A stretch of DNA of 64,000 nt from Betaproteobacteria bacterium. Its GTDB lineage: Bacteria > Pseudomonadota > Gammaproteobacteria > Burkholderiales > CAIKXV01. Numbering within the stretch: position 1 is the first letter of the stretch; the number at the start of each line of letters is the position of its first letter. Location of the stretch: contig CANGYF010000005.1 of the NCBI GenBank assembly GCA_947458265.1, positions 186,001-250,000 of the forward strand, in the 5' to 3' direction. A program made the position numbers and the translations under genes. A model generated the notes under the pieces. That model made no database searches, was not told the origin of the DNA, and saw only the letters and a list, made by a program, of their open reading frames with translations. This document shows, piece after piece, positions 1 to 64,000 of the stretch.

Positions 1-1
1 G

Positions 2-454
2 CGCCTGGCGCAGGTCTCCAGCGCCCAGGAGATGCTGTCCACCGTCAATGCGTTCGTACCCGACGCCGACATCTTCGTGAGCGTGGCCGCGGTCGCCGAC
101 TACCATGTGCTCAACCCGAGCGACCAGAAGATCAAGAAGGATGCGCACATCCTGACCCTGGAACTCGCCCCCAACCCGGACATCCTGGCCAGCGTGAGCG
201 CACTCGCCGACCCGCCGTTCTGCGTCGGCTTCGCCGCCGAGAGCGAGAACCTCGACGAGTTCGCCGAAGCCAAGCGGCGGCGCAAGAACCTGCCGCTGCT
301 CGCTGCCAACTTCGTTCAGACCGCCTTCGGCGCCGACGACAACGAACTCGTGCTGTTCGACGACACCGGACGCCATCCGCTGCCGCGCGCCTCGAAGCTC
401 GAACAGGCACGGATGCTGATCGCCCATATCTCCAGGCTCTACCAACCCCGATGA
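2..454 (+). CDS. coaBC: CoaBC, bifunctional phosphopantothenoylcysteine decarboxylase/phosphopantothenate-cysteine ligase, C-terminal part
   Basis: This is the 3' end of a gene that begins before the window; the frame is open from base 2. About 150 residues are visible. They match the CoaB (ligase) half of CoaBC: the [18 protein letters not shown] stretch, the [14 protein letters not shown] segment, the [21 protein letters not shown] helix region and the [23 protein letters not shown] tail are hallmarks of the family. The enzyme couples cysteine to 4'-phosphopantothenate with CTP and then decarboxylates the product in coenzyme A synthesis, in the cytoplasm. The stop codon overlaps the dut start in an ATGA, so the two genes are probably translationally coupled; coaBC-dut is a common proteobacterial pair. 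The decarboxylase half cannot be assessed here. Confidence 0.93.
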
Positions 455-930
455 CCACCGACAGCCCTGCCCCCGCCACGCGTCCCACCGTCGCGCTGCG
501 CATCCTCGACGACCGGCTGCGCAGCCAGCCGCCGGCCTATGCAACCGCAGGTTCGGCCGGGCTCGACCTGCGCGCCTGCATCGAACGCACGATGGTGGTC
601 GAGCCCGGCCGGACCGAGCTGGTCCCGACTGGCATCGCCATGCATCTCGCCGACCCGGCGCTCGCCGCGATGGTGCTGCCGCGCTCCGGCCTCGGCCACA
701 AGCATGGCATCGTGCTCGGTAACCTGGTCGGGCTGATCGACTCCGACTACCAGGGACAGGTGTTCGTGTCGCTGTGGAACAGGGGCAGCACGCCGTTCAC
801 CCTGGAACCGATGGAACGCATCGCACAGCTGGTGGTGGTTCCGGTGGTGCAGGTGGCGTTCGAGCTGGTCGATTCGTTCGAGCAGAGCGAGCGCGGCGCG
901 GGCGGTTTCGGCAGCACCGGACGCGGATGA
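451..930 (+). CDS. dut: dUTP diphosphatase (dUTPase)
   Basis: The 159-residue length is normal for trimeric dUTPase. All five family motifs can be read in order: [10 protein letters not shown] near residue 32, [10 protein letters not shown] near 77, GLIDSDYQG near 95, the [16 protein letters not shown] segment near 113, and the C-terminal glycine-rich [12 protein letters not shown], which closes over the active site. The enzyme hydrolyses dUTP to dUMP and pyrophosphate, which keeps uracil out of DNA and supplies thymidylate synthesis. The start is fixed by the ATGA overlap with coaBC. A strong hairpin follows the stop codon. Confidence 0.97.
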
Positions 931-934
931 AACA

Positions 935-960
935 ACGCCGGTGGCAGGAGCCACCGGCGT
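935..960. terminator. Hairpin after dut
   Basis: Perfect 11-bp inverted arms (ACGCCGGTGGC and its complement) flank the loop AGGA, 5 nt after the dut stop. There is no T-tract, so it may be a processed or Rho-assisted end rather than a classic intrinsic terminator. The facing gene ends at 1020, so it could serve both strands. Confidence 0.65.
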
Positions 961-970
961 ACCAGTCTAC

Positions 971-999
971 GACCCCGGGGGCAGACCTCAGGGTCAGAC
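971..999. repeat. Intergenic repeat, copy A (GACCCCGGGGGC ... GGGTCAGAC)
   Basis: The element reads GACCCCGGGGGC followed, after a short spacer, by GGGTCAGAC. Related sequences occur at 19590-19617 and 36953-37005. All three lie in short gaps between convergent genes. The copies share the CCCGGGGGC core and a downstream GGTCA but differ between. Function is unknown; a terminator-like or REP-like role is inference. Confidence 0.5.
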
Positions 1000-1019
1000 A
1001 CCAACGTCAGGTCGAGAGG

Positions 1020-1520
1020 TCAGACCGCCTGGTACTTGAGGCGGCGTACCTTCTCCATGTTCATGCCTTCGATGCGGATCAGGTGCGTCGAAGCCGTGCG
1101 GTGCGGCGAATGCAGGTCGCCCTCGTTGTAGACATGGGCGATACCTGGCGTGAGCGGGTAGCTGCGGGTCTTCTTCACCTTGCCCGGCTTGTCTTCCGAG
1201 GCCGCCTCGAGCAACTCGTAGTCGTTCATCAGGGTCTCGCCCTTGGCCTGGCCGTAGATCGCCCAGGACGGACCATGGTCATGGGGCGGGCTGTCCTTCG
1301 GACCGCGATAGTGGTGCGCAAGGATGCAGAAGCCCAGCTTCGGGTCTTCGTAGATGACCTCGCGTTCCCTGGTGTCCTCGCGCAGGTACTTCGCGACGAA
1401 CTCGGCGTCGGTCAGCACCTGCTTCAGGCGGTCGCGCACCTTCTCGCGTCCCTTCGGGCCGGGCTCGGCTTCGAGGTAGCCACGGAATTCGTTGCCCAGT
1501 GCTTCGGCTGTCAGGCTCAT
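1020..1520 (-). CDS. Cupin-fold thiol dioxygenase-like protein (cysteine dioxygenase type)
   Basis: The 166-residue protein is a single cupin. The metal site is visible as the PPHDHGPSWAIYG stretch near residue 91 (two His in the H-x-H arrangement) and a later His in the second cupin motif around NEGDLHSPHRT near residue 142. This pattern is that of type I cysteine dioxygenases and the related 3-mercaptopropionate dioxygenases, which use non-haem Fe(II) and O2 to oxidise a thiol to a sulfinate. The substrate cannot be told from sequence alone. The start is supported by GGAGGA about 8 nt upstream of ATG. It may share a leftward transcript with the FAH-family gene that begins at 2583. Confidence 0.65.
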   Translation of the reverse strand: MSLTAEALGNEFRGYLEAEPGPKGREKVRDRLKQVLTDAEFVAKYLREDTREREVIYEDPKLGFCILAHHYRGPKDSPPHDHGPSWAIYGQAKGETLMNDYELLEAASEDKPGKVKKTRSYPLTPGIAHVYNEGDLHSPHRTASTHLIRIEGMNMEKVRRLKYQAV

Positions 1521-1617
1521 TGAACTGTTCCTCCGGTCTGGCGGCGCCCCCGCAGGTCCGCCGCATCCACGAAACGCCCGGACGACGCGCGGTGCAGGGC
1601 GCGCGCCCGGGTACAGG

Positions 1618-2583
1618 TCAGGCCAGCGTGACTTCCAGCTCGCCCAGGTTTTCCACGACCGTCTTGACGCGGTCGCCGGCCTTCAGCCACTTCTGCTTGT
1701 CCTTCGGGTAGCCGAGGATCACGCCCTGCGGCGTGCCGGTGTAGATGATGTCACCGGGCTTCAGCGTCATGTGCTTCGAGCAGTAGCTGATGATCGTCTT
1801 GCAGTCGTAGATCATGTCGGACGTGTTCAGGTCCTGCCGCACCTTGCCGTTCACGTAGGTCTGGATCGCGAGGTTGTTCGGATCCTTGATCTGGTCGGCG
1901 CTGACCACCCACGGACCGAGCGGCGCGAAGCCGTCCGGGATCTTGCCCAGCATGAACTGGCTGGTCGCGCGCTGCAGGCCGCGGGCCGACAGGTCGTTGC
2001 CGTTCGCATAGCCGAACACGTACTTCAGCGCATCGGCTTCGCTCACGTCGCGCGCGGTCTTGCCGATCACGATCACCAGCTCGACTTCATAGTCGAACAT
2101 CTTGTCTACCTTGCTCGGCAGCTTCACCGTCGAGCGATGGCCGGTCAGCGCGTTGTTGAACTTGTTGAACAGCAGCGGCACCGGCGGGATGGCGCTGCCG
2201 GTCTCGGCCGCATGCTGGCGATAGTTCAAGCCGACGCAGATGATCTTCTCGGGGTTGGGCACGGCGGGGCCGAACTTCGCCTTCGCCTCGGCAACCAGTA
2301 CGGACTTGCCGCGCGCATCGGTCATGGCCTTGTCGACCAGCTTGAGCAGCGGCGCGCAGTCGGCGCCTTCCATCACCTGGTGGATCGTGGTCGGGGCCTT
2401 GACGCGGAACAGGGCCGCCGCCTTCGCCACGTCGAGGATGCCCTTGCCGGTGCGGACCCCGAGGGTCATGCCGTCGCGGCTGGCCAGCGTGCAGAAGGTC
2501 ATGCCCTTCGGGCCGACCTTGCGTGCCGGGGCCGACTTCTTCTCGACGGCCTTCTTCGTACCGGTTTCCGATTTCTTCGCCAT
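1618..2583 (-). CDS. Fumarylacetoacetate hydrolase (FAH) family protein
   Basis: The protein is 321 residues. The first ~30 residues are Lys/Ala-rich (MAKKSETGTKK...) and the FAH domain follows. IICVGLNYRQHAAETG marks the start of the catalytic core; FDYEVELVIVIGK carries the acidic metal ligands, and GYANGNDLSARGLQ and GDIIYTGTPQGV are conserved FAH-family segments. Members cleave C-C bonds of beta-dicarbonyl compounds (fumarylpyruvate, acylpyruvates) or decarboxylate oxopentenedioates, with Mg2+. The exact substrate is not predictable. I prefer the ATG at 2583, preceded by GGAG, over the ATG at 2598 that contains that SD sequence. The basic N-terminal tail is unusual for the family. Confidence 0.88.
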   Translation of the reverse strand: MAKKSETGTKKAVEKKSAPARKVGPKGMTFCTLASRDGMTLGVRTGKGILDVAKAAALFRVKAPTTIHQVMEGADCAPLLKLVDKAMTDARGKSVLVAEAKAKFGPAVPNPEKIICVGLNYRQHAAETGSAIPPVPLLFNKFNNALTGHRSTVKLPSKVDKMFDYEVELVIVIGKTARDVSEADALKYVFGYANGNDLSARGLQRATSQFMLGKIPDGFAPLGPWVVSADQIKDPNNLAIQTYVNGKVRQDLNTSDMIYDCKTIISYCSKHMTLKPGDIIYTGTPQGVILGYPKDKQKWLKAGDRVKTVVENLGELEVTLA

Positions 2584-2613
2584 TCCTGGTTTCTCCATGC
2601 TGGGACAGCCGCG

Positions 2614-2619
2614 ATCGTA
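2614..2619 (-). promoter_or_regulatory. Candidate extended -10 box for the FAH-family gene
   Basis: On the minus strand the sequence reads TGC-TACGAT, an extended -10 element about 30 nt upstream of the preferred start at 2583. No convincing -35 box was found. Confidence 0.4.
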
Positions 2620-2673
2620 GCAGAGGCGGGGACGACTGCCCTGCCCCGGAGGCCGCGGCCGCGCGGGCCGCGC

Positions 2674-3729
2674 TCAATCCACCTTGGTACCCGATACCTG
2701 GATCACCTTCGCCCAGCGCGCGATGTCGCTACGCATCAGCTGCTCGAATTGCGCCGGCGTGTTCGGTGCCGGCTCGGCCCCCTGCTGCAGCATGCGCTCG
2801 CGCACGTCGGGCGCCTTCAGCATCTTCACGACTTCGACATTCAGGGCAGCGACGATCTCCTTCGGCGTACCCGCGGGCGCGAACAGCCCGAACCAGGAGC
2901 CGGAATCGAAGCCGGGCAGCGCCTGCTCGGCGACCGTGGTGGTGTCCGGCAGGGCGACCGACCGCTGCGCGGTCGTCACCGCGATCGCGCGCACCTTGCC
3001 CGACTTGATCATCGGCAGCGCCGAGTTCATGTTGTCGGCCATCACCTGGACCTGGCCGCCGACCAGTGCCGCCAGACCGGGCGCGCCGCCCGAGAACGGC
3101 ACATGGACCATCTTCGTGCCGCTCATCATCTGGAACAGTTCCAGTCCGAGATGGCCCGGCGTACCGGTGCCGGCCGAACTGTAGTTGAGTGCGCCCGGCT
3201 TGCCCTTGGCATAGGCGATCAGTTCCTTCACGTCCTTGACCGGCAGCGACGGGTGCACCATCAGCGCCTGCGGCACGTTGGCCACCAGCGTGATCGGCGC
3301 GAAGTCCTTCAGCGGCGAGTACGAAAGCTTCGGGTACAGGCTGGGTGCGATCGCATGCGAGGCGTTGGTGCCCATCACCAGCGTATAGCCATCCGGGTTG
3401 GCCTTGGCGGCGATCGCCGCGCCGATCGTCCCGCCGGCGCCGGGCCGGTTGTCGATCACCACCGTCTGGCCCCACACCTCGGTCAGCCGGGCACCGGTGA
3501 TGCGGGCAAGGATGTCGGTCGCGCCACCGGGTGCGAACGGCACCACCATCCGGATCGCACGGTTCGGATAGCCACCCGGACCGGTCGCAGTAGTCGCAGC
3601 AGTTGCAGCAGTTGCACTGGCCGCCGAGGCAGCACCGGCAGCGGCAGCCAGGGACAGTGCGAGACCGTGCACGGTGAGCGCCCTGGCGGAGCGGGCAGTC
3701 GGTCGGAAGGACATCGGGCTGGGGATCAT
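2674..3729 (-). CDS. Bug/TctC-family periplasmic solute-binding protein
   Basis: The 351-residue product has a signal peptide, an Ala/Thr-rich low-complexity linker, and then the typical Bug core: YPNRAIRMVVPFAPGGATDILAR, VVIDNRPGAGGTIGA, YTLVMGTN, and an alternating lobe ending in ARWAKVIQVSGTKVD. Bug proteins bind carboxylates and related small organic anions in the periplasm, either for tripartite tricarboxylate transport or for sensing. No TctA/TctB genes accompany it. The start at 3729 is supported by AGGAG 6-7 nt upstream. The upstream gap (3730-3843) has a duplicated GCACCGGTTGC. It is encoded downstream of the BMP/Bug pair on the same strand. Confidence 0.93.
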   Translation of the reverse strand: MIPSPMSFRPTARSARALTVHGLALSLAAAAGAASAASATAATAATTATGPGGYPNRAIRMVVPFAPGGATDILARITGARLTEVWGQTVVIDNRPGAGGTIGAAIAAKANPDGYTLVMGTNASHAIAPSLYPKLSYSPLKDFAPITLVANVPQALMVHPSLPVKDVKELIAYAKGKPGALNYSSAGTGTPGHLGLELFQMMSGTKMVHVPFSGGAPGLAALVGGQVQVMADNMNSALPMIKSGKVRAIAVTTAQRSVALPDTTTVAEQALPGFDSGSWFGLFAPAGTPKEIVAALNVEVVKMLKAPDVRERMLQQGAEPAPNTPAQFEQLMRSDIARWAKVIQVSGTKVD

Positions 3730-3843
3730 GCGAGGCTCCTGCGGCGGTTTCAGCGGTTGCACCGGTTGCGACGGTCGCACCGGTTGCCCCGGTGACAGTC
3801 GTTGGCGAGGGACGCGCCACACGCCAGGACCGACCGGATCGGC

Positions 3844-4800
3844 TCAGCCGGCCTGCGGCAGCGTGAACTCGGGACCATTGTAATCGTGCGGCAAGGTCCG
3901 GTGCCCGCTCACCAGCGCCGCGGCATGGGCGGCGATGGCTGAGGCATGGGCGTCGCGTACCTGCGGCGCAAGCGCCAGTTCGACCACCGACGGCTCCGAC
4001 AGCCCGACGCGCACATGCCCTCCCGCGGGGAAGCGCCCAGCCAGCCAGTCCTCGACCGCGCGCTGCACGCCCCAGCCGCTGTCGGCGATGGCCGAGGCCG
4101 TGCATACGTCCGGCTCGCGCACCGTCCAGTCCTCGACGTTGCCGATCAATTTGGCACCGTGCTCGCGACACGCCTCGATCGCGCCGGGGCGTCCACCGTC
4201 GAGCATCGTGAACAGGACATCCGCACCGGCCTGGCACATCGCCCCGGCCCAGCGACGGGCCAGCGCCGGTTCGTGCTGGTGTCCACAGAATGCGGTCAGC
4301 ACCGGCATGCCTGGTGCCTCCGCCTGCACGCCGGCGACGAAGGCCGCGCGGCCGAGCAGTCCGGGACGCACACGTTCACCCGAGAGATGGGCCACGACGC
4401 CGGTGCGGCTGCTGCGCGCCGCGAACACGCCGGCCAGGAAGGCGGATTCTTCCTGCCGGACCTCGTAGCCAGCGACGTTAGGCCCGCCGACCGCTCCCTG
4501 GGTGACGGCGAAACGCACGGCCGGATGCAGCGGCGCCAGGCCGGCGACCGGGGCATCGCCCTGCCCGCCATGCACGATCACCAGCGGCGGCCCGTGCGCC
4601 AGCACCTCGGCGATCGCGGCGGTCCGGGTCGGCACGTCGAACGCCTGCCGCCAGCAGGCCTCGATCGCGATGCCAGGCGCCTCGAGCGGTACGCGCAGGC
4701 GTTCGATCGCTGCCGCGGCCGACGCATTGAAGCTGCCGAGTCCTGGCCGGCCGAACAGGAGCACCGGCACCCGCTGCATCGCGCCGCCGAGGCTGCTCAT
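3844..4800 (-). CDS. BMP-family (PnrA-like) ligand-binding protein without obvious signal peptide
   Basis: The 318-residue product resembles the basic membrane protein (BMP/PnrA-like) family of ABC-type binding proteins. Visible features include VPVLLFGRPGLGSFNASA, VIVHGGQGDAPVAGLAPLHP, the NVAGYEVRQEESAFLAG signature, GADVLFTMLDGG, and KLIGNVEDWT. BMP proteins bind nucleosides or other small ligands. Starting at the ATG at 4800, there is no hydrophobic export signal, so it may act in the cytoplasm, which is atypical. The ATG overlaps the TGA of the upstream Bug gene (ATGA), so the two are very likely co-translated. What ligand it senses is unknown. Confidence 0.75.
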   Translation of the reverse strand: MSSLGGAMQRVPVLLFGRPGLGSFNASAAAAIERLRVPLEAPGIAIEACWRQAFDVPTRTAAIAEVLAHGPPLVIVHGGQGDAPVAGLAPLHPAVRFAVTQGAVGGPNVAGYEVRQEESAFLAGVFAARSSRTGVVAHLSGERVRPGLLGRAAFVAGVQAEAPGMPVLTAFCGHQHEPALARRWAGAMCQAGADVLFTMLDGGRPGAIEACREHGAKLIGNVEDWTVREPDVCTASAIADSGWGVQRAVEDWLAGRFPAGGHVRVGLSEPSVVELALAPQVRDAHASAIAAHAAALVSGHRTLPHDYNGPEFTLPQAG

Positions 4801-5819
4801 TCGGTGCGGATGCCGGCGGCCTTGAGCACCGGCTGCCAGGCAGTGACTTCCGCCGCGACGAACGCCGCGAACGCGGCCGAGGTCATCGGCCGCCGCAGGA
4901 TGCCCAGTTCGTCCATGCGTACCGAGATCGACGGCAAGGCAACCACCTCGCCCACGGTGCGGTGCAGGCTGTCGACCACGGACACCGGGATGCCCGCAGG
5001 CCCCGAGAGTCCAAGCCAGTTCTCGGCCACCAGCGACGGATAACCCAGTTCGCCCACGGCGGCGATCTCCGGTGCTGCAGCGACCCGCTTCACGGAGGTC
5101 ACGGCCAGGATGCGCAGCGCACCGCGCTGGGCATGCGGCAGGCTCTGCGGCAGCGTGTCGAAGGCCAGCGGGATCTGGTTGGCGAGCAGATCGACCAGCA
5201 TCGGTGCGGCGCCCTTGTACGGCACATGCGTCATGGACACCTTGAACTGGCGCTGGAACAGTTCGCCGACGACGTGGCCGACCGACCCGGCACCGCTCGA
5301 CCCGTAATTCAGCGTGCGCCCGCCGCGAGCCAGGGCGACCAGGTCCGCGACGCTCTTCGCGCCCAGTGCATTGGACACCGCGATCACGTTGGCCACCGCG
5401 CCGATCGAGGCGATGTGCGCGAAGTCCTTCACCGGGTCGTAGCGCACCGAGGGGTAGATGAACGGCGACACCGAGAACGGCGCCGTGTTCGACAGCACCA
5501 GCGTATGCCCATCCGGCTGCGCCTGAGCCACGATCGTCGCGCCGAGCGTGCCGCCCGCGCCCGGCCGATTGTCGACCACCAGGGTCTGGCCGACGCGCTC
5601 GGCCATCTGGCTGGAAATCAGGCGTGCGACAATGTCGCTGGCACCGCCAGGCGGGAAGGTCACCACGATGCGCACCGGGCGGGCCGGCCAGGCAGTGGCG
5701 GCCTGTACGGCGTGCGGCAGGACCGACGCCGCGACAGCGAAGCCGGCCACCACGCACCCCGGAAGCCATGACCGATCCCAGCGCAGAGGGAACCACGACC
5801 GATGTACCGACTGCTGCAT
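4797..5819 (-). CDS. Bug/TctC-family periplasmic solute-binding protein
   Basis: The 340-residue protein has an N-terminal signal region (hydrophobic core CVVAGFAVAASVLPHAVQA) followed by the Bug core WPARPVRIVVTFPPGGASD, VVDNRPGAGGTLGA, YDPVKDFAHIASIG and a MTHVPYKGAAP ligand-loop segment. It ends in an ATGA overlap with the BMP-family gene. The start at 5819 is chosen because GGAAGGTGG lies 4-7 nt upstream. This start codon lies inside the oppositely oriented DUF192 gene, so the two genes overlap head-to-head by 18 bp. Confidence 0.92.
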   Translation of the reverse strand: MQQSVHRSWFPLRWDRSWLPGCVVAGFAVAASVLPHAVQAATAWPARPVRIVVTFPPGGASDIVARLISSQMAERVGQTLVVDNRPGAGGTLGATIVAQAQPDGHTLVLSNTAPFSVSPFIYPSVRYDPVKDFAHIASIGAVANVIAVSNALGAKSVADLVALARGGRTLNYGSSGAGSVGHVVGELFQRQFKVSMTHVPYKGAAPMLVDLLANQIPLAFDTLPQSLPHAQRGALRILAVTSVKRVAAAPEIAAVGELGYPSLVAENWLGLSGPAGIPVSVVDSLHRTVGEVVALPSISVRMDELGILRRPMTSAAFAAFVAAEVTAWQPVLKAAGIRTE

Positions 5820-6272
5820 AACGCCACCTTCCATCTGTTTCTGATCTGGCTTGCGCTGGCCGGCAGCGCCTTCGCGCAGGGCCAGGGACAGCCGAAACTG
5901 CCGACCGTGCCACTGTCCATCGGCAAGCACATGGTCATCGCCGAGGTCGCCGCGAGTGCGGACACGCGCGAGCGAGGGCTCATGTTCCGCTACGAGATGA
6001 AGGACAACGAGGGCATGCTGTTCGTGTTCCCCGCTGCTCGGCAGCAGTCTTTCTGGATGAAGAATACCCCGCTACCGCTGTCGATTGCATTCATCGACGC
6101 AAAGGGCATGATCCTCAACATACGAGACATGATGCCATTCACCACCGATGGCCATCCGTCCGACGGCGAAGCCCTCTACGCGCTCGAGGTGAACCGCGGC
6201 TGGTTCGCGCAGCGCGGGATCAAGGCAGGCGACCGGGTGCAGGGCCTCGACAAGGCCGGCAAGGGCCACTGA
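5802..6272 (+). CDS. DUF192-family exported protein
   Basis: The 156-residue protein has a clear signal peptide (MYRLLHNATFHLFLIWLALAGSAFA, cleavage after AFA). The mature part carries the DUF192 pattern: VAASADTRERGLMFRYEM, EGMLFVFPAARQQSFWMKNT, LPLSIAFIDAKG and a C-terminal LEVNRGWFAQRGIKAGDRV. The family consists of small single-domain extracytoplasmic or periplasmic proteins of unknown function. The start overlaps the start region of the divergent Bug gene by 18 bp; AGAGGG sits about 11 nt upstream. Confidence 0.88.
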   Translation: MYRLLHNATFHLFLIWLALAGSAFAQGQGQPKLPTVPLSIGKHMVIAEVAASADTRERGLMFRYEMKDNEGMLFVFPAARQQSFWMKNTPLPLSIAFIDAKGMILNIRDMMPFTTDGHPSDGEALYALEVNRGWFAQRGIKAGDRVQGLDKAGKGH

Positions 6273-6339
6273 TCGAGGGCCACGCCGTGCGGCTGGCGCG
6301 GGGTTGATCGCGCACCAGCCGTGACTACCACCGAGGCGC

Positions 6340-7536
6340 TCAGCTGGCAGTAAAGCGCAGCCTGCGCTGGTCGATGCCGAACCGGTCGCACAGCCAGTCG
6401 AGCATCAGTTCCTGCCCGATCGTCGGGTTGTCGTGCTGGCAGTGCTCGGCTCCGGTCTCCTCGGCGGTCACCAGGCGCAGCGTGGCATCGATGCCCTTCG
6501 ACTTCGCATAGTCGTACACGGTGCGTGCGTTCTCGACCCCGAGCACGTCATGACCACCGTGGATGACCAGGTACGGGCAGCGCATCGAATCGAGCACGCC
6601 CTCGAGCACGAAGTCGCGCACGTATTCGGTCGCTTCGGCCATCGAGTTCGTGCCGGTGATCCATTTCATGTGCCCGGCAAGGCCATGGTCCTCGCCGCGC
6701 TCGCCGAAGCGCTGGTGCACGCTCCAGATCGCGTTGTGGGAGATCGCCGCGGCCAGGCGCGGCTCCTTCGCGCCGGCGCGCGCCGCGTAGTAGCCGCCGA
6801 GGCTCGATCCACTGACCGCGAGGCGCGCGGGATCGATGTCGCTGCGCGCCAGCAGCCAGTCGATGCACTTGCCCACCGGCACTTCATAGTCGTGCCGGGT
6901 GCGCAACCCGTGGCGGCGCAGCGCACCGCCCTGCCCCGGCCCGTCGACCAGCAGCACGGAGATGCCTCGTTGCAGCGCACCGTGGCCGGTCATGAACCAC
7001 AGCTCGTCCTTGAACGAATCGATGCCACCAAAGGAGATCAGCACCGGCTGCTTCGCCGCGCCGTGCGGCGAGCGGATGAAGTAGGCCGGCAGCGGCTTGC
7101 CCGGCTCGTAGGGAATGTCCACCACCTCTCCCGGCGGGTCGAGGTGGCGCAGGAACTGGTGCGAGCAGCGCTCGCCTTCGGTGAAGGTCTGCAGTCGGCG
7201 CGGATCGTCGCCCGCGAGCCAGAACTCGGCCTGCCGGTAGTAATTGGCCGCACGCAGCCAGCAGTTCATCGCGGTGCGCACATGTCCGTTCGCGGCAGCC
7301 TCGTCGCCGCGTGCATGGTTGCGCTTCGCGGTGACCGTCCATTCGGCGAACCAGCTCTCGGGATCGAGCGGCGTGATGCGGCTGGCGGTCTGGAAGCATT
7401 CGCTGACCGCACCGCCGCCCTCCTGTGTCTCGCCGAGTCCACGGCGGAATTGGTAGGAAAACCAGAAGTCCTCCGGCCACTGGTGCCAGCCGAAGGGTTC
7501 GTAATGGGGCCCTGCCTTCATGCCTGCTGCACTCAT
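6340..7536 (-). CDS. Alpha/beta-hydrolase with helical N-terminal domain (FrsA/DHPON hydrolase-like)
   Basis: The protein is 398 residues. The first ~160 residues form a helical region (WFAEWTVTAKRNHARG, AMNCWLRAANYYRQAEFWL), and the alpha/beta-hydrolase fold follows. The nucleophile elbow is VSGSSLGGYYAAR (Ser around residue 250). The acid and base are likely in VIHGGHDVLG and EHCQHDN. This layout is that of 2,6-dihydroxypseudooxynicotine hydrolase-like enzymes, which cleave C-C bonds, and of FrsA-type esterases. The natural substrate is not predictable. GGAAGG precedes the ATG at 7536. A 16-bp element shared with the next gene upstream lies at 7553-7568. Confidence 0.83.
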   Translation of the reverse strand: MSAAGMKAGPHYEPFGWHQWPEDFWFSYQFRRGLGETQEGGGAVSECFQTASRITPLDPESWFAEWTVTAKRNHARGDEAAANGHVRTAMNCWLRAANYYRQAEFWLAGDDPRRLQTFTEGERCSHQFLRHLDPPGEVVDIPYEPGKPLPAYFIRSPHGAAKQPVLISFGGIDSFKDELWFMTGHGALQRGISVLLVDGPGQGGALRRHGLRTRHDYEVPVGKCIDWLLARSDIDPARLAVSGSSLGGYYAARAGAKEPRLAAAISHNAIWSVHQRFGERGEDHGLAGHMKWITGTNSMAEATEYVRDFVLEGVLDSMRCPYLVIHGGHDVLGVENARTVYDYAKSKGIDATLRLVTAEETGAEHCQHDNPTIGQELMLDWLCDRFGIDQRRLRFTAS

Positions 7537-7552
7537 CGATCGCCTTCCGCGC

Positions 7553-7568
7553 TCAGTCAGTACGAAAG
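7553..7568. repeat. 16-bp direct repeat, copy 1
   Basis: The sequence TCAGTCAGTACGAAAG occurs here and exactly at 8585-8600. Both copies are in the same orientation and end 13-16 nt before the start codon of a leftward gene (alpha/beta-hydrolase and ybiB-like). This suggests a shared 5'-UTR or operator element. Confidence 0.6.
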
Positions 7569-7587
7569 GCACGAGGGTAGCACCGCT

Positions 7588-8571
7588 TCAGGCGGCCGCG
7601 AGGCTCCCGGTCTCGACTGCCACCAGGGCCTTCGCCTGGTTCATGTCGGCGCTGTATCCGGTGGCGTAGAGGCAGCAGGCCAGCTGGTTGATCAGCGGCA
7701 TCGGCAGCGGCACCTTGCCGGCCAGCGCGCCGCGGATCCACTGCGCGGTGACCGACGGATCTGACGAACGCGGCACGCTGCCCAGCGCACGCGTCGATTC
7801 CGCCTCGGCCTCGAACAGTACGCTGCGCATGCCGCCGTCGAACAGCTCGATGCGCGGGCGACGGTGCGGGTTCGCGAACGGCTCCCCGCCCATGCCTTCG
7901 AGCAGCATCGCGACCTCGCCCGACGCAAGGAAGTACTGCTGGAGCTGGGAGACGCGGCCGGGATGGCTGGCACCGATCACGCGCAGGCAGCCATCCGGGA
8001 AAGGCGACAGCAGCCTGGCCATCAGGTGCGCGACGCTGCACACGCCCAGCCGCGCCTGCAGCGACATCAGCGCCGCCAGCCCGGGTGCGAGCGCACCGCC
8101 CGGCATGAACACGATGCCGCGCGTGGCGAGTTCTTGCTGCGCCTGCTCGGTGCCGATGCTCGGCATGATGCCCAGCTCGCGCAGCACGTAGGCGGCGGAG
8201 GCGCTGCCCTCGCGATTGAGCGTGCCATGAATCAGCACCGGGACATGGAATCGTTGCAGCAGGAGCGCGAGCAGCGGCAGCAGGTTCGGCTCGTCGCTGG
8301 AACCGCCATAGCTGGGCAGGACGACCGGCAGCACCGACTCGTGCACCCGCTCCAGGCGCGCGACACGCTGTGCCAGCGCACGTCCGAAGCCCAGGAGTTC
8401 GCTCGCCGATTCGCCCTTCTGATACAGCGTGGTGAGTATCGCGCCCAGTTCCAGCTCGGGCACCCCGCCGTCGAGCATCGCGCCGAACAGGCTCTCGGCC
8501 TCCCACTCGGCCATGTCGCGCGGCAGGTCCGCTTCGCCGGCCATCTGCTTCAACAGTTCGCTGTAGTTCAT
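7588..8571 (-). CDS. ybiB: YbiB/TrpD2-like glycosyltransferase family 3 protein
   Basis: The protein is 327 residues. It has the helical N-terminal domain of the anthranilate phosphoribosyltransferase fold (MAEWEAESLFGAMLDGGVPELELGAILTTL) and the alpha/beta domain. It lacks the usual PRPP-binding GTGGD motif; the corresponding region reads VLPSYGGSSDEPNLLPLLALLL, as in the YbiB (TrpD2) group. E. coli YbiB binds nucleic acids rather than making phosphoribosyl anthranilate and is SOS-linked. That role is known for the family, not shown here. The start is at 8571; the longer in-frame upstream extension is low-quality. Confidence 0.82.
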   Translation of the reverse strand: MNYSELLKQMAGEADLPRDMAEWEAESLFGAMLDGGVPELELGAILTTLYQKGESASELLGFGRALAQRVARLERVHESVLPVVLPSYGGSSDEPNLLPLLALLLQRFHVPVLIHGTLNREGSASAAYVLRELGIMPSIGTEQAQQELATRGIVFMPGGALAPGLAALMSLQARLGVCSVAHLMARLLSPFPDGCLRVIGASHPGRVSQLQQYFLASGEVAMLLEGMGGEPFANPHRRPRIELFDGGMRSVLFEAEAESTRALGSVPRSSDPSVTAQWIRGALAGKVPLPMPLINQLACCLYATGYSADMNQAKALVAVETGSLAAA

Positions 8572-8950
8572 GTCGACCACTTGATCAGTCAGTACGAAAG
8601 ATCCGGATGACCCGGACGGGGTGGCATCGGCACCGGTTCGACGACAGGGAAGGTCGTCCGCGGTGGCACGCCATTGCGCCGCGGTGCGTCGCAATCTTCG
8701 TTCCCCGAGCCGGTCCGACCAGGGGTGCAGTGCTCCTCCTGCTTCATGCGGCATAGTGCTTGCAAAGGCCATGCCAAGGCGCAGGCCATGCGCGACGGCC
8801 GGTTGCCCGGGCTGCGCCGGGACGGTGGCCCGCCGCGGGGCCGGCGCCGGGCGCCAGACGCCGATCAACGCATGCCGCTGGTGCACCTGCGCGGTGCCGT
8901 GCCCGTTCGAGGTGCACAGCCGTTCGCAGCCGACTGCAGGCCGGGGACGG
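8572..8950. other. Gap with no convincing gene
   Basis: No ORF here has a credible start, ribosome-binding site or recognisable family. It holds the second copy of the 16-bp direct repeat (8585-8600) and presumably the promoter of the ybiB-like gene. Confidence 0.6.
8585..8600. repeat. 16-bp direct repeat, copy 2
   Basis: Exact copy of TCAGTCAGTACGAAAG (see 7553-7568), 13 nt before the ybiB-like start codon. In both places the minus-strand sequence reads CTTTCGTACTGACTGA just upstream of the ATG. Confidence 0.6.
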
Positions 8951-10192
8951 TCAGAACCGTTCGGGGCTGTAGGGCGCTGGATCGATGCCGGGCGGCCGTC
9001 CGGCAACGAGGTCGGCGAGCAGCCGGCCAGTCGGCGCGCCGCCGCAGAGCCCGGTATGGCCGTGGCCGAAGGCGAAGAAGACGTTGCCGAACTGCCGCGA
9101 GCGCCCGATGACCGGCAGCGAATCGGGCGTGCAGGGTCGATGGCCCATCCAGGTCGTCATGTCGTCGAGCCGTGCACCCGGATACATCCGCTTCGTGTGA
9201 CGCACCAGTGCATCGATGCGCGCCTGCGTCGGCGGCGCATCGAGGCCGGCGATCTCGACCGTGCCGGCATTGCGCAGTCCGTCGGCCATCGGCGTGGTGA
9301 AGAACTTGAACTCGCCGGACATCACCGGCGTACGCGGAGAGATGCCGGGTTCGGGGAAATGCACGTGGTAGCCGCGCTGCGATTCCAGCGGCACGTGCGT
9401 GCCGAGCCGTGCCGCCAGCCGGGCGGAGAACACGCCCGCCGCCAGCACCACGCGGTCGACCGGCAGCGGCCCGCCCGTAGTCGAAAGCGATGCCACCCGG
9501 CCATCGGTGAGCTCGAAGCCCGACACCTCCCGCTGCTGGTACGAGCCACCGGAGGCGATGAAGTGGTCGAACAGCCGACGGGTCAGCCAGAGCGGGTTCG
9601 CGACGTAGCCCTGCTCGGGCAGCAGCACGCCGCGCACGTAGATCGGCGCAAGGTCGGGGTCGTGCTCGCGGATCTGCGCCGCATCCAGTTCGACCACCTT
9701 GACGCCACGATCGCGGCGCAGTTGCCAGGCGAGCGCATCGGACCGGAAGGCCGCCTCGGTCTCGTACACCGCGATATAGCCCGACTGGTTGATCAGGTCG
9801 GTACAGCCGGCCGCGTGGGTAAGCGTGCGATACGCATCGAAGGTCTGTCCGAGCAGCGGACGCAGCGCGTCGGCGATCTCCTCGACCCGATTGCGCCGGC
9901 TGGAGCGGATGAAGCGCCACAGCCAGGGCGCCGCCTGCGGCAGGTAGCCCCACTTGACCGACAGCGGCGCAGCCGGGTCGGTAAGCCACTGGGGCACCTT
10001 CTTGAGCACCCCCGGCATGCCGACCGGCACCACCGACCCCGGGCTCAGGATGCCGGCATTGCCCATCGACGTGAACTCGCCCGGCGGGCCGCGGTCGACC
10101 AGCGTCACTGCATGGCCGTCGCGCTGCAGGTAGCTCGCCACCGCGACGCCGACGATGCCGGCGCCGATCACCGTGATGCCCGGGGCGCTCAT
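8951..10192 (-). CDS. FAD-dependent D-amino-acid dehydrogenase-like oxidoreductase (DadA family)
   Basis: The 413-residue protein starts with a dinucleotide-binding motif (ITVIGAGIVGVAVASYLQRDG) and then shows DadA-family features: the FTSMGNAGILSPGSVVPVGMPG loop, GYVANPLWLTRRL, VVLAAGVFSARLA, and the C-terminal DSLPVIGRS ... FGHGHTGLCGGAPTGRLLADL segment, which holds the FAD. DadA enzymes deaminate D-amino acids oxidatively and pass electrons to quinone at the inner membrane. Substrate preference is open. Its ATG overlaps the stop of the DUF2007 gene upstream (ATGA), so the two are co-translated. Confidence 0.85.
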   Translation of the reverse strand: MSAPGITVIGAGIVGVAVASYLQRDGHAVTLVDRGPPGEFTSMGNAGILSPGSVVPVGMPGVLKKVPQWLTDPAAPLSVKWGYLPQAAPWLWRFIRSSRRNRVEEIADALRPLLGQTFDAYRTLTHAAGCTDLINQSGYIAVYETEAAFRSDALAWQLRRDRGVKVVELDAAQIREHDPDLAPIYVRGVLLPEQGYVANPLWLTRRLFDHFIASGGSYQQREVSGFELTDGRVASLSTTGGPLPVDRVVLAAGVFSARLAARLGTHVPLESQRGYHVHFPEPGISPRTPVMSGEFKFFTTPMADGLRNAGTVEIAGLDAPPTQARIDALVRHTKRMYPGARLDDMTTWMGHRPCTPDSLPVIGRSRQFGNVFFAFGHGHTGLCGGAPTGRLLADLVAGRPPGIDPAPYSPERF

Positions 10193-10545
10193 CGGACGCA
10201 GCCCGCCGCGCTGGCCGGCTGAGATCCGGCACCGACATCCATGCCGCAATTCCAGCAGCAGCCGAAGTTCGACGGGCTCTCCTCGCCGCAGCCGCTGCAG
10301 CGAAGGCTGCCGCCGGATGGCTGGCGCGCGGCATGCGCGGCGACCACCTCGCGCGCACGGCTCAGGTCGCGCTCGTCGGCGATCCACACCTCGGGCCAGG
10401 CCTCCCCGAACGGAACGTCGCCCATCGCACCCACGGCACTGGCATTGAACAGGTGCGTACGGATGCACTCGTCGGCCAACGAATCGGCGAGCAGCCGCGC
10501 ATCGACCAGGTCGCTCGCCGAGTACACCCGCTTCACCGAAGCCAT
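10189..10545 (-). CDS. DUF2007 protein with C-terminal zinc ribbon
   Basis: The 118-residue protein has an N-terminal DUF2007 (putative signal-transducing protein) domain, VKRVYSASDLVDARLLADSLADECI, with the EVWIADERDLSRAREVVAAH helix. The C-terminus is a four-cysteine ribbon, CSGCGEESPSNFGCCWNCG, near residues 88-106. Function is unknown. ATGA overlap with the DadA-like gene and a 22-nt gap from the luciferase-like gene place it in a three-gene leftward operon. The start at 10545 is chosen because the domain begins immediately after it. Confidence 0.78.
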   Translation of the reverse strand: MASVKRVYSASDLVDARLLADSLADECIRTHLFNASAVGAMGDVPFGEAWPEVWIADERDLSRAREVVAAHAARQPSGGSLRCSGCGEESPSNFGCCWNCGMDVGAGSQPASAAGCVR

Positions 10546-10567
10546 CCGTACAGGGCCGCCGCCGGCC

Positions 10568-11593
10568 TCACGCCGCCACCGCCGGCACTTCCGGGCGCTC
10601 CAGTTCGAACGCATCGGCGATCAGCTCGTACGACCGGCGACGGGTAGCGTAGTCGCCGGTGATGGTAAGGATCATCAGTTCATCGGCGGAGAAGGTGTCG
10701 GCCAGCGCCAGCATTTCGTGCCGCAGCCGCTGCGGAGAGCCGATCAGGGTGCGGGCACGGTTGCGCTCGACCACGGCACGCTCAGGTGCGCTGTACGCGT
10801 AGTCGTCCGCCTCGGCCTGCGACGGCACTGGCAGGTTGATGCCCTGCTGCATGCGCAGCCGGCGCAGGTCGATCGACCCGGCCAGGCGGTCGGCCTCGGC
10901 ATCGGTCGGGGCACAGACCGCGAAAACGGTGAGCATCGCGTGCGGCGCGGCCTCGCGCGGCGACGCGCGATAACGTTCGCGATAGGCGTTCATCACCGCC
11001 TCACCGCCATGCGCGCTGATGAAGTGCGCGAAAGAGAAGCGCAGCCCGAGGTGCGCGGCCAGCGCACCGCTGTAGTCGGAGGAACCGAGCAGCCACACCT
11101 CCGGTGAGCCCTCGCCGGCCGGCTGGGCGGTGACACGCGCGAACGGATGTTCAGAGGGCAGCGTGCGGTCGAGGAAACCGACAAGGTCGACCACCTGCTG
11201 CGGGAATTCCTCGGCGGTGGGATAGCGCCCGCCACCGACCGCGATCGCCGTGCGCTGGTCGCTGCCGGGCGCACGCCCGATACCCAGGTCGATCCGCCCG
11301 GGGAACAACGCCTCGAGCATCCGGAACTGCTCGGCCACCTTCAGCGCGCTGTAGTAAGGCAGCAGGACCCCGCCGGTTCCGACACGGATCGTCGAGGTCG
11401 CCGCCGCCACCCGCCCGACCAGTATCTCGGGGCAGGGGTCGGCGAGCGCCTTCGTCGAATGATGTTCGGCCAGCCAGTAGCGCGAATAGCCCAGCGACTC
11501 CGCCGCCCGGGCAAGCGCGATCGTCTCGGCGATGGCCTGCGCCGGCGTGTGGCCGCTGATGATCGGGGACTGGTCGAGGACGGAAAGCTTCAT
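10568..11593 (-). CDS. Luciferase-like (LLM class) flavin-dependent monooxygenase
   Basis: The 341-residue TIM-barrel protein carries the bacterial-luciferase family signatures: LGYSRYWLAEHHS near residue 35, VGTGGVLLPYYSALKVAEQF near 72, LFPGRIDLGIGRAPGS near 91, and GSSDYSGALAAHLGLRFSFAHF near 155. This is the MsnO8-type subgroup. Such enzymes use FMNH2 and O2 supplied by a reductase that is not present in the window. The substrate is unknown. There is no Shine-Dalgarno sequence; a TACAAT box ends 6 nt before the ATG, which predicts a leaderless mRNA. Confidence 0.87.
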   Translation of the reverse strand: MKLSVLDQSPIISGHTPAQAIAETIALARAAESLGYSRYWLAEHHSTKALADPCPEILVGRVAAATSTIRVGTGGVLLPYYSALKVAEQFRMLEALFPGRIDLGIGRAPGSDQRTAIAVGGGRYPTAEEFPQQVVDLVGFLDRTLPSEHPFARVTAQPAGEGSPEVWLLGSSDYSGALAAHLGLRFSFAHFISAHGGEAVMNAYRERYRASPREAAPHAMLTVFAVCAPTDAEADRLAGSIDLRRLRMQQGINLPVPSQAEADDYAYSAPERAVVERNRARTLIGSPQRLRHEMLALADTFSADELMILTITGDYATRRRSYELIADAFELERPEVPAVAA

Positions 11594-11599
11594 GTGCGC

Positions 11600-11605
11600 A
11601 TTGTA
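11600..11605 (-). promoter_or_regulatory. -10 box six bases before an ATG
   Basis: Minus strand TACAAT, followed by GCGCAC and then the ATG of the LLM gene at 11593. This spacing puts the transcription start at or next to the A of the ATG. Confidence 0.5.
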
Positions 11606-11683
11606 ATGCCAGCCCGTGCTGCCGAGGCCTGCCGCGCCCGGGCGTCCGCGCAGCCGCTGCGCCCGCCCTTACCCCGGAGACGC

Positions 11684-13960
11684 TTACGGACGGCCCAGGT
11701 AGAGGTAGAACGAGCTGTTGCCGTCGCGCGCCCGCCCCCACGCCACATACACCGGACCGAGCAGGGTATCCATCGCAACGAACAGCGAGCCGGAGACGAG
11801 CAGGCCGGACGGCGACTCCGCGAACTGCGCCCCGCGGATCTTTCCGGCTTCGAGCGATGCACCGACATAGGCACCTTCGAGCAGCCCGCGCTTGATCAAC
11901 TGGTTGAGGTAGGTGACGCGCCCGTAGTCGAGCCCCTGGCCGAGCAGTTGCCCGGCACGATAGCCCGACTGCTTCTGGAAGCCGCCCCATTCCACCAGGT
12001 CGTTCAGCGGCAGCGGTGCGCTGCCGACTGCCCCGCTGCTGCGCAGGCCCAGCTGGAAGGTATGTGCGCCGTCCGAGGCCGCACCCAGCAGGTCGACATC
12101 GAATCGCGTGTAGCCGACATCTGCGCCGAGCGCAGTACGCGAGCCGAACAGATTCATCGCCGCGCTGTAGCCACTGCGCGTGAAGCGCACGCTGTCCAGC
12201 CGGTCGACCAGGACGCGGCCGTTGAACGCGCCTTCATTGAACGTGCTCAGCGACGGCGGCAGCAGGATCGCACCGGTGTCCACGGCCAGCCGCTTCTGCC
12301 CGGCCAGCACGCCGATCCGTGCTTCCGCATGGCGGCTGAACTGGCTGCCGACGTCCAGCGCCACGCGCTCCACGGACTCGTCAAGGCGTCCGACGCGGAC
12401 GTCGCCGCGGAACAGCGGCACCGGCCGCCGGATGACCTCCACCCGCGGCGCGACGAACAGCGACTGCTCGACAGTCAACGGCTGGTAGAACTCGGACACG
12501 AAGCGGTTGTCGTGTCCCATCTGGACATCGGTGCGCCATTCCGCACCGAGCGCGTTGATCCATTCCCGACGGTAGGTGGCGAGCAGGTTGAAATAGCTTT
12601 CACCCTGCAGGTCGCTGGAAAGGCCCAGGCCGAAGCGCATGTACTGCGGCCCCCATGACCGCTCCGCGGCGCGGATCGACAGCACCCGACGGCCGGGCTC
12701 GTCCACGAGGTTGTAGCGTACGTGCTCGAACTCGCCCCGTCCGAACACGCGCCGCAGGTCGGCGTCGAGCACCGTCTGGTCGACCGGATGGCCCACCTTG
12801 GTATCGAGCGCATTGGCGACCACCACGGGGTTCACACGCGACAGGCCCTCGATCCGGATCTCGTCGACCGGCCGGCGGTCGACCAGCACCTGCGCCGACT
12901 GCGCCCTGCGCAGCGCGGCATAGGCCTGCGGCGACAGGGCCAGGGCCTGCAGCCGCGCCGCGGCAAGGCGTGCCGCAGCCACGCCGATCGGCACCGTCTT
13001 CTCCATGTTGTCGAAGTCGCCGGCCGAGTAGTCCCCCAGTTGGGGCTCGATCAGTATGTCCTGCGGGCGCAGTTCCGCCAGCGAGGCGCGCACGTTCTGT
13101 TCGGTCAGGATGCCCAGCATCTGCACGCTGACACCCAGCAGCCCATCGAGCTGGTCACGGCGCAGCAGCGGCGTGCCCAGGTTGACCGCGATCACGATGT
13201 CGGCACCCATCGCCCGCACGACATCGACCGGAAGGTTGCGCGTGAGCCCGCCGTCGATCAGCAGGCGCCCGCCGATCTCGGCCGGGGCGACCAGCCCCGG
13301 CACGGCCATGCTCGCCCGCATGGCACCGGCCAGTTCGCCGCTGGACAGCACCACGCGCTCGCCGTTCTCGATGTCGGTGGCGATCGCACGGAACGGGATC
13401 GGCAGCCGGTCGAACTGGTCGACGCCACGCGCCCGGACCAGGCCGCGAAGCACGGCTTCCAGAGCCACGCCGGACACGGCACCGCGCGGCAGGCGCACCG
13501 AGCCGCCCCGCACGCCGAACTCGGGGCCGATATAAGGCACGAAGTCGTCCCGACGGCGCCGGATCGGCTGGTCGATACGTTCCGGGCTGTCGACCATCAG
13601 CGAAGCGGTGCTCAGCTTGCCCAGCACCGCCTCCATCTCGGCCACCGGGGTGCCCGAGGCGTAGGCACCGCCGACGATCGAGCCCATGCTGGTGCCGGCG
13701 ATGTAGTCGATCGGGATGCGCAGTTCCTCCAGCACCTTCAGCACCCCGACATGCGCGGCCCCGCGTGCGCCGCCGCCGGACAGCACCAGCCCGATCTTCG
13801 GGCGCGCCGCAACCGGTGCAACCGCTTCGGCTGCCTGCGGCGCGCCGGGCGCTGCACCAGCAGGGGCCTGGGCGCCCGCGCCCGCATGCAGCGCGAACAG
13901 CAGCAGGCCACATGCCAGCCGTGCGGCGCCCCCCCGCCTTGCCACGCTGTCCAGGTTCAT
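11684..13960 (-). CDS. Patatin-like phospholipase with POTRA and outer-membrane beta-barrel (type Vd/PlpD-like)
   Basis: The protein is 758 residues. A signal peptide (residues 1-31) leads into a patatin domain, with PKIGLVLSGGGARGAAHVG oxyanion loop near 56, the nucleophile motif GTSMG near 90 and the acid in IDGGLTRNLP near 238. A POTRA-like segment follows (VDEIRIEGLSRVNPVVVANAL near 400) and then a BamA/FhaC-type barrel with alternating strands to the C-terminus. This is the architecture of PlpD-type patatins, phospholipase A1 enzymes of the type Vd group. The last residues (FYLYLGRP) differ from the usual terminal aromatic residue. The ATG overlaps the stop of hslR (ATGA). Confidence 0.88.
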   Translation of the reverse strand: MNLDSVARRGGAARLACGLLLFALHAGAGAQAPAGAAPGAPQAAEAVAPVAARPKIGLVLSGGGARGAAHVGVLKVLEELRIPIDYIAGTSMGSIVGGAYASGTPVAEMEAVLGKLSTASLMVDSPERIDQPIRRRRDDFVPYIGPEFGVRGGSVRLPRGAVSGVALEAVLRGLVRARGVDQFDRLPIPFRAIATDIENGERVVLSSGELAGAMRASMAVPGLVAPAEIGGRLLIDGGLTRNLPVDVVRAMGADIVIAVNLGTPLLRRDQLDGLLGVSVQMLGILTEQNVRASLAELRPQDILIEPQLGDYSAGDFDNMEKTVPIGVAAARLAAARLQALALSPQAYAALRRAQSAQVLVDRRPVDEIRIEGLSRVNPVVVANALDTKVGHPVDQTVLDADLRRVFGRGEFEHVRYNLVDEPGRRVLSIRAAERSWGPQYMRFGLGLSSDLQGESYFNLLATYRREWINALGAEWRTDVQMGHDNRFVSEFYQPLTVEQSLFVAPRVEVIRRPVPLFRGDVRVGRLDESVERVALDVGSQFSRHAEARIGVLAGQKRLAVDTGAILLPPSLSTFNEGAFNGRVLVDRLDSVRFTRSGYSAAMNLFGSRTALGADVGYTRFDVDLLGAASDGAHTFQLGLRSSGAVGSAPLPLNDLVEWGGFQKQSGYRAGQLLGQGLDYGRVTYLNQLIKRGLLEGAYVGASLEAGKIRGAQFAESPSGLLVSGSLFVAMDTLLGPVYVAWGRARDGNSSFYLYLGRP

Positions 13961-14340
13961 TCGTCGTGTCCGCGCAGGCGGTCCGTCTCGCGCCGATCGC
14001 GCTTGGTGGGCCGTCCGGTGCGTGCGGCCCAATCGCCAGAGAGCGTTGCCTTGCGGTCCGCGACCAGGGCGGCGCGCCGCGCGATGCTGTCGGGCGTTTC
14101 AGCATAGAGCGTACGTGCGAGGTCGGCCGAACCACGCTTGTCTGCAAGGCCGCTCACCTGCACCGACCACTCGTACTCGCCGATCCGGATCTCTATGGCA
14201 TCCCCCTGCTTCACTTCCTTTGCCGGCTTGACCCGATCGCCATTCATCCGGATGCGGCCGCCGGCCACCGCGTCCTGTGCAAGCGTGCGGGTCTTGAAGA
14301 AGCGCGCGGCCCAGAGCCACTTGTCTATGCGAACACTCAT
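13957..14340 (-). CDS. hslR: HslR/Hsp15, ribosome-associated S4-domain heat-shock protein
   Basis: The 127-residue protein begins with the S4 RNA-binding domain: RIDKWLWAARFFKTRTLAQDAVAGGRIRMNG near residues 4-34, followed by a basic C-terminal tail rich in Arg, Asp and Glu (RPTKRDRRETDRLRG). Hsp15 binds free 50S subunits carrying nascent chains and helps rescue stalled ribosomes. I chose the ATG at 14340, which abuts the conserved domain. An in-frame ATG at 14364 is possible; neither has a good SD sequence. Overlap of the stop with the patatin gene start suggests co-translation. Confidence 0.9.
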   Translation of the reverse strand: MSVRIDKWLWAARFFKTRTLAQDAVAGGRIRMNGDRVKPAKEVKQGDAIEIRIGEYEWSVQVSGLADKRGSADLARTLYAETPDSIARRAALVADRKATLSGDWAARTGRPTKRDRRETDRLRGHDE

Positions 14341-14390
14341 CTGCGGTCTGGCGGATGCCTGCATGATGGATAGGCGGAGCGGAGCATATC

Positions 14391-14442
14391 AAATCGCTGT
14401 GGCTAATCGATGCGGCAAATCGATGCGGTAAATCGATGAGGC
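14391..14442. repeat. Four tandem 13-bp repeats
   Basis: The unit is AAATCGATGCGGT with small changes; copies start at 14391, 14404, 14417 and 14430. Each contains ATCGAT or a one-base variant. The array lies between divergent hslR and Bug genes and could be an operator for a regulator. It is confined to this gap. Confidence 0.7.
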
Positions 14443-14601
14443 GCAGTAGCCAGCACCTGCGGCGCGCGATAGAGTGCCGGAACAAACAACGGCAAACGCA
14501 TCACAGCAGGCGCCGGACCGCCAGGACCACGACTTCGGTCCGGGACCCGAGGTCCTTCTGCTGCGAGCAGTGCGCCGAGCACACCATCCAGGAGTTGCAG
14601 C

Positions 14602-15627
14602 ATGGTCCGCCGTACTTCCGCCAGGTGCCTGCCGCCTGTCCGCCCGATCTGCACGGCCCGGCCGATGGCGCCTGCAGCCGGCCGCGCGCTGCTCTGGCTG
14701 GCCTTCACGGCGATCGCCGCGCCCGCCCATGCATGGCCGGACAAGCCGATCCGGATGGTCGCGGTGTCAGCCCCCGGCGGCAGCACCGACCTGCTGGCGC
14801 GGCTGTACGCGTCGAGGCTGGGACCGCTGCTCGGCCAGCAGATCCTGATCGACAACCGCGCCGGCGGCGGCGGCATGATCGCCTCCGAACTGGTCGCACG
14901 CGCGCTCGCCGATGGCCACACGCTGCTGTTCACGCACACCAGCCATTCGGTGCTGCCGAGCATGCACAGCCGCCTGCCCTACGATCCATTCGACGATTTC
15001 TCGCCGATCGGCCTGGTCGCGCTGACGCACAGCGTGCTGCTGGTCGCACCGGGCGTGCAGGCCCGGTCGGTGAAGGAACTGATCGAACAGGCACGCGCCC
15101 GGCCCGGACAGATGAACTACGGCGCCGGCTCGACCGGCGCCTCCGCGCACCTGGCCGGCGAACTGTTCAAGCTGATGGCCAAGGTCGACATCGTGCACGT
15201 GCCCTACAAGGGCACCGGTGCCCAGCTCTCGGCCCTGCTCGGCAACGAGATCCAGATGAGCTTCTCGACCGTGCCGGCCGCGATGCCGCACATCCAGGCC
15301 AGCCGCCTGCGCGCGCTTGGCGTCGGCAGCCTGAGCCGCGCGTCGGCACTGCCCGACGTGCCTACGGTCTCGGAGGCCGGCCTGCCGGGTTTCGACGTCA
15401 GCGCCTGGAACGGCGTGCTGGCCCCGGCACGCACCCCGGCGGCGATCGTCAACCGTGTCAACCGGGAACTGGCCGAGATCGCGAAGCAGCCGGAGACCCG
15501 CGAGAAGGCCGCGGCCCAGGGCACCGACCTGGTCAGCGGCACGCCGCAGGAGTTCGCTGCCTACATCAAGTCGCAGATCGCCAAGTGGTCGAAGGTGGTC
15601 CGGGCGGCCCGCATCCAGCCCGACTAG
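14602..15627 (+). CDS. Bug/TctC-family periplasmic solute-binding protein
   Basis: The 341-residue product has a signal sequence (APAAGRALLWLAFTAIAAPAHA) and the Bug core: WPDKPIRMVAVSAPGGSTDLLAR, ILIDNRAGGGGMIA, YDPFDDFSPIGLVALTHS, VDIVHVPYKGTGAQLSALLGNE. AGGAG stands 7 nt before ATG 14602. It faces the Rieske oxygenase gene with 9 nt between stops. A role in taking up or sensing the oxygenase's aromatic substrate is inferred from position only. Confidence 0.92.
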   Translation: MVRRTSARCLPPVRPICTARPMAPAAGRALLWLAFTAIAAPAHAWPDKPIRMVAVSAPGGSTDLLARLYASRLGPLLGQQILIDNRAGGGGMIASELVARALADGHTLLFTHTSHSVLPSMHSRLPYDPFDDFSPIGLVALTHSVLLVAPGVQARSVKELIEQARARPGQMNYGAGSTGASAHLAGELFKLMAKVDIVHVPYKGTGAQLSALLGNEIQMSFSTVPAAMPHIQASRLRALGVGSLSRASALPDVPTVSEAGLPGFDVSAWNGVLAPARTPAAIVNRVNRELAEIAKQPETREKAAAQGTDLVSGTPQEFAAYIKSQIAKWSKVVRAARIQPD

Positions 15628-15636
15628 CGGCAAGGA

Positions 15637-16851
15637 TCAGATCGGCGACTGCCCGGTCGCCGGCGACCGCAGTGCCGTGCGCACCCAGGATGCGAAGCGA
15701 TGGCAGTCGAACTCCTGCGGCATGAACACGCCCTGTTCGAACGGGCGCGCACGCAGGCCTCGCTGCTGCCATTCGCAGTTGCGCGCGTCCTGGCCGTTGG
15801 TGGTCCGCCACAGCGCTACGTAGTGCTCCAGGTCGAACGCCGGATCGGCCAGCGCCCGAGGCTCGAACAGCCAGTCGTACACGATGCGTACCGAGCCCGG
15901 CCCGGTGGGGAACATCAGGTGCGAATTGACGTAGTCCGGATGCACGTTCAGGAACAGGTTCGGCGGCAGCAGCGCCGGGATGTAGAGCTCGGCACGCTGC
16001 GCATCATTGAGCCCCGCGAACGGCGGCACCCGTGCCGTGCCGTCGAGGGTGAGCGTGCACGCGCCCGGCAGGTACTCCGGACCGGGCTCGGCGATCGACC
16101 GGCCCTCGGCGTCCCGGTGAAGCCCCCAGGCACCGCCCTCACGGTAGGCCGGTACCACCCGGCACAGTTCGGGATGGACCGGCGGACAGTGGAAGCACTC
16201 GCAGAAGTTCTCGCACACCAGCTTCCAGTTGGCCTGCACGTCGACCACCCGCCGGTAGCCACTCACCAGAGTGTCCAGCCCATGGTTCGCGAAGCGCGCC
16301 GGCATCCAGCCCAGGGCCTCGGCCAGCGGCTGGGCAGGCACCGGGCCCAGGTGCACGAACACGAAACCACCCCAGGTATCGACTGCGACCGGGAACAGGC
16401 CATGGTCGGCCGGATCGAAATCGGCGGTGGGCATCCGGCGCGGCGTCGTCTGCAGCCGGCCATCAAGGTCGTAGGACCAGGCGTGGTACGGGCAGGTGAT
16501 GCGCCCGCCGCGCAGCCGGCCCTGCGCCTCGGTGCACAGGATGGAGCCACGGTGGCGGCAGGTATTGTGGAAGGCGCGCCACTGCCCGGCATCGTTGCGC
16601 GTGAGCAGGACGGACTGGTCGCCGATCTCGACCACGCGAAAATCGCCCGCCGCAGGTACTTCGTCGCAGCGGGCGACCGCGATCCAGCTGCCATGCCAGA
16701 TACGATCCATTTCCTGCCGATGGTGCGCCTCGTCCCGGTACCACGCCGCAGGCAGCCCGGGTTCGATCGTCGACAGGGGCTCTCGGGCACCTGCCGGACG
16801 GGCGGCGGGAGGGGGGGAAGGTGAGGGGGCGGACTCTGGAAGGCCGGACAT
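15637..16851 (-). CDS. Rieske-type aromatic ring-hydroxylating oxygenase, alpha subunit
   Basis: The 404-residue protein has a Rieske [2Fe-2S] site in C-R-H ... CPYHAW form (near residues 96-122) and the mononuclear iron site ENFCECFHCPPVHPEL near residue 210, with the expected two His spaced by four residues. This is the group that includes carnitine, choline and aromatic acid monooxygenases. A reductase/ferredoxin partner is not visible in the window, so the substrate and electron source are unknown. The start at 16851 lies 6 nt downstream of a TACACT box, with no Shine-Dalgarno sequence. A Pro/Ser-rich head precedes the domain. Confidence 0.87.
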   Translation of the reverse strand: MSGLPESAPSPSPPPAARPAGAREPLSTIEPGLPAAWYRDEAHHRQEMDRIWHGSWIAVARCDEVPAAGDFRVVEIGDQSVLLTRNDAGQWRAFHNTCRHRGSILCTEAQGRLRGGRITCPYHAWSYDLDGRLQTTPRRMPTADFDPADHGLFPVAVDTWGGFVFVHLGPVPAQPLAEALGWMPARFANHGLDTLVSGYRRVVDVQANWKLVCENFCECFHCPPVHPELCRVVPAYREGGAWGLHRDAEGRSIAEPGPEYLPGACTLTLDGTARVPPFAGLNDAQRAELYIPALLPPNLFLNVHPDYVNSHLMFPTGPGSVRIVYDWLFEPRALADPAFDLEHYVALWRTTNGQDARNCEWQQRGLRARPFEQGVFMPQEFDCHRFASWVRTALRSPATGQSPI

Positions 16852-16857
16852 GCGCAA

Positions 16858-16863
16858 AGTGTA
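16858..16863 (-). promoter_or_regulatory. -10 box for the Rieske gene (leaderless arrangement)
   Basis: Minus strand TACACT, then TTGCGC, then ATG at 16851. The spacing matches the LLM and nudJ genes and predicts initiation at the start codon. Confidence 0.45.
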
Positions 16864-16882
16864 TGCGAACACGGGATTGGGC

Positions 16883-16888
16883 TATATT
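16883..16888 (+). promoter_or_regulatory. -10 box for the split nitrile hydratase-type cluster
   Basis: TATATT lies 9 nt before the ATG at 16898. No SD sequence precedes that ATG, so the leader would be 0-3 nt. Confidence 0.45.
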
Positions 16889-16897
16889 TCCCTCACC

Positions 16898-17254
16898 ATG
16901 ACGACACCCACTCCCCCCGCAAAACCCGGCCGCTGCGGCTACCACGACATCGGCGGCCTCACCGCCGGCGAGATCGACCCCGCCGAGGAACCGATCGAGT
17001 TCTGGCACAAGCAGAACGAGGCGATGCGCGGGCTGCTCGGCGATCCGCTGCGCCGGATGCTCACGGTCGACGAGGTCCGGCGTGCCTTCGAGAGCTTCGG
17101 CGAGGAGAAGTACAACACCCTGTCCTTCTACGAACGCCGCCTCGAGGCGATGCTCGACATCCTCACCGAGAAGGGCCTGATCGACCGCGAAGCATTCATG
17201 CAGCGGGTCGAGGCCGGCCTGAAGCACCGCGCCGCCGGCGCGTCCACCGACTGA
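16898..17254 (+). CDS. Nitrile hydratase-family beta subunit, N-terminal-half protein (thiocyanate hydrolase beta-like)
   Basis: The 118-residue protein covers only the N-terminal helical half of a nitrile hydratase beta subunit: YHDIGGLTAGEIDPAEEPIEFWHKQ matches the family opening (GIHDVGGM in typical beta), and a helical RRMLTVDEVRRAFESFGEE ... YERRLEAMLDILTEKGLID follows. The SH3-like C-terminal half is encoded separately in the next gene. This split is the hallmark of thiocyanate hydrolase (scnB-scnA-scnC) and of three-subunit nitrile hydratases such as toyocamycin nitrile hydratase. It opens a three-gene operon. The start is supported by the conserved N-terminal motif and the -10 box; SD is absent. 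Confidence 0.83.
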   Translation: MTTPTPPAKPGRCGYHDIGGLTAGEIDPAEEPIEFWHKQNEAMRGLLGDPLRRMLTVDEVRRAFESFGEEKYNTLSFYERRLEAMLDILTEKGLIDREAFMQRVEAGLKHRAAGASTD

Positions 17255-17267
17255 TCCCGGGGTACCG

Positions 17268-17576
17268 ATGACTGCGCCTGCCGCCCTCAATACCGGCCAC
17301 CGCTTCTCGGCGGGCGACCGGGTACGCGTGCTCGACCTGCCGAAGTCCGGCCACATGCGCACGCCCTGGTACATCCGCGAGAAGGTGGGCGTCGTCACCG
17401 AATGGACCGGCAAGGTGCTGAACCCGGAAGACCTCGCCTATGGCCGCTGCAGCGGGCCTGCCGTGAACGGCTATCGCGTGGTGTTCGACCAGCGCCATAT
17501 CTGGCCCGACTACCATGGACCGGAACACGACAAGCTGCACATCGAGGTCTACGAGCACTGGCTCGAGAAAGCGTGA
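17268..17576 (+). CDS. Nitrile hydratase-family beta subunit, C-terminal SH3-like half (thiocyanate hydrolase alpha-like)
   Basis: The 102-residue protein matches the SH3-like C-terminal domain of nitrile hydratase beta: FSAGDRVRVLDLPKSGHMRTPWYIREKVGVV near residue 12, and GYRVVFDQRHIW near residue 65. It lies 13 nt after the N-terminal-half gene. The order N-half, C-half, alpha is the same as scnB-scnA-scnC. Its stop is separated from the following ATG by 5 nt. Confidence 0.85.
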   Translation: MTAPAALNTGHRFSAGDRVRVLDLPKSGHMRTPWYIREKVGVVTEWTGKVLNPEDLAYGRCSGPAVNGYRVVFDQRHIWPDYHGPEHDKLHIEVYEHWLEKA

Positions 17577-17581
17577 ACGAC

Positions 17582-18250
17582 ATGCCGCACGATCATCCAC
17601 ATCCGCATGACCACGACCACGATCACGCCCACCCCGAAGGTTTCGACCCGCATGCCCCGGCGCCCGACTTCGGAGACGAACGGTCGCGCTGGTACGAGGT
17701 CGCCTCCGACGTGATGCGCGACATGCTGATCGAGCAGAACGTGTTCTCCGCGCGCGAAGTGCGCAAGCAGATCGAGCTGATGGAAAGCAAGACCATCCAG
17801 CTCGGCGGCAAGCTGATCGCCCGCGCCTGGGTCGACCCGGAGTTCCGCAAGACCCTGCTGAAGGACGGCAAGGCAGCGGCCGCCTCGCTCGGCATCCCGG
17901 TCACCGAGGCCTCGCTGACCGTGGTCGAGGACACGCCTGCAGTGCGCAACGTGATCGTCTGCACGCTGTGCTCGTGCTACCCGCGCTCGCTGCTCGGCCA
18001 GCCGCCGGCCTGGTACCGCAACAAGGCCTACCGGTCGCGCGTGGTGCGCGAGCCGCGCAAGGTGCTGGCCGAGTTCGGCTCGGTCGTACCCGACGATGTC
18101 GAGGTGCATGTGCACGACTCGAACGCAGACCTGCGCTTCATCGTGCTGCCGATGCGCCCGGCGGGTACCGAACACCTGGGCGAGGCAGAGCTCGCGGCCA
18201 TGGTCACGCGCGACAGCCTGATCGGCGTGGCGCCTCCGCGCGCAGCCTGA
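17582..18250 (+). CDS. Nitrile hydratase-family alpha subunit (thiocyanate hydrolase gamma-like), cobalt-type metal site
   Basis: The protein is 222 residues. The metal-binding motif V-C-T-L-C-S-C-Y-P is complete, with Cys at 127, 130 and 132. Thr at the second position is typical of cobalt enzymes; iron enzymes have Ser. These cysteines are normally oxidised to sulfenic and sulfinic acids. The first 18 residues are very His/Asp-rich (MPHDHPHPHDHDHDHAHP), which could bind cobalt or nickel. The following segment reads PRSLLGQPPAWY rather than the PWPVLG-PPAWY of the second cluster. GTG at 17573 is an alternative start that would overlap the preceding stop (GTGA). It may hydrate nitriles or hydrolyse thiocyanate. 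Confidence 0.88.
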   Translation: MPHDHPHPHDHDHDHAHPEGFDPHAPAPDFGDERSRWYEVASDVMRDMLIEQNVFSAREVRKQIELMESKTIQLGGKLIARAWVDPEFRKTLLKDGKAAAASLGIPVTEASLTVVEDTPAVRNVIVCTLCSCYPRSLLGQPPAWYRNKAYRSRVVREPRKVLAEFGSVVPDDVEVHVHDSNADLRFIVLPMRPAGTEHLGEAELAAMVTRDSLIGVAPPRAA

Positions 18251-18566
18251 TCCGGCTGCTGCGCCCCGCTTCGGTGCGTCCGGCGCACCGGGACGCAACG
18301 CCGGGACGCCAACACCGTACGGACAGCCCGCTCCAGCGGGCCTGACGGATGGCACGGGACTTGCACGTGCGAGTGTCGTGACCTGTCCTGCCGCCCGTCT
18401 TCATACGATCCATGCCGCGCGATCGCGGCGACGGACGCATGCGCCTGCCCGCCTGCTGTGGGACGGCATGGTCCCAAAGGCCAGGGTGCAACCCGACTGA
18501 ATCGCAGCACGGTGCCGCGATGCATCAGCGGCGTACTCGACGATGGATCTTCAGGAGCAACCGACC
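18251..18566. other. Gap between alpha-subunit gene and Bug gene
   Basis: No gene recognised. The gap should contain the promoter for the Bug gene; the only supportable element is AGGAG at 18553-18557 before a GTG start. Confidence 0.4.
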
Positions 18567-19565
18567 GTGACACTCAGGCAGCCCCCCACAATGGCATCGA
18601 GCGCACTGATCGGCGGCCTCGCTGGCCTGGCCCTGGCGGCTGCCGTCCCGACTGCGTCCGCGCAGGACTTCCCCAACCGGCCGGTGCGCATGGTCGTGCC
18701 GTTCGGCGCCGGTGGTGTCTCGGACATCATCGGGCGCACGCTGGCCAGCCGGATGCAGGAGAGCCTCGGGCAACCGATCATCATCGACAACCGCGGGGGC
18801 GCAGGCGGCTCGATCGGCAGCGACATCGTCGCCAAGGCACAGCCCGATGGCCACACCATCCTGCTGGGCAGCAACGGCACGCATGCGATCGTGCCCTATC
18901 TCTACAAGAAGCTGCCGTACGACCCGCTGAAGGACTTCACGCCGATCGGCATGGTCGCGATCACCCCGACCGTGCTGGCGGTGAACCCGGAACTGCCGGT
19001 GAAGTCGATCAAGGAACTGATCGCCTACGGCAAGGCGAAACCAGGCGCGCTGTCGTTCGGCTCCTCCGGCATCGGCAGCACGTCGCACCTGGCCGGCGAG
19101 ATGCTCGGCGCACTTGGCGGCGTGTCGCTCACCCACGTGCCGTACAAGAGCGCATCGGCCGCCTATCCCGATGTGTTCGGCGGCCGGGTGCCGATGATCT
19201 TCGACAGCGTGCTGTCGATGACCCCTCACCTGAAGGCCGGCAAGCTGCGCCCGCTGGCGGTGACCACGCCGAAACGGGTGGCTACCCTGCCCGACCTGCC
19301 GACGATGGCCGAGGCTGGCCTGCCCGGCTATGCGATCACCCTGTGGATCGCAGTGTTCGGCCCGGCCGGCATGCCGCCCGCGGTCACCGCGCGCCTGAAC
19401 AAGGAGATCAACCGCGTGCTGACGATGGCCGAGGTACGCGATCAGATGGCTGCCCAGGGCTCGGAGGTTGCGCCCGGCGCGCCGGCCGACCTGCTGGCCG
19501 CCGTGAAGACAGACCTGAAGCGGATGGGCGAGATCGTCAAGGCCGCGAAGATCCAGCCGGAATGA
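18567..19565 (+). CDS. Bug/TctC-family periplasmic solute-binding protein
   Basis: The 332-residue product starts with a short N-terminus, a signal peptide ending at TASA, and the Bug core (FPNRPVRMVVPFGAGGVSDII, IIIDNRGGAGGSIGS, YDPLKDFTPIGMVA, LTHVPYKSASAAYPDVFGGRVP). I chose GTG at 18567 because AGGAG is 9 nt upstream; an ATG at 18543 in the same frame has no SD. It follows the split nitrile hydratase-family genes and may share their substrate context. Confidence 0.9.
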   Translation: MTLRQPPTMASSALIGGLAGLALAAAVPTASAQDFPNRPVRMVVPFGAGGVSDIIGRTLASRMQESLGQPIIIDNRGGAGGSIGSDIVAKAQPDGHTILLGSNGTHAIVPYLYKKLPYDPLKDFTPIGMVAITPTVLAVNPELPVKSIKELIAYGKAKPGALSFGSSGIGSTSHLAGEMLGALGGVSLTHVPYKSASAAYPDVFGGRVPMIFDSVLSMTPHLKAGKLRPLAVTTPKRVATLPDLPTMAEAGLPGYAITLWIAVFGPAGMPPAVTARLNKEINRVLTMAEVRDQMAAQGSEVAPGAPADLLAAVKTDLKRMGEIVKAAKIQPE

Positions 19566-19589
19566 GCAAGCTACCGACGCACACGCCTG

Positions 19590-19617
19590 GACCCGGGGGC
19601 AACCACGGGGGTCAGGT
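19590..19617. repeat. Intergenic repeat, copy C
   Basis: GACCCGGGGGC and, after a short spacer, GGGGGTCAGG. Same type as copies A (971) and B (36953), again in a gap between convergent genes (Bug and lysE-like). Confidence 0.45.
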
Positions 19618-19665
19618 CTTGAGTTTTGCTTCGGGTACCGCGGGCAACGGGTGACGGCGGCGCAG

Positions 19666-20319
19666 TCAGCCGCCGTGCCGCGGTTCCAGCGCGGGTTCCA
19701 GCAGGATACGCACCGCAAGCGCGGCCAGCACGCCGCCCATCACCCAGCGCTGCGCCGCCAGCCAGACCGGGTTGAGGGCGAACCAGCGCGCGATGGCCGC
19801 GGCGGTAGAGATCATCCAGACATCGAACAGTATGCTGATGACGATCTGCACCCCGCCCAGCGCGACCGACTGCAGCAGCACCGACCCACGCGCCGGATCG
19901 ACGAACTGCGGGAACAGCGCCAGGTAGAACATCGCCACCTTCGGGTTGAGCAGGTTGGTCAGGAAGCCCTTCACGAACAGCGCCCGTGGCGATTCAGCGG
20001 GCATGGCACGCGGCTCCAGTGGCGAGCGTGCCCCGGGCCGCACCGTGTCCCAGGCCATCCACAGCAGGTACAGCGCGCCGGCGAACTTCACCGCATCGAA
20101 GGCCACCGGCACCGCGACCAGCAGCGCTGACAGGCCGACCGCCGCGCACAGCATGTGCACGATGAAGCCCGCGACCACGCCAGCCAGCGACACCATGCCA
20201 GCCGCCTGCCCCTGGCAGATCGCCCTCGACAGCAGATAGAGCATGTTCGGGCCGGGCGTCACCACCAGAACGATGCAGGCGACGACGAACAACAGCAGGT
20301 CGGAAAGCGGGATCATCAC
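19666..20319 (-). CDS. LysE/RhtB-family amino-acid exporter
   Basis: The 217-residue membrane protein begins with a signature helix (FVVACIVLVVTPGPNMLYLLS), continues with five further hydrophobic segments and contains the conserved KGFLTNLLNPKVAMFYLALFPQF stretch. It fits a six-helix LysE-family exporter that removes amino acids or homoserine lactones. The substrate is unknown. A second ATG lies three bases inside the start. Confidence 0.87.
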   Translation of the reverse strand: MMIPLSDLLLFVVACIVLVVTPGPNMLYLLSRAICQGQAAGMVSLAGVVAGFIVHMLCAAVGLSALLVAVPVAFDAVKFAGALYLLWMAWDTVRPGARSPLEPRAMPAESPRALFVKGFLTNLLNPKVAMFYLALFPQFVDPARGSVLLQSVALGGVQIVISILFDVWMISTAAAIARWFALNPVWLAAQRWVMGGVLAALAVRILLEPALEPRHGG

Positions 20320-20346
20320 CCACTGTAAAGCGTTCGCGCTGAAGCG

Positions 20347-21102
20347 CTACGCCTCCAGCCGGAAAACCGTCGTCGTCTCGAGGTCCTCGCCGAACCAGGC
20401 GATGATCCGCGCATCGCGCTTGCCGAGGTACTCGGTGCGCCCATCGGTCTGGATCATCGGTACGTCGTGGCCGGGCACCAGCACACTGCCCTTCTTCTTC
20501 TGCCAGTAGCCCCAGATCGATTCGATCGATGCGGCCGACTGCGCGGCGTTGAAGGTCATGTCGGTGCCGCGCGAGAGCATCTCCGCGCGGTTCTTCGCGG
20601 CATCGCCGGTGAATACGATGTCGCGTTCGCGCCCATGCAGCACGTAGACCATGCATCCCGGCGTATGGCCGGGTGCCAGGTGCGCGGTCATGCCCGGGAA
20701 CACGGTGTCTCCGTCGGCGGCGGTCGCCAGCGTCGGCCAGGTCTTCAGCGCACGCACGTACAGTTCCGGCACCGGCGATTCGCCCCACGGCTGCTCCGCC
20801 GCCCAGCCAAGTTCGTCCGCGCCGATCACGATGCGCGCATTCGGGAACAGCGTGAAGTTCACCGAGTGGTCGTAGTGGGAATGGGTGAGGATCACGTCGG
20901 TGACATCGGCCGGCTTCACGCCATGCTCGGCCAGCCGCTCGCGCAGCAGGCGGCGCATGCCGAAGGATCCGGTATCGACGAGCGCCACGCGGCCTTCACC
21001 GCGGATCAGCACCACCGAACTCCAGCCCATGCCGCCGTGGCAGACCGCCTTGCCGGGGAATCCCTGGACGACGATCTCGATGTCGTAGTTGTCGAGCTTC
21101 AT
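20347..21102 (-). CDS. Metallo-beta-lactamase-fold hydrolase (AHL lactonase-like)
   Basis: The 251-residue protein has the HxHxDH metal motif in ILTHSHYDHSVNFTLF near residue 90, the later His ligand in LAPGHTPGCMVYVL near 145, and FTGDAAKN near 165 (bridging Asp). The closest fold group is that of N-acyl-homoserine lactonase-like MBL hydrolases, with two zinc ions. The substrate is not fixed by sequence. Genes on either side point leftward (lysE-like, DUF3617); a shared transcript is possible. Confidence 0.82.
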   Translation of the reverse strand: MKLDNYDIEIVVQGFPGKAVCHGGMGWSSVVLIRGEGRVALVDTGSFGMRRLLRERLAEHGVKPADVTDVILTHSHYDHSVNFTLFPNARIVIGADELGWAAEQPWGESPVPELYVRALKTWPTLATAADGDTVFPGMTAHLAPGHTPGCMVYVLHGRERDIVFTGDAAKNRAEMLSRGTDMTFNAAQSAASIESIWGYWQKKKGSVLVPGHDVPMIQTDGRTEYLGKRDARIIAWFGEDLETTTVFRLEA

Positions 21103-21123
21103 GCCTGCGCCATCCTTCGGTGT

Positions 21124-21648
21124 TCAGGGCGATCCGGGCTTGCAGTCGCCCAGCCGCTTGCCGCTCAGTTCGTTCTTCACCTGAATCGACTTGCCATCGG
21201 CGCTGGTCATCACCATCGCCGACTGCATCGAATAGCTGTCGCCAGTCAGCGTCACCGATCCGTCGCCGACGATCTTCATGCGGCCGGTGCATTCGAGCTT
21301 CCAGCTGGTGGTGCTGCCCTGGGTTCGCTGGTCGAGCACCTTGCACTGGTCGGAGCCCGGCGGCCGGCTCGCCTTGGCCTGCAGGTCCTGGATCTCCTGC
21401 GCGCTGATGCACTTCTTGAGCACGATCGGCGGCATCGGCTTGGCGCCGGGCACCTCGGCGCGCACGGTCATCTCCCACAGGCCCTCGCGGAAGTTGCCGG
21501 CGATCGTCGGCACCGCCGCATCGACCGGTAGTGCCGCACCGGCGAAAAGGCCTGCGACCAGCGTTGCGGCCACCACCCGCGACCTTGCCCGCGCCGCAAC
21601 CGCCTCCGATGCTGCCCGCGCCGCGCACGACGCACCCCGACTGTCCAT
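21124..21648 (-). CDS. DUF3617-family secreted protein
   Basis: The 174-residue product has a signal sequence (ARSRVVAATLVAGLFAGAALPVDA) and a mature part with the DUF3617 pattern: REGLWEMTVRAEVPGAKPMPPI, KKCISAQEIQDL, DQCKVLDQRTQGSTTSWKLECTG. Two or three conserved Cys may be disulfide-linked. No function is known. GGAG stands 7 nt before ATG 21648. Confidence 0.82.
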   Translation of the reverse strand: MDSRGASCAARAASEAVAARARSRVVAATLVAGLFAGAALPVDAAVPTIAGNFREGLWEMTVRAEVPGAKPMPPIVLKKCISAQEIQDLQAKASRPPGSDQCKVLDQRTQGSTTSWKLECTGRMKIVGDGSVTLTGDSYSMQSAMVMTSADGKSIQVKNELSGKRLGDCKPGSP

Positions 21649-21694
21649 CGATGCACTCCCTGTGTGATCCACCACCATCGTAACGCGCATGCGT

Positions 21695-22681
21695 TCAGCC
21701 GAGCAGCGCGGCGGCGCTGCGTCCGTGTATCCATTCCCGCTCGTCATCGGACAGGCGCGGTACCTTCTCGAGGTTGGCGATCGGGTCGAAGTCGGCCATG
21801 TCGAACGGACAATCGGTACCGAGCACCACGCGGTCGGCACCCATGGTGTCGACCAGGTGCCGGACCGACTGCGGCAGGTGTGCCAGCGCGTCGTACCAGA
21901 AGCGGCGGCGATACTCGGTCGGATGCTTCGCGATGTGCTTCTGCGCCTCGGCGCGTACCTCGAAGCCATGGTCGAAGCGCCCGATCTGGTAGGGCACGAA
22001 GCCACCGGCATGCGGCAGCAGGATCTTCAGCGCGGGACAGTCGTCGAGCGCGCCGCTGAAGATCAGGTGCGCGACCATGATCGTGGTGTCCAGCGGATAG
22101 CCGATGAAGTTGCGCAGGTAGTAGTCGTCCATGCCGCCCTTGGCCACGCACTGGTACGGATGCGTGAACAGGGACATGCCGAGCTGCTCGATCGTGCGCA
22201 GCACCGGGCGGAACTTCATCGATGCCAGCAGTTCGCCTTCGACCGAGGTGCCGGTCTCGACCATCCGGAAACCGTATTCCTTCTTCGTGCGCTCCAGTTC
22301 GGCGATCGCGGCGTCCGGATCCTGCATCGGCAGCGTCGCCATGCCCTGCAGCCGGGACGGATGGCGCGCGACCATCTGCGCGATGCCGTCGTTCACCAGC
22401 TGCGCGGCCGCCAGCCCTGCCTCCGGGGGCAGCCAGTAGCAGTAGGCTGGCGGCCCGACGGAGATCACCGACACGTCGAGCCCGAGCCGATCCATCTTCT
22501 CGACCTTGGCATCGGCATCGTGGAACGCCGCGTCGAGCGGCACCGCATGGCTGCCGCGCACGATGAAGCGGCGCTCGCCGCGCTGCTCGAGCGTGGCCTG
22601 GAAGCGCACCGGGTCGGCAGTGATCGCGTCCAGGAACGGTTGCGGGATCACATGGGAATGCAGGTCGATGCGCTGTTCCAT
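21695..22681 (-). CDS. Amidohydrolase-2 (ACMSD-like) family protein, paralog 1
   Basis: The 328-residue TIM-barrel metal enzyme has the HxH motif in RIDLHSHVIPQ at the N-terminus, a His in FTHPYQC near 177, the HAGGFVPYQIGR stretch near 227, and the catalytic Asp in LGTDCPFDM near 291. The group includes 2-amino-3-carboxymuconate-6-semialdehyde decarboxylase and gamma-resorcylate decarboxylase. Its substrate is unknown. It is the downstream member of a tandem pair with the gene at 22733-23725, from which it seems to derive by duplication. Confidence 0.88.
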   Translation of the reverse strand: MEQRIDLHSHVIPQPFLDAITADPVRFQATLEQRGERRFIVRGSHAVPLDAAFHDADAKVEKMDRLGLDVSVISVGPPAYCYWLPPEAGLAAAQLVNDGIAQMVARHPSRLQGMATLPMQDPDAAIAELERTKKEYGFRMVETGTSVEGELLASMKFRPVLRTIEQLGMSLFTHPYQCVAKGGMDDYYLRNFIGYPLDTTIMVAHLIFSGALDDCPALKILLPHAGGFVPYQIGRFDHGFEVRAEAQKHIAKHPTEYRRRFWYDALAHLPQSVRHLVDTMGADRVVLGTDCPFDMADFDPIANLEKVPRLSDDEREWIHGRSAAALLG

Positions 22682-22732
22682 CAGGGCAGTCCGGTCAGGG
22701 GTGTCTGCGCATTATCCCCTCGGATCGGCCCG

Positions 22733-23725
22733 TCAGCCGGTCTCGCCGAGCAGCGTGTAAGCCGTGCGGCAGCAGATCTGCTCGCGCTCCTGGGGCGTCA
22801 ACCGCGGCACCGCATCCAGGTTGGCGATCGGCGTCTCGTCGCCCATGTCGTAGGGCGAGTCGGTGCCCAGTACGCAATGGTCGGCACCCACGCTGTCGAT
22901 CAGGTGCCGGGTCGACTGCGGGTTGTGCGTCAGGCAGTCGAAGTAGAACTTCTTGAAATGGTCGACCGGCGAGGTGGTGGACAGCGCGCGCGCTTCCGGC
23001 CGCACCGAATGACCATGGCGGAAGCGACCGATCTGGTAGGGCACGTAGCCGCCGCCATGGGCGAGCAGGAAGCGCAGCTTCGGCACTTCATCCAGCGCGC
23101 CGCTGAACATCATGTTCGCGGTGAAGATCGTGGTCTCGAGCGGGTTGCCGATCATGTTGATCAGGTAGTACTTGTCGAGACCCATGTCGGTGCACCACCA
23201 GTTCGGGTGCACGAACACGAATACGCCCAGCTGCTCGGCGGTCTTGAACAGCGGCCGGTACTTCGGGTCGGAGAGCTGCTGGTTGTTCACCATCGCCTGC
23301 ATCTCGACCGCCTTGAACTTGTACTCGCGCACCGCGCGCTCGAGCTCCGCGATCGACGCATCGACGTCCTGCAGTGGCAGGCTCGCCATGCCACGCAGCC
23401 GGTCGGGCCGCTTCGCCACCATCGCGGCGATGCCGTCGTTGTGCAGCTTCGCGATCTTCAGGCCGATCTCGGGCTTCGTCCAGTAGTAGAAGGTGGGCGG
23501 CGCAGCCGAGATCATCGAGATGTCGATGCCCTTCTTCTCCATCGCCTCGACCTTGGCATCGGCGTCGTAGTACTCGGGCACCAGCGGAAAGCTGTTCTCC
23601 TTGCGCACCACGCGGCGCTTGTCGCCCTCGCCTTCGATGCGGGTCTCGAAAGTCGCCTGGTCGGCGAGTACGGCGTCGATGACCCCCTGCGGGATCACGT
23701 GGTTGTGCAGGTCGATTCGTTTCAT
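22733..23725 (-). CDS. Amidohydrolase-2 (ACMSD-like) family protein, paralog 2
   Basis: The 330-residue protein resembles its neighbour at 21695 along its whole length. It has HxH in RIDLHNHVIPQGVIDAVLAD, HP in FVHPNWWCTD near 175, HGGGYVPYQIGRFRHGHS near 228 and the catalytic Asp in LGTDSPYDMGDE near 290. A divergent promoter with the 3-hydroxyacyl-CoA dehydrogenase lies just upstream. A tandem pair of ring-cleavage-product decarboxylases beside a beta-oxidation-type dehydrogenase fits aromatic or related catabolism, but the pathway is inferred. Confidence 0.88.
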   Translation of the reverse strand: MKRIDLHNHVIPQGVIDAVLADQATFETRIEGEGDKRRVVRKENSFPLVPEYYDADAKVEAMEKKGIDISMISAAPPTFYYWTKPEIGLKIAKLHNDGIAAMVAKRPDRLRGMASLPLQDVDASIAELERAVREYKFKAVEMQAMVNNQQLSDPKYRPLFKTAEQLGVFVFVHPNWWCTDMGLDKYYLINMIGNPLETTIFTANMMFSGALDEVPKLRFLLAHGGGYVPYQIGRFRHGHSVRPEARALSTTSPVDHFKKFYFDCLTHNPQSTRHLIDSVGADHCVLGTDSPYDMGDETPIANLDAVPRLTPQEREQICCRTAYTLLGETG

Positions 23726-23786
23726 CGAAGCTCCATCGGTGTCGGTGCGGTCGGCGTGCGTGCCCCGGTGGGGCCGGCGTGCGCGG

Positions 23787-23792
23787 AGTATA
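23787..23792 (-). promoter_or_regulatory. -10 box, amidohydrolase pair
   Basis: Minus strand TATACT in the 147-bp gap between divergent genes, about 62 nt from the start at 23725. Confidence 0.45.
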
Positions 23793-23815
23793 AGGGTGCC
23801 GGCCGTGGCGGGCCT

Positions 23816-23831
23816 GCCAGTTTATACTGGC
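23816..23831. promoter_or_regulatory. Inverted repeat covering the -10 box of the HAD gene
   Basis: GCCAGT (23816-23821) and ACTGGC (23826-23831) flank TTAT. The -10 box TATACT is at 23823-23828, so a protein bound to the palindrome would control the rightward promoter and possibly the leftward one 30 bp away. Confidence 0.45.
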
Positions 23832-23872
23832 TGCACCGACACCCGAAACCGCAAGCCGGAGGAGCAAGTCCA

Positions 23873-24811
23873 ATGAGCAACACCCAGAACACGATGCTGG
23901 TCGTCGGCGGCGGCATCATGGGCGCTGGCATCGCCACGTCCTTCGCATCGGCCGGCTGGACCGTGCACGTGATGAGCCCTTCGCAGAAGACGCGCGACGC
24001 ACTGCCCGCCAGCATCCGCACCGGCCTGTCCAAGCTGCAGGTCGACGAGGCGCTCGCCGACAAGGTCGGCATCCATGAATCGCTCGACACGGTGCCCTGG
24101 GCTTCGCTGGCGCTGGTCGTCGAATCGGTGACCGAAGACCTGCCACTCAAGCAGCGGCTGTTCCCCGACCTGGCTGCGCGCAGCACCGCAACGACCATCC
24201 TCGCAACCAACACCTCCAGCTTCCCGATCGGCGACATCGCGAAGGCGGTACCGGAAGCCGACCGTCCGCGCGTCGCCGGCCTGCACTACTTCATGCCGGC
24301 GCATCTGGTGCCGCTGGTGGAGATCGTCCGTTCCGAATTCACCGCCGACTGGGTGGTCGACAGCCTGGAAGGCTGGATGCGTGCGGCGCGCAAGGCGCCG
24401 ATCCGCGTCAACAAGGACATCTGCGGCTTCATCGGCAACCGGCTGCAGGCGGCGCTGATCCGCGAAGCGCTGTACCTGGTCGAATCGGGCGTGACCACGG
24501 CACAGGGCATCGACGATGCGGTGCGCTTCGGCTTCGGCTTCCGCTTCCTGGCCTGCGGGCCGATGAAGCAGAAGGAGTTCTCGGGCTGGGACACCAACCT
24601 CGCGGCGGGCAACGTGATCTACCCGACGCTGTGCAACAACGCAAAGCACGGCGAGATGCTGCACGGGATGATCGCCGCCGGGCAGATCGGCATGAAGACC
24701 AAGCGCGGCTTCTGGGAGTACACCGACGAGAAGATCGCGGCCGAGAAGGCAGCCTACGAGAAGAAGCTGCGCCAGGCCTTCGAACTGCTGCAGTCGGAAC
24801 TCGGCGGCTGA
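23873..24811 (+). CDS. 3-hydroxyacyl-CoA dehydrogenase-family NAD-dependent enzyme
   Basis: The 312-residue protein begins with a Rossmann glycine motif (VVGGGIMGAGIATSFASAG). Later come VESVTEDLPLKQRLFPDL, ATNTSSFPIGDIAKAV with the catalytic-site Ser/Asn, RVAGLHYFMPAHLVPLVEIV with the catalytic His, and a helical C-terminal domain (NKDICGFIGNRLQAALIREALYLVE). It belongs to the 3-hydroxyacyl-CoA dehydrogenase/lambda-crystallin superfamily. The C-domain is short, as in single-domain-pair enzymes. GGAGGAG lies 9 nt before the ATG. It is transcribed divergently from the amidohydrolase pair. Confidence 0.87.
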   Translation: MSNTQNTMLVVGGGIMGAGIATSFASAGWTVHVMSPSQKTRDALPASIRTGLSKLQVDEALADKVGIHESLDTVPWASLALVVESVTEDLPLKQRLFPDLAARSTATTILATNTSSFPIGDIAKAVPEADRPRVAGLHYFMPAHLVPLVEIVRSEFTADWVVDSLEGWMRAARKAPIRVNKDICGFIGNRLQAALIREALYLVESGVTTAQGIDDAVRFGFGFRFLACGPMKQKEFSGWDTNLAAGNVIYPTLCNNAKHGEMLHGMIAAGQIGMKTKRGFWEYTDEKIAAEKAAYEKKLRQAFELLQSELGG

Positions 24812-24815
24812 AGCT

Positions 24816-24839
24816 CGTGTCCGCGCCGGCGCGGACACG
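24816..24839. terminator. Perfect 24-bp palindrome between convergent genes
   Basis: CGTGTCCGCGCC and its exact complement, no loop spacer, starting 5 nt after the stop of the HAD-family gene. A second stem (24847-24874) follows. Probably bidirectional termination with the facing ridA gene. Confidence 0.6.
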
Positions 24840-24846
24840 AAGGCTA

Positions 24847-24874
24847 CCCGGGCGCCGCAGCCGCCGCGCCCGGG
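24847..24874. terminator. Second hairpin between convergent genes
   Basis: CCCGGGCGC at 24847-24855 pairs exactly with GCGCCCGGG at 24866-24874, loop 10 nt. It lies 14 nt beyond the ridA stop. Confidence 0.5.
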
Positions 24875-24887
24875 AGCGATGCCAGCG

Positions 24888-25238
24888 TTACTTGGCCGCG
24901 ATGACCATGATCTCGATCAGGGTCGTCGGATTGCCCAGCCCGACCTGGACGGTCGCACGGGACGGCAGGTTGTTCGGATCGACCCAGGCCAGCCAGGCCT
25001 CGTCCATGCCCGGCTTGTTGCGCATGTCGGAGATGTAGCAGGTCGCCGACAGGATCTTCGACTTGTTCGAACCGCACAGCGCCAGCGCACGATCGATTTC
25101 GGCCAGCACCTGCTCGGTCTGGCCCTTGGTGTCGAGGGTCTCGTCAGAGGCGACCATCCCCGCGAGGTAGCACACGCCGTTGTACTCGACGGCATCGCTG
25201 AGTTTCGGGCCGGACGGATGGCGGACGATGGTGCTCAT
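24888..25238 (-). CDS. RidA/YjgF-family enamine/imine deaminase
   Basis: The 116-residue single-domain protein matches RidA: NGVCYLAGMVASDETLDTKGQTEQVL, the CYISDMRNKPGMDEAWLAW stretch and the terminal SRATVQVGLGNPTTLIEIMVIA with the conserved Arg that binds the substrate carboxylate. RidA proteins hydrolyse reactive 2-aminoacrylate-type imines to keto acids and ammonia. A few members act in specific catabolic pathways instead, so either role is possible. AGGAG precedes the ATG. Confidence 0.9.
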   Translation of the reverse strand: MSTIVRHPSGPKLSDAVEYNGVCYLAGMVASDETLDTKGQTEQVLAEIDRALALCGSNKSKILSATCYISDMRNKPGMDEAWLAWVDPNNLPSRATVQVGLGNPTTLIEIMVIAAK

Positions 25239-25297
25239 GGGTGACTCCTGAATTGGCGGAACGCTGGAGCTTAGCGAGTGACTCCGGCGCGCGCAAA

Positions 25298-26614
25298 TCA
25301 GCGGTAGCGCAGCACCTCGCTGAGGCCCACCGGCGAGGCCTGGTTGCCCCAGGACGTACGTACATGCGTGACCACGGCAGCCACCTGCTCATCGGTCAGC
25401 AGGTGCGAGAACGGTGGCATGCCGTAGGGCCGCGGATTGCCGGCGGTGGACGGGAGGAATCCGCCGGACAACACGACCCGGATCACGTTCGCCGGGCTGG
25501 CCATCAGCACCGCCCGGTTGCCGGCCAGCGGCGGGAACGCATCCGCGTTGCCACGTCCGTCCTCACCATGGCAATCAGCACACTGGTCGGCATAGATCCG
25601 GGCGCCCACCCTGGCCACGCGCGGCTCGACCGGCTGCGGCACGGCGGGCGGCACGGCCACGGGTGACGCCGGCAGCGACTGCAGGAACACGGCCATCGCC
25701 ATGAGGTCCTGCCGCGACAGGTGCTGCGTGCTGCGATGGACCACCTCGGCCATGGGCCCGAGCACCGACGCATGGCCATTGGTGCCATCGCGCAGGAGCC
25801 GCACGACATCCTCGGCCGACCAGTGGCCGACGCCCCCCTCGTCCGCCGACACCAGCGAAGGTGCATACCAGCGCTGCATCGACACCAGCCCGCCCGACCA
25901 TTCCCGTGCGGCGTCGATGGCGCCCCAGGCATTGCGCGGCGCATGGCAGGCGCTGCAGTGGCCGAGCCCGCGCACCAGGTAGGCGCCCCGGTTCCAGCCG
26001 GCATCGCGCGCCGGATCGTCGCGCCAGGTTTCTGGACGGAAGTACAGCGCGCGCCAGACCGCCAGCGCCACCTGCGAATCGTAGGGGAAGCGCAGCGCGT
26101 GCGATGCATTGGGCTGCACCACCGGCGGCACCGTGCGCAGGAACGCGAAGATCGCGTCGGCATCCTCGCGGGTGATGCGCGTGTAGTGGGTGTACGGAAA
26201 GGCGGGATAGAGCAGGCGCCCGTCCTTCGAGCGCCCGTTGTGCAACGCGCGCCAGAAATGCGAGGCGTTCCAGTCGCCGAGCCCGGTCTCGGGGTCGGGC
26301 GTGAGGTTGCCCGCGTAGACCACTCCGAACGGGGTTTCGACGCCGCGGCCGCCGGCCCACTCCGGGCCACCACGCGCGGTATGGCAGCCACTGCAGTTGC
26401 CGGCACGCGCCAGATAGGCGCCGCGCTCGACCAGAGCGGCCTGCGCGACCGGATCGATCGGCGGCGCTGCACCGGGCTGCACCGGTTCCTCGCCGCGCAG
26501 GTTCAGCGTGACGACCAGTGCGGCGAGGCTGCCGGCGACGGCCAGCACGCCCGCCACCACACGCAGCAGGCGCGCCAGACGGCCACCGCGACGGCGTGCA
26601 GCGAAGGCGTTCAC
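25298..26614 (-). CDS. Triheme membrane-anchored cytochrome c
   Basis: The 438-residue protein has one N-terminal membrane segment (LLRVVAGVLAVAGSLAALVVTL), then three CXXCH heme sites: CSGCH near residue 73, CSACH near 220 and CADCH near 347. This triple-domain layout is that of the cytochrome c subunits of quinohemoprotein and alcohol/aldehyde/gluconate dehydrogenases. No dehydrogenase catalytic subunit lies next to it, so it may serve a general electron path to the respiratory chain. The start is GTG at 26614 in a GTGA overlap with the upstream diheme cytochrome; an ATG-based longer ORF to 26701 would overlap far into that gene. Confidence 0.87.
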   Translation of the reverse strand: MNAFAARRRGGRLARLLRVVAGVLAVAGSLAALVVTLNLRGEEPVQPGAAPPIDPVAQAALVERGAYLARAGNCSGCHTARGGPEWAGGRGVETPFGVVYAGNLTPDPETGLGDWNASHFWRALHNGRSKDGRLLYPAFPYTHYTRITREDADAIFAFLRTVPPVVQPNASHALRFPYDSQVALAVWRALYFRPETWRDDPARDAGWNRGAYLVRGLGHCSACHAPRNAWGAIDAAREWSGGLVSMQRWYAPSLVSADEGGVGHWSAEDVVRLLRDGTNGHASVLGPMAEVVHRSTQHLSRQDLMAMAVFLQSLPASPVAVPPAVPQPVEPRVARVGARIYADQCADCHGEDGRGNADAFPPLAGNRAVLMASPANVIRVVLSGGFLPSTAGNPRPYGMPPFSHLLTDEQVAAVVTHVRTSWGNQASPVGLSEVLRYR

Positions 26615-27300
26615 GGCAGGCTGCCGCAGCGCAGCGGCAGCGGTGCCGCGGATGCCGCCGCCGGGCGACCACCGGAGGGCACCGGCTGCGCGGACAGCCA
26701 TGCCGCGGCGGCAGCCACGTCCTCACCCGTCATGCGCAAGGCGACCTCGGCCATGCAGTCCGGCTCGGCGGCACGCCGCTGCTTCGAACGCCAGGCACCG
26801 ACCTGGGCGGCAATGTAGTCGGGCGGCAGGCCCAGAAGCCCGGGCATCGCCGGCTGTACGCCGGTCAGCGCCTCGCCATGGCAAGCCGTGCAGGCGGGCA
26901 GCCTGCGTGCCGGATCGCCCTCGCGCACCAGTCGCTCGCCGCGCGCCAGCAGCGCCGCGTCGCCGCGCACCGCCGCCGGCGGCGGATAGGGCAGCTCCTG
27001 GCGCGAGAACCACTCGGCAATCTCGCGCAGGTAGTCGTCGGACAGGTGCTGCACCAGGTAGCCCATCGCGGCGTTGACTCGACGGCCGTCGCGGAAATGC
27101 ACCAACTGGTTGTACAGGTAGCCGGCCGGCTTGCCGGCGATGCGCGGGAAGTACCCCTCGGCGGTCGCACGACCTTCACGGCCATGGCAGGGAATGCACG
27201 CCTGCATCCTGCGCGCCATCGGGTCCGTAACCGGAGACGCGGGCGCTGGCTGCGCGAGCGCGGGCAGCGCCGCTGCTGCGAGCAGGCACGCGCATGCCAT
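26611..27300 (-). CDS. Diheme c-type cytochrome (c4-like)
   Basis: The 229-residue protein has a signal peptide (MACACLLAAAALPALA) and two heme-binding domains: CIPCH near residue 33 with distal Met around GYLVQH, and CTACH near residue 138. The two-domain pattern resembles cytochrome c4. Its stop overlaps the GTG of the triheme gene (GTGA). I chose ATG 27300, which gives a good signal sequence. GTG at 27306 is an equivalent alternative. It is 37 nt after the pseudo-HtrA gene on the same strand, so the three are likely one operon. Confidence 0.83.
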   Translation of the reverse strand: MACACLLAAAALPALAQPAPASPVTDPMARRMQACIPCHGREGRATAEGYFPRIAGKPAGYLYNQLVHFRDGRRVNAAMGYLVQHLSDDYLREIAEWFSRQELPYPPPAAVRGDAALLARGERLVREGDPARRLPACTACHGEALTGVQPAMPGLLGLPPDYIAAQVGAWRSKQRRAAEPDCMAEVALRMTGEDVAAAAAWLSAQPVPSGGRPAAASAAPLPLRCGSLP

Positions 27301-27337
27301 CCGCACAACCCGGCGGTGCAGCCCCAGGCAAGCCCGG

Positions 27338-28489
27338 TCAGAGCGCAGGCTGGCTCCGGAAGTGGTCGTACCGGTCCATCGAATCGATGCCCAGTTCGAG
27401 CATCCGGTTTCCCTGTAGTACACGCAGTGGCACCTTCACCCCGGGCTTGCCATAGGCCCAGAGTCGTTTGTAGAGGTCCGCCTGGCCGGCGAGTTCCTGG
27501 CCGTCCAGCGCGGTGATGATATCGCCCCGGCGCAGCCCTGCCTTCTGCGCCGGGCTTTCGGGAGTCACGCGGGTGACGACGATGCGACCCTGGACTTCCT
27601 GGGTATGCACGCCGAGCCAGGGCCGTGCATCGGATCGGCGGCCGTTGGCGATCAGGTCGCCGAGGATCGGTCGCAGGGAATTGATCGGGATGAACATGTT
27701 GCCGGGGAAGTTCGCCCTGGGTTGCACCGCATCGGCGACGAACAGCGAGCCGATGCCGAGCAGGCGTCCGTCCCGGCCGATCAGCGCTGCACCGGCGAAA
27801 TCGCCGCGCGGTGGCGCAGTGAAGATCGCGTCTTCCAGGATGTACTCCCAGTAGCCAGTGAACGTGCGCCGCGAAGCCACGTAGGCGACATCGGCCGCCA
27901 CCGCACTGGCCACCAGCACAGCCTCGGTCGCTTCCAGCGGGCTGGAATCACCGAGTTCGACCGGTCGCACGCCGATCGGCACGCTGGTGCGCAGCAGCGC
28001 AAGGCCGGTCGGCTGGTCGAAGGCGATCAGGTTCGCCGGCACGCTCTTGCCACCGCTGGTGGACACTTCGATGCGCGAGGCTTCGACCACGATGTATCCG
28101 ATGGTGAGGATCAGCCCGCTGCTGTCTATCACCACACCGGTGCCCTCGCGGTCGGGCCCGAGAAGCTCCATCGAGGTGGCATCGCGCAGTGCCCGCATGC
28201 GGATGCGCACGACAGCCCCGACCGCATCGCGCAGGCGATCTGCAGATTCGACATCGCCGGCAGCAGCGGCGGAGGGTTCCGACGGCGGCGGCTTGCCCTG
28301 CGCCAGCGCCGGCGTCGCGGCCACGAATGCCAGCAGCGACAGCGACAGTGCGAGCAGGATCAAGCCCGGCAGCCGTCCTGGGTGGGTCGTCGCCAGGCTC
28401 AGCCACGACTGTCGTCGCAGGCCCGCCGCAGGCGGCTCGGCGTCCATGCCTCGGGAGGTGCTGTACGGCAGGTCAGGCACGGCATCCAT
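27338..28489 (-). CDS. HtrA/DegP-like PDZ protein lacking the catalytic triad (pseudo-protease)
   Basis: The 383-residue protein has a membrane segment or signal (LILLALSLSLLAFVAATPALA), a chymotrypsin-fold domain and a PDZ domain (LGVHTQEVQGRIVVTRVTPESP ... GLRRGDIITALDGQE). In true HtrA proteins the triad lies in TN-HV, D-AL and GNSGG. Here the matching segments read LILTIGYIVV (His to Tyr), DQPTGLALLR (the triad Asp position is Gly) and RGDFAGAALIG (no Ser). All three catalytic residues are lost. It probably works as a chaperone or scaffold in the periplasm. GGAGAG precedes the ATG at 28489. It heads the cytochrome operon. Confidence 0.85.
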   Translation of the reverse strand: MDAVPDLPYSTSRGMDAEPPAAGLRRQSWLSLATTHPGRLPGLILLALSLSLLAFVAATPALAQGKPPPSEPSAAAAGDVESADRLRDAVGAVVRIRMRALRDATSMELLGPDREGTGVVIDSSGLILTIGYIVVEASRIEVSTSGGKSVPANLIAFDQPTGLALLRTSVPIGVRPVELGDSSPLEATEAVLVASAVAADVAYVASRRTFTGYWEYILEDAIFTAPPRGDFAGAALIGRDGRLLGIGSLFVADAVQPRANFPGNMFIPINSLRPILGDLIANGRRSDARPWLGVHTQEVQGRIVVTRVTPESPAQKAGLRRGDIITALDGQELAGQADLYKRLWAYGKPGVKVPLRVLQGNRMLELGIDSMDRYDHFRSQPAL

Positions 28490-28633
28490 CGGGGCTCTCC
28501 ATGACAATCGGCAACGCATCGAGTGTGACACGAAGCCCGGCCAATGGCCGCCAGACGACGCTCTGTTCCGGGAATGCCCACGACGGCATATCCTTATTCG
28601 AATGTCTGCGTTCCAACCGGAACGCCAAGCCGC

Positions 28634-28639
28634 GATAAT
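28634..28639 (+). promoter_or_regulatory. -10 box for the fccAB-type pair
   Basis: GATAAT with a weak TTCCAA 17 nt upstream. AGGAG lies at 28666-28670, before the ATG at 28676. Confidence 0.4.
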
Positions 28640-28675
28640 TCAGCGCCTTCCGGCAGCAACGAAACAGGAGCCTCG

Positions 28676-29011
28676 ATGATGGCCTCACCTCGCAACACCG
28701 TCGGCGCATCGCTTCTCGCCGCCGCCGCGCTTTACGGCGCGGCGAGCACCGCTGCAGCACAGACGCCTGCCGAGCGGCAGGTGCGCGGATGGGCGGCCAG
28801 CTGTGCCGCCTGCCACAACACGGAAGGCCGTTCGATCGGCGGCTTCCCGGCGCTCGCCGGCCGAAACGCCGACGACCTGTACCGTGCGCTGATCGAATTC
28901 CAGTCGGGCAAGCGCCCGGCCACTATCATGCACCAGCATGCCCGTGGCTACACGACGGACGAACTGCGGCGCATCGCCGACTGGTTCGCGAACGTCAAGC
29001 CCACCCGCTAG
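28676..29011 (+). CDS. fccA: Monoheme cytochrome c, sulfide dehydrogenase cytochrome subunit (FccA-like)
   Basis: The 111-residue protein has a signal peptide ending at AAAQ (residue 29) and one heme motif, CAACH, near residue 43. The rest, with GFPALAGRNADDLYRALIEFQ and the region after RPATIMHQHARGYT, supplies a Met ligand in the class I cytochrome manner. It is 19 nt upstream of a gene for the flavoprotein subunit, matching fccAB. In flavocytochrome c the cytochrome takes electrons from the flavin after sulfide oxidation. The single heme is as in simple FccA forms; some have two. Confidence 0.83.
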   Translation: MMASPRNTVGASLLAAAALYGAASTAAAQTPAERQVRGWAASCAACHNTEGRSIGGFPALAGRNADDLYRALIEFQSGKRPATIMHQHARGYTTDELRRIADWFANVKPTR

Positions 29012-29030
29012 CCCGCCACCGGAGTCCCGC

Positions 29031-30293
29031 ATGAGCGTCAATCGCAGAACCTTCATCAAGGCCGGCGCCGCCGGTGCCAGCCTGGCGCTGGCCGGCTGTG
29101 CCACGACGCCGTCACGCCCGCTGGCACGCGTCGTCGTGATCGGCGGCGGCTACGGCGGAGCCACCGCCGCGAAGTACCTCCGGCTGTGGGAGCCGCGGCT
29201 CGAGGTGACGCTGGTCGAGCGCAACGAGGCATTCGTCTCGTGCCCGATCAGCAACCTGGTGCTGGCCGGTGCGGAGAAGATCGAGAACCTCACCGTACCC
29301 TACGACGGACTGCGCAAGTACGGCGTGCGCGTGGTGCGCGACGATGCGACGGCGATCGACTACGACAAGCGCGTCGTGCGCCTGGCGCGAGGGGATGCAT
29401 TGCCCTGGGACCGGCTGATCGTCGCGCCCGGCATCGACTTCCAGTACGAACAGATCCCGGGGCTGGACACGGCAGAGGCACAGTCCAGGGTGCTGCATGC
29501 CTGGCGGGCTGGCCCCCAGACCGTCGCCCTGCGCAGGCAACTGGAGGCGATGCCCGACGGCGGCGTGTTCGCGATCTCCATCCCGCGCTCGCCCTACCGC
29601 TGCCCGCCCGGCCCCTACGAGCGCGCATCGGTGGTCGCCGACTACTTCCTCAAGGCCAAGCCGAAGTCGAAGCTGCTGGTGCTCGACGCCAATTCCGACA
29701 TCGTGTCGAAGCCGGCGCTGTTCCGCGGCGTGTGGAACGAGCGCTACAAGGGCATCGTCGAATACCGGCCGAACAGCGAGCTGGTCGAGTTCGACCTGAA
29801 GCGCAACATCGCGCGGATGCAGGTGGAGGACGTGAAGGCCGACCTGTTCAACATCATCCCGCCGCAGCGCGCGGGGATGGTCGCGACCGACCTGATCACG
29901 GTCAACCGCCAGTGGTGCGGCGTCGAGTACCTGGGCTTCGAGTCGTCGAAGATCCCGGGCGTGCATGTGATCGGCGATGCGATCGCACCGGCCCCGGCGA
30001 TGCCGAAGTCAGGGTTCATGGCGAACAACCATGCGAAGGTCGCGGCCGACGCAGTGATCGCGAAGCTGACCGGGCAGCCGGTCAATGAAGACCCGATCAT
30101 CGCCAACACCTGCTACAGCTTCCTGACCACCACCGAGGCGGTGCATGTGGCGTCGGTGCACAAGTACGACCGCCAGCAGAAGACGCTGGTGGTGGTGAAG
30201 GGCTCGGGCGGGCTGTCGCCGGGACGTACTGAACTCGAAGGCCAGTATGCGTACGCGTGGGCGCGCAACATCTGGGCGGACGCTCTGAACTGA
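29031..30293 (+). CDS. fccB: Flavocytochrome c sulfide dehydrogenase, flavoprotein subunit
   Basis: The 420-residue protein has a twin-arginine signal (VNRRTFIKAGAAGASLALAGC), an FAD site (VVVIGGGYGGATAAKYL near residue 35), and the SQR/FccB family redox cysteines: C in FVSCPISNLVL near 75, and another in YRCPPGPYERASVV near 200. The late HVIGDAIAPAPAMPKSGFMANNHAK flavin-contact segment and the CYSFLTTTEAVHVASV C-terminal stretch are as expected. The family oxidises sulfide to sulfur in the periplasm and passes electrons to cytochrome c. The Cys in the AGC of the signal could also be lipidated. It overlaps a tandem repeat at its end. Confidence 0.9.
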   Translation: MSVNRRTFIKAGAAGASLALAGCATTPSRPLARVVVIGGGYGGATAAKYLRLWEPRLEVTLVERNEAFVSCPISNLVLAGAEKIENLTVPYDGLRKYGVRVVRDDATAIDYDKRVVRLARGDALPWDRLIVAPGIDFQYEQIPGLDTAEAQSRVLHAWRAGPQTVALRRQLEAMPDGGVFAISIPRSPYRCPPGPYERASVVADYFLKAKPKSKLLVLDANSDIVSKPALFRGVWNERYKGIVEYRPNSELVEFDLKRNIARMQVEDVKADLFNIIPPQRAGMVATDLITVNRQWCGVEYLGFESSKIPGVHVIGDAIAPAPAMPKSGFMANNHAKVAADAVIAKLTGQPVNEDPIIANTCYSFLTTTEAVHVASVHKYDRQQKTLVVVKGSGGLSPGRTELEGQYAYAWARNIWADALN

Positions 30294-30317
30294 CGCTCTG
30301 GACTGACGCTCTGGACT
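30279..30317. repeat. Three 13-bp tandem repeats at the fccB stop
   Basis: The unit is GACGCTCTGGACT with copies at 30279, 30292 and 30305 (the first with A for G). The first copy covers the last codons and the first base of the stop. Confidence 0.7.
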
Positions 30318-30345
30318 GACGCGCGCAGGCCGTGCCCCGAAGGGT

Positions 30346-30378
30346 GCGGCTCCCGGCCGGATGGGCACCGGGAGCCGC
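30346..30378. terminator. Hairpin between fccB and facing amidohydrolase
   Basis: GCGGCTCCCGG and its exact complement, loop 11 nt, in the gap between convergent genes. Likely bidirectional termination. Confidence 0.65.
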
Positions 30379-30395
30379 TGACCGCTGGCCGGATC

Positions 30396-31418
30396 CTACT
30401 TGCCGTTGGCCTTCAGCCGGTACAGGCGGCGGGTGGTATCGCCCAGGATGCGTTTCTGCACTGCCTCGTCCATGTCCGCAAGGCCTCGCACCGCGCGTGC
30501 CTTGCCCAGCCAGCCCATGTCGAACGGGTAGTCGGTGCCGTACACCACGCGGTCCTTGCCGAGCTTGTCGACGGCAAACTGAAGCGCCTGGGCGTCGTGG
30601 ATCAGCGTGTCGAAATGGAACCGCTTCAGGTAGCGCTCCGGGGACACTGCACGGTTGACCTTCGGCTCCTGCCGCTCGCCATATCCGTGCCGCCAGCGGC
30701 CCATGATCCAGGGCGTGAAGCCGCCAGTATGCGCGAGCAGGATGCGCATTTTCGGGAATCGGTCGAGCACGCCACCGAAGATCAGGCTGGCTGCCGCGAT
30801 AGTCGTGTCCAGCGGGTTGCCGATGAAGTTGCGCAGGTAGTAGGACTTCAGCCGGTCGTTCACGCCCATCACGTCCACCGGATGGATGAACACCGGCACA
30901 TCGGTGTCGGACACCGCACGCCAGAACGGATCGAGCGCACGGTCATCGAGGTTGGTGCCCGCGACGTTGGACCCGATCTGCACCCCGACATGCCCGCGCC
31001 GCACTGCACGACGCAGTTCGGCCGCAGCCGCCTTCGGGGCCTGCAGCGGCACCTGGGCCATGCAGCGGAAGCGGCCCGGGTGTTCTTCGCACACCTGCAG
31101 CATCGCGTCATTGAGCGCAGCCGACAACTCGATGTTGAGGCCGGCGTCGAGCGCGTAGTAGGTCATCGGCGGCACGACCGACAGGATCTGCATGTCGACA
31201 CCGGTGCGCTTCATGTCCTTCAGCCGCAGCGCCATGTCGAACGATTCGCGCGGCAGCGGATTGGGGACCACACGCTCCTGGCCCAGGATGGTGGTGCGGG
31301 ACACGAGCAGTTCCCATTTCTTTCCCTGCTCGATGGATATGCTGCGGCCGAAACGGCCGCGGCGCACATCTTCGATGAAGGACAGGGGCGCGATGTGCGC
31401 GTGCGGATCTATGACCAT
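30396..31418 (-). CDS. Amidohydrolase-2 (ACMSD-like) family protein, third copy
   Basis: The 340-residue TIM-barrel protein starts with MVIDPHAHIAPLSFI (HxH). It carries FIHPVDVMG near residue 178, LLAHTGGFTPWIMGRWRHGYG near 231 and the catalytic Asp in YGTDYPFDMGW near 300. It is more diverged than the tandem pair at 21695-23725 and has a longer first loop. GGAGG lies 7 nt before ATG 31418. It is convergent with fccB, with no pathway link visible. Confidence 0.88.
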   Translation of the reverse strand: MVIDPHAHIAPLSFIEDVRRGRFGRSISIEQGKKWELLVSRTTILGQERVVPNPLPRESFDMALRLKDMKRTGVDMQILSVVPPMTYYALDAGLNIELSAALNDAMLQVCEEHPGRFRCMAQVPLQAPKAAAAELRRAVRRGHVGVQIGSNVAGTNLDDRALDPFWRAVSDTDVPVFIHPVDVMGVNDRLKSYYLRNFIGNPLDTTIAAASLIFGGVLDRFPKMRILLAHTGGFTPWIMGRWRHGYGERQEPKVNRAVSPERYLKRFHFDTLIHDAQALQFAVDKLGKDRVVYGTDYPFDMGWLGKARAVRGLADMDEAVQKRILGDTTRRLYRLKANGK

Positions 31419-31507
31419 GCGGCTTCCTCCTCGGGGCAACGGGAAGCGCAGCACCACGCCGCGCACCCGTGCGGAGGATAAGGGCTATCGCCCCGGAGCG
31501 CGAGCCA

Positions 31508-31536
31508 CCCGGACAGCAACCCGCTGGCTGTCCGGG
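31508..31536 (-). terminator. Hairpin downstream of clpA
   Basis: CCCGGACAGC pairs exactly with GCTGTCCGGG across a 9-nt loop. It lies 33 nt beyond the clpA stop on the leftward strand. No clear T-tract. Confidence 0.55.
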
Positions 31537-31568
31537 CGAGGGAGTCGGACAGCCGTCCAGCCTGCCGT

Positions 31569-33857
<2,289 letters not shown>

Positions 33858-34181
33858 CTAGGTCTCTTCCATCACGCACTTCAGAGGGTGCTGGTGCTTT
33901 CGCGCGAACGCCAACACTTGTTCCACCTTCGACTCGGCGAGGTCCCGTGGGTATGTGCCGCAGACACCCATGCCTTCGCGATGCACCTTCAGCATCACCT
34001 GGGTCGCCTGCTCACGGGTCATCGCGAAGATCGACTGCAGAACGGCAACGACGAAATCCATAGGGGTGTAATCGTCATTCAGCAGCAACACCTTGAACAT
34101 CGGTGGCGGCTTGACGCGGCTTTTCTTCGCTTCGAGGACGGTTCCGTCCGAGCCCTGGACTGCCATCGACTTCGTCGCCAT
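33858..34181 (-). CDS. clpS: ClpS, adaptor of ClpAP for N-degron substrates
   Basis: The protein core is 107 residues from ATG 34181. It has [25 protein letters not shown] (N-terminal arm and D-D-Y-T-P-M pocket), the [29 protein letters not shown] segment, and ends with [13 protein letters not shown]. The start is ambiguous: six in-frame ATG and one GTG (34253) lie upstream of the conserved region, in a low-complexity stretch, and none has a Shine-Dalgarno sequence. ClpS hands substrates with destabilising N-termini to ClpA. The stop adjoins the clpA ATG. Confidence 0.92.
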
Positions 34182-34253
34182 CGTCACCGCCATCGCTGCG
34201 GACATTGCAGTTGCTGCCATTGCGACCACTTGGGTAGGTTCCTGCTTCCGCAC

Positions 34254-34539
34254 TCATGCAACCTTTCGTCTGCCATTGTGGGCATTATGGTGAAAACTGC
34301 AAGAGCCTGCCGGACTGTTCCCTGCAAATAGCCTGCCCCCCCTCGCACGCTTGACGCCGCGGATGCAACCGGCGTAAAAAACCAACTGTCTGGCGGGTAT
34401 TCAACTGGGAATCCGGACTGCCGCGTCCATCCACGGGACTGCGTCACCGTGGCTATCGTTCAATTCCAGATGAGGGCGCCAGATGTCAGGGCAAGGGCTT
34501 CGCCTTCAATCGACGCAGAACGGATGAGGACGGTACGTC
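34254..34539. other. Divergent gap between clpS and cold-shock gene
   Basis: No gene seen. The stretch must carry promoters for clpS-clpA and for the cold-shock gene with a long 5' leader. It is richer in A/T than the surroundings. I could not identify convincing hexamers. Confidence 0.4.
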
Positions 34540-34746
34540 ATGGCAACTGGCACGGTTAAGTGGTTCAACGATTCCAAGGGCTACGGATTCATCACGCCCG
34601 ACGACGGCAGTGAAGACCTGTTCGCGCATTTCTCGGCGATCACCATGAACGGATTCAAGACGTTGAAGGAAGGCGAAAAGGTCACCTTCGACGTCACCCA
34701 GGGCCAGAAGGGCAAGCAGGCCTCGAACATCCAGCGCGCCGTCTGA
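34540..34746 (+). CDS. Cold-shock protein (CspA family)
   Basis: The 68-residue single-domain OB-fold protein has both RNA-binding motifs: KGYGFI (RNP1, residue 13) and LFAHF (RNP2, residue 27). The family melts RNA structures and binds single-stranded nucleic acids. GAGG precedes the ATG. A hairpin lies 11 nt after the stop. Whether it is cold-induced cannot be told from the sequence, because most genomes carry both induced and constitutive copies. Confidence 0.96.
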
Positions 34747-34757
34747 GGACGGTCGCC

Positions 34758-34788
34758 AGACCCGGGCAGTGCTGCCGGGTCTGTTGTT
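34758..34788 (+). terminator. Terminator of the cold-shock gene
   Basis: AGACCCGGGCAG pairs with CTGCCGGGTCT with one bulge and is followed by TGTTGTT. Confidence 0.65.
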
Positions 34789-34789
34789 C

Positions 34790-35198
34790 CCGGCGTGTGG
34801 TCGGCTGGACCGTAGTCGACGTGCGCCCGCAGGACAGCTTCCCCGACGCCGCAAGCGAGACGTCTCCTTTCGTCAGGATCGGGGGCGGGAGGGAGCTCGC
34901 CCGCAGCCACCCGCGACGCCATGGCATGCTGATCCAACGGCAGGCCAAAAACTGCAACCGGTTGAAAAAAAACGGTTTCTGGCTTCTCATACCTCGACTC
35001 GAGGTACTGTCACTTTTTCGCAACCTGTCACACACCTGCCTGACAGTCAGCTACACTGTGGCCCGCCGCGAACCGCTTTCGGGTGCGCGGCCCCGGAAGT
35101 TGAGCGGTCTGTCAACCGATCGGGGCAACCGCCGTTACTGTTCTTGCCGAGGTACTTCGGCAAGCTGTAACGAAAACCAACCCTCTAGAGGAAATACC
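34790..35198. other. Gap before the small secreted protein gene
   Basis: No gene. It holds a palindrome, ACCTCGA-C-TCGAGGT (34991-35005), and an inverted repeat CTGTCA/TGACAG (35025-35046). TACACT (35052-35057) is a possible -10 box with no clear -35. The long leader after it is about 140 nt. Confidence 0.45.
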
Positions 35199-35324
35199 AT
35201 GAAAAAAATGATCGCTGCTGTCCTGGCCGGCCTGTTCGCTGCTGTCACCGCTTCGTCGGTTGTCATCGCTTCCGAGCCGAAGAAAGAAGCCAAGAAAGAA
35301 GAGAAAAAAGCCGAGAAGAAGTAA
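35199..35324 (+). CDS. Small secreted Lys/Glu-rich protein
   Basis: The 41-residue product has a signal peptide (MKKMIAAVLAGLFAAVTASSVVIAS, cleavage after IAS). The rest is only E, P, K and A (EPKKEAKKEEKKAEKK). An AGAGGAAA ribosome-binding site is 7 nt upstream and a strong intrinsic terminator is 29 nt downstream, so it is a complete monocistronic unit. Similar short charged-tail proteins are seen in betaproteobacteria, but none with a function I can name. Confidence 0.82.
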   Translation: MKKMIAAVLAGLFAAVTASSVVIASEPKKEAKKEEKKAEKK

Positions 35325-35351
35325 TTCTTCCCGCGAGCTTTTTCGCTTGAA

Positions 35352-35378
35352 AAGCGGGCCTTCGGGCCCGTTTTTCTT
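35352..35378 (+). terminator. Intrinsic terminator of the small secreted protein gene
   Basis: CGGGCC-TTCG-GGCCCG hairpin followed by TTTTTCTTTT. The A-run before the stem would allow use on the opposite strand. Confidence 0.85.
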
Positions 35379-35385
35379 TTGTCAT

Positions 35386-35391
35386 TACAAT
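35386..35391 (+). promoter_or_regulatory. -10 box six bases before the nudJ-type ATG
   Basis: TACAAT, then GGCGGC, then ATG at 35398. There is no SD sequence. Confidence 0.5.
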
Positions 35392-35397
35392 GGCGGC

Positions 35398-35853
35398 ATG
35401 AGCGAAGAGATCTGGAAACCGAATGTCGTGGTCGCGGCAATCGCCGAGCGCGACGGTCGCTTCCTGCTGATCGAGGAAGAGACCAGCAGTGGGCTGCGCC
35501 TGAACCAGCCAGCTGGCCACTGGGACCCGGGCGAGACGCTGTTCGATGCCGTGACCCGCGAGACGCTCGAGGAGTCGGCCTACCATTTCACGCCGACTGC
35601 TCTGGTGGGCATCTACAGCCTGCCGCTCGCCGGGACGGGTATCACCTACCTGCGCTTCGCCTTCGCCGGCGAGATCTCCGGCCATGAGCCGGGTCGCGCA
35701 CTGGATACCGGCATCGTCCGGGCACTGTGGCAGACGCCGGACGAGATCCGTGCCGGCCGCGAGCGCCACCGCAGCCCGCTACTCCTCGAATGCGTGGAAG
35801 ACTACCTCGCGGGCCGGCGCTTTCCCCTGGACATGCTCCGGCACTACGCCTGA
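35398..35853 (+). CDS. nudJ: Nudix hydrolase, NudJ-like
   Basis: The 151-residue protein has a complete Nudix box around [21 protein letters not shown] (residues 41-61). NudJ-type enzymes act on nucleoside triphosphates, thiamine pyrophosphates or HMP-PP. The first residues ([28 protein letters not shown]) are as in the family. It lies just upstream of mnmA, as NudJ does in many proteobacteria, with 22 nt between. The ATG at 35398 has no ribosome-binding site but sits 6 nt after a TACAAT box. Confidence 0.88.
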
Positions 35854-35875
35854 GCCGCAGGAAAGGCAGGGAAGC

Positions 35876-36955
35876 ATGAAGGGCAGGACGGTAGTGGTTG
35901 GCATGTCCGGCGGCGTCGACTCGTCGATGGCGGCCCTGCTTCTCAAGCAGCAGGGCTGGAACGTGGTCGGCCTGTTCATGAAGAACTGGGAAGACGACGA
36001 CACCGACGACTACTGCAGTTCGCGCGAGGACCTCGTCGATGCAGTGTCGGTCGCCGAGCGCATCGGCATCGAGATCGACCAGGTGAACTTCGCTGCGGAG
36101 TACAAGGACCGCGTGTTCTCGACCTTCCTGTCCGAGTACCAGGCCGGACGCACGCCCAATCCGGACGTGCTGTGCAATGCCGAGATCAAGTTCCGCGCCT
36201 TCCTCGACCATGCGATGGAGCTCGGGGCGGACATGATCGCCACCGGCCACTATGCGCAGGTGCGCGAGCGCGACGGCCTGTTCCAGCTGCTCAAGGCCGA
36301 GGACGGAACCAAGGACCAGAGCTACTTCCTGCACCGGCTGAACCAGTCGCAGCTGTCGCGCACGCTCTTTCCGCTCGGCCAGCTTCCCAAGCGGGAAGTG
36401 CGCGAGATTGCGCGCCGCGAGGGCCTGCCCGTGGCGGACAAGAAGGACAGCACCGGCATCTGCTTCATCGGCGAACGGCCATTCCGCGAGTTCCTCAACC
36501 GCTATCTGCCGAAGGAGCCGGGCGAGATGCAGACGCTCGACGGCACCGTGGTCGGCGAGCATATCGGCCTCATGTACTACACGATCGGACAGCGTCAGGG
36601 ACTGGGCATCGGCGGCCGCGCCGACGGCAGCGCGGGCGATGCCTGGTATGTCGCCCGCAAGGATCTCGCACGCAACATCCTGCACGTCGTGCAGGGACAC
36701 GACCATCCGGCGCTGCTCGCCGACCGCCTGTCCGCCCTGGACGCCAGCTGGGTATCAGGGCAGGTGCCGCATGTCGACTGGGTATATGCCGCGAAGACCC
36801 GATACCGCCAGGCCGACACCGCGTGCACGCTGCCGGCAGCTTCAGGCAGCGGCTTCGAAGTCGTGTTCTCGGAACCGCAGTGGGCGGTGACGCCCGGCCA
36901 GTCGGTCGTGGTCTACGAGTCGAAGGTCTGCCTGGGCGGGGGCATCATCGCCTGA
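35876..36955 (+). CDS. mnmA: MnmA, tRNA-specific 2-thiouridylase
   Basis: The 359-residue protein has the PP-loop motif ([13 protein letters not shown] near residue 9), the nucleophile Cys in [14 protein letters not shown] near 98, and the second Cys in [17 protein letters not shown] near 195. It thiolates U34 of Lys, Glu and Gln tRNAs with sulfur from the TusE/IscS relay. AGGGAAG precedes the ATG. Its TGA is part of the inverted repeat copy B. Confidence 0.96.
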
Positions 36956-37005
36956 CCCCGGGGGCTGACCCGGAAATCCGTGTCTGACCCGGGTTCTGGG
37001 GGTCA
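36953..37005. repeat. Intergenic repeat, copy B, sharing both stop codons
   Basis: TGACCCC at 36953 and GGGGTCA at 36999-37005 form the ends of a 53-bp imperfect palindrome. The end TGA is the stop of mnmA and the end TCA is the stop of the facing Bug gene. CTGACCCGG occurs inside twice. Compare 971 and 19590. Confidence 0.6.
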
Positions 37006-38019
37006 TTCCGGCTTGAGGCCGGCGGCGCGGACGACCTTGCCCCAGCGTGCGGCTTCGGCCCGGATGAACTCGGCGAACTGCTCGGCCGTGCCGCCGGTGG
37101 CCTCAGCTCCCTGGTCGGCGAGGCGCGTACGCACCGCCGGCTCCTGCAGCACCTTAACCAGCGACTGGTTCAGGCGCGAGACCACCGCGGCCGGTGTCTT
37201 GACCGGTACCATCACGCCATACCAGTTGTCGGCGAGCACGCCCGGCATGCCGACCTCTGCAGTGGTCGGTACCTCGGACAGCAGCGGATGGCGACGGTTG
37301 CTCGCCAGCACCAGCGGCCGCAGCTTGCCGCCCTTCACCTGCGGCAGCAGGATCGGCAGATCGGCGAACAGGATCTGCACATGGCCGGCCATCACGTCGA
37401 TCACCGCCGGCGCCGCACCCTTGAACGGGACATGCGTGATGTCGATCCCGGCAGCAGCCTTGAACTGCTCGCCCGCCAGGTGCGGCATGCTGCCGGTGCT
37501 GGTCGATGCGAACGTGACCTGGCCCGGGCGCCTGCGCGCCAGCGCCACCAGTTCCTTCACGCTGGCAGCCGGCAGGGCCGGATGCGCGACCAGCAGTTCA
37601 GGTACCGACACCACGTGCGACACCGGTGCGAAGTCGACCAGCGTCTCGAACGGCATCTTCAACTGCAGATGCTGCTGGATGACGAGGGCGCCGGCGCTGG
37701 ACAGGTACAACGCATGGCCATCGGCCGGCGAGCGCAGCACGAACTCGGCCGCGATCAATCCATTGGCGCCGGCCCGGTTGTCGACCAGCACCGGCTGCCC
37801 CCACTGCTTCGACAGCGGCTCGGCGAGCGTGCGCGCGAAGAAGTCGGCGGGCCCGCCCGGCGGGAAGCCGATCACCAGACGCACCGGACGCGCCGGAAAC
37901 TCCTGCGCCATGGCGATGCGGACATCGAACGCCAGCGCCAGCGCAATCGCGGAGGACAGCAATGAAAAGACTGCGCCGTACGCAAGCCGGCAGGCAACGG
38001 TCGGTTCGTTCTGGATCAT
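37003..38019 (-). CDS. Bug/TctC-family periplasmic solute-binding protein
   Basis: The 338-residue product starts with MIQNEPTVACRLA, a signal segment (FSLLSSAIALALAFDVRIAMA) and the Bug core (FPARPVRLVIGFPPGGPADF, VLVDNRAGANGLIA, ITHVPFKGAAPAVIDVMAGH). GGGGAGAG is 4 nt before ATG 38019. It is divergent from another Bug gene at 38147, with 127 bp between, which is an unusual back-to-back pair. Confidence 0.92.
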   Translation of the reverse strand: MIQNEPTVACRLAYGAVFSLLSSAIALALAFDVRIAMAQEFPARPVRLVIGFPPGGPADFFARTLAEPLSKQWGQPVLVDNRAGANGLIAAEFVLRSPADGHALYLSSAGALVIQQHLQLKMPFETLVDFAPVSHVVSVPELLVAHPALPAASVKELVALARRRPGQVTFASTSTGSMPHLAGEQFKAAAGIDITHVPFKGAAPAVIDVMAGHVQILFADLPILLPQVKGGKLRPLVLASNRRHPLLSEVPTTAEVGMPGVLADNWYGVMVPVKTPAAVVSRLNQSLVKVLQEPAVRTRLADQGAEATGGTAEQFAEFIRAEAARWGKVVRAAGLKPE

Positions 38020-38146
38020 CCGCTCTCCCCTCTGACGGGCCGGGCGCGGCATGCGCGACCGCCCTCCTCTCGATTTATCGGTATTCTTCCGCGCCGAAGG
38101 TACGCTTATTGCTCGAACCGAGCCACCGTCCCAGCCGGAGCCTCAA

Positions 38147-39178
38147 GTGCACGTCCAATCGTCCCACAGCATCCGTCCGAGCGTGGCCAGCCCGCGCCGT
38201 CCCCTGAACGCCTCGATCGCTTCTCTGCTGCTGCCGGCCCTGCTGCTGGCAATACCTGCAGCGCCGGTGGCGGCTCAGGCCTGGCCGAGCCGTCCGATCC
38301 GGCTGATTGCCCCCTTCCCGCCGGCCGGTGCCGTCGACCTGGTCGGACGCCCGGTCGCGCTGCGCCTGCAGGAGACGCTCGGACAGCAGATCCTGTTCGA
38401 GAACCGGCCCGGTGCCGGCGGCAACATCGGCGCGGAAGCCGTCGCCAAGGCACCCGCCGACGGTTATTCGCTGCTGATGGCCGCGGTCACCACGCATTCG
38501 ATCAGCGCCACGCTCTACCAGAAGCTCGGCTACGACCTGCAGAAGGACCTCGCACCGATCTCGCTCGCGGCGAATTCGCCGCACGTGCTGATCGCCCATC
38601 CGTCGCTGCCGGTGAAAACCGTGCAGGACGTGATCGCACTGGCCCGCGCGCGGCCGGGCCAGTTGAGCTGGGCCTCGCAGGGCAACGGCACGCTGTCGCA
38701 CCTCGAGCAGGAACTGCTGCGCGCGACCGCGAAGATCGACGTGGTGCACGTCCCGTACAAGGGCAGTTCGCCGGCGCTGGCCGACCTGTTCGGTGGCCAG
38801 GTGGTTCTGCTGTTCGACAGCGTGCCGGCGGTTCTGCACCACATCCGCGGCGGCAAGCTGCGCGCGATCGCGGTGGCGACCTCGCGCCGCTCGAACGTGC
38901 TGCCCGAGGTGCCGACGGTCGCCGAGTCCGGCCTCAAGGGCTACGCGGCCGAGAACTGGTTCGGCATGATGGCGCCGGCCGGCGTGTCGAAGGAGATCAT
39001 CACCCGCCTGAACGGCGAGATGGTGAAGGCGCTGGCGCAGCCGGAACTGCGCAAGCGGCTGCTCGACATCGGCTTCGAGCCTCGCTCGAGCACGCCCGAG
39101 GAGATGCGCGCGATCATCGCCTCGGAGATCGCGCTGTGGGCGAAGGTGATCCGCGACTCCGGCGCCAAGATCGAGTGA
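38147..39178 (+). CDS. Bug/TctC-family periplasmic solute-binding protein, first gene of the hydantoinase array
   Basis: The 343-residue protein has a signal peptide (IASLLLPALLLAIPAAPVAA) and Bug core (WPSRPIRLIAPFPPAGAVDLVGR, ILFENRPGAGGNIGA, VDVVHVPYKGSSPALADLFGGQ). GTG at 38147 is preceded by GGAG 6 nt upstream, so I take it as the start. An upstream ATG at 38051 is in frame but not preceded by an SD. The stop overlaps the next gene (GTGA). Confidence 0.9.
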   Translation: MHVQSSHSIRPSVASPRRPLNASIASLLLPALLLAIPAAPVAAQAWPSRPIRLIAPFPPAGAVDLVGRPVALRLQETLGQQILFENRPGAGGNIGAEAVAKAPADGYSLLMAAVTTHSISATLYQKLGYDLQKDLAPISLAANSPHVLIAHPSLPVKTVQDVIALARARPGQLSWASQGNGTLSHLEQELLRATAKIDVVHVPYKGSSPALADLFGGQVVLLFDSVPAVLHHIRGGKLRAIAVATSRRSNVLPEVPTVAESGLKGYAAENWFGMMAPAGVSKEIITRLNGEMVKALAQPELRKRLLDIGFEPRSSTPEEMRAIIASEIALWAKVIRDSGAKIE

Positions 39179-40446
39179 CGACGATGGCTGCCCTGCGCGA
39201 GGATTCGGTCGCCGCAGCGGCCTCGGTAGACGAGCAGCGCCTGTGGCAGCGCCTCGCCGAGATGGCAAGGATCGGCGCGATCCCCGGACAGGGCGTGAAC
39301 CGGCCGGCGCTGTCGCCGGAGGACATCGAGGCACGCGCACTGCTGCTGTCCTGGGCGCGATCGCTCGGGCTGGCGGTGAGCGTGGATGCGATCGGCAACC
39401 TGTTCCTGCGCCGCGAGGGCATGGACCCGTCGGCCGCGCCGGTGATGACCGGCAGCCACATGGACACTCAGCCCAAGGGCGGCCGCTTCGACGGCATCTA
39501 CGGCGTGCTGGCCGGGCTGGAGGCGCTCGAGGCAATGGATGCCGCAGGCGTGCGCACCCGCGCGCCGATCGAGGTCGTGGCCTGGACCAACGAGGAAGGC
39601 GGCCGCTTCCCGCCCTGCACGATGGGCTCGATGGTGTTCGCCGGTGCACGCACCGTCGAGGACTTCATCGATGTGCGCGACAACGCCGGTATCCGCCTGG
39701 GCGATGCGCTCGCGCAGACGCTTGCCGCGACCCCGGATGCGGCACGCCGTGCGGCGGCCGTGCCAGTCGCAGCCTATGTCGAGGCACACATCGAGCAGGG
39801 GCCACTGCTGGAGTCTGCCGCGCTGCAGGTCGGCGCGGTCACCGGCGTCCAGGGCATGCGCTGGTTCAATGTCGAGGTCTCCGGCGAGAGCGCGCATGCA
39901 GGCACCGCACCCGTGTCGCTGCGCCGCGACGCGCTGCGCGAGGCGGTAGCGATGATCTCCGCCCTGCGCGAACTGACCGCAGACCCGTCGGACGTCACCC
40001 GCTTCACCGTCGGCCGCATGCTGGTCACGCCGAACTCCCCGAACTCGGTACCCAGCCATGTGCTGTTCTCGGTCGACATACGACATCCGGACCGCGCGAC
40101 GATCGCGCGCCTGGGCGATGCGGTCGAACCGACCTGCCGCGCGCACGCCATAGCCTGCACGGTCAGCGTCACGCCGACGCTGCATGACGACCCGACCTCG
40201 TTCGATCCGTCGATCGTCGGCCTGGTCGAGGCCGCATCCGGTGCGATCGGGTTGCCGTCGATGCGCCTGCCCTCCGGTGCCAGCCACGATGCGATGTACC
40301 TGAGCCGGATATGCCCGACCGGGATGATCTTCGTGCCCTGCGAACGCGGCATCAGCCACAACGAGGCCGAGAACGCCAGGCCGGCCGACCTCGCTGCCGG
40401 CACCCGCGTGCTGGCGGCCACGCTGGCGGAGCTGGCCAACCGATGA
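39175..40446 (+). CDS. Zn-dependent M20-family amidohydrolase (N-carbamoyl-L-amino acid hydrolase/allantoate amidohydrolase type)
   Basis: The protein is about 423 residues from GTG 39175 (or 420 from ATG 39184). Metal-site motifs: TGSHMDTQPKGGRFDGIYGVLAGLEAL near residue 96, WTNEEGGRFPPCTMGS near 138, and ISHNEAE near 405, which match the carbamoylase/allantoate amidohydrolase group (AmaB, HyuC). These enzymes remove the carbamoyl group of N-carbamoyl amino acids or allantoate. It is cotranslated with hyuA, which supports an N-carbamoyl or ring-opened hydantoin substrate. Confidence 0.88.
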   Translation: MTTMAALREDSVAAAASVDEQRLWQRLAEMARIGAIPGQGVNRPALSPEDIEARALLLSWARSLGLAVSVDAIGNLFLRREGMDPSAAPVMTGSHMDTQPKGGRFDGIYGVLAGLEALEAMDAAGVRTRAPIEVVAWTNEEGGRFPPCTMGSMVFAGARTVEDFIDVRDNAGIRLGDALAQTLAATPDAARRAAAVPVAAYVEAHIEQGPLLESAALQVGAVTGVQGMRWFNVEVSGESAHAGTAPVSLRRDALREAVAMISALRELTADPSDVTRFTVGRMLVTPNSPNSVPSHVLFSVDIRHPDRATIARLGDAVEPTCRAHAIACTVSVTPTLHDDPTSFDPSIVGLVEAASGAIGLPSMRLPSGASHDAMYLSRICPTGMIFVPCERGISHNEAENARPADLAAGTRVLAATLAELANR

Positions 40447-42641
40447 GCTCCGCTGCCGTGCGCCCTGCGCCAGCAAAGGCCGCCGGGCAGGCCATCGTCG
40501 GCATCGACATCGGTGGCACCTTCACCGACCTGGTCTGCGTGCTGCCGGATGGCACGCTGAAGCTGGCCAAGCTGCGCAGCACGCCGTCGAACCCGGCGCA
40601 GGCGGTCCTCGATGCGGTGGCGCACCTGCGCGATGCATGGGGCGTGGATCCGTCGTCCATCGGCCGCTTCGTGCATGGCACGACGGTGGCCACCAACGCA
40701 GTGATCGAACGCAAGGGCGCGCGCATCGGCTTCATCGCGAGCGAGGGCTTCCGCGACCTGCTGGAGATCGGCCGCGGCAACCGGCGCGAGATCTACGACA
40801 CGGTGCTCAAGCCGCAGGCGCCGGTCTTCCTCGCCCCGCGCCACCTGCGGCGCGACGTGCCGGCGCGGCTGGATGCCCGCGGCAACGTGGTGCAGGCGCT
40901 GGACGAAGCGGCGCTGATGGCTGCAGTCGACGAACTGGTCGCGCTCGACGTGCGTGCGATCGCCATCGTGTTCCTGTTCTCCTTCCTCGACCCGGCGCAG
41001 GAGCGGCGTGCACGCGAGCTGATCCTGGGTCGTCATCCGCAGTTGGCGGTATCGCTGTCCTCGGAGGTCGACCCGGCCTTCCGCGAGTACGAGCGCGCCT
41101 GCGTGACCGCCTTCGACGCCTACGTGAAGCCGGTGCTAGACCAGTACCTGTCGCAGATGGAACAGGGACTCGCCGAGGCCGGCGTGCCGGCACGGCTGCA
41201 GATCATGCAGTCGCGCGGCGGCGTGAGTTCGGCCGGCGTCGCGCGTGCGCGCCCGGTGCGCCTGTTCCTGTCCGGCCCGGCGGCCGGTGCGATCGGCGGC
41301 GCGATGACCGGTCGCGCGGTGGGTCGGCGCGACCTGATCTCGGTGGACATCGGAGGCACCAGCTGCGACATCGCGCTGGCCGCCGACGGCGTGCCGCTGC
41401 TGCGCTCCGAAGGCTCGATCGAGGGCCATCCGGTGCGGGTGGCGATGGTCGACGTGAACGCGATCGGCGCAGGGGGCGGCAGCCTCGCCTGGCTCGACGG
41501 CGCGGGCACGCTGCGCGTCGGACCGCACTCGGCAGGTGCCGATCCCGGCCCCGCCTGCTATGCCAGGGGTGGTACGCAACCCACGGTCACCGATGCCTCG
41601 CTTGCGCTCGGCTGGCTCGATCCGGCGAACTTCGCCGGCGGCACGGTGCCCCTCGATGTCGACTGTGCCCGCGCCGCGATCGACCGGTGCATCGCCCAGC
41701 CGCTGGGGCTCGATGTCGAACGCGCGGCGCTGGGCATCCATCGCGTGGTCAATGCGCAGATGGCCGAAGGCATCCGGCTCGCGTCGATCCATCGCGGCAT
41801 CGATCCGCGCGGTTTCAGCCTCGTCGCGCTGGGCGGCGGCGGTGGCCTGCATGCCTGTGCACTGGCCGAGGAACTGGACATCGCCGAGGTGCTGGTGCCG
41901 CGCCATCCGGGCGTGCTGTCGGCAATCGGCCTGCTGGCAGCACCGGTCGAGCACGAAGCGCTGGTCGCCTGCGCACGGCCGATCGCCCAGGCCGACACGG
42001 CAGAGATCCTGCAGCGCCTGTCGGCACTGGACGTGGACTGCGCGGCCGCGATGCGCGAGGAAGGTCATGCATCGGCCTATGCCTGCGACGCGACCGGCGG
42101 CGAGCGGATGAACATCCGCCACCTTGCCGATGTCTGCTTCATCGGCCAGTCGAGCTACGTCACGGTACCGCTGGCCTCCGGCGACCCGTCGACGATGCTC
42201 GAGCGGCTGTACGAGGATTTCCTGCTCGCGCACGAGCGCCTCTACGGCCACAGCTCGCGCGAACCCGCGCGCATCGTGAATCTGCGCAGCGTGCATGGCA
42301 TCGAGCCCGGCCACGGCTCAGGCGCGGCACAGGGCGCCGGCATCGCGGCCACGGCCAACGGTGCCGCCACGCAGCGCAGCCGTGCGGTATGGCTGCCGGG
42401 TCTTGTTGCACCGGTAGAGGCCCGGATCATCGACCGCTCACGGCTTGTCGCCGGTGAGCGCTTCAGTGGACCTGCGCTTCTGGAGCAGGTCGATACGACC
42501 ACGCTCGTACCCGGCGGCTGGACTGGCGAAGTCGCACCCGGGGGGGAAGTCATCCTCGTGCGCGCGCCAGACGGATCGTCAGGCGCGCCGGGTCCTGCGA
42601 CGCGTGGGCCTGTCTCCACCGCCCTGTCCTCGCTGCAATGA
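40443..42641 (+). CDS. hyuA: Hydantoinase/oxoprolinase family protein A (HyuA)
   Basis: The 732-residue protein has the actin-like ATP-binding fold: VGIDIGGTFTDLV near residue 20, SVDIGGTSCDIALAADGVP near 300, and the family signature GGGSLAWLDGAGTLRVGP with ADPGPACYARGG near 345. It couples ATP hydrolysis to opening of hydantoin, 5-oxoproline or related amide rings (with subunit B). An ATGA overlap precedes and follows. The substrate cannot be assigned. Confidence 0.92.
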   Translation: MSSAAVRPAPAKAAGQAIVGIDIGGTFTDLVCVLPDGTLKLAKLRSTPSNPAQAVLDAVAHLRDAWGVDPSSIGRFVHGTTVATNAVIERKGARIGFIASEGFRDLLEIGRGNRREIYDTVLKPQAPVFLAPRHLRRDVPARLDARGNVVQALDEAALMAAVDELVALDVRAIAIVFLFSFLDPAQERRARELILGRHPQLAVSLSSEVDPAFREYERACVTAFDAYVKPVLDQYLSQMEQGLAEAGVPARLQIMQSRGGVSSAGVARARPVRLFLSGPAAGAIGGAMTGRAVGRRDLISVDIGGTSCDIALAADGVPLLRSEGSIEGHPVRVAMVDVNAIGAGGGSLAWLDGAGTLRVGPHSAGADPGPACYARGGTQPTVTDASLALGWLDPANFAGGTVPLDVDCARAAIDRCIAQPLGLDVERAALGIHRVVNAQMAEGIRLASIHRGIDPRGFSLVALGGGGGLHACALAEELDIAEVLVPRHPGVLSAIGLLAAPVEHEALVACARPIAQADTAEILQRLSALDVDCAAAMREEGHASAYACDATGGERMNIRHLADVCFIGQSSYVTVPLASGDPSTMLERLYEDFLLAHERLYGHSSREPARIVNLRSVHGIEPGHGSGAAQGAGIAATANGAATQRSRAVWLPGLVAPVEARIIDRSRLVAGERFSGPALLEQVDTTTLVPGGWTGEVAPGGEVILVRAPDGSSGAPGPATRGPVSTALSSLQ

Positions 42642-44386
42642 CCCAGACCCGCGTTCCTGAATCGCTTCCTCCGACAGCGCTGCCCTCGCCCGGCGCCGAT
42701 CCCGTCCTGCTCGAGGTGATCCGCTACCGCCTCGAGAGCATCGTCGAGGAAATGCAGTGGAGCCTGATCCGTGGCTCGTTCTCGCCGGTGGTGAAGGAGG
42801 CGCTCGATGCCTCGTGCAGCCTGTTCGATGCCGACGGCACGGTGATCGCGCAGTCGCGCTCGAACCCGAGCCACCTCGGTTCCCTGGTGTTCTCGGTGCG
42901 CAGCATCCTCGCGCAGTACCCTGTGTCTTCGATGGAAGACGGCGACGTCTTCATCATGAACGACCCCTACCTCGGCGGCACCCACCTGCCAGACATCGCG
43001 CTGGTGATGCCGCTGGTGATCGACGGGCGGGTGGTCGCGATGAGCGCTTCGATGGCACACCAGGTCGATGTCGGCGGCATCATGGCCGGCTCGGTGCCCA
43101 CGCATGCGACCGAGATCTTCCACGAGGGCCTGCGCCTGCCGGCGCTGCGCCTGATGCATCGCGGCGTGATCGACGACGGGCTGCTGCGCCTGATCCGACA
43201 GAACGTGCGCCTGCCCGACACGCTGCAGGGCGACCTCAACGCCCAGCTGGCCGCAGGCAAGATCGCGTTGCGCCGGCTGGCCGAGACCGGTGCGCGCTAC
43301 GGCTGGCCGCAGCTCACCGCCCTGTTCGCCGAACTGCTCGACCGCTCCGAGGCGATGACCCGCAAGGCCCTGGCGGCGCTGCCCGCCGGCACCTACCACT
43401 ACGTCGACTTCCTGGACAACGACGGTATCGACCTCGACCGGCGCATCCGCATCGAAGTCGCGGTCACCCTCGACGGCAAGGGCAACGTGTCGTTCGATTT
43501 CGAGGGCACCAGCCCGCAGGTTCGCGGCCCGCTGAACATCGTGCCCTCGGGCGTGCACTCGGCCGCGTTCTACGGCGTGCGTGCGATCACCGATCCGGCG
43601 ATCCCGACCAATGGCGGCTGCTTCCGGCCGGTGACGGTGAAGCTGCCCCCGCGCAGCCTGGTCAACCCGGATGCACCGGCACCGGTGAACGGCCGCACGC
43701 CGGTTATGAAGCGCATTGCTTCATGCATCGTCGGCGCGCTGGCGCAGGTCCTGCCGGAGCGCTTTCCGGCGGCTTCGGCAGCCTCGGTGCTGGTGCTGGC
43801 GTTCGGTGGCGAATGGCCGCGCGAACCCGGCTCGGCAGGCGCAGCCGATGACAGGCCAGCGCCCGGCCGGCGCTTCGTGGTCACCGATCTGATCAACGGC
43901 GGCAGCGGTGCGGCACTCGGCCATGACGGCATCGACGGCATCGCGACCGACATGACCAATGGCATGAGCCTCAATGCAGAGGTGCTGGAACTCGAGGCCC
44001 CGATCCGGTTGCTGCGCTGTGCGATCCGTCCCGACTCTGGCGGGGCCGGTACCTTCCGCGGCGGCTGCGGACTGGAACGCGAATACCTCGTGCTGCATGG
44101 ACCGGTGTCGATCTCGCATCGCGGCGAGCGCCACTATGCGCAGGCACCCGGCCTCGCAGGTGGCAGCGACGGCGCGCTGGCCACCTCCGAGATCGTGCGT
44201 GTCGATGGCCGCGTGGAGACGGTACCGTCCAAGGGCATGCTGGTGCTGCAGGCGGGCGACCGGCTGCGCGTGTTCACGCCCGGGGGTGGCGGCTACGGCC
44301 CGTCCGGGCAGCGCAGCGCCGAAGCGGTGGCCGATGACCTGCGCAGCGGCAAGGTCACCGCCGTGGTCGGCACGGCAGGCGGCTGA
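42638..44386 (+). CDS. hyuB: Hydantoinase/oxoprolinase family protein B (HyuB)
   Basis: The 582-residue protein has HyuB signatures: MNDPYLGGTHLPDIALVMP near residue 106, MAHQVDVGGIMAGSVPTHATEIFHEG near 145, and the C-terminal LRVFTPGGGGYGPSGQRS. With HyuA it forms the ATP-dependent ring-opening amidase. It begins with ATGA overlap with hyuA. Its TGA abuts the TCA stop of the facing BKACE gene, giving TGATCA at 44384-44389. Confidence 0.93.
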   Translation: MTQTRVPESLPPTALPSPGADPVLLEVIRYRLESIVEEMQWSLIRGSFSPVVKEALDASCSLFDADGTVIAQSRSNPSHLGSLVFSVRSILAQYPVSSMEDGDVFIMNDPYLGGTHLPDIALVMPLVIDGRVVAMSASMAHQVDVGGIMAGSVPTHATEIFHEGLRLPALRLMHRGVIDDGLLRLIRQNVRLPDTLQGDLNAQLAAGKIALRRLAETGARYGWPQLTALFAELLDRSEAMTRKALAALPAGTYHYVDFLDNDGIDLDRRIRIEVAVTLDGKGNVSFDFEGTSPQVRGPLNIVPSGVHSAAFYGVRAITDPAIPTNGGCFRPVTVKLPPRSLVNPDAPAPVNGRTPVMKRIASCIVGALAQVLPERFPAASAASVLVLAFGGEWPREPGSAGAADDRPAPGRRFVVTDLINGGSGAALGHDGIDGIATDMTNGMSLNAEVLELEAPIRLLRCAIRPDSGGAGTFRGGCGLEREYLVLHGPVSISHRGERHYAQAPGLAGGSDGALATSEIVRVDGRVETVPSKGMLVLQAGDRLRVFTPGGGGYGPSGQRSAEAVADDLRSGKVTAVVGTAGG

Positions 44387-45193
44387 TCAGTCGCGCGCCG
44401 CCCTGAACATCGCCCTCACCTCGGCGGCGGTCGCCGTCGGCCTGCCTTGTGCGCGCGCGATATCCACCACCCGGCGCACCAGTTCCACGTTGCCCACCGC
44501 CGGGGCACCCGGGGTTGGCACCACGTCCTCCAGCCCCGCCCGCAGGTGGCCGCCCATGAGCACCGCGGCAGCAGCAACCTCGGCGGCGAATGCACCGCCC
44601 TTCGCGCACCACCACATGGCCCCCGCGGGCGCTGCCGCGGCGAACGACTGCAGGCGTGCCTGCGCCTCGTCGAGCGTGGCCGGCTCGCCGAGGATGAAAC
44701 CCAGGCACAGCGGATCGGCGAACACGCCGTCGCGCCGCAACGCACCGACCGCCTCGAACATCGCCAGCGAGGAACCGTCGATACTCGGCACCACGCCGCG
44801 CTGCTTCATCGCCGCGGCCATCTGCAACACATCGTCCGGCTGCGTGGCGACATTGCGCATCGGCAGCGACGCCATCTCGGGTTCGAGCACCAGCGGCCGC
44901 AGCGCCTCGTCGACCGTGAAGCCCTTGGCACCGATGGAGAGCTGGATCACCACGTCGGTGCGTTCGCGGATGCGCTCGATGATCTCCCGGTACACCTCGG
45001 GATCCTGGGTGGACCGGCCATCGGGTCCGCGCGCATGCAGGTGGGCGACCGATGCGCCGGCCTCCACGCAGGCGGCGACGTCCTCGGCGATCTCGCGCGG
45101 GGACAGCGGTATCTGGGGATGGTCGGCCTTCATGTAGCGCGAACCGGTGGGCGCAACGATCACGACGATGCTGCCGCTGCTCTGTCCCTGCAC
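44387..45193 (-). CDS. BKACE-family (DUF849) 3-keto acid cleavage enzyme
   Basis: The 268-residue TIM-barrel has the zinc HxH in VAHLHARGPDGRSTQDPEVYREII near residue 46 and the acidic ligand in AGLEDVVPTPG near 216. This family cleaves beta-keto acids with acetyl-CoA, as 3-keto-5-aminohexanoate cleavage enzyme (Kce) does in lysine fermentation; other members use different beta-keto acids. The usual HxHxRD has RG here, so substrate contacts may differ. GTG 45193 is the start: GGAGGAGG stands 7 nt upstream. It is convergent with the hyu array. Confidence 0.83.
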   Translation of the reverse strand: MQGQSSGSIVVIVAPTGSRYMKADHPQIPLSPREIAEDVAACVEAGASVAHLHARGPDGRSTQDPEVYREIIERIRERTDVVIQLSIGAKGFTVDEALRPLVLEPEMASLPMRNVATQPDDVLQMAAAMKQRGVVPSIDGSSLAMFEAVGALRRDGVFADPLCLGFILGEPATLDEAQARLQSFAAAAPAGAMWWCAKGGAFAAEVAAAAVLMGGHLRAGLEDVVPTPGAPAVGNVELVRRVVDIARAQGRPTATAAEVRAMFRAARD

Positions 45194-45232
45194 GATCTGC
45201 CTCCTCCGTCCGTGGCGCCGGGCCACCTTTGC

Positions 45233-45238
45233 TAAGAT
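45233..45238 (+). promoter_or_regulatory. -10 box for the Bug gene at 45277
   Basis: TTTGC-TAAGAT, an extended -10 form, about 38 nt from the start. In the 83-bp divergent gap with the BKACE gene. Confidence 0.4.
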
Positions 45239-45276
45239 TGTACGCCCGGCCACCGAGCCGCCTCGAGGAGTCATCG

Positions 45277-46260
45277 ATGGGACACAGGTTGCCGGACATC
45301 GGCATGCTCGCGACCGCTTTTGCGGTGGCCAGCTTGCCAGCGGCTGCGCAGGCACAGGCACAGGCCTGGCCGGTGAAATCGCTGCGCATCGTGGTGCCTT
45401 TTGCGCCCGGAGGCTCGACCGACATCGTCGCGCGGGCACTGGGGGCGCGCGCCTCCGAAGGCCTCGGCCAGACCGTGGTGATCGAGAACCGCGCCGGTGC
45501 CGGTGGCAACATCGGCGCAGAGGTTGCTGCACGCGCTGCGCCCGATGGCTACACGCTGTTCATGGGGCATGTCGGAACGCTGGCGATCAACCCGGCGCTC
45601 TACCGCAAGCTGCCCTACGATCCGATCCGCGATTTCGCGCCGATCACCCTCGCCATCGCGAGCCCGCTGATGCTGGTGGTGCCTCCGTCGCTCCCGGCGA
45701 AGACCCTGAAGGACGTGCTCGCGATCGCACGCACGCGCCCCGGGCAGCTCACCTACTCCTCTGCCGGCAGCGGCAGCGCCTCGCACCTCAGTGGCGCGCT
45801 GCTCGAGAGCCTCGGCAAGGTCGACGTGCTGCATGTGCCCTACAAGGGCACCGGACCGGCGACGATGGCCGTGGTGGGCGGCGAGGTGTCGATGATGTTC
45901 AGCGGCCAGGGCACCTCGTGGCCGCTGGTCAATTCGGGCAAGCTGCGTGCGATCGCCCATACCGGATCGAAGTCGATCCCGAACGCGCCCAAACTCGCCG
46001 CGATGAACGACACCCTGCCCGGCTACGAGGTGATCAACTGGCATGGCGTGCTGGCCCCCGCAGGTACGCCGGCCGAGATCATCCGCCGGCTGCACGCCGA
46101 GTTCGTGAAGGCTCTCGGGTCCACCGAGGTGCGCGCCCGGCTGACCGAGGACGGATTCCAGGTGGTCGGCAACACGCCCGACGAGTTCACCCGATTCATC
46201 GCGTCCGAGAAGGACAAGTGGGCGAAGGTGATCGCCGCGGCGAAGATCCCGCAGGAATGA
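45277..46260 (+). CDS. Bug/TctC-family periplasmic solute-binding protein, upstream of the hydro-lyase
   Basis: The 327-residue product has a signal (AVASLPAAAQAQA) and Bug core (WPVKSLRIVVPFAPGGSTDIVARA, VVIENRAGAGGNIGA, YDPIRDFAPITLAIASP, VDVLHVPYKGTGPA). GAGGAG lies 7 nt before ATG 45277. The stop is 58 nt from the hydro-lyase large-subunit start, so it may bind that enzyme's substrate or product. Divergent from the BKACE gene. Confidence 0.92.
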   Translation: MGHRLPDIGMLATAFAVASLPAAAQAQAQAWPVKSLRIVVPFAPGGSTDIVARALGARASEGLGQTVVIENRAGAGGNIGAEVAARAAPDGYTLFMGHVGTLAINPALYRKLPYDPIRDFAPITLAIASPLMLVVPPSLPAKTLKDVLAIARTRPGQLTYSSAGSGSASHLSGALLESLGKVDVLHVPYKGTGPATMAVVGGEVSMMFSGQGTSWPLVNSGKLRAIAHTGSKSIPNAPKLAAMNDTLPGYEVINWHGVLAPAGTPAEIIRRLHAEFVKALGSTEVRARLTEDGFQVVGNTPDEFTRFIASEKDKWAKVIAAAKIPQE

Positions 46261-46318
46261 GCTCCACGTCCATCAACGCCACCTCGATGAACACCAGTTC
46301 GAGCCACCGGACCCCGCC

Positions 46319-47584
46319 ATGGGAATGACCGCCGTCGAGAAGGTGCTGGCGCGCGCCAGCGGCGCCGCATCGGTCGAGCCCTGGGATGTCGTCTATCCGG
46401 AGCCGGCGCTGGTGTTCCTGCACGATGGCCATGTCGAGGGGGCGCGGCGAGAGCTTGATGCCCTGGGCATCGACCGCATCACGCGCCCCGAGCGCGTGGT
46501 GTTCGCCACCGACCATGAAGTGCTCTACCTGAGCCCGCGCGCCGCCGCACGGGGCGTGGCGATCCGCAAGGCCGCGCGCGACTGGAACGTCGGGCGCTTT
46601 TTCGATGTCGGCCAGGGCGGGCACGGCCACATCTTTCCGATGGAAACCGGGCTGGTCACGCCGGGCATGTTCATGTTCGCAAGCGACATGCACTGCTCGA
46701 ACTTCGGCGCGATCGGCGCGGTGCCGGTACGCGCAGGCCCCGAGGTGGTCAGCGTGCTGGCGATGGGAACGCTGTGGACCACCGTGCCGCCTTCGGTGAA
46801 GGTCACCCTCACCGGCCGCCTGAGACCCGGCGTGTCCTGCAGGGATGCCGGCTTCCGTCTGACCCATGCGCTGCTGAACGGACCGCAGGCGATCGACATC
46901 GACTACCGATACCTTGAACTGGCCGGCGACGGGCTCGACCCGCTCGATGTGCACGAGCGGGTCGCGCTGTGCAATACCCCGACCGAAGCCGGCGTGGCAG
47001 GCGTGTTCGTGCCGCCCTCGGCACGCGTGCTCGAGTGGTGCCGGCAGCGTGCACAGGCCTCGTTCGAACCGGTGTACAGCGATCCCGACGCACGTTACGA
47101 AGCCGAGTTCACCTTCGACCTGTCCACGCTGGAACCCCAGGTGGCGCTGCCGGGCAGCCCGTCCAATGCGGTCGACCTGTCCGAAGTCGCCGGCCTGCCG
47201 GTGCAGCATGCATACATCGGCGCCTGCGGCTCCGGCATGTATGAAGACTTCGAGGTCGCTGCCCGCATCCTGAAGGGACGCCGGGTCGCCGAGGGCACCC
47301 GCCTGTTCGTGGTGCCGGGCACGGTGCAATGCGCGCGCCGGATGGCCGAGCAGGGCCTGACCGACGTGTTCATGGCAGCCGGCGCGATGGTGCTGCCGGC
47401 CGGTTGCGGCCCGTGCGCGGGCGGCAACATGGGCCTGATGGATGCCGGCGAGGTATCGATCTCCACCGCCGCCACCAACCATGCCGGTCGCATGGGACCG
47501 AAGGATTCGAAGTGCTATCTCGGCAGCCCCGCCACGGTGGCTGCGTCGGCCATCGCCGGCCGGATCACGGGAGCGCCAGCATGA
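46319..47584 (+). CDS. Aconitase/LeuC-superfamily hydro-lyase, large subunit, divergent active site
   Basis: The protein is 421 residues, like LeuC. It aligns along its length: an opening PWDVVYPEPALVFLHDGHVEG, DMHCSNFGAIGAVPVRAGPEVVSVLAMGTLW where LeuC has DSHT-x-x-GA, LTGRLRPGVSCRD, and ERVALCNTPTEAG near 230. Cysteines for the [4Fe-4S] cluster persist as C in GACGSGMYED near 310 and C-x-x-C in GCGPCAGGNMG near 370. The usual GSCTNGR and SNRNFEGR are altered (GACGSG, TNHAGRMG), so the substrate is probably not isopropylmalate. It is cotranslated with the small subunit. Confidence 0.83.
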   Translation: MGMTAVEKVLARASGAASVEPWDVVYPEPALVFLHDGHVEGARRELDALGIDRITRPERVVFATDHEVLYLSPRAAARGVAIRKAARDWNVGRFFDVGQGGHGHIFPMETGLVTPGMFMFASDMHCSNFGAIGAVPVRAGPEVVSVLAMGTLWTTVPPSVKVTLTGRLRPGVSCRDAGFRLTHALLNGPQAIDIDYRYLELAGDGLDPLDVHERVALCNTPTEAGVAGVFVPPSARVLEWCRQRAQASFEPVYSDPDARYEAEFTFDLSTLEPQVALPGSPSNAVDLSEVAGLPVQHAYIGACGSGMYEDFEVAARILKGRRVAEGTRLFVVPGTVQCARRMAEQGLTDVFMAAGAMVLPAGCGPCAGGNMGLMDAGEVSISTAATNHAGRMGPKDSKCYLGSPATVAASAIAGRITGAPA

Positions 47585-48126
47585 ACCCGGTCGATTGGCA
47601 CTACCGCGGCACCTGCCATCGCTTCGGCGACGATGTCGAGCACGACGCGCAGATGATCTCGTTCGACTACGTGATCCGGCGCGTGATGGATCCCGAGGTG
47701 CTGATCCCGCACCTGTTCGAGACCACCCGGCCCGACTTCCACCAGCGGGCGAAGCCCGGTGACCTGGTGGTCGCCGGGCGCAACTTCGGCAAGGGCAAGG
47801 CGCATATCCAGGCCTATGTCGCGATGAAGGCGATGGGGCTGGCGCTCGCCTGCGAATCGATGCCCTACAACACCTACCGGGCCATGATCGGCCTGGGCTT
47901 CACCTTCATGACTGGCTGCACCGGCATCGCAGCCCTGGTCGACGACGGCGACGAGGTCGAGATCGACTTCCGCAGCGGCGAATTCTTCAACCACACGCGT
48001 GGCAGCGGCCAGGCCTTCAAGCCGCTACCCGAGCGTGCGCTGGAGATCATCCGCCAGGGCGGTACCCAGGGCGTGCTGCGCGCCTGGTGGGCCGAACAGC
48101 AGGCGGCCCTGCCCACCCGCGGCTGA
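47581..48126 (+). CDS. Aconitase/LeuD-superfamily hydro-lyase, small subunit, divergent active site
   Basis: The 181-residue protein matches the LeuD swivelling domain: DLVVAGRNFGKGKAHIQAYVAMKAMGLALAC aligns to the [23 protein letters not shown] segment of normal small subunits. The catalytic Ser-Ser-Arg-Glu is therefore replaced by Lys-Ala-His-Ile. Behind it, SMPYNTYRAMIGLGF corresponds to the SFARIFYRNAINLG region. It starts in an ATGA overlap with the large subunit, so the pair forms one enzyme. An enzyme with no Ser base must use a different catalytic residue or a different reaction. Confidence 0.83.
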   Translation: MNPVDWHYRGTCHRFGDDVEHDAQMISFDYVIRRVMDPEVLIPHLFETTRPDFHQRAKPGDLVVAGRNFGKGKAHIQAYVAMKAMGLALACESMPYNTYRAMIGLGFTFMTGCTGIAALVDDGDEVEIDFRSGEFFNHTRGSGQAFKPLPERALEIIRQGGTQGVLRAWWAEQQAALPTRG

Positions 48127-49626
<1,500 letters not shown>

Positions 49627-49629
<3 letters not shown>

Positions 49630-49660
49630 GGGCTACCCTCAAGGCACCGACGGTGCCTTG
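49627..49660. terminator. Hairpins at the purB/dedA convergence
   Basis: TGAGGG-CTA-CCCTCA (49627-49641) contains the purB TGA and the dedA TCA. CAAGGCACC-GAC-GGTGCCTTG (49640-49660) lies on the dedA 3' end. Confidence 0.6.
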
Positions 49661-50313
49661 CCCATCCGCGCGCGCATCACCTCGATGATCGCGGGCAGGA
49701 TCGACAGGAAGATGATCGCCAGGATCACCAGCGTCAGGTTGTCCTTGATCCACGGGATGTTGCCGAACAGGTAGCCGGCATAGCTCAGGGACACCACCCA
49801 CAGCACGCCACCGCTGACGTTGTACAGCGCGAAGCTGCGGTACGGCATCTTCGCCACGCCGGCGATGAACGGCGCATAGGTGCGCACGATCGGGATGAAG
49901 CGCGCGATGATGATCGTCTTGCCGCCATAGCGGTCGTAGAACGCCTGCGTCTTCTGCAGGTACTCGGCCTTGAAGAAGCGTTCGCCCCACCACGGCTCGC
50001 CGCGGAAGACCTTCGGGCCGGCCCAGCGGCCGATGTGGTAGTTGACCGCATCGCCGAGGATCGCCGCCACGATCAGGAGTCCCACCATCAGGTGCACGTT
50101 CATCCCGCCGGCCGCGGCGATCGCGCCCGCGACGAACAGCAGCGAGTCACCGGGCAGGAAAGGCGTGACCACAAGCCCGGTCTCGCAGAAGATGATGAGG
50201 AACAGCACCGCGTAGATCCAGGCGCCGTAGTGCTCGACCACCCAGGCAAGGTAGTCGTCCAGGTGCAGCAGGATGTCGAATACCTGCAGGCCGAGCGCGA
50301 TCAGCGTGTCCAT
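49639..50313 (-). CDS. DedA-family inner-membrane protein
   Basis: The 224-residue protein has a short re-entrant hydrophobic start, then the DedA signature: LFLIIFCETGLVVTPFLPGDSLLFVAG near residue 36, GDAVNYHIGRWAGPK near 86, and ARFIPIVRTYAPFIAGVAKM near 137 with the conserved Arg. DedA proteins are involved in undecaprenyl-phosphate or phospholipid recycling and membrane homeostasis. It lies 10 nt downstream of secF and is the last gene of the leftward block. Confidence 0.93.
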   Translation of the reverse strand: MDTLIALGLQVFDILLHLDDYLAWVVEHYGAWIYAVLFLIIFCETGLVVTPFLPGDSLLFVAGAIAAAGGMNVHLMVGLLIVAAILGDAVNYHIGRWAGPKVFRGEPWWGERFFKAEYLQKTQAFYDRYGGKTIIIARFIPIVRTYAPFIAGVAKMPYRSFALYNVSGGVLWVVSLSYAGYLFGNIPWIKDNLTLVILAIIFLSILPAIIEVMRARMGKAPSVP

Positions 50314-50323
50314 CGTCGCCTGC

Positions 50324-51256
50324 TCAGACCTGCGCGTCCTGCTGCTTCTTCTCCGGCTTGATGAAGTCCTCGCGCGAGATGCCGAGCCACATGGTCACCG
50401 CGCTCGCCACGAAGATCGACGAATAGATGCCGACGATGATGCCGATGGTCAGCGCCAGTGCGAAGAAATAGAGCACGTCGCCCCCGAAGAACAGCATCGC
50501 GCCCACCATCAGCATGGTCGAACCGCCGGTCAGGATGGTGCGCGAGAGGGTCGCAGTGATCGCATCGTCCATGATCTCGGGGACGGTAGCCCGGCGCATC
50601 TTGCGGAAGTTCTCCCGGATGCGGTCGAACACGACCACCGTGTCGTTCACCGAATAGCCGAGCACCGCCAGGACTGCGGCGAGCGCGGTGAGGTCGAAGT
50701 TCCACTGGAAGATCGCGAACAGGCCGAAGATGATCAGCACGTCGTGCGCGGTGGCCGTGATGGCACCCACGGCGAACTTCCACTCGAAGCGTACCGCCAG
50801 GTAACCCATGATGCCCAGCGTGACCACGATCAGCGCCAGCAGGCCGTCGTAGAGCAGTTCGCTGCCCACCTGCGGCCCGACGAACTCCACCCGCTTCATC
50901 TCGACCTTCGGCTCGCGCTCGCGCAGGGCCTTGAGCACCACCTCGGAGAGCTGCGCGCTGGTCACCTCGGGCTTCACCGGGATTCGGATCAGCACGTCGC
51001 GCGCGGTGCCGAAGTTCTGCACGATCGCATCCGTCATGTTCACGGACGCGAGCTTCTCGCGCACCGTGTTCACCTCGATCGGCTCCGGGTAGGTGACCTC
51101 GATAACCGTGCCGCCAGTGAAATCGATGCCGAGGTTAAGGCCGCGGAAGGCCAGGCCGGCGACGGCAATGAGCACGGCGATCACCGATATGGAGAACCAC
51201 GGCTTCGCGTTCGCCATGAACGGCAGCGCGCGGGTGACCTTGTAGACTTCGAACAT
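50324..51256 (-). CDS. secF: SecF, protein-export membrane subunit
   Basis: The 310-residue membrane protein has the SecF shape: first helix, a periplasmic domain starting GLNLGIDFTGGTVIEV, and the conserved region GYSVNDTVVVFDRIRENFRK near 200. With SecD and YajC it assists SecYEG by using the proton motive force. AGGAA precedes the ATG. Distance to secD is 25 nt. Confidence 0.96.
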   Translation of the reverse strand: MFEVYKVTRALPFMANAKPWFSISVIAVLIAVAGLAFRGLNLGIDFTGGTVIEVTYPEPIEVNTVREKLASVNMTDAIVQNFGTARDVLIRIPVKPEVTSAQLSEVVLKALREREPKVEMKRVEFVGPQVGSELLYDGLLALIVVTLGIMGYLAVRFEWKFAVGAITATAHDVLIIFGLFAIFQWNFDLTALAAVLAVLGYSVNDTVVVFDRIRENFRKMRRATVPEIMDDAITATLSRTILTGGSTMLMVGAMLFFGGDVLYFFALALTIGIIVGIYSSIFVASAVTMWLGISREDFIKPEKKQQDAQV

Positions 51257-51281
51257 GGCGGTTCCTGGTGTCCGTTCGGGA

Positions 51282-53108
51282 CTAGACGGAGAGGCTCGCG
51301 ACCTTGCGCTGCCGGCCGTAGCTGAGGTTGACCAGTGCACGCGAGACCAGCACCGCGCTGAACATGGTGGTGAAGATGCCGATGCACAGCGTCACCGCGA
51401 AGCCGCGGATCGGACCGGAGCCCAGCCAGAACAGCGCGAAGCCGGCGATCAGCGTGGTGATGTTGGCATCGAGGATGGTGTCGAACGCGCGGTCGTAGCC
51501 GGCGTGGATCGCCGCCTGCGGCGTGGCGCCGTTGCGCAGTTCCTCTCGTATGCGCTCGTTGATCAGCACGTTGGCGTCGATCGCCATGCCCAGGGTGAGC
51601 GCGATGCCCGCGATGCCGGGCAGCGTCAGCGTCGCCTGCAGGAGCGACAGGATCGCCACCAGCAGCAGCATGTTCGCCAGCAGTGCGGCCACGGAGATCA
51701 CGCCGAAGAACCGGTAGTAGACGCACATGAACACCGTGACCAGCAGCATGCCGACCAGCGTCGAGCTCACGCCCTTGGCGATGTTGTCCGCACCCAGGCT
51801 CGGGCCGACGGTACGCTCCTCGATGATCTCCATCGGCGCGGCCAGCGCGCCGGCGCGCAGCAGCAGCGACGTGTCGCGCGCCTCAGCCGTGGTCATGCGG
51901 CCGCTGATCTGCACCCGGCCGCCCCCGATCTCGGTACGGATCACCGGAGCGGTGACGACCTCGGCCTTGCCCTTCTCGATCAGCAGGATGGCCATGCGCT
52001 TGTTCACGTTCTCGCGGGTGACCTGCTGGAAGATGCGCGAGCCCTGGCCGTCGAGCGTGATGTGCACCGCCGGCTCGCCGGTCTGGCCGTCGAAGCCGGG
52101 CTGGGCGTCGGTGATGCGCTCTCCGGTGAGCACCGCGGTGCGGCGCACCAGCAGGCCGCCGCCATTGCGTTCGGAGAAGTATTCGGTGCCGAACGGTGGG
52201 TTGCCGGCCGCGCCGGCCTGCAGGCTGGCCACGTCGCTCAGGTCCTCGGCCACCATGCGTACTTCCAGGGCGGCCGTGCGGCCGAGCAGTTCCTTCGCCT
52301 TCGCCGTGTCCTGCACGCCCGGCAACTGCACCACGATGCGGTCCGCGCCCTGCTGCTGGATCACCGGCTCGGCGACGCCCAGCTCGTTCACCCGGTTGCG
52401 CAGCGTGGTGATGTTCTGCTGCAGGGCGAACTCCTGCGAGCGCTTCAGCGCTTCCGGACGCACCGACGCGATCAGCCGGAACTCGCCGCCCTCCTCGACC
52501 TCGCGCAGCGAAAGGTCAGGCGAAGCCTTGGTGATCGCCACCGAAGCCTTCTCGCGGGTAGCCGCGTCACGGAAGCGCACGATCACGGTCATGCCCTCGC
52601 GCGTGACGCCAGCCGAGGCGATCTTCTGCTCGCGCAGGGTGGTGCGCAGTTCGTTGACGTAGCCCTCGACCTTCTTGTTCAGGGCCGCCTTCATGTCGAT
52701 CTGCAGCAGGAAGTGCACGCCGCCGCGCAGGTCGAGGCCGAGATACATCGGCAGCGCGCGGATGGAAGTCAGCCAGGCCGGCGAGTTGGACACCAGGTTC
52801 AGCGCGACGATGTAGCCGTCGCCGACCGCCTTCTCGACGATGTCCTTTGCCCGCAGCTGGGTGTCGGTGTCCGCGAAGCGCATGCGCAGGCTTCCGGCAT
52901 CGAGTACCGAGGCGACCGGCGCGATGTTCGCCGCGGCGAGGGCTTCGGACGCACGCGTCTGCAGTGCCGTATCCGCCTTGAGCGTCGCGCGCACCGGCGA
53001 GACCTGCAGTGCTGGCACCTCGCCGAAGAAGTTCGGCAGCGTGTAGAGCGTGGCGACGAACATCGCGATCGCGATGATCGTGTACTTCCACAACGGATAG
53101 CGGTTCAT
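51282..53108 (-). CDS. secD: SecD, protein-export membrane subunit
   Basis: The 608-residue protein has N-terminal helix YPLWKYTIIAIAMFVATLYTLP, the LGLDLRGGVHFLLQ motif near 122, the large periplasmic P1 region, and LGMAIDANVLINERIREEL near 520 with the essential Asp. The length is normal for betaproteobacteria. It lies in the usual secD-secF order downstream of yajC. Confidence 0.97.
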   Translation of the reverse strand: MNRYPLWKYTIIAIAMFVATLYTLPNFFGEVPALQVSPVRATLKADTALQTRASEALAAANIAPVASVLDAGSLRMRFADTDTQLRAKDIVEKAVGDGYIVALNLVSNSPAWLTSIRALPMYLGLDLRGGVHFLLQIDMKAALNKKVEGYVNELRTTLREQKIASAGVTREGMTVIVRFRDAATREKASVAITKASPDLSLREVEEGGEFRLIASVRPEALKRSQEFALQQNITTLRNRVNELGVAEPVIQQQGADRIVVQLPGVQDTAKAKELLGRTAALEVRMVAEDLSDVASLQAGAAGNPPFGTEYFSERNGGGLLVRRTAVLTGERITDAQPGFDGQTGEPAVHITLDGQGSRIFQQVTRENVNKRMAILLIEKGKAEVVTAPVIRTEIGGGRVQISGRMTTAEARDTSLLLRAGALAAPMEIIEERTVGPSLGADNIAKGVSSTLVGMLLVTVFMCVYYRFFGVISVAALLANMLLLVAILSLLQATLTLPGIAGIALTLGMAIDANVLINERIREELRNGATPQAAIHAGYDRAFDTILDANITTLIAGFALFWLGSGPIRGFAVTLCIGIFTTMFSAVLVSRALVNLSYGRQRKVASLSV

Positions 53109-53214
53109 GCTGGGTGTTCCTTGCCGCAGGCAATAGGGGTGCAGACGCAGCCGGGACGAGGCTGACCGGGCATCGGGTGGACCGTGCCCGGATCAGGCGC
53201 GCCCCGCGCAGGCA

Positions 53215-53547
53215 TCAGCCGTCGTGCGCTGCCTTGATCGTGCCCTTGGGCAGCACCGTCTGCACGGCCGGCTTCTGCATCAGGATCTCGACGCCAGGTG
53301 CGACTTCGACGGTCAGGTAGTTCTCGCCGACCTTGGTGATCTTGCCCAGTTCGCCGCCGCCGGTGACGATCTCGTCGCCCTTGGCCAGGGCCGCGACCAT
53401 CGTGCGGTGCTCCTTCGCACGCTTGAGCTGCGGCCGGATCAGCAGGAAGTACAGCACCACGAACATCAGGATGATCGGCATCAGGCTCAGGATATCCATC
53501 TGGCCGGTACCGGCGGCGCCTTGCGCCCACGCGTTGCTGATCAACAC
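53215..53547 (-). CDS. yajC: YajC, Sec translocase accessory subunit
   Basis: The 110-residue protein has one membrane helix (LMPIILMFVVLYFLLIRPQ) and a basic cytoplasmic part (KRAKEHRTMVAALAKGDEIVTGGG). I take GTG 53547 as start: GAGGAG is 8 nt upstream and the product begins LISNAWAQ. The longer ORF has no SD. It precedes secD, as is usual. Confidence 0.9.
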   Translation of the reverse strand: MLISNAWAQGAAGTGQMDILSLMPIILMFVVLYFLLIRPQLKRAKEHRTMVAALAKGDEIVTGGGELGKITKVGENYLTVEVAPGVEILMQKPAVQTVLPKGTIKAAHDG

Positions 53548-53661
53548 CCTTGGAACTCCTCTGTTGTCATGACGACCGGACGGTCCCGCCAAACACCTGC
53601 CCGGACATGGACGGCCTTGTGGATGACCCTGCGGCTGCCGTTTCGTAAGCCCTTGATTTTA

Positions 53662-55054
<1,393 letters not shown>

Positions 55055-56113
55055 TCAGTCCGTCCGGCGCGACAGCAGCATCGCATCTCCGTAGCTGAAA
55101 AACCGGTAGCGCTGCGCGACCGCATGCGCATAGGCCTGCCGTATCGGGTCGACCCCGGCAAAGGCCGACACCAGCATCAGCAGCGTCGACTTCGGCAGGT
55201 GGAAGTTGGTGACCATGCGGTCGACCACCCGGAACCGGAAGCCGGGCATGATGAACAGGTCGGTCTCGCCGCTGGACGCGACCAGTGAACCGTCCGCCGA
55301 ACGCGCGGCGACGCTCTCCAGCGTGCGCACCACCGTGGTGCCGACCGCGATGACCCGGCCGCCGGCCGCGCGCGTGGCGGCGATGGCATCGACGGTCGCC
55401 TGCGGCAGCGACCAGGCCTCGTGGTGCATGACATGCTTCGACAGGTCATCGTCGCGCACCGGCTGGAAGGTCCCGGCGCCGATGTGCAGCGTCAGGAACG
55501 CCCGGCGCACGCCACGCGCCTCGAGTGCCGCCAGCAGCGCCGCATCGAAGTGCAGTCCGGCGGTGGACGCCGCCACTGCACCCGGCTCGCGCGCGAACAC
55601 CGTCTGGTAGCGCGATGCGTCCATCAGCTCCGGCTTGCGCTCGATGTAGGGTGGCAGCGGGATCTCGCCATGGCGTTCGAGCACGTCCAGCACACGCGTG
55701 CCGGCGTCGAATGCAAGCAGGAACAGCGCATCGCGGCGTTCGACCATCGTCGCCCGTACCGGATCTGCATCGTCGCCGAACAGGAGCACCATGCCCGGCC
55801 TGGGCGACTTGCTCGCTCGCAGGTGCACCAGCGCGCGGTCATCCGACAGCACCCGTTCGACCAGCACCTCAACCCGGCCGCCGGTGGCCTTGCTGCCGAA
55901 CAGGCGCGCCTTGATCACCCGGGTGTCGTTGAACACCAGCAGGTCGCCGGGCTCGAGCAGCGACGGCAGTTCGGTAAACGAACGGTCGGCCAGCGCCGTG
56001 TGCTGGCCAGCAGGGCCGCCAACGCACAGCAGCCGGCTCGCGCCGCGCACGTCCGGCGGCGTCTGGGCGATCAGTTCAGGGGGCAGCGGGTAGTCGAAGT
56101 CGGAGAGTCGCAT
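55055..56113 (-). CDS. queA: QueA, S-adenosylmethionine:tRNA ribosyltransferase-isomerase
   Basis: The 352-residue protein matches Que[28 protein letters not shown] at the start, [17 protein letters not shown] near 53, and the terminal [18 protein letters not shown] and [13 protein letters not shown]. It makes epoxyqueuosine on tRNA. It lies upstream of tgt as in many proteobacteria. The TAAACC sequence six bases before the ATG is a weak -10-like box, but an SD sequence is not obvious either. Confidence 0.96.
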
Positions 56114-56170
56114 GCGCGGGGTTTAGCACACCCGGCCGCCGGATGCTGGCGTTGCGCCGTCGTTCGGGCG

Positions 56171-56200
56171 TTGCCGCGGGTACCGATGCTCGGCGATAAT
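56171..56200 (+). promoter_or_regulatory. Sigma70-type promoter of tRNA-Leu
   Basis: TTGCCG (56171-56176) and GATAAT (56195-56200), spacer 18. Predicted start is about 7 nt before the tRNA. Confidence 0.55.
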
Positions 56201-56213
56201 GTCCGGCTTCCCT

Positions 56214-56300
56214 GCCGGGATGGCGGAACTGGTAGACGCACCGGACTCAAAATCCGGCGGTGGTGACATCGTGGGGGTTCGATTCCCCCTCCCGGCACCA
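56214..56300 (+). tRNA. tRNA-Leu(CAA)
   Basis: The 87-nt sequence folds as a class II tRNA. Acceptor GCCGGGA/TCCCGGC, D arm with GGTAGACGC, anticodon stem CCGGA/TCCGG with loop CTCAAAA (anticodon CAA, reads UUG), a long variable arm, T arm GGGGG-TTCGATT-CCCCC, discriminator A and encoded CCA at 56298-56300. No repeat of its 3' end and no integrase is present in the window. Confidence 0.97.
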
Positions 56301-56326
56301 GGCTCATGCTCGAAAAGGTGCGCTGA

Positions 56327-56761
56327 ATTTCCTACACATCGCTGTCACTGTTCGCGGATCTCTCCCGGCGCGAGCTGCAGGTGCTGCAGGGTGCGCTGCA
56401 CCTGCGTGAGTACCTGCCCGGCGAGGTGATCTTCGACGAAGGCGACAAGGGCAGCGCGCTCTACATCGTGCGCACCGGCAGCGTGCTGATCTGCCGCCAG
56501 GGCAGACCGGACAACCCGATCGCCACCCTCGGTGCGGGCAGCTTCTTCGGCGAGCTTGCGCTGCTCGACAGCGCCCCCCGCGCGGCGCAGGCGCGTGCAC
56601 TGGAGCCCTCCACGCTCGAGGTGTTTTTCGGCAGCGACTTCATCTCGCTGCTCGAAACCGAAACCAGGCTCTCGACCAAGATCCTGCTGCAGCTGTCGCG
56701 CCACCTCGGCCAGCGCCTGCGTGGCACGCTTCTCGGGCAGAGCACCGAACAGCACCTGTGA
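56327..56761 (+). CDS. Cyclic-nucleotide-binding-domain protein (Crp-like sensory domain only)
   Basis: The reading frame from 56327 encodes 144 residues of a cNMP-binding domain: SLFADLSRRELQVLQGALHL, then PGEVIFDEGDKGSALYIVRTGSVLI, FFGELALLDSAPRAAQARALE with the phosphate-binding cassette. No DNA-binding helix-turn-helix follows. The start is a puzzle. The in-frame stop is at 56324-56326, and no ATG, GTG or TTG comes before the conserved first helix; the first GTG is at 56381, inside the domain. I annotate the first sense codon (ATT). Its stop overlaps the next gene (GTGA). It begins 26 nt after the tRNA and is probably cotranscribed with it. Confidence 0.75.
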   Translation: MSYTSLSLFADLSRRELQVLQGALHLREYLPGEVIFDEGDKGSALYIVRTGSVLICRQGRPDNPIATLGAGSFFGELALLDSAPRAAQARALEPSTLEVFFGSDFISLLETETRLSTKILLQLSRHLGQRLRGTLLGQSTEQHL

Positions 56762-57912
56762 GCGCCGTCGACGGCAGCAGCGGGCAGCCACGGCCGGGCG
56801 ACGCCACGTCAGGTCCCGGCCCGGTCGCCTGGGTGGGCATCTTCAGCGCGACCTGCCTGCTGCTCGTGGCGCTCAACCAGATCCTGTGGCTGGTAGTGCC
56901 GTCGCTGATGGCGCTCGTCCTGTCCTACGCACTCCATCCGGTCATGCGGCGGCTTATGTACGCGGGCATGGCGCGCCAGAGCGCGGCCGCGCTGGTGACC
57001 TTCGCCTTTCTTCTGATGCTCGGCGGGGCGGCGCTCGCGCTGTTTGCGTGGGCCGGCGCGCAGGCCGGTGACTGGCAGGCCGGCATCGAGCGCTACCTGC
57101 GCGGGGGCGTGCGGTTCCTCGAGCATACGCTCGCCGAGCTCGAGGCACGCTGGTCGATGCTCGCCCGCGCCCAACTGTCGACCGGCGTCACCACCTGGCT
57201 CAACGAGTTCTCCGACACCTTCGTGGAGCGGCAGGCACATCCGCTGGCGGTGTCCTTGCTGACCTGGCTGCCCGCCGCGCTGCTGGGCCCGTTCTTCACG
57301 TTCTTCCTGCTGCGCGACGGCAACCGCTTCCACGGCATGATCGCCCGTGCGGTGCCCAACGCCTACTTCGAAAAGACGCTCGACCTGCTGCACGAGATGC
57401 ACCAGACCGGCCGTGCATACTGCACCGGCCTGGTGAAGCTTGCCGCGCTCGACACGCTGGCGCTGGGCATCGGCCTGTGGCTGCTGGGGCTGCCGGGCGC
57501 ATGGCTGCTTGCGCTGATCGCCGCCATCCTCGCCTGGGTGCCGTTCGTCGGCTCGATCGCGGGGTGCCTGCTGGTGGTGCTGGTCGCCGCGACCGACTTT
57601 CCGCAGGATCCCGCGATGGCCTACTGGGCGGTCGCGCTGTTCCTGTTCGTGCGCCTGCTGGACGACTTCGTGTTCCTGCCCGCGACGGTGGGCCGCAGCC
57701 TCAACCTGCATCCGCTGGTATCCGTGCTGATGCTGTTTGTCGGCGGCGCAGTGGCCGGCGTGCCCGGCCTCGCGCTGGTGCTGCCGCTGCTCGGCGTGGC
57801 GACGGTGGTCGGGACTGCGATCGGTGAAATCCTCACCGACCGCAGGCTGCGCGCGCGGCACGCGCATGCACGGCGATTGCGGGCGGAACGCGCGTCTGCG
57901 GATCTCGTCTAG
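56758..57912 (+). CDS. AI-2E family permease (TqsA/PerM-like)
   Basis: The 384-residue membrane protein has an N-terminal cytoplasmic segment rich in Gly/Pro and then about eight hydrophobic segments. LGPFFTFFLLRDG near 180 and the GLPGAWLLALIAAILAWVPFVG and VGRSLNLHPLVSVLMLFVGG stretches are the AI-2E family signatures. Members export or import autoinducer-2 or act as sodium-linked antiporters; the cargo is unknown. The start GTG overlaps the stop of the cNMP-binding gene. Confidence 0.87.
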   Translation: MSAVDGSSGQPRPGDATSGPGPVAWVGIFSATCLLLVALNQILWLVVPSLMALVLSYALHPVMRRLMYAGMARQSAAALVTFAFLLMLGGAALALFAWAGAQAGDWQAGIERYLRGGVRFLEHTLAELEARWSMLARAQLSTGVTTWLNEFSDTFVERQAHPLAVSLLTWLPAALLGPFFTFFLLRDGNRFHGMIARAVPNAYFEKTLDLLHEMHQTGRAYCTGLVKLAALDTLALGIGLWLLGLPGAWLLALIAAILAWVPFVGSIAGCLLVVLVAATDFPQDPAMAYWAVALFLFVRLLDDFVFLPATVGRSLNLHPLVSVLMLFVGGAVAGVPGLALVLPLLGVATVVGTAIGEILTDRRLRARHAHARRLRAERASADLV

Positions 57913-57973
57913 CCTGTCCCGGTTTCCGCCTTTCGATCAACCAGCCAACCCACGTCAGTCACAGGGCAAGCCC

Positions 57974-58846
57974 ATGAAACCAGCATTCCGCCAGTTGCAC
58001 CCCCTGTTTGCCGCAGAGGTCGAAGGCATCGATCTCATGCAGCTGCACGATCCGGAAACCCTGGCCGCGCTGCGCGCGGGCATGGACCAGTACGGCGTGC
58101 TCGTGTTTCGCGACCAGTCGTTCACCGACGCGGGCCAGCTGGCCTTCGCACAGCGCTTCGATGGTGTGCTGCATTCGAAGACCGGCATTTCCGCGCTGGG
58201 TCGCAATCGCCTGAACAACGAGGCCCTCTCCGACATCTCCAACGTCGACGAGGAAGGAAGGATCCGCCAGACCGACGACCGGCGGCGGATGTACTCGCTG
58301 GCCAACCGGCTCTGGCATACCGACGCGTCGTTCCAGGATCCGCCCGGCCGCTACTCGATGCTCTCCGCCCGCGTGGTGCCGCCCGCCGATGCCGACACCG
58401 AGTTCGCCGACATGAGGGCCGCCCACGAGGCGCTCGACGCGAAGACCCGCGCGCAGGTCGATGGGTTGCACGTGCACCACTCGATCGCCTACTCGCGCCA
58501 GACGCTCGGCTTCGAGTTCTCGGCCGAGGAACTGGAGGCCCTCAAGGGCGCGATCCATCCGCTGGTACGCACCAACCCGCGTACCGGGCGCCGGTCGCTC
58601 TACCTGGCCTCCCATGCGACCCGCGTCGTCGAGATGCCGGTCCCCGAAGGTCGCCTGCTGCTGCGCGACCTGATGGACCACGCCACCCAGCGTACGTTCG
58701 TGCACGCCCATGCATGGCGCGCCGGCGACCTGGTGATCTGGGACAACCTCGCGACCATGCATCGCGGGCGGCCCTTCGACGATGGTGTACATCGGCGCGA
58801 GCTTCGACGGGTGACCACGCTGGACATCGCGGCCGAACCGGCGTAG
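57974..58846 (+). CDS. TauD/TfdA-family alpha-ketoglutarate-dependent dioxygenase
   Basis: The 290-residue protein has an H-x-D ferrous iron motif in RLWHTDASF near 117 and a distal His in LATMHRGRPFDD near 266, with the alpha-ketoglutarate Arg near RRELRRVTTLD. It matches the TauD/TfdA fold. Family members hydroxylate sulfonates, 2,4-D or related acids, so an aryloxy or alkyl acid substrate is possible but not shown. It is 61 nt after the AI-2E gene on the same strand. Confidence 0.88.
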   Translation: MKPAFRQLHPLFAAEVEGIDLMQLHDPETLAALRAGMDQYGVLVFRDQSFTDAGQLAFAQRFDGVLHSKTGISALGRNRLNNEALSDISNVDEEGRIRQTDDRRRMYSLANRLWHTDASFQDPPGRYSMLSARVVPPADADTEFADMRAAHEALDAKTRAQVDGLHVHHSIAYSRQTLGFEFSAEELEALKGAIHPLVRTNPRTGRRSLYLASHATRVVEMPVPEGRLLLRDLMDHATQRTFVHAHAWRAGDLVIWDNLATMHRGRPFDDGVHRRELRRVTTLDIAAEPA

Positions 58847-59004
58847 CCGGGCGCATCCGCAGGAGCCGGTTCGACCGCTGGACGGCACTACAGATGTGCC
58901 GCCACCGGCCGATAAGGATGTATCTTCGTTCTGCTTCGATCCATCGCCAGAACCCTGCGGTCACCGACGGCGCGCAAGAACGGCTTCCCCACCCAGGAGT
59001 GAAC

Positions 59005-59157
59005 ATGGGCATGCCCGGCTCGTTGAACGTGCAACGCCTGCAAGGCAGCCTTCCCGAAACGCCTGTGGCTGTCTTCGGGCATCCGGTCGCCGCCTCCATC
59101 GCCGTGCTGTCCGAAGTCGCAGGCCTCGTGGGAGGCGGCGCGACATGGCGCGGGTGA
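59005..59157 (+). CDS. Small ORF with strong SD, upstream of the GGDEF/EAL gene
   Basis: The 50-residue product is MGMPGSLNVQRL... to GGGATWRG with no recognised domain. AGGAG lies 5 nt before its ATG, a better site than most nearby genes. Its stop overlaps the downstream gene start by 13 nt, so it may be a leader peptide or coupling ORF. Coding status is uncertain. Confidence 0.45.
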   Translation: MGMPGSLNVQRLQGSLPETPVAVFGHPVAASIAVLSEVAGLVGGGATWRG

Positions 59158-61634
59158 CCCGCAGGGTCACCGAAGCCGATGCGCAGGCCGCCCGGCAGCC
59201 GCTGCCAGTCACGGTCGTCCATCTGGACGCGCAGGGACGCATCCTCGGCGTGCTCGAAGACCGGATGGGACTCGTGCGCTCGGGCTGCCTGGATGGACAG
59301 ACGCCCTTCTCGCATTCGCTGACCACGCAACACAGCGCCCTCTGGGAGATGACCCAGTGGCCCGCCCTGTGCGCCAGCGGGCAGCTCGACGAGGCGCTGC
59401 TGGAGTTCCACGGTGGCGACGGGGAGCCGATAGCCGTTGTGTCCTACTGGCGCCGCGACACGGAGGCCGCAACGCCCCGCGTGGTGGGCATGCTGGCGCC
59501 CGGCAGCGAGCGTCAGCAGCTGATGCTGCAGTTGCGCGGCTCCCAGGAAAGCCTGGGCGCGATGCCTGCGGCGGTGCTCCAGATCGGCACCACGGAGACG
59601 GGCCAACTCGTGCTGCCCTACGCCGTCGGTGCGCTGCGGGAACTGGCAGGTGTCAGCTGCTCCATGGTGTGCCGCGCCCCGGAAACACTGCTCGATGCGC
59701 TCTCCCCCGAGAGCCGCGACCGGCTGATGCAGCGACTGCTGCACACGCCGCCGACACTGCAGGCCTTCACCGAAGTGATCGCGCCGCTGCACCAGCCGGA
59801 TCGACGGCTGCAACTGTCGGCGAGCCGGCCGCTCGATGCCAGTATCTGGCACTGCGTGGTCACGGACGTGAGCGACCGGGAGCAGTTGCAGGCCGAACTC
59901 AGGCGTCTGGCCACCACCGACGACCTGACGCGGCTGGCCAACCGGCGGGCCCTGCTGTCCGCGCTTGCAGAGCGGCTGGCCGTGACCCGGCAACTGGCGA
60001 TCTGCTACATGGATTGCGACCGGTTCAAGCAGATCAACGACAGCCTGGGCCATTCGGTCGGCGATTCGCTGCTGCAGCAGGTGGCGATACGCCTGCGCAG
60101 CCAGCTGTGCTCGGCCGACGGAATCGTGAGCCTGGGGTACGACCTCGAGGATCCGGTCGCAGCACGGCTGGGCGGGGACGAGTTCGTCGTGCTCGCCACC
60201 GGCATCGACAGCGCGGCAGCCGCCGGCGCCCTGGCGCAGCGGCTCTTGGACGCCGCCGCCCAGCCATACGTGATCGGTGGGGTCGAACTCGTCATCACGG
60301 TCAGCATGGGGGTGGCGATCCCCGGTGCCGACAGCACGCCGGAGCAGTTGCTGCGGGATGCGGACACCGCCATGTACGAAGCCAAGCGGTTGGGGCGAGG
60401 CAGATGGGCCCTGTTCGAACCGCAGATGCAGCACAGCGCAGCCGGCGCCCTGTCGCTCGAACTCGATCTTCGACAGGCGCTTGCCGCCGGCCACATCCGG
60501 GCGGCGTTCCAGCCCATCGTCGAGATCGACTCGGGCCGCATCCGGGGATTCGAGGCGCTCGCGCGCTGGCGCCACCCCGTGCGCGGGGAGGTGAGTCCGG
60601 CGCAGTTCATCGCGGTGGCCGAGGAGAGCGGCCAGATCGGCGTGCTTGGCCAGGCCATCCTGGAGCAGGCCTGCCAGGCGCTCGCGGGGTGGCGACGCGC
60701 GGGACTGGCCGGACAGTTGCGCATGTCCGTCAACCTGAGCCGGGCACAGTTGCTGGCCGAGGACCTGCCCCGGCGCATCGACGAGGTGCTGAAGCGCTGC
60801 GGGCTGCCCGCCGACGCCCTGCAGCTCGAAGTGACCGAGACCATGGCCATGGAGATCAGCGGCCTGGGACAGGCCCTGGAGCGGCTTCGCACGCTGGGCG
60901 TGCGCCTGTCGCTCGACGACTTCGGCACCGGGCACTCATCGCTGGCGGCGCTGCACCAGCTGCCGGTGCAGCAGGTCAAGATCGACCGCAGCTTCGTGAA
61001 CGAGCTCGGGGAAAGTCCCTACCACCGCGCCGTGGTGCAGGCGGCACTGCACGTGGCGGCCGCCCTCAGGCTCGATGTCGTCGCGGAAGGTGTCGAGACC
61101 GTCGAGCAGGCCGCGGCGCTCGAGGGGCTGGGATGCCGGCTGGCCCAGGGCTGGTTGTACGCGAAAGCCGTGGAGGCGGACCAGGCCATGGCCCTGCTCG
61201 ACCGTTGCCTGCTTCCCGCCGCGGCACAGGCGGCACAGCCGCAACCTGTCGCCGCGCCCGACTACCAGGTCATCATCACCGATGCGCAGGGCCTGACCAC
61301 CCATGTGAATGCCGCCTTCACGCGCAGCACCGGCTACAGCATCGAGGACATGCTGGGCATGACGCCCGGTGCCGTGCTGCAGGGGCCGCTGTCCTCGGCG
61401 GAGGTCATCGCGTCGATGCGGCGCAGCGTGCAGGCCTGCGAGCCCGCCCGCGGACTGGAGATCGTGAACTATCGCAAGGACGGCACGCCCTTCCTGGCGT
61501 CGATCGACATCGAACCGGTGATACTCGACGGCAAGCTGTGCGCGTTCATGAGCGTCCAGTCCGAAATGACCGAGCCCTCGCTCGCCCGTCAGCGGCTGGC
61601 GAAACTGCGGCAGGGCAAGGGCGCGGCCGCGTGA
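59145..61634 (+). CDS. GGDEF-EAL diguanylate cyclase/phosphodiesterase with C-terminal PAS
   Basis: The protein is 829 residues from ATG 59145 (GGAGG 9 nt upstream). A poorly characterised sensory region (residues 1-250) precedes a GGDEF domain whose motif RLGGDEFVVL is intact. No RxxD product-inhibition site lies in front of it. The EAL domain is complete: FEALARWRHP, EVTETMAM, SLDDFGTGHSS, KIDRSFV, VVAEGVET. A PAS domain (VIITDAQGLTTHVNAAFTRSTGYSIEDMLG) ends the protein; it resembles LOV folds but the flavin Cys motif reads TPGAVLQG. It makes or breaks cyclic di-GMP in the cytoplasm. Confidence 0.9.
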   Translation: MARVTRRVTEADAQAARQPLPVTVVHLDAQGRILGVLEDRMGLVRSGCLDGQTPFSHSLTTQHSALWEMTQWPALCASGQLDEALLEFHGGDGEPIAVVSYWRRDTEAATPRVVGMLAPGSERQQLMLQLRGSQESLGAMPAAVLQIGTTETGQLVLPYAVGALRELAGVSCSMVCRAPETLLDALSPESRDRLMQRLLHTPPTLQAFTEVIAPLHQPDRRLQLSASRPLDASIWHCVVTDVSDREQLQAELRRLATTDDLTRLANRRALLSALAERLAVTRQLAICYMDCDRFKQINDSLGHSVGDSLLQQVAIRLRSQLCSADGIVSLGYDLEDPVAARLGGDEFVVLATGIDSAAAAGALAQRLLDAAAQPYVIGGVELVITVSMGVAIPGADSTPEQLLRDADTAMYEAKRLGRGRWALFEPQMQHSAAGALSLELDLRQALAAGHIRAAFQPIVEIDSGRIRGFEALARWRHPVRGEVSPAQFIAVAEESGQIGVLGQAILEQACQALAGWRRAGLAGQLRMSVNLSRAQLLAEDLPRRIDEVLKRCGLPADALQLEVTETMAMEISGLGQALERLRTLGVRLSLDDFGTGHSSLAALHQLPVQQVKIDRSFVNELGESPYHRAVVQAALHVAAALRLDVVAEGVETVEQAAALEGLGCRLAQGWLYAKAVEADQAMALLDRCLLPAAAQAAQPQPVAAPDYQVIITDAQGLTTHVNAAFTRSTGYSIEDMLGMTPGAVLQGPLSSAEVIASMRRSVQACEPARGLEIVNYRKDGTPFLASIDIEPVILDGKLCAFMSVQSEMTEPSLARQRLAKLRQGKGAAA

Positions 61635-61648
61635 CCGGACGAGCGGCG

Positions 61649-61654
61649 TAGAAT
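61649..61654 (+). promoter_or_regulatory. -10 box for the nitrile hydratase operon
   Basis: TAGAAT, 25 nt before the ATG at 61679. Confidence 0.4.
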
Positions 61655-61678
61655 CCTGTTCTCATCCGGGCAGGGATC

Positions 61679-62332
61679 ATGAGCGACGACCATCACCACC
61701 CACACGATCACGACCACGGCAGCGACAGCGCCCACGACCGCCCGCTGTCCGGCCCTGCACTGCGCGTGAAGGCACTGGAATCGCTGCTCGCCGAGAAGGG
61801 TCTGATCGACCCGAAGACGCTCGACGAGATCGTCGATACCTACGAGCACCGGGTCGGCCCGCGCAACGGCGCGCGCATCGTCGCCCGCGCCTGGACCGAT
61901 CCCGCCTACCGGCAACGGCTGCTGGCCAACGCGACCGAGGCGATCGCCGAGTTCGGTTTCATCGAGTCGCACGCCGAGGACATGGTCGCGGTGGAGAACA
62001 CGCCGCAGGTGCGCAACCTGGTGGTGTGCACGCTGTGCTCCTGCTACCCATGGCCGGTGCTCGGCCTGCCCCCCGCCTGGTACAAGTCGGATGCCTACCG
62101 CGCCCGTGCGGTGCTCGACCCGCGCGGCGTGCTGAAGGCGTTCGGCCAGGACATCCCGGAGGACATCGAGGTCCGGGTCTGGGATTCCACCGCCGAGATG
62201 CGCTATCTGGTGCTGCCCGAACGCCCTGCTGGCACCGAGGGCTGGAACGAGGAGCAGCTGGCGTCGATCGTCACCCGTGACTCGATGGTCGGCGTCGGCA
62301 CGGTCATCCTTCCTGCGGGTGCTGGCGCATGA
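61679..62332 (+). CDS. nthA: Cobalt-type nitrile hydratase alpha subunit
   Basis: The 217-residue protein has the complete metal motif [10 protein letters not shown] with Cys at 117, 120 and 122. The surroundings ([18 protein letters not shown]) are as in typical cobalt enzymes. Residues 1-20 are rich in His and Asp. It converts nitriles to amides. It overlaps the beta gene by ATGA. The order alpha, beta, activator is usual for cobalt-type operons. Confidence 0.95.
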
Positions 62333-62988
62333 ACAGCATCCACGACATGGGCGGCATGCACGGCATGGGCCCACTGGTCATCGAGCATGATGACCACGTC
62401 TTCCATGAATACTGGCACGGGCGCGTGTTCGCGCTGCGCATGGCCTGCGCCTTCCATCGCCGCTACAACGGCGACATGGGACGCTACGCGCGGGAACGGA
62501 TGCCACCGGCGGAGTTCCTCGCGGCGAGCTACTACGAGCGGGCGCTGTACGCGCTGGAGCGGGTGCTCGTGGAGAGCGGCATGATCGACGAGGCGGAACT
62601 GGCCGACGGCCGGCCGGCATCGCCCGACCGTGCCTCTGCCAACCTGCGGCCGGAGCAGGTCGCTGCCATCGTGCGTACCCGGCGCCGCACGCGGATGGAC
62701 GAGGTCGAGGTCGCGCCCAGGTTCAGCGTCGGCGATGCGGTGCTCACCCGCAACTTCCAGCCGGAAGGCCATACCCGCCTTCCGCGCTACGCCCGCGGCC
62801 GGCGCGGCGTGGTGCAGCGCGACCATGGCGTGTTCTCGTTTGCCGACAGCAATGCGATGACCCGCGACCGCAAGCCGCAGCATATGTACAGCGTGCGCTT
62901 CGCGGCGACCGAACTCTGGGGCGAGGCGGCTGCGCCGCGCGACACCGTCTGCCTGGACCTCTGGGATGACTATCTCCTGCCCGCCTGA
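62329..62988 (+). CDS. nthB: Nitrile hydratase beta subunit (full length)
   Basis: The 219-residue protein contains both halves of the beta subunit. [15 protein letters not shown] begins the helical domain; [31 protein letters not shown] near 144 starts the SH3-like domain and [13 protein letters not shown] follows. It is intact, unlike the split version at 16898-17576. Confidence 0.94.
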
Positions 62989-63349
62989 GGCGGACCGTAC
63001 CGTCGACCTGACCGCCCTGCCCGCCCTTCCGCGCGACGATGCAGGCCCGGTGTTCCGGGCGCCCTGGGAGGCGCAGGCGTTCGCGATGACCCTGGAACTG
63101 CATCGCCGCGGTGTATTCACCTGGCCCGAGTGGGCCGGCACGCTGGCCGAAGAGATCGCCCGGGCAAAGGCGCACGATGCGTGGGACGACGGCAGCCACT
63201 ACTACGAACGCTGGCTGGCTGCCCTCGAAGCCCTGGTCGCGCGCAAGCAGGTGGTCGGCACCGCCGACCTGTCCCAGCGGGTCGACGAGTGGGACCGTGC
63301 GGCCCGGGCAACGCCGCACGGCCAGCCGGTCTTGCTGCCGCAGCGCTGA
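62966..63349 (+). CDS. Nitrile hydratase activator (accessory) protein
   Basis: The 127-residue protein resembles the N-terminal half of beta, as activator proteins (P14K/NhlE type) do: VFRAPWEAQAFAMTLELHRRGVFTWPEWAGTLAEEI and HYYERWLAALEALVARKQVV. These assist cobalt insertion and cysteine oxidation. The start ATG 62966 lies inside the beta gene end (23-nt overlap). Confidence 0.86.
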   Translation: MTISCPPEADRTVDLTALPALPRDDAGPVFRAPWEAQAFAMTLELHRRGVFTWPEWAGTLAEEIARAKAHDAWDDGSHYYERWLAALEALVARKQVVGTADLSQRVDEWDRAARATPHGQPVLLPQR

Positions 63350-63376
63350 GCGGCCGACGCCCCTGCCGCAATGGCC

Positions 63377-64000
63377 CTAGCCGGGCCTCGGTCCGTCCGG
63401 CTCGCTGCGCTTCGGTGCCCCGGCTGCCAGCACGCGCAGGAAAGTCTCGTCGGCATCGACCCATGCTTCATGCCGATGACGGCGATACAGGTCGAACACC
63501 GGATCGATCACGTCCAGTCGCGGCTGGTCGCCGGTGTAGGGACGGTTCAGCACGATCGAGAAGTAGCCATCGCGCCGGTACGGGTTTCCCGATGGGCCGG
63601 CACTGAGGAACCACACGGTGTAGTTGAGCCCGCCGCCCTGGCAACTCACCGGTTCGGCCGAGAACAGCACCCGGACGACGATACCGAGCGACAGATGGCA
63701 ATGGTGGTCGTCCTGCGCGCCGATCTGCCAGGACACATACCCGTCTTCCTCGTGCCGGTGCAGGCCGTCGAGGCGCTCGGTCTTGAACTCGATCAGCGCG
63801 CGGTCGCGGAAGATGACCAGCGAGGCGTCGCGCAGCGCGAGCGCCTGCCTGAGCATGTCGAGGCACAGGGGATCGGATGCCGGATCGGCGCTCGAGGCCG
63901 TGGCAGGACACAGCGCAGCCAGCGCCTCCGGCCAGGACGGCACCGAGGACTGCCCGGTTGCCTCTGCGATCGCCGCCAGGATCTGCGGCGCGACCGGACC
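63377..64000 (-). CDS. Hypothetical protein, 5' end outside window
   Basis: The frame is open to the window edge and about 207 codons are seen. I do not recognise the family. Visible features: VIFRDRALIEFKTERLDGLHRHEEDGYVSW, a His/Asp-rich segment GAQDDHHCHLSLG, WFLSAGPSGNPYRRDGYFSIVLNRPYTGDQPRLD, and a C-terminus rich in Arg/Pro. No signal peptide can be judged. It is convergent with the nitrile hydratase activator (27-nt gap). Confidence 0.6.
   Translation of the reverse strand, partial: GPVAPQILAAIAEATGQSSVPSWPEALAALCPATASSADPASDPLCLDMLRQALALRDASLVIFRDRALIEFKTERLDGLHRHEEDGYVSWQIGAQDDHHCHLSLGIVVRVLFSAEPVSCQGGGLNYTVWFLSAGPSGNPYRRDGYFSIVLNRPYTGDQPRLDVIDPVFDLYRRHRHEAWVDADETFLRVLAAGAPKRSEPDGPRPG

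Follow-up and report, generated by a model that had tools for sequence, protein, structure and literature searches.

The locus at 16898-18250 raises the question of whether a nitrile hydratase (NHase)-family gene cluster with a divided beta subunit encodes a thiocyanate hydrolase (SCNase), as the sequence-only reading had proposed, or another enzyme of the family. In the window (the whole stretch of 64,000 nucleotides that was analysed), the cluster itself is real and arranged as that reading had described: Pfam identifies three consecutive genes, all on the + strand, in the order beta-N, beta-C, alpha. The beta-N gene (16898..17254, 118 aa) encodes a free-standing N-terminal half of the NHase beta subunit (PF21006 NHase_beta_N, 40.5 bits, cut-off 21.5) and the beta-C gene (17268..17576, 102 aa) a free-standing C-terminal half (PF02211 NHase_beta_C, 71.1 bits, cut-off 27.7). 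The alpha or metal subunit follows (PF02979 NHase_alpha, 246.2 bits, cut-off 27.2; ~222 aa, ending at 18250), starting either at a possible GTG at 17573 that overlaps the beta-C stop or at an ATG at 17582. All three domains exceed their gathering scores, which places the proteins in the NHase superfamily at the Pfam level. Among solved structures, beta-C matches an NHase (1v29_B, 46.6 bits) and the SCNase alpha subunit (2dd4_A, 44.6 bits).

Residues expected of the active site are present. The alpha gene carries the metal motif CTLCSC (17960..17977, + strand), read from both DNA and translation. Beta-N R61 is invariant in 31/31 aligned branch members and aligned to the FDEFR arginine of solved NHase beta, while beta-C R31 is invariant in 28/28; we take these two residues to be the catalytic arginine pair, and beta-R52 and beta-R157 mutants are present among the PDB titles. 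An orthologue of the target alpha, at 84-96% identity, occurs in 9/10 other genus genomes examined (the tenth, G931, is 83% complete). Of 15 subunit pairs formed with five orthologous loci, 14 yielded a dN/dS, in the range 0.01-0.20 and with several dS near or past saturation; the remaining pair is the L039 beta-N, which is cut by a contig end. Because of these orthologues and the low dN/dS, the cluster is not a chance set of open reading frames.

We then considered the residue that follows the metal motif, where the target reads PRSLLG and the ordinary cluster of the same window PWPVLG. The sequence-only reading had picked out this difference, and it proved both real and meaningful: in aligned sequences, the Arg codon at 17984..17986 (+ strand) falls at the position of SCNase gamma Arg136 and of Pseudonocardia thermophila NHase alpha Trp116, which are swapped in deposited mutants according to the structure titles 3vyg (SCNase R136W) and 3vyh (NHase W116R). 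Across 235 distinct alphas, including one 80-locus set that is the best 80 of 588 and leans to the Arg/Lys branch, the 132 non-SCNase activator-free split-beta alphas have Arg (127), Lys (4) or Leu (1) at this position; three of these loci end before any beta gene and two lack only beta-N, for a similar reason. The single Leu belongs to a Streptomyces locus (L251) that the tree puts on the fused side, and the four Lys rows need three changes on the tree (at least two by starred branches). SCNases have Arg in 15/15, while in fused-beta clusters the residue is Trp (70), Phe (5), His (2), Tyr (2) or Thr (1), and basic in 0/80, and clusters of the alpha-betaN-betaC-activator kind have Trp in all 8 distinct loci. 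Arg or Lys is thus found in 131/132 non-SCNase activator-free split-beta alphas versus 0/88 fused-beta or activator-linked ones, and therefore marks a branch, not SCNase; Arg alone was rejected as an SCNase marker, since it is common to the whole activator-free split-beta branch. Joint changes of split beta and Arg are so few on the tree that finding the two associated does not independently test function.

This Arg/Lys branch is not rare. In 200 genomes of the window's order it accounts for 36/72 classified distinct NHase alphas, versus 4 SCNases (74 rows, one fragment and one row identical to L039 being left out); 17 of the 36 come from six genomes of the target's own genus, and outside the genus the share is 19/51. 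In 398 phylum genomes it makes up 7/49 further classified alphas (64 rows: 49 new and classified, 6 already in the order set, 9 not fetched). Taken alone, the order and phylum searches classified 121 alphas: 43 from split clusters with Arg/Lys, 4 from SCNases, 71 from fused clusters and 3 from split clusters with an activator. As judged from these sequences, the branch appears to include SCNase but to consist mostly of other, uncharacterised enzymes.

Curated models did not assign the target to SCNase. The alpha subunit scored 212.8 bits against the SCNase model TIGR03887 (cut-off 291.45, missed by 79 bits) and 233.8 bits against the NHase model TIGR01323 (cut-off 249.85, missed by 16 bits), and the beta halves reached 36.1 and 62.3 bits against TIGR03888 (cut-off 152.2). 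By NCBIfam the target is not a classical NHase equivalog either, in its alpha, in its beta, which is split, or in having an activator gene of its own. Scanning 369 genomes of the class with the SCNase model gave nine with a gene above the cut-off, at 381-397 bits; one of these loci (L014) matches the solved Thiobacillus thioparus SCNase gamma with 507 bits over 238 residues. Beta-N and beta-C are separate in all 8 SCNase loci that hold both (L017 starts at beta-C), and a downstream activator-like gene resembling beta-N is present in 8/9, the ninth locus ending 223 bases past alpha. Presumably this gene is the one named P15K; no SCNase-type gene of this sort lies beside the target.

Residue by residue, the target alpha carries 6/43 SCNase-typical positions and lacks 37/43, typical meaning kept in at least 13/14 SCNases and in at most 10% of 32 comparison rows (20 from the fused/Trp side and 12 from the Microvirga/Streptomyces clade). 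Other branch members keep a mean of 8% (3-4/43) and at best 7, which puts the target at the upper end. With profiles built from the branch, the top-scoring Co-type NHase also outscored SCNase in every subunit, by 269.2 vs 235.3 bits in alpha, 78.7 vs 61.1 in beta-C and 64.1 vs 59.4 in beta-N; Fe-type NHase alphas fell below SCNase with the alpha profile (206-216 vs 235.3 bits), as did some NHase betas (1v29 beta-N, 51.5 vs 59.4; P. thermophila beta-C, 54.2 vs 61.1). No SoxB was found above cut-off in the host genome, a weak point given that the use of thiocyanate as a nitrogen source needs none.

Structure prediction was less decisive. The AlphaFold2 model of alpha (pLDDT 88) gave Z scores of 24.7-26.8 to NHase alphas (26.7 to 1ire) and 24.9-25.1 to SCNase gamma, so that the predicted fold does not discriminate between the two enzymes. 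For beta-N (pLDDT 86), the top Foldseek row was SCNase beta (2dd4_B, TMq 0.71, E 0.013); SCNase beta rows spanned TMq 0.71-0.74 and NHase beta reached up to 0.67, with E values of 0.01-0.4 and none <0.001. The beta-N model thus appears slightly closer to SCNase beta.

Trees were built from alpha (110 rows, 15 SCNases) and from the three subunits (107 rows, 14 SCNases; three rows were left out, with beta-N missing or too distant), as 'quick' searches with SH-aLRT support in which many inner forks are weak. In both trees the SCNases group as a single clade (100%), and the target lies outside it, in a 9-row clade supported at 99% in the three-subunit tree together with Beijerinckia, Aquabacter, Ectothiorhodospiraceae and other sequences. 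A placement firmly within ordinary NHases had been named beforehand as the refuting result; in the trees, target and SCNase fall on the same side of the main division, with the target outside the SCNase clade. When target and SCNase were constrained to one clade, the AU test gave p 0.67 for alpha only, where the constrained tree improved on the free quick search by 11.7 log units, and p 0.397 for the three subunits, where it was 7.8 log units worse. A joint clade of the target with the Streptomyces/Microvirga clade was likewise not rejected on alpha only (AU p 0.381). The target may therefore be a sister of SCNase, a position that the AU tests do not reject.

Altogether, the SCNase proposal stood in its split beta, its SCNase-like gene order and its Arg136, and failed on the curated model, the typical residues, the clade and the downstream activator-like gene. 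The SCNase assignment was rejected on these last four grounds: the TIGR03887 cut-off missed, 6/43 typical residues, a place outside the SCNase clade, and no downstream activator-like gene.

We also asked how such an enzyme would acquire its metal. The second cluster of the window is, as the sequence-only reading had it, an ordinary alpha-beta-activator operon (61679-63349, + strand) with each gene above its NCBIfam cut-off: alpha (61679..62332; TIGR01323, 308.5 bits, cut-off 249.85), an unsplit beta (62329..62988; TIGR03888, 204 bits, cut-off 152.2) and the activator (62966..63349; TIGR03889, 90 bits, cut-off 46). The absence of an activator beside the target cluster was borne out, and the gene at 62966 is the only one above the TIGR03889 cut-off in the genome. 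The further idea that it might serve both clusters turned out not to be needed. When TIGR03889 was sought in 31 chosen genomes, an activator above cut-off was found in 10/10 genomes with a Trp-type cluster (that of G546 is of the alpha-betaN-betaC-activator kind, and those of G928, G929, G930 and G932 were judged from positions) and in 0/19 split-only genomes, two of which are 83-84% complete; in 4/19, matches below the cut-off fall on the beta-N of the split cluster itself. Two genomes were set apart, G558 with a fragment of another NHase alpha plus an activator match, and G479 with a fused cluster carrying CTLCSCT. Since 0/19 split-only genomes hold an activator above cut-off, the split enzymes can do without the 62966 gene. 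Split-only genomes G509 (97% complete) and G469 (84%) even keep alphas orthologous to those of all three split clusters of the host, although the G509 cluster of C1 type and the G469 cluster of target type are cut by contig ends. The target thus shows the architecture of three-subunit activator-free NHases: separate beta-N and beta-C genes, an alpha gene, and persistence without an activator gene. This persistence across genomes is consistent with, and not proof of, beta-N acting as a chaperone. A crude count of His in the alpha tails gave medians of 7 for activator-free and 6 for activator-linked enzymes, which does not tell the two groups apart.

The neighbourhood of the target says less about its substrate. 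Downstream lies a Bug/TctC solute-binding protein gene (18543..19565, + strand; PF03401, 235.7 bits), a conserved neighbour with a related gene in 9/9 sibling loci examined (76-96% identical in 8, 53% in L277). At least 150 Bug genes are present in the 4.0-Mb host genome (150 of 270 candidates scored), and given that number the adjacency may be chance. The region is syntenic in the genus as far as contigs reach, from the patatin gene to the MBL gene in L271, L274 and L275; because of this synteny, no functional link can be read from the Rieske oxygenase gene that is a neighbour in 8/9 sibling loci (in the ninth, L039, the sequence begins within the cluster). Neither a cobalt transporter nor an amidase was seen among the identified neighbours beside the target. 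In 90 split-cluster stretches, three of them from the host genome, the commonest neighbours were aconitase-like (16 loci), secreted thioredoxin-like (13) and Bug (11) genes, setting aside the subunits and one cluster that resembles an opposite-strand ORF; the aconitase-like and thioredoxin-like names come from sequence reading. These two kinds of neighbour look like a fixed site in Rhodobacteraceae.

A paralogue offers a more telling context. Four NHase alphas are encoded in the host genome (G000; 4.01 Mb, 33 contigs, 97% complete): besides the ordinary one, there is one in each of three split-beta clusters, on contigs C5 (the target), C1 and C7. Identity is 51-59% among these three split-cluster alphas and 46-50% between them and the ordinary alpha. 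On C7, an amidase, a Bug binding protein, beta-N, beta-C, alpha and then moeA form a tight run on one strand, in which the amidase stop overlaps the Bug start and a 4-base gap separates Bug from beta-N. At the C7-type locus of ten other genus genomes, Bug adjoins beta-N in 10/10 and an amidase lies upstream in 7/10, with amidase-to-Bug distances of up to ~1.9 kb; counting the C7 gene, there are 22 amidase-family matches in the host genome. Conversion of nitrile to amide to acid fits as the natural reading of this operon. Bug proteins usually bind organic acids, and together with the pocket Arg this suggests a charged nitrile for the C7 paralogue.

We consider it probable, on the sequence evidence, that the target is a three-subunit cobalt nitrile hydratase of the Arg/Lys branch, acting on a nitrile substrate and maturing without an activator gene. 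By homology, the CTLCSC motif of alpha would bind low-spin Co(III), with the second and third cysteines oxidised, cobalt and oxidation both being predicted from related enzymes; the two arginines holding these cysteines would come from beta-N and beta-C together. A substrate with a C-N triple bond, putatively a nitrile, would then bind the metal and be hydrated to the amide. An Arg where the pocket usually has Trp would make it more polar and positive, and from this a small polar or negatively charged nitrile would be expected in preference to a hydrophobic one. The grounds for a charged substrate are this single residue and the Bug neighbours, which are very common in the host genome. For maturation, the free beta-N would probably serve as its own metal chaperone, by analogy with AnhD of Streptomyces canus.

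The competing explanations share much of this evidence. A functional SCNase, a divergent ScnBAC relative that turns thiocyanate into COS and ammonia, would account for the gene order, the Arg at the Arg136 position and the location on the same side of the family tree; a joint clade is not rejected (AU p 0.67 for alpha, 0.397 for three subunits), SCNase beta is the closest match of the beta-N model, and the six typical residues are at the upper end of the branch. Yet nine genomes of the class reach 381-397 bits with TIGR03887, where the target has 212.8 against a cut-off of 291.45; moreover, 37/43 typical residues and the downstream activator-like gene are absent, the Arg is common to the whole branch and, more weakly, no SoxB is found above cut-off. 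This makes thiocyanate hydrolysis a quite doubtful function for the target. That the enzyme is instead an ordinary hydratase of neutral nitriles, with an Arg that does not influence substrate choice and a split that is a neutral fission, is unlikely in our judgement: the Streptomyces three-subunit lineage, whose alphas lack this Arg, hydrates acetamiprid according to the available passages, and 8 distinct loci combine a split beta with Trp and an activator, but a positive charge kept in 131/131 branch alphas suggests that it is used, though it could be structural.

Dependence of the target cluster on the activator at 62966 draws on that gene being the only one above cut-off in the genome; with 0/19 split-only genomes holding such an activator, we regard it as very improbable. 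Three paralogous split clusters beside one ordinary cluster in a single genome might point to a decayed or non-functional duplicate, an explanation that is scarcely credible against dN/dS values of 0.01-0.20, open frames and an alpha orthologue in 9/10 other genus genomes.

A much broader picture can be entertained, tentatively and as something that may well not hold: the Arg/Lys branch would be a large unrecognised class for negatively charged C-N triple-bond substrates, such as carboxylated nitriles imported through Bug proteins, that assembles its cobalt centre by itself via beta-N; SCNase would be a specialised offshoot, and the genus would have expanded it to three or four enzymes with different substrates. 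Characterised enzymes that can be linked to the branch are SCNase and, presumably, the Microvirga NHase. Branch clusters are named nitrile hydratase or SH3-like protein in six annotated plasmid records and can be mistaken for SCNase. The passages of two NHase-tree papers available to us (PMC10098168, PMC3323583) do not mention the split branch.

How does the target compare with known enzymes? With SCNase ScnB-ScnA-ScnC (T. thioparus, PDB 2dd4) it shares the split beta, the beta-N/beta-C/alpha order and CTLCSCYPR with its Arg at the Arg136 position; it differs in its score below the cut-off, its 6/43 typical residues, its place outside the clade and its lack of a downstream activator-like gene. 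Classical Co-type NHases (P. thermophila 1ire and the genome's own cluster at 61679) have the same fold and metal motif, whereas their beta is fused, their activator is separate and Trp occupies the pocket position. The toyocamycin NHase ToyJKL of Streptomyces rimosus, known here by description only, also has three subunits, as stated in the available passages of PMC7329996.

According to the same passages (PMC7329996), S. canus AnhD-AnhE-AnhA is a three-subunit NHase without an activator that hydrates acetamiprid, and AnhD is a metal and subunit-swapping chaperone. It resembles the target in its order (beta-N, beta-C, alpha) and in having no activator. We placed its lineage via the published anhD primers, which match within 3 mismatches in 101/392 Streptomyces genomes and exactly in 7. 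Ten primer-matched loci (7 exact and 3 with one mismatch) all combine a beta-N starting MARINDV with a YP[LIV]RLLG alpha; the other three S. canus primers fit more poorly, with 1, 1 and 5 mismatches at the best locus, L270. Two other Streptomyces loci, L148 and L049, were rejected as the S. canus enzyme, since the published primers point to another lineage. L251, the primer-matched locus placed in the trees, lies on the fused-beta side. The S. canus type is thus a separate split lineage with YP[LIV]RLLG, to whose family the target does not belong, and its biochemistry therefore applies to the target by analogy only.

In the Microvirga flocculans plasmid NHase, as described in the available passages of PMC11573777 (also PMC13243292 and PMC8278588), two beta genes flank alpha and there is no activator; like the S. 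canus enzyme, it is reported to act on organic nitriles as a hydratase. The betaC-alpha-betaN order occurs in a single clade (L043, L045, L060, L061, L097, L149, L150, L155, L157 and L159) that includes Microvirga terrae L149, and from gene order and genus the M. flocculans enzyme presumably belongs to it. Like the target, this clade has a split beta, no activator and a pocket Arg (L149 and 9 clade mates); it differs in its gene order and forms a clade of its own, next to SCNase at 84%, with a cobalt transporter, aquaporin or CbtAB beside four members. Three-subunit, activator-free NHases have thus already been published from S. canus and Microvirga, and the target is a further such enzyme.

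The third split-beta cluster of the nitrile hydratase (NHase) family in genome G000 lies on contig C7 (L006, about 5800-9833, minus strand), as a run of genes for an amidase, a Bug solute-binding protein, beta-N, beta-C and alpha. In clusters of this type the Bug gene was linked to beta-N in all 11 genomes of the genus examined, G000 included, and 8 of these 11 also have the amidase. At least 150 Bug/TctC binding-protein genes were counted in the 4.0 Mb of G000 (150 of 270 candidates scored). After the second extra split cluster of this genome, on contig C1 (L002/L005), comes a gene whose product resembles a binding protein by its sequence but for which no Pfam match was obtained at E 1e-5. 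A fourth split cluster was seen in the sibling genome G380 (contig C4, L190), and it stands close to groundwater Betaproteobacteria sequences and not to the other three clusters.

Immediately upstream of the ordinary NHase operon of the window, a GGDEF-EAL-PAS protein is encoded at 58896-61634. The ordinary alpha of two sibling genomes (L130 and L131) carries CSLCSCYPW in place of CTLCSCYPW. Fused-beta alphas at L219, L225, L226 and L227 read CTLCSCTA[FY]T, and no activator was found within the stretch of each of these loci examined.

Split beta subunits also occur in a further arrangement, alpha-betaN-betaC-activator (L025, L026, L027, L030, L035, L123, L129 and L182), where alpha carries the Trp residue and the position in the family is on the classical side. 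On a Planktothrix plasmid (L156), a split cluster of the Arg type comes immediately after an asnB gene. The plasmid-borne enzymes of Roseomonas and Azospirillum (L151 and L152), which have TauE-type exporters nearby in both cases and CbtAB nearby in L151, are thiocyanate hydrolases whose beta-N and beta-C are fused in one gene.
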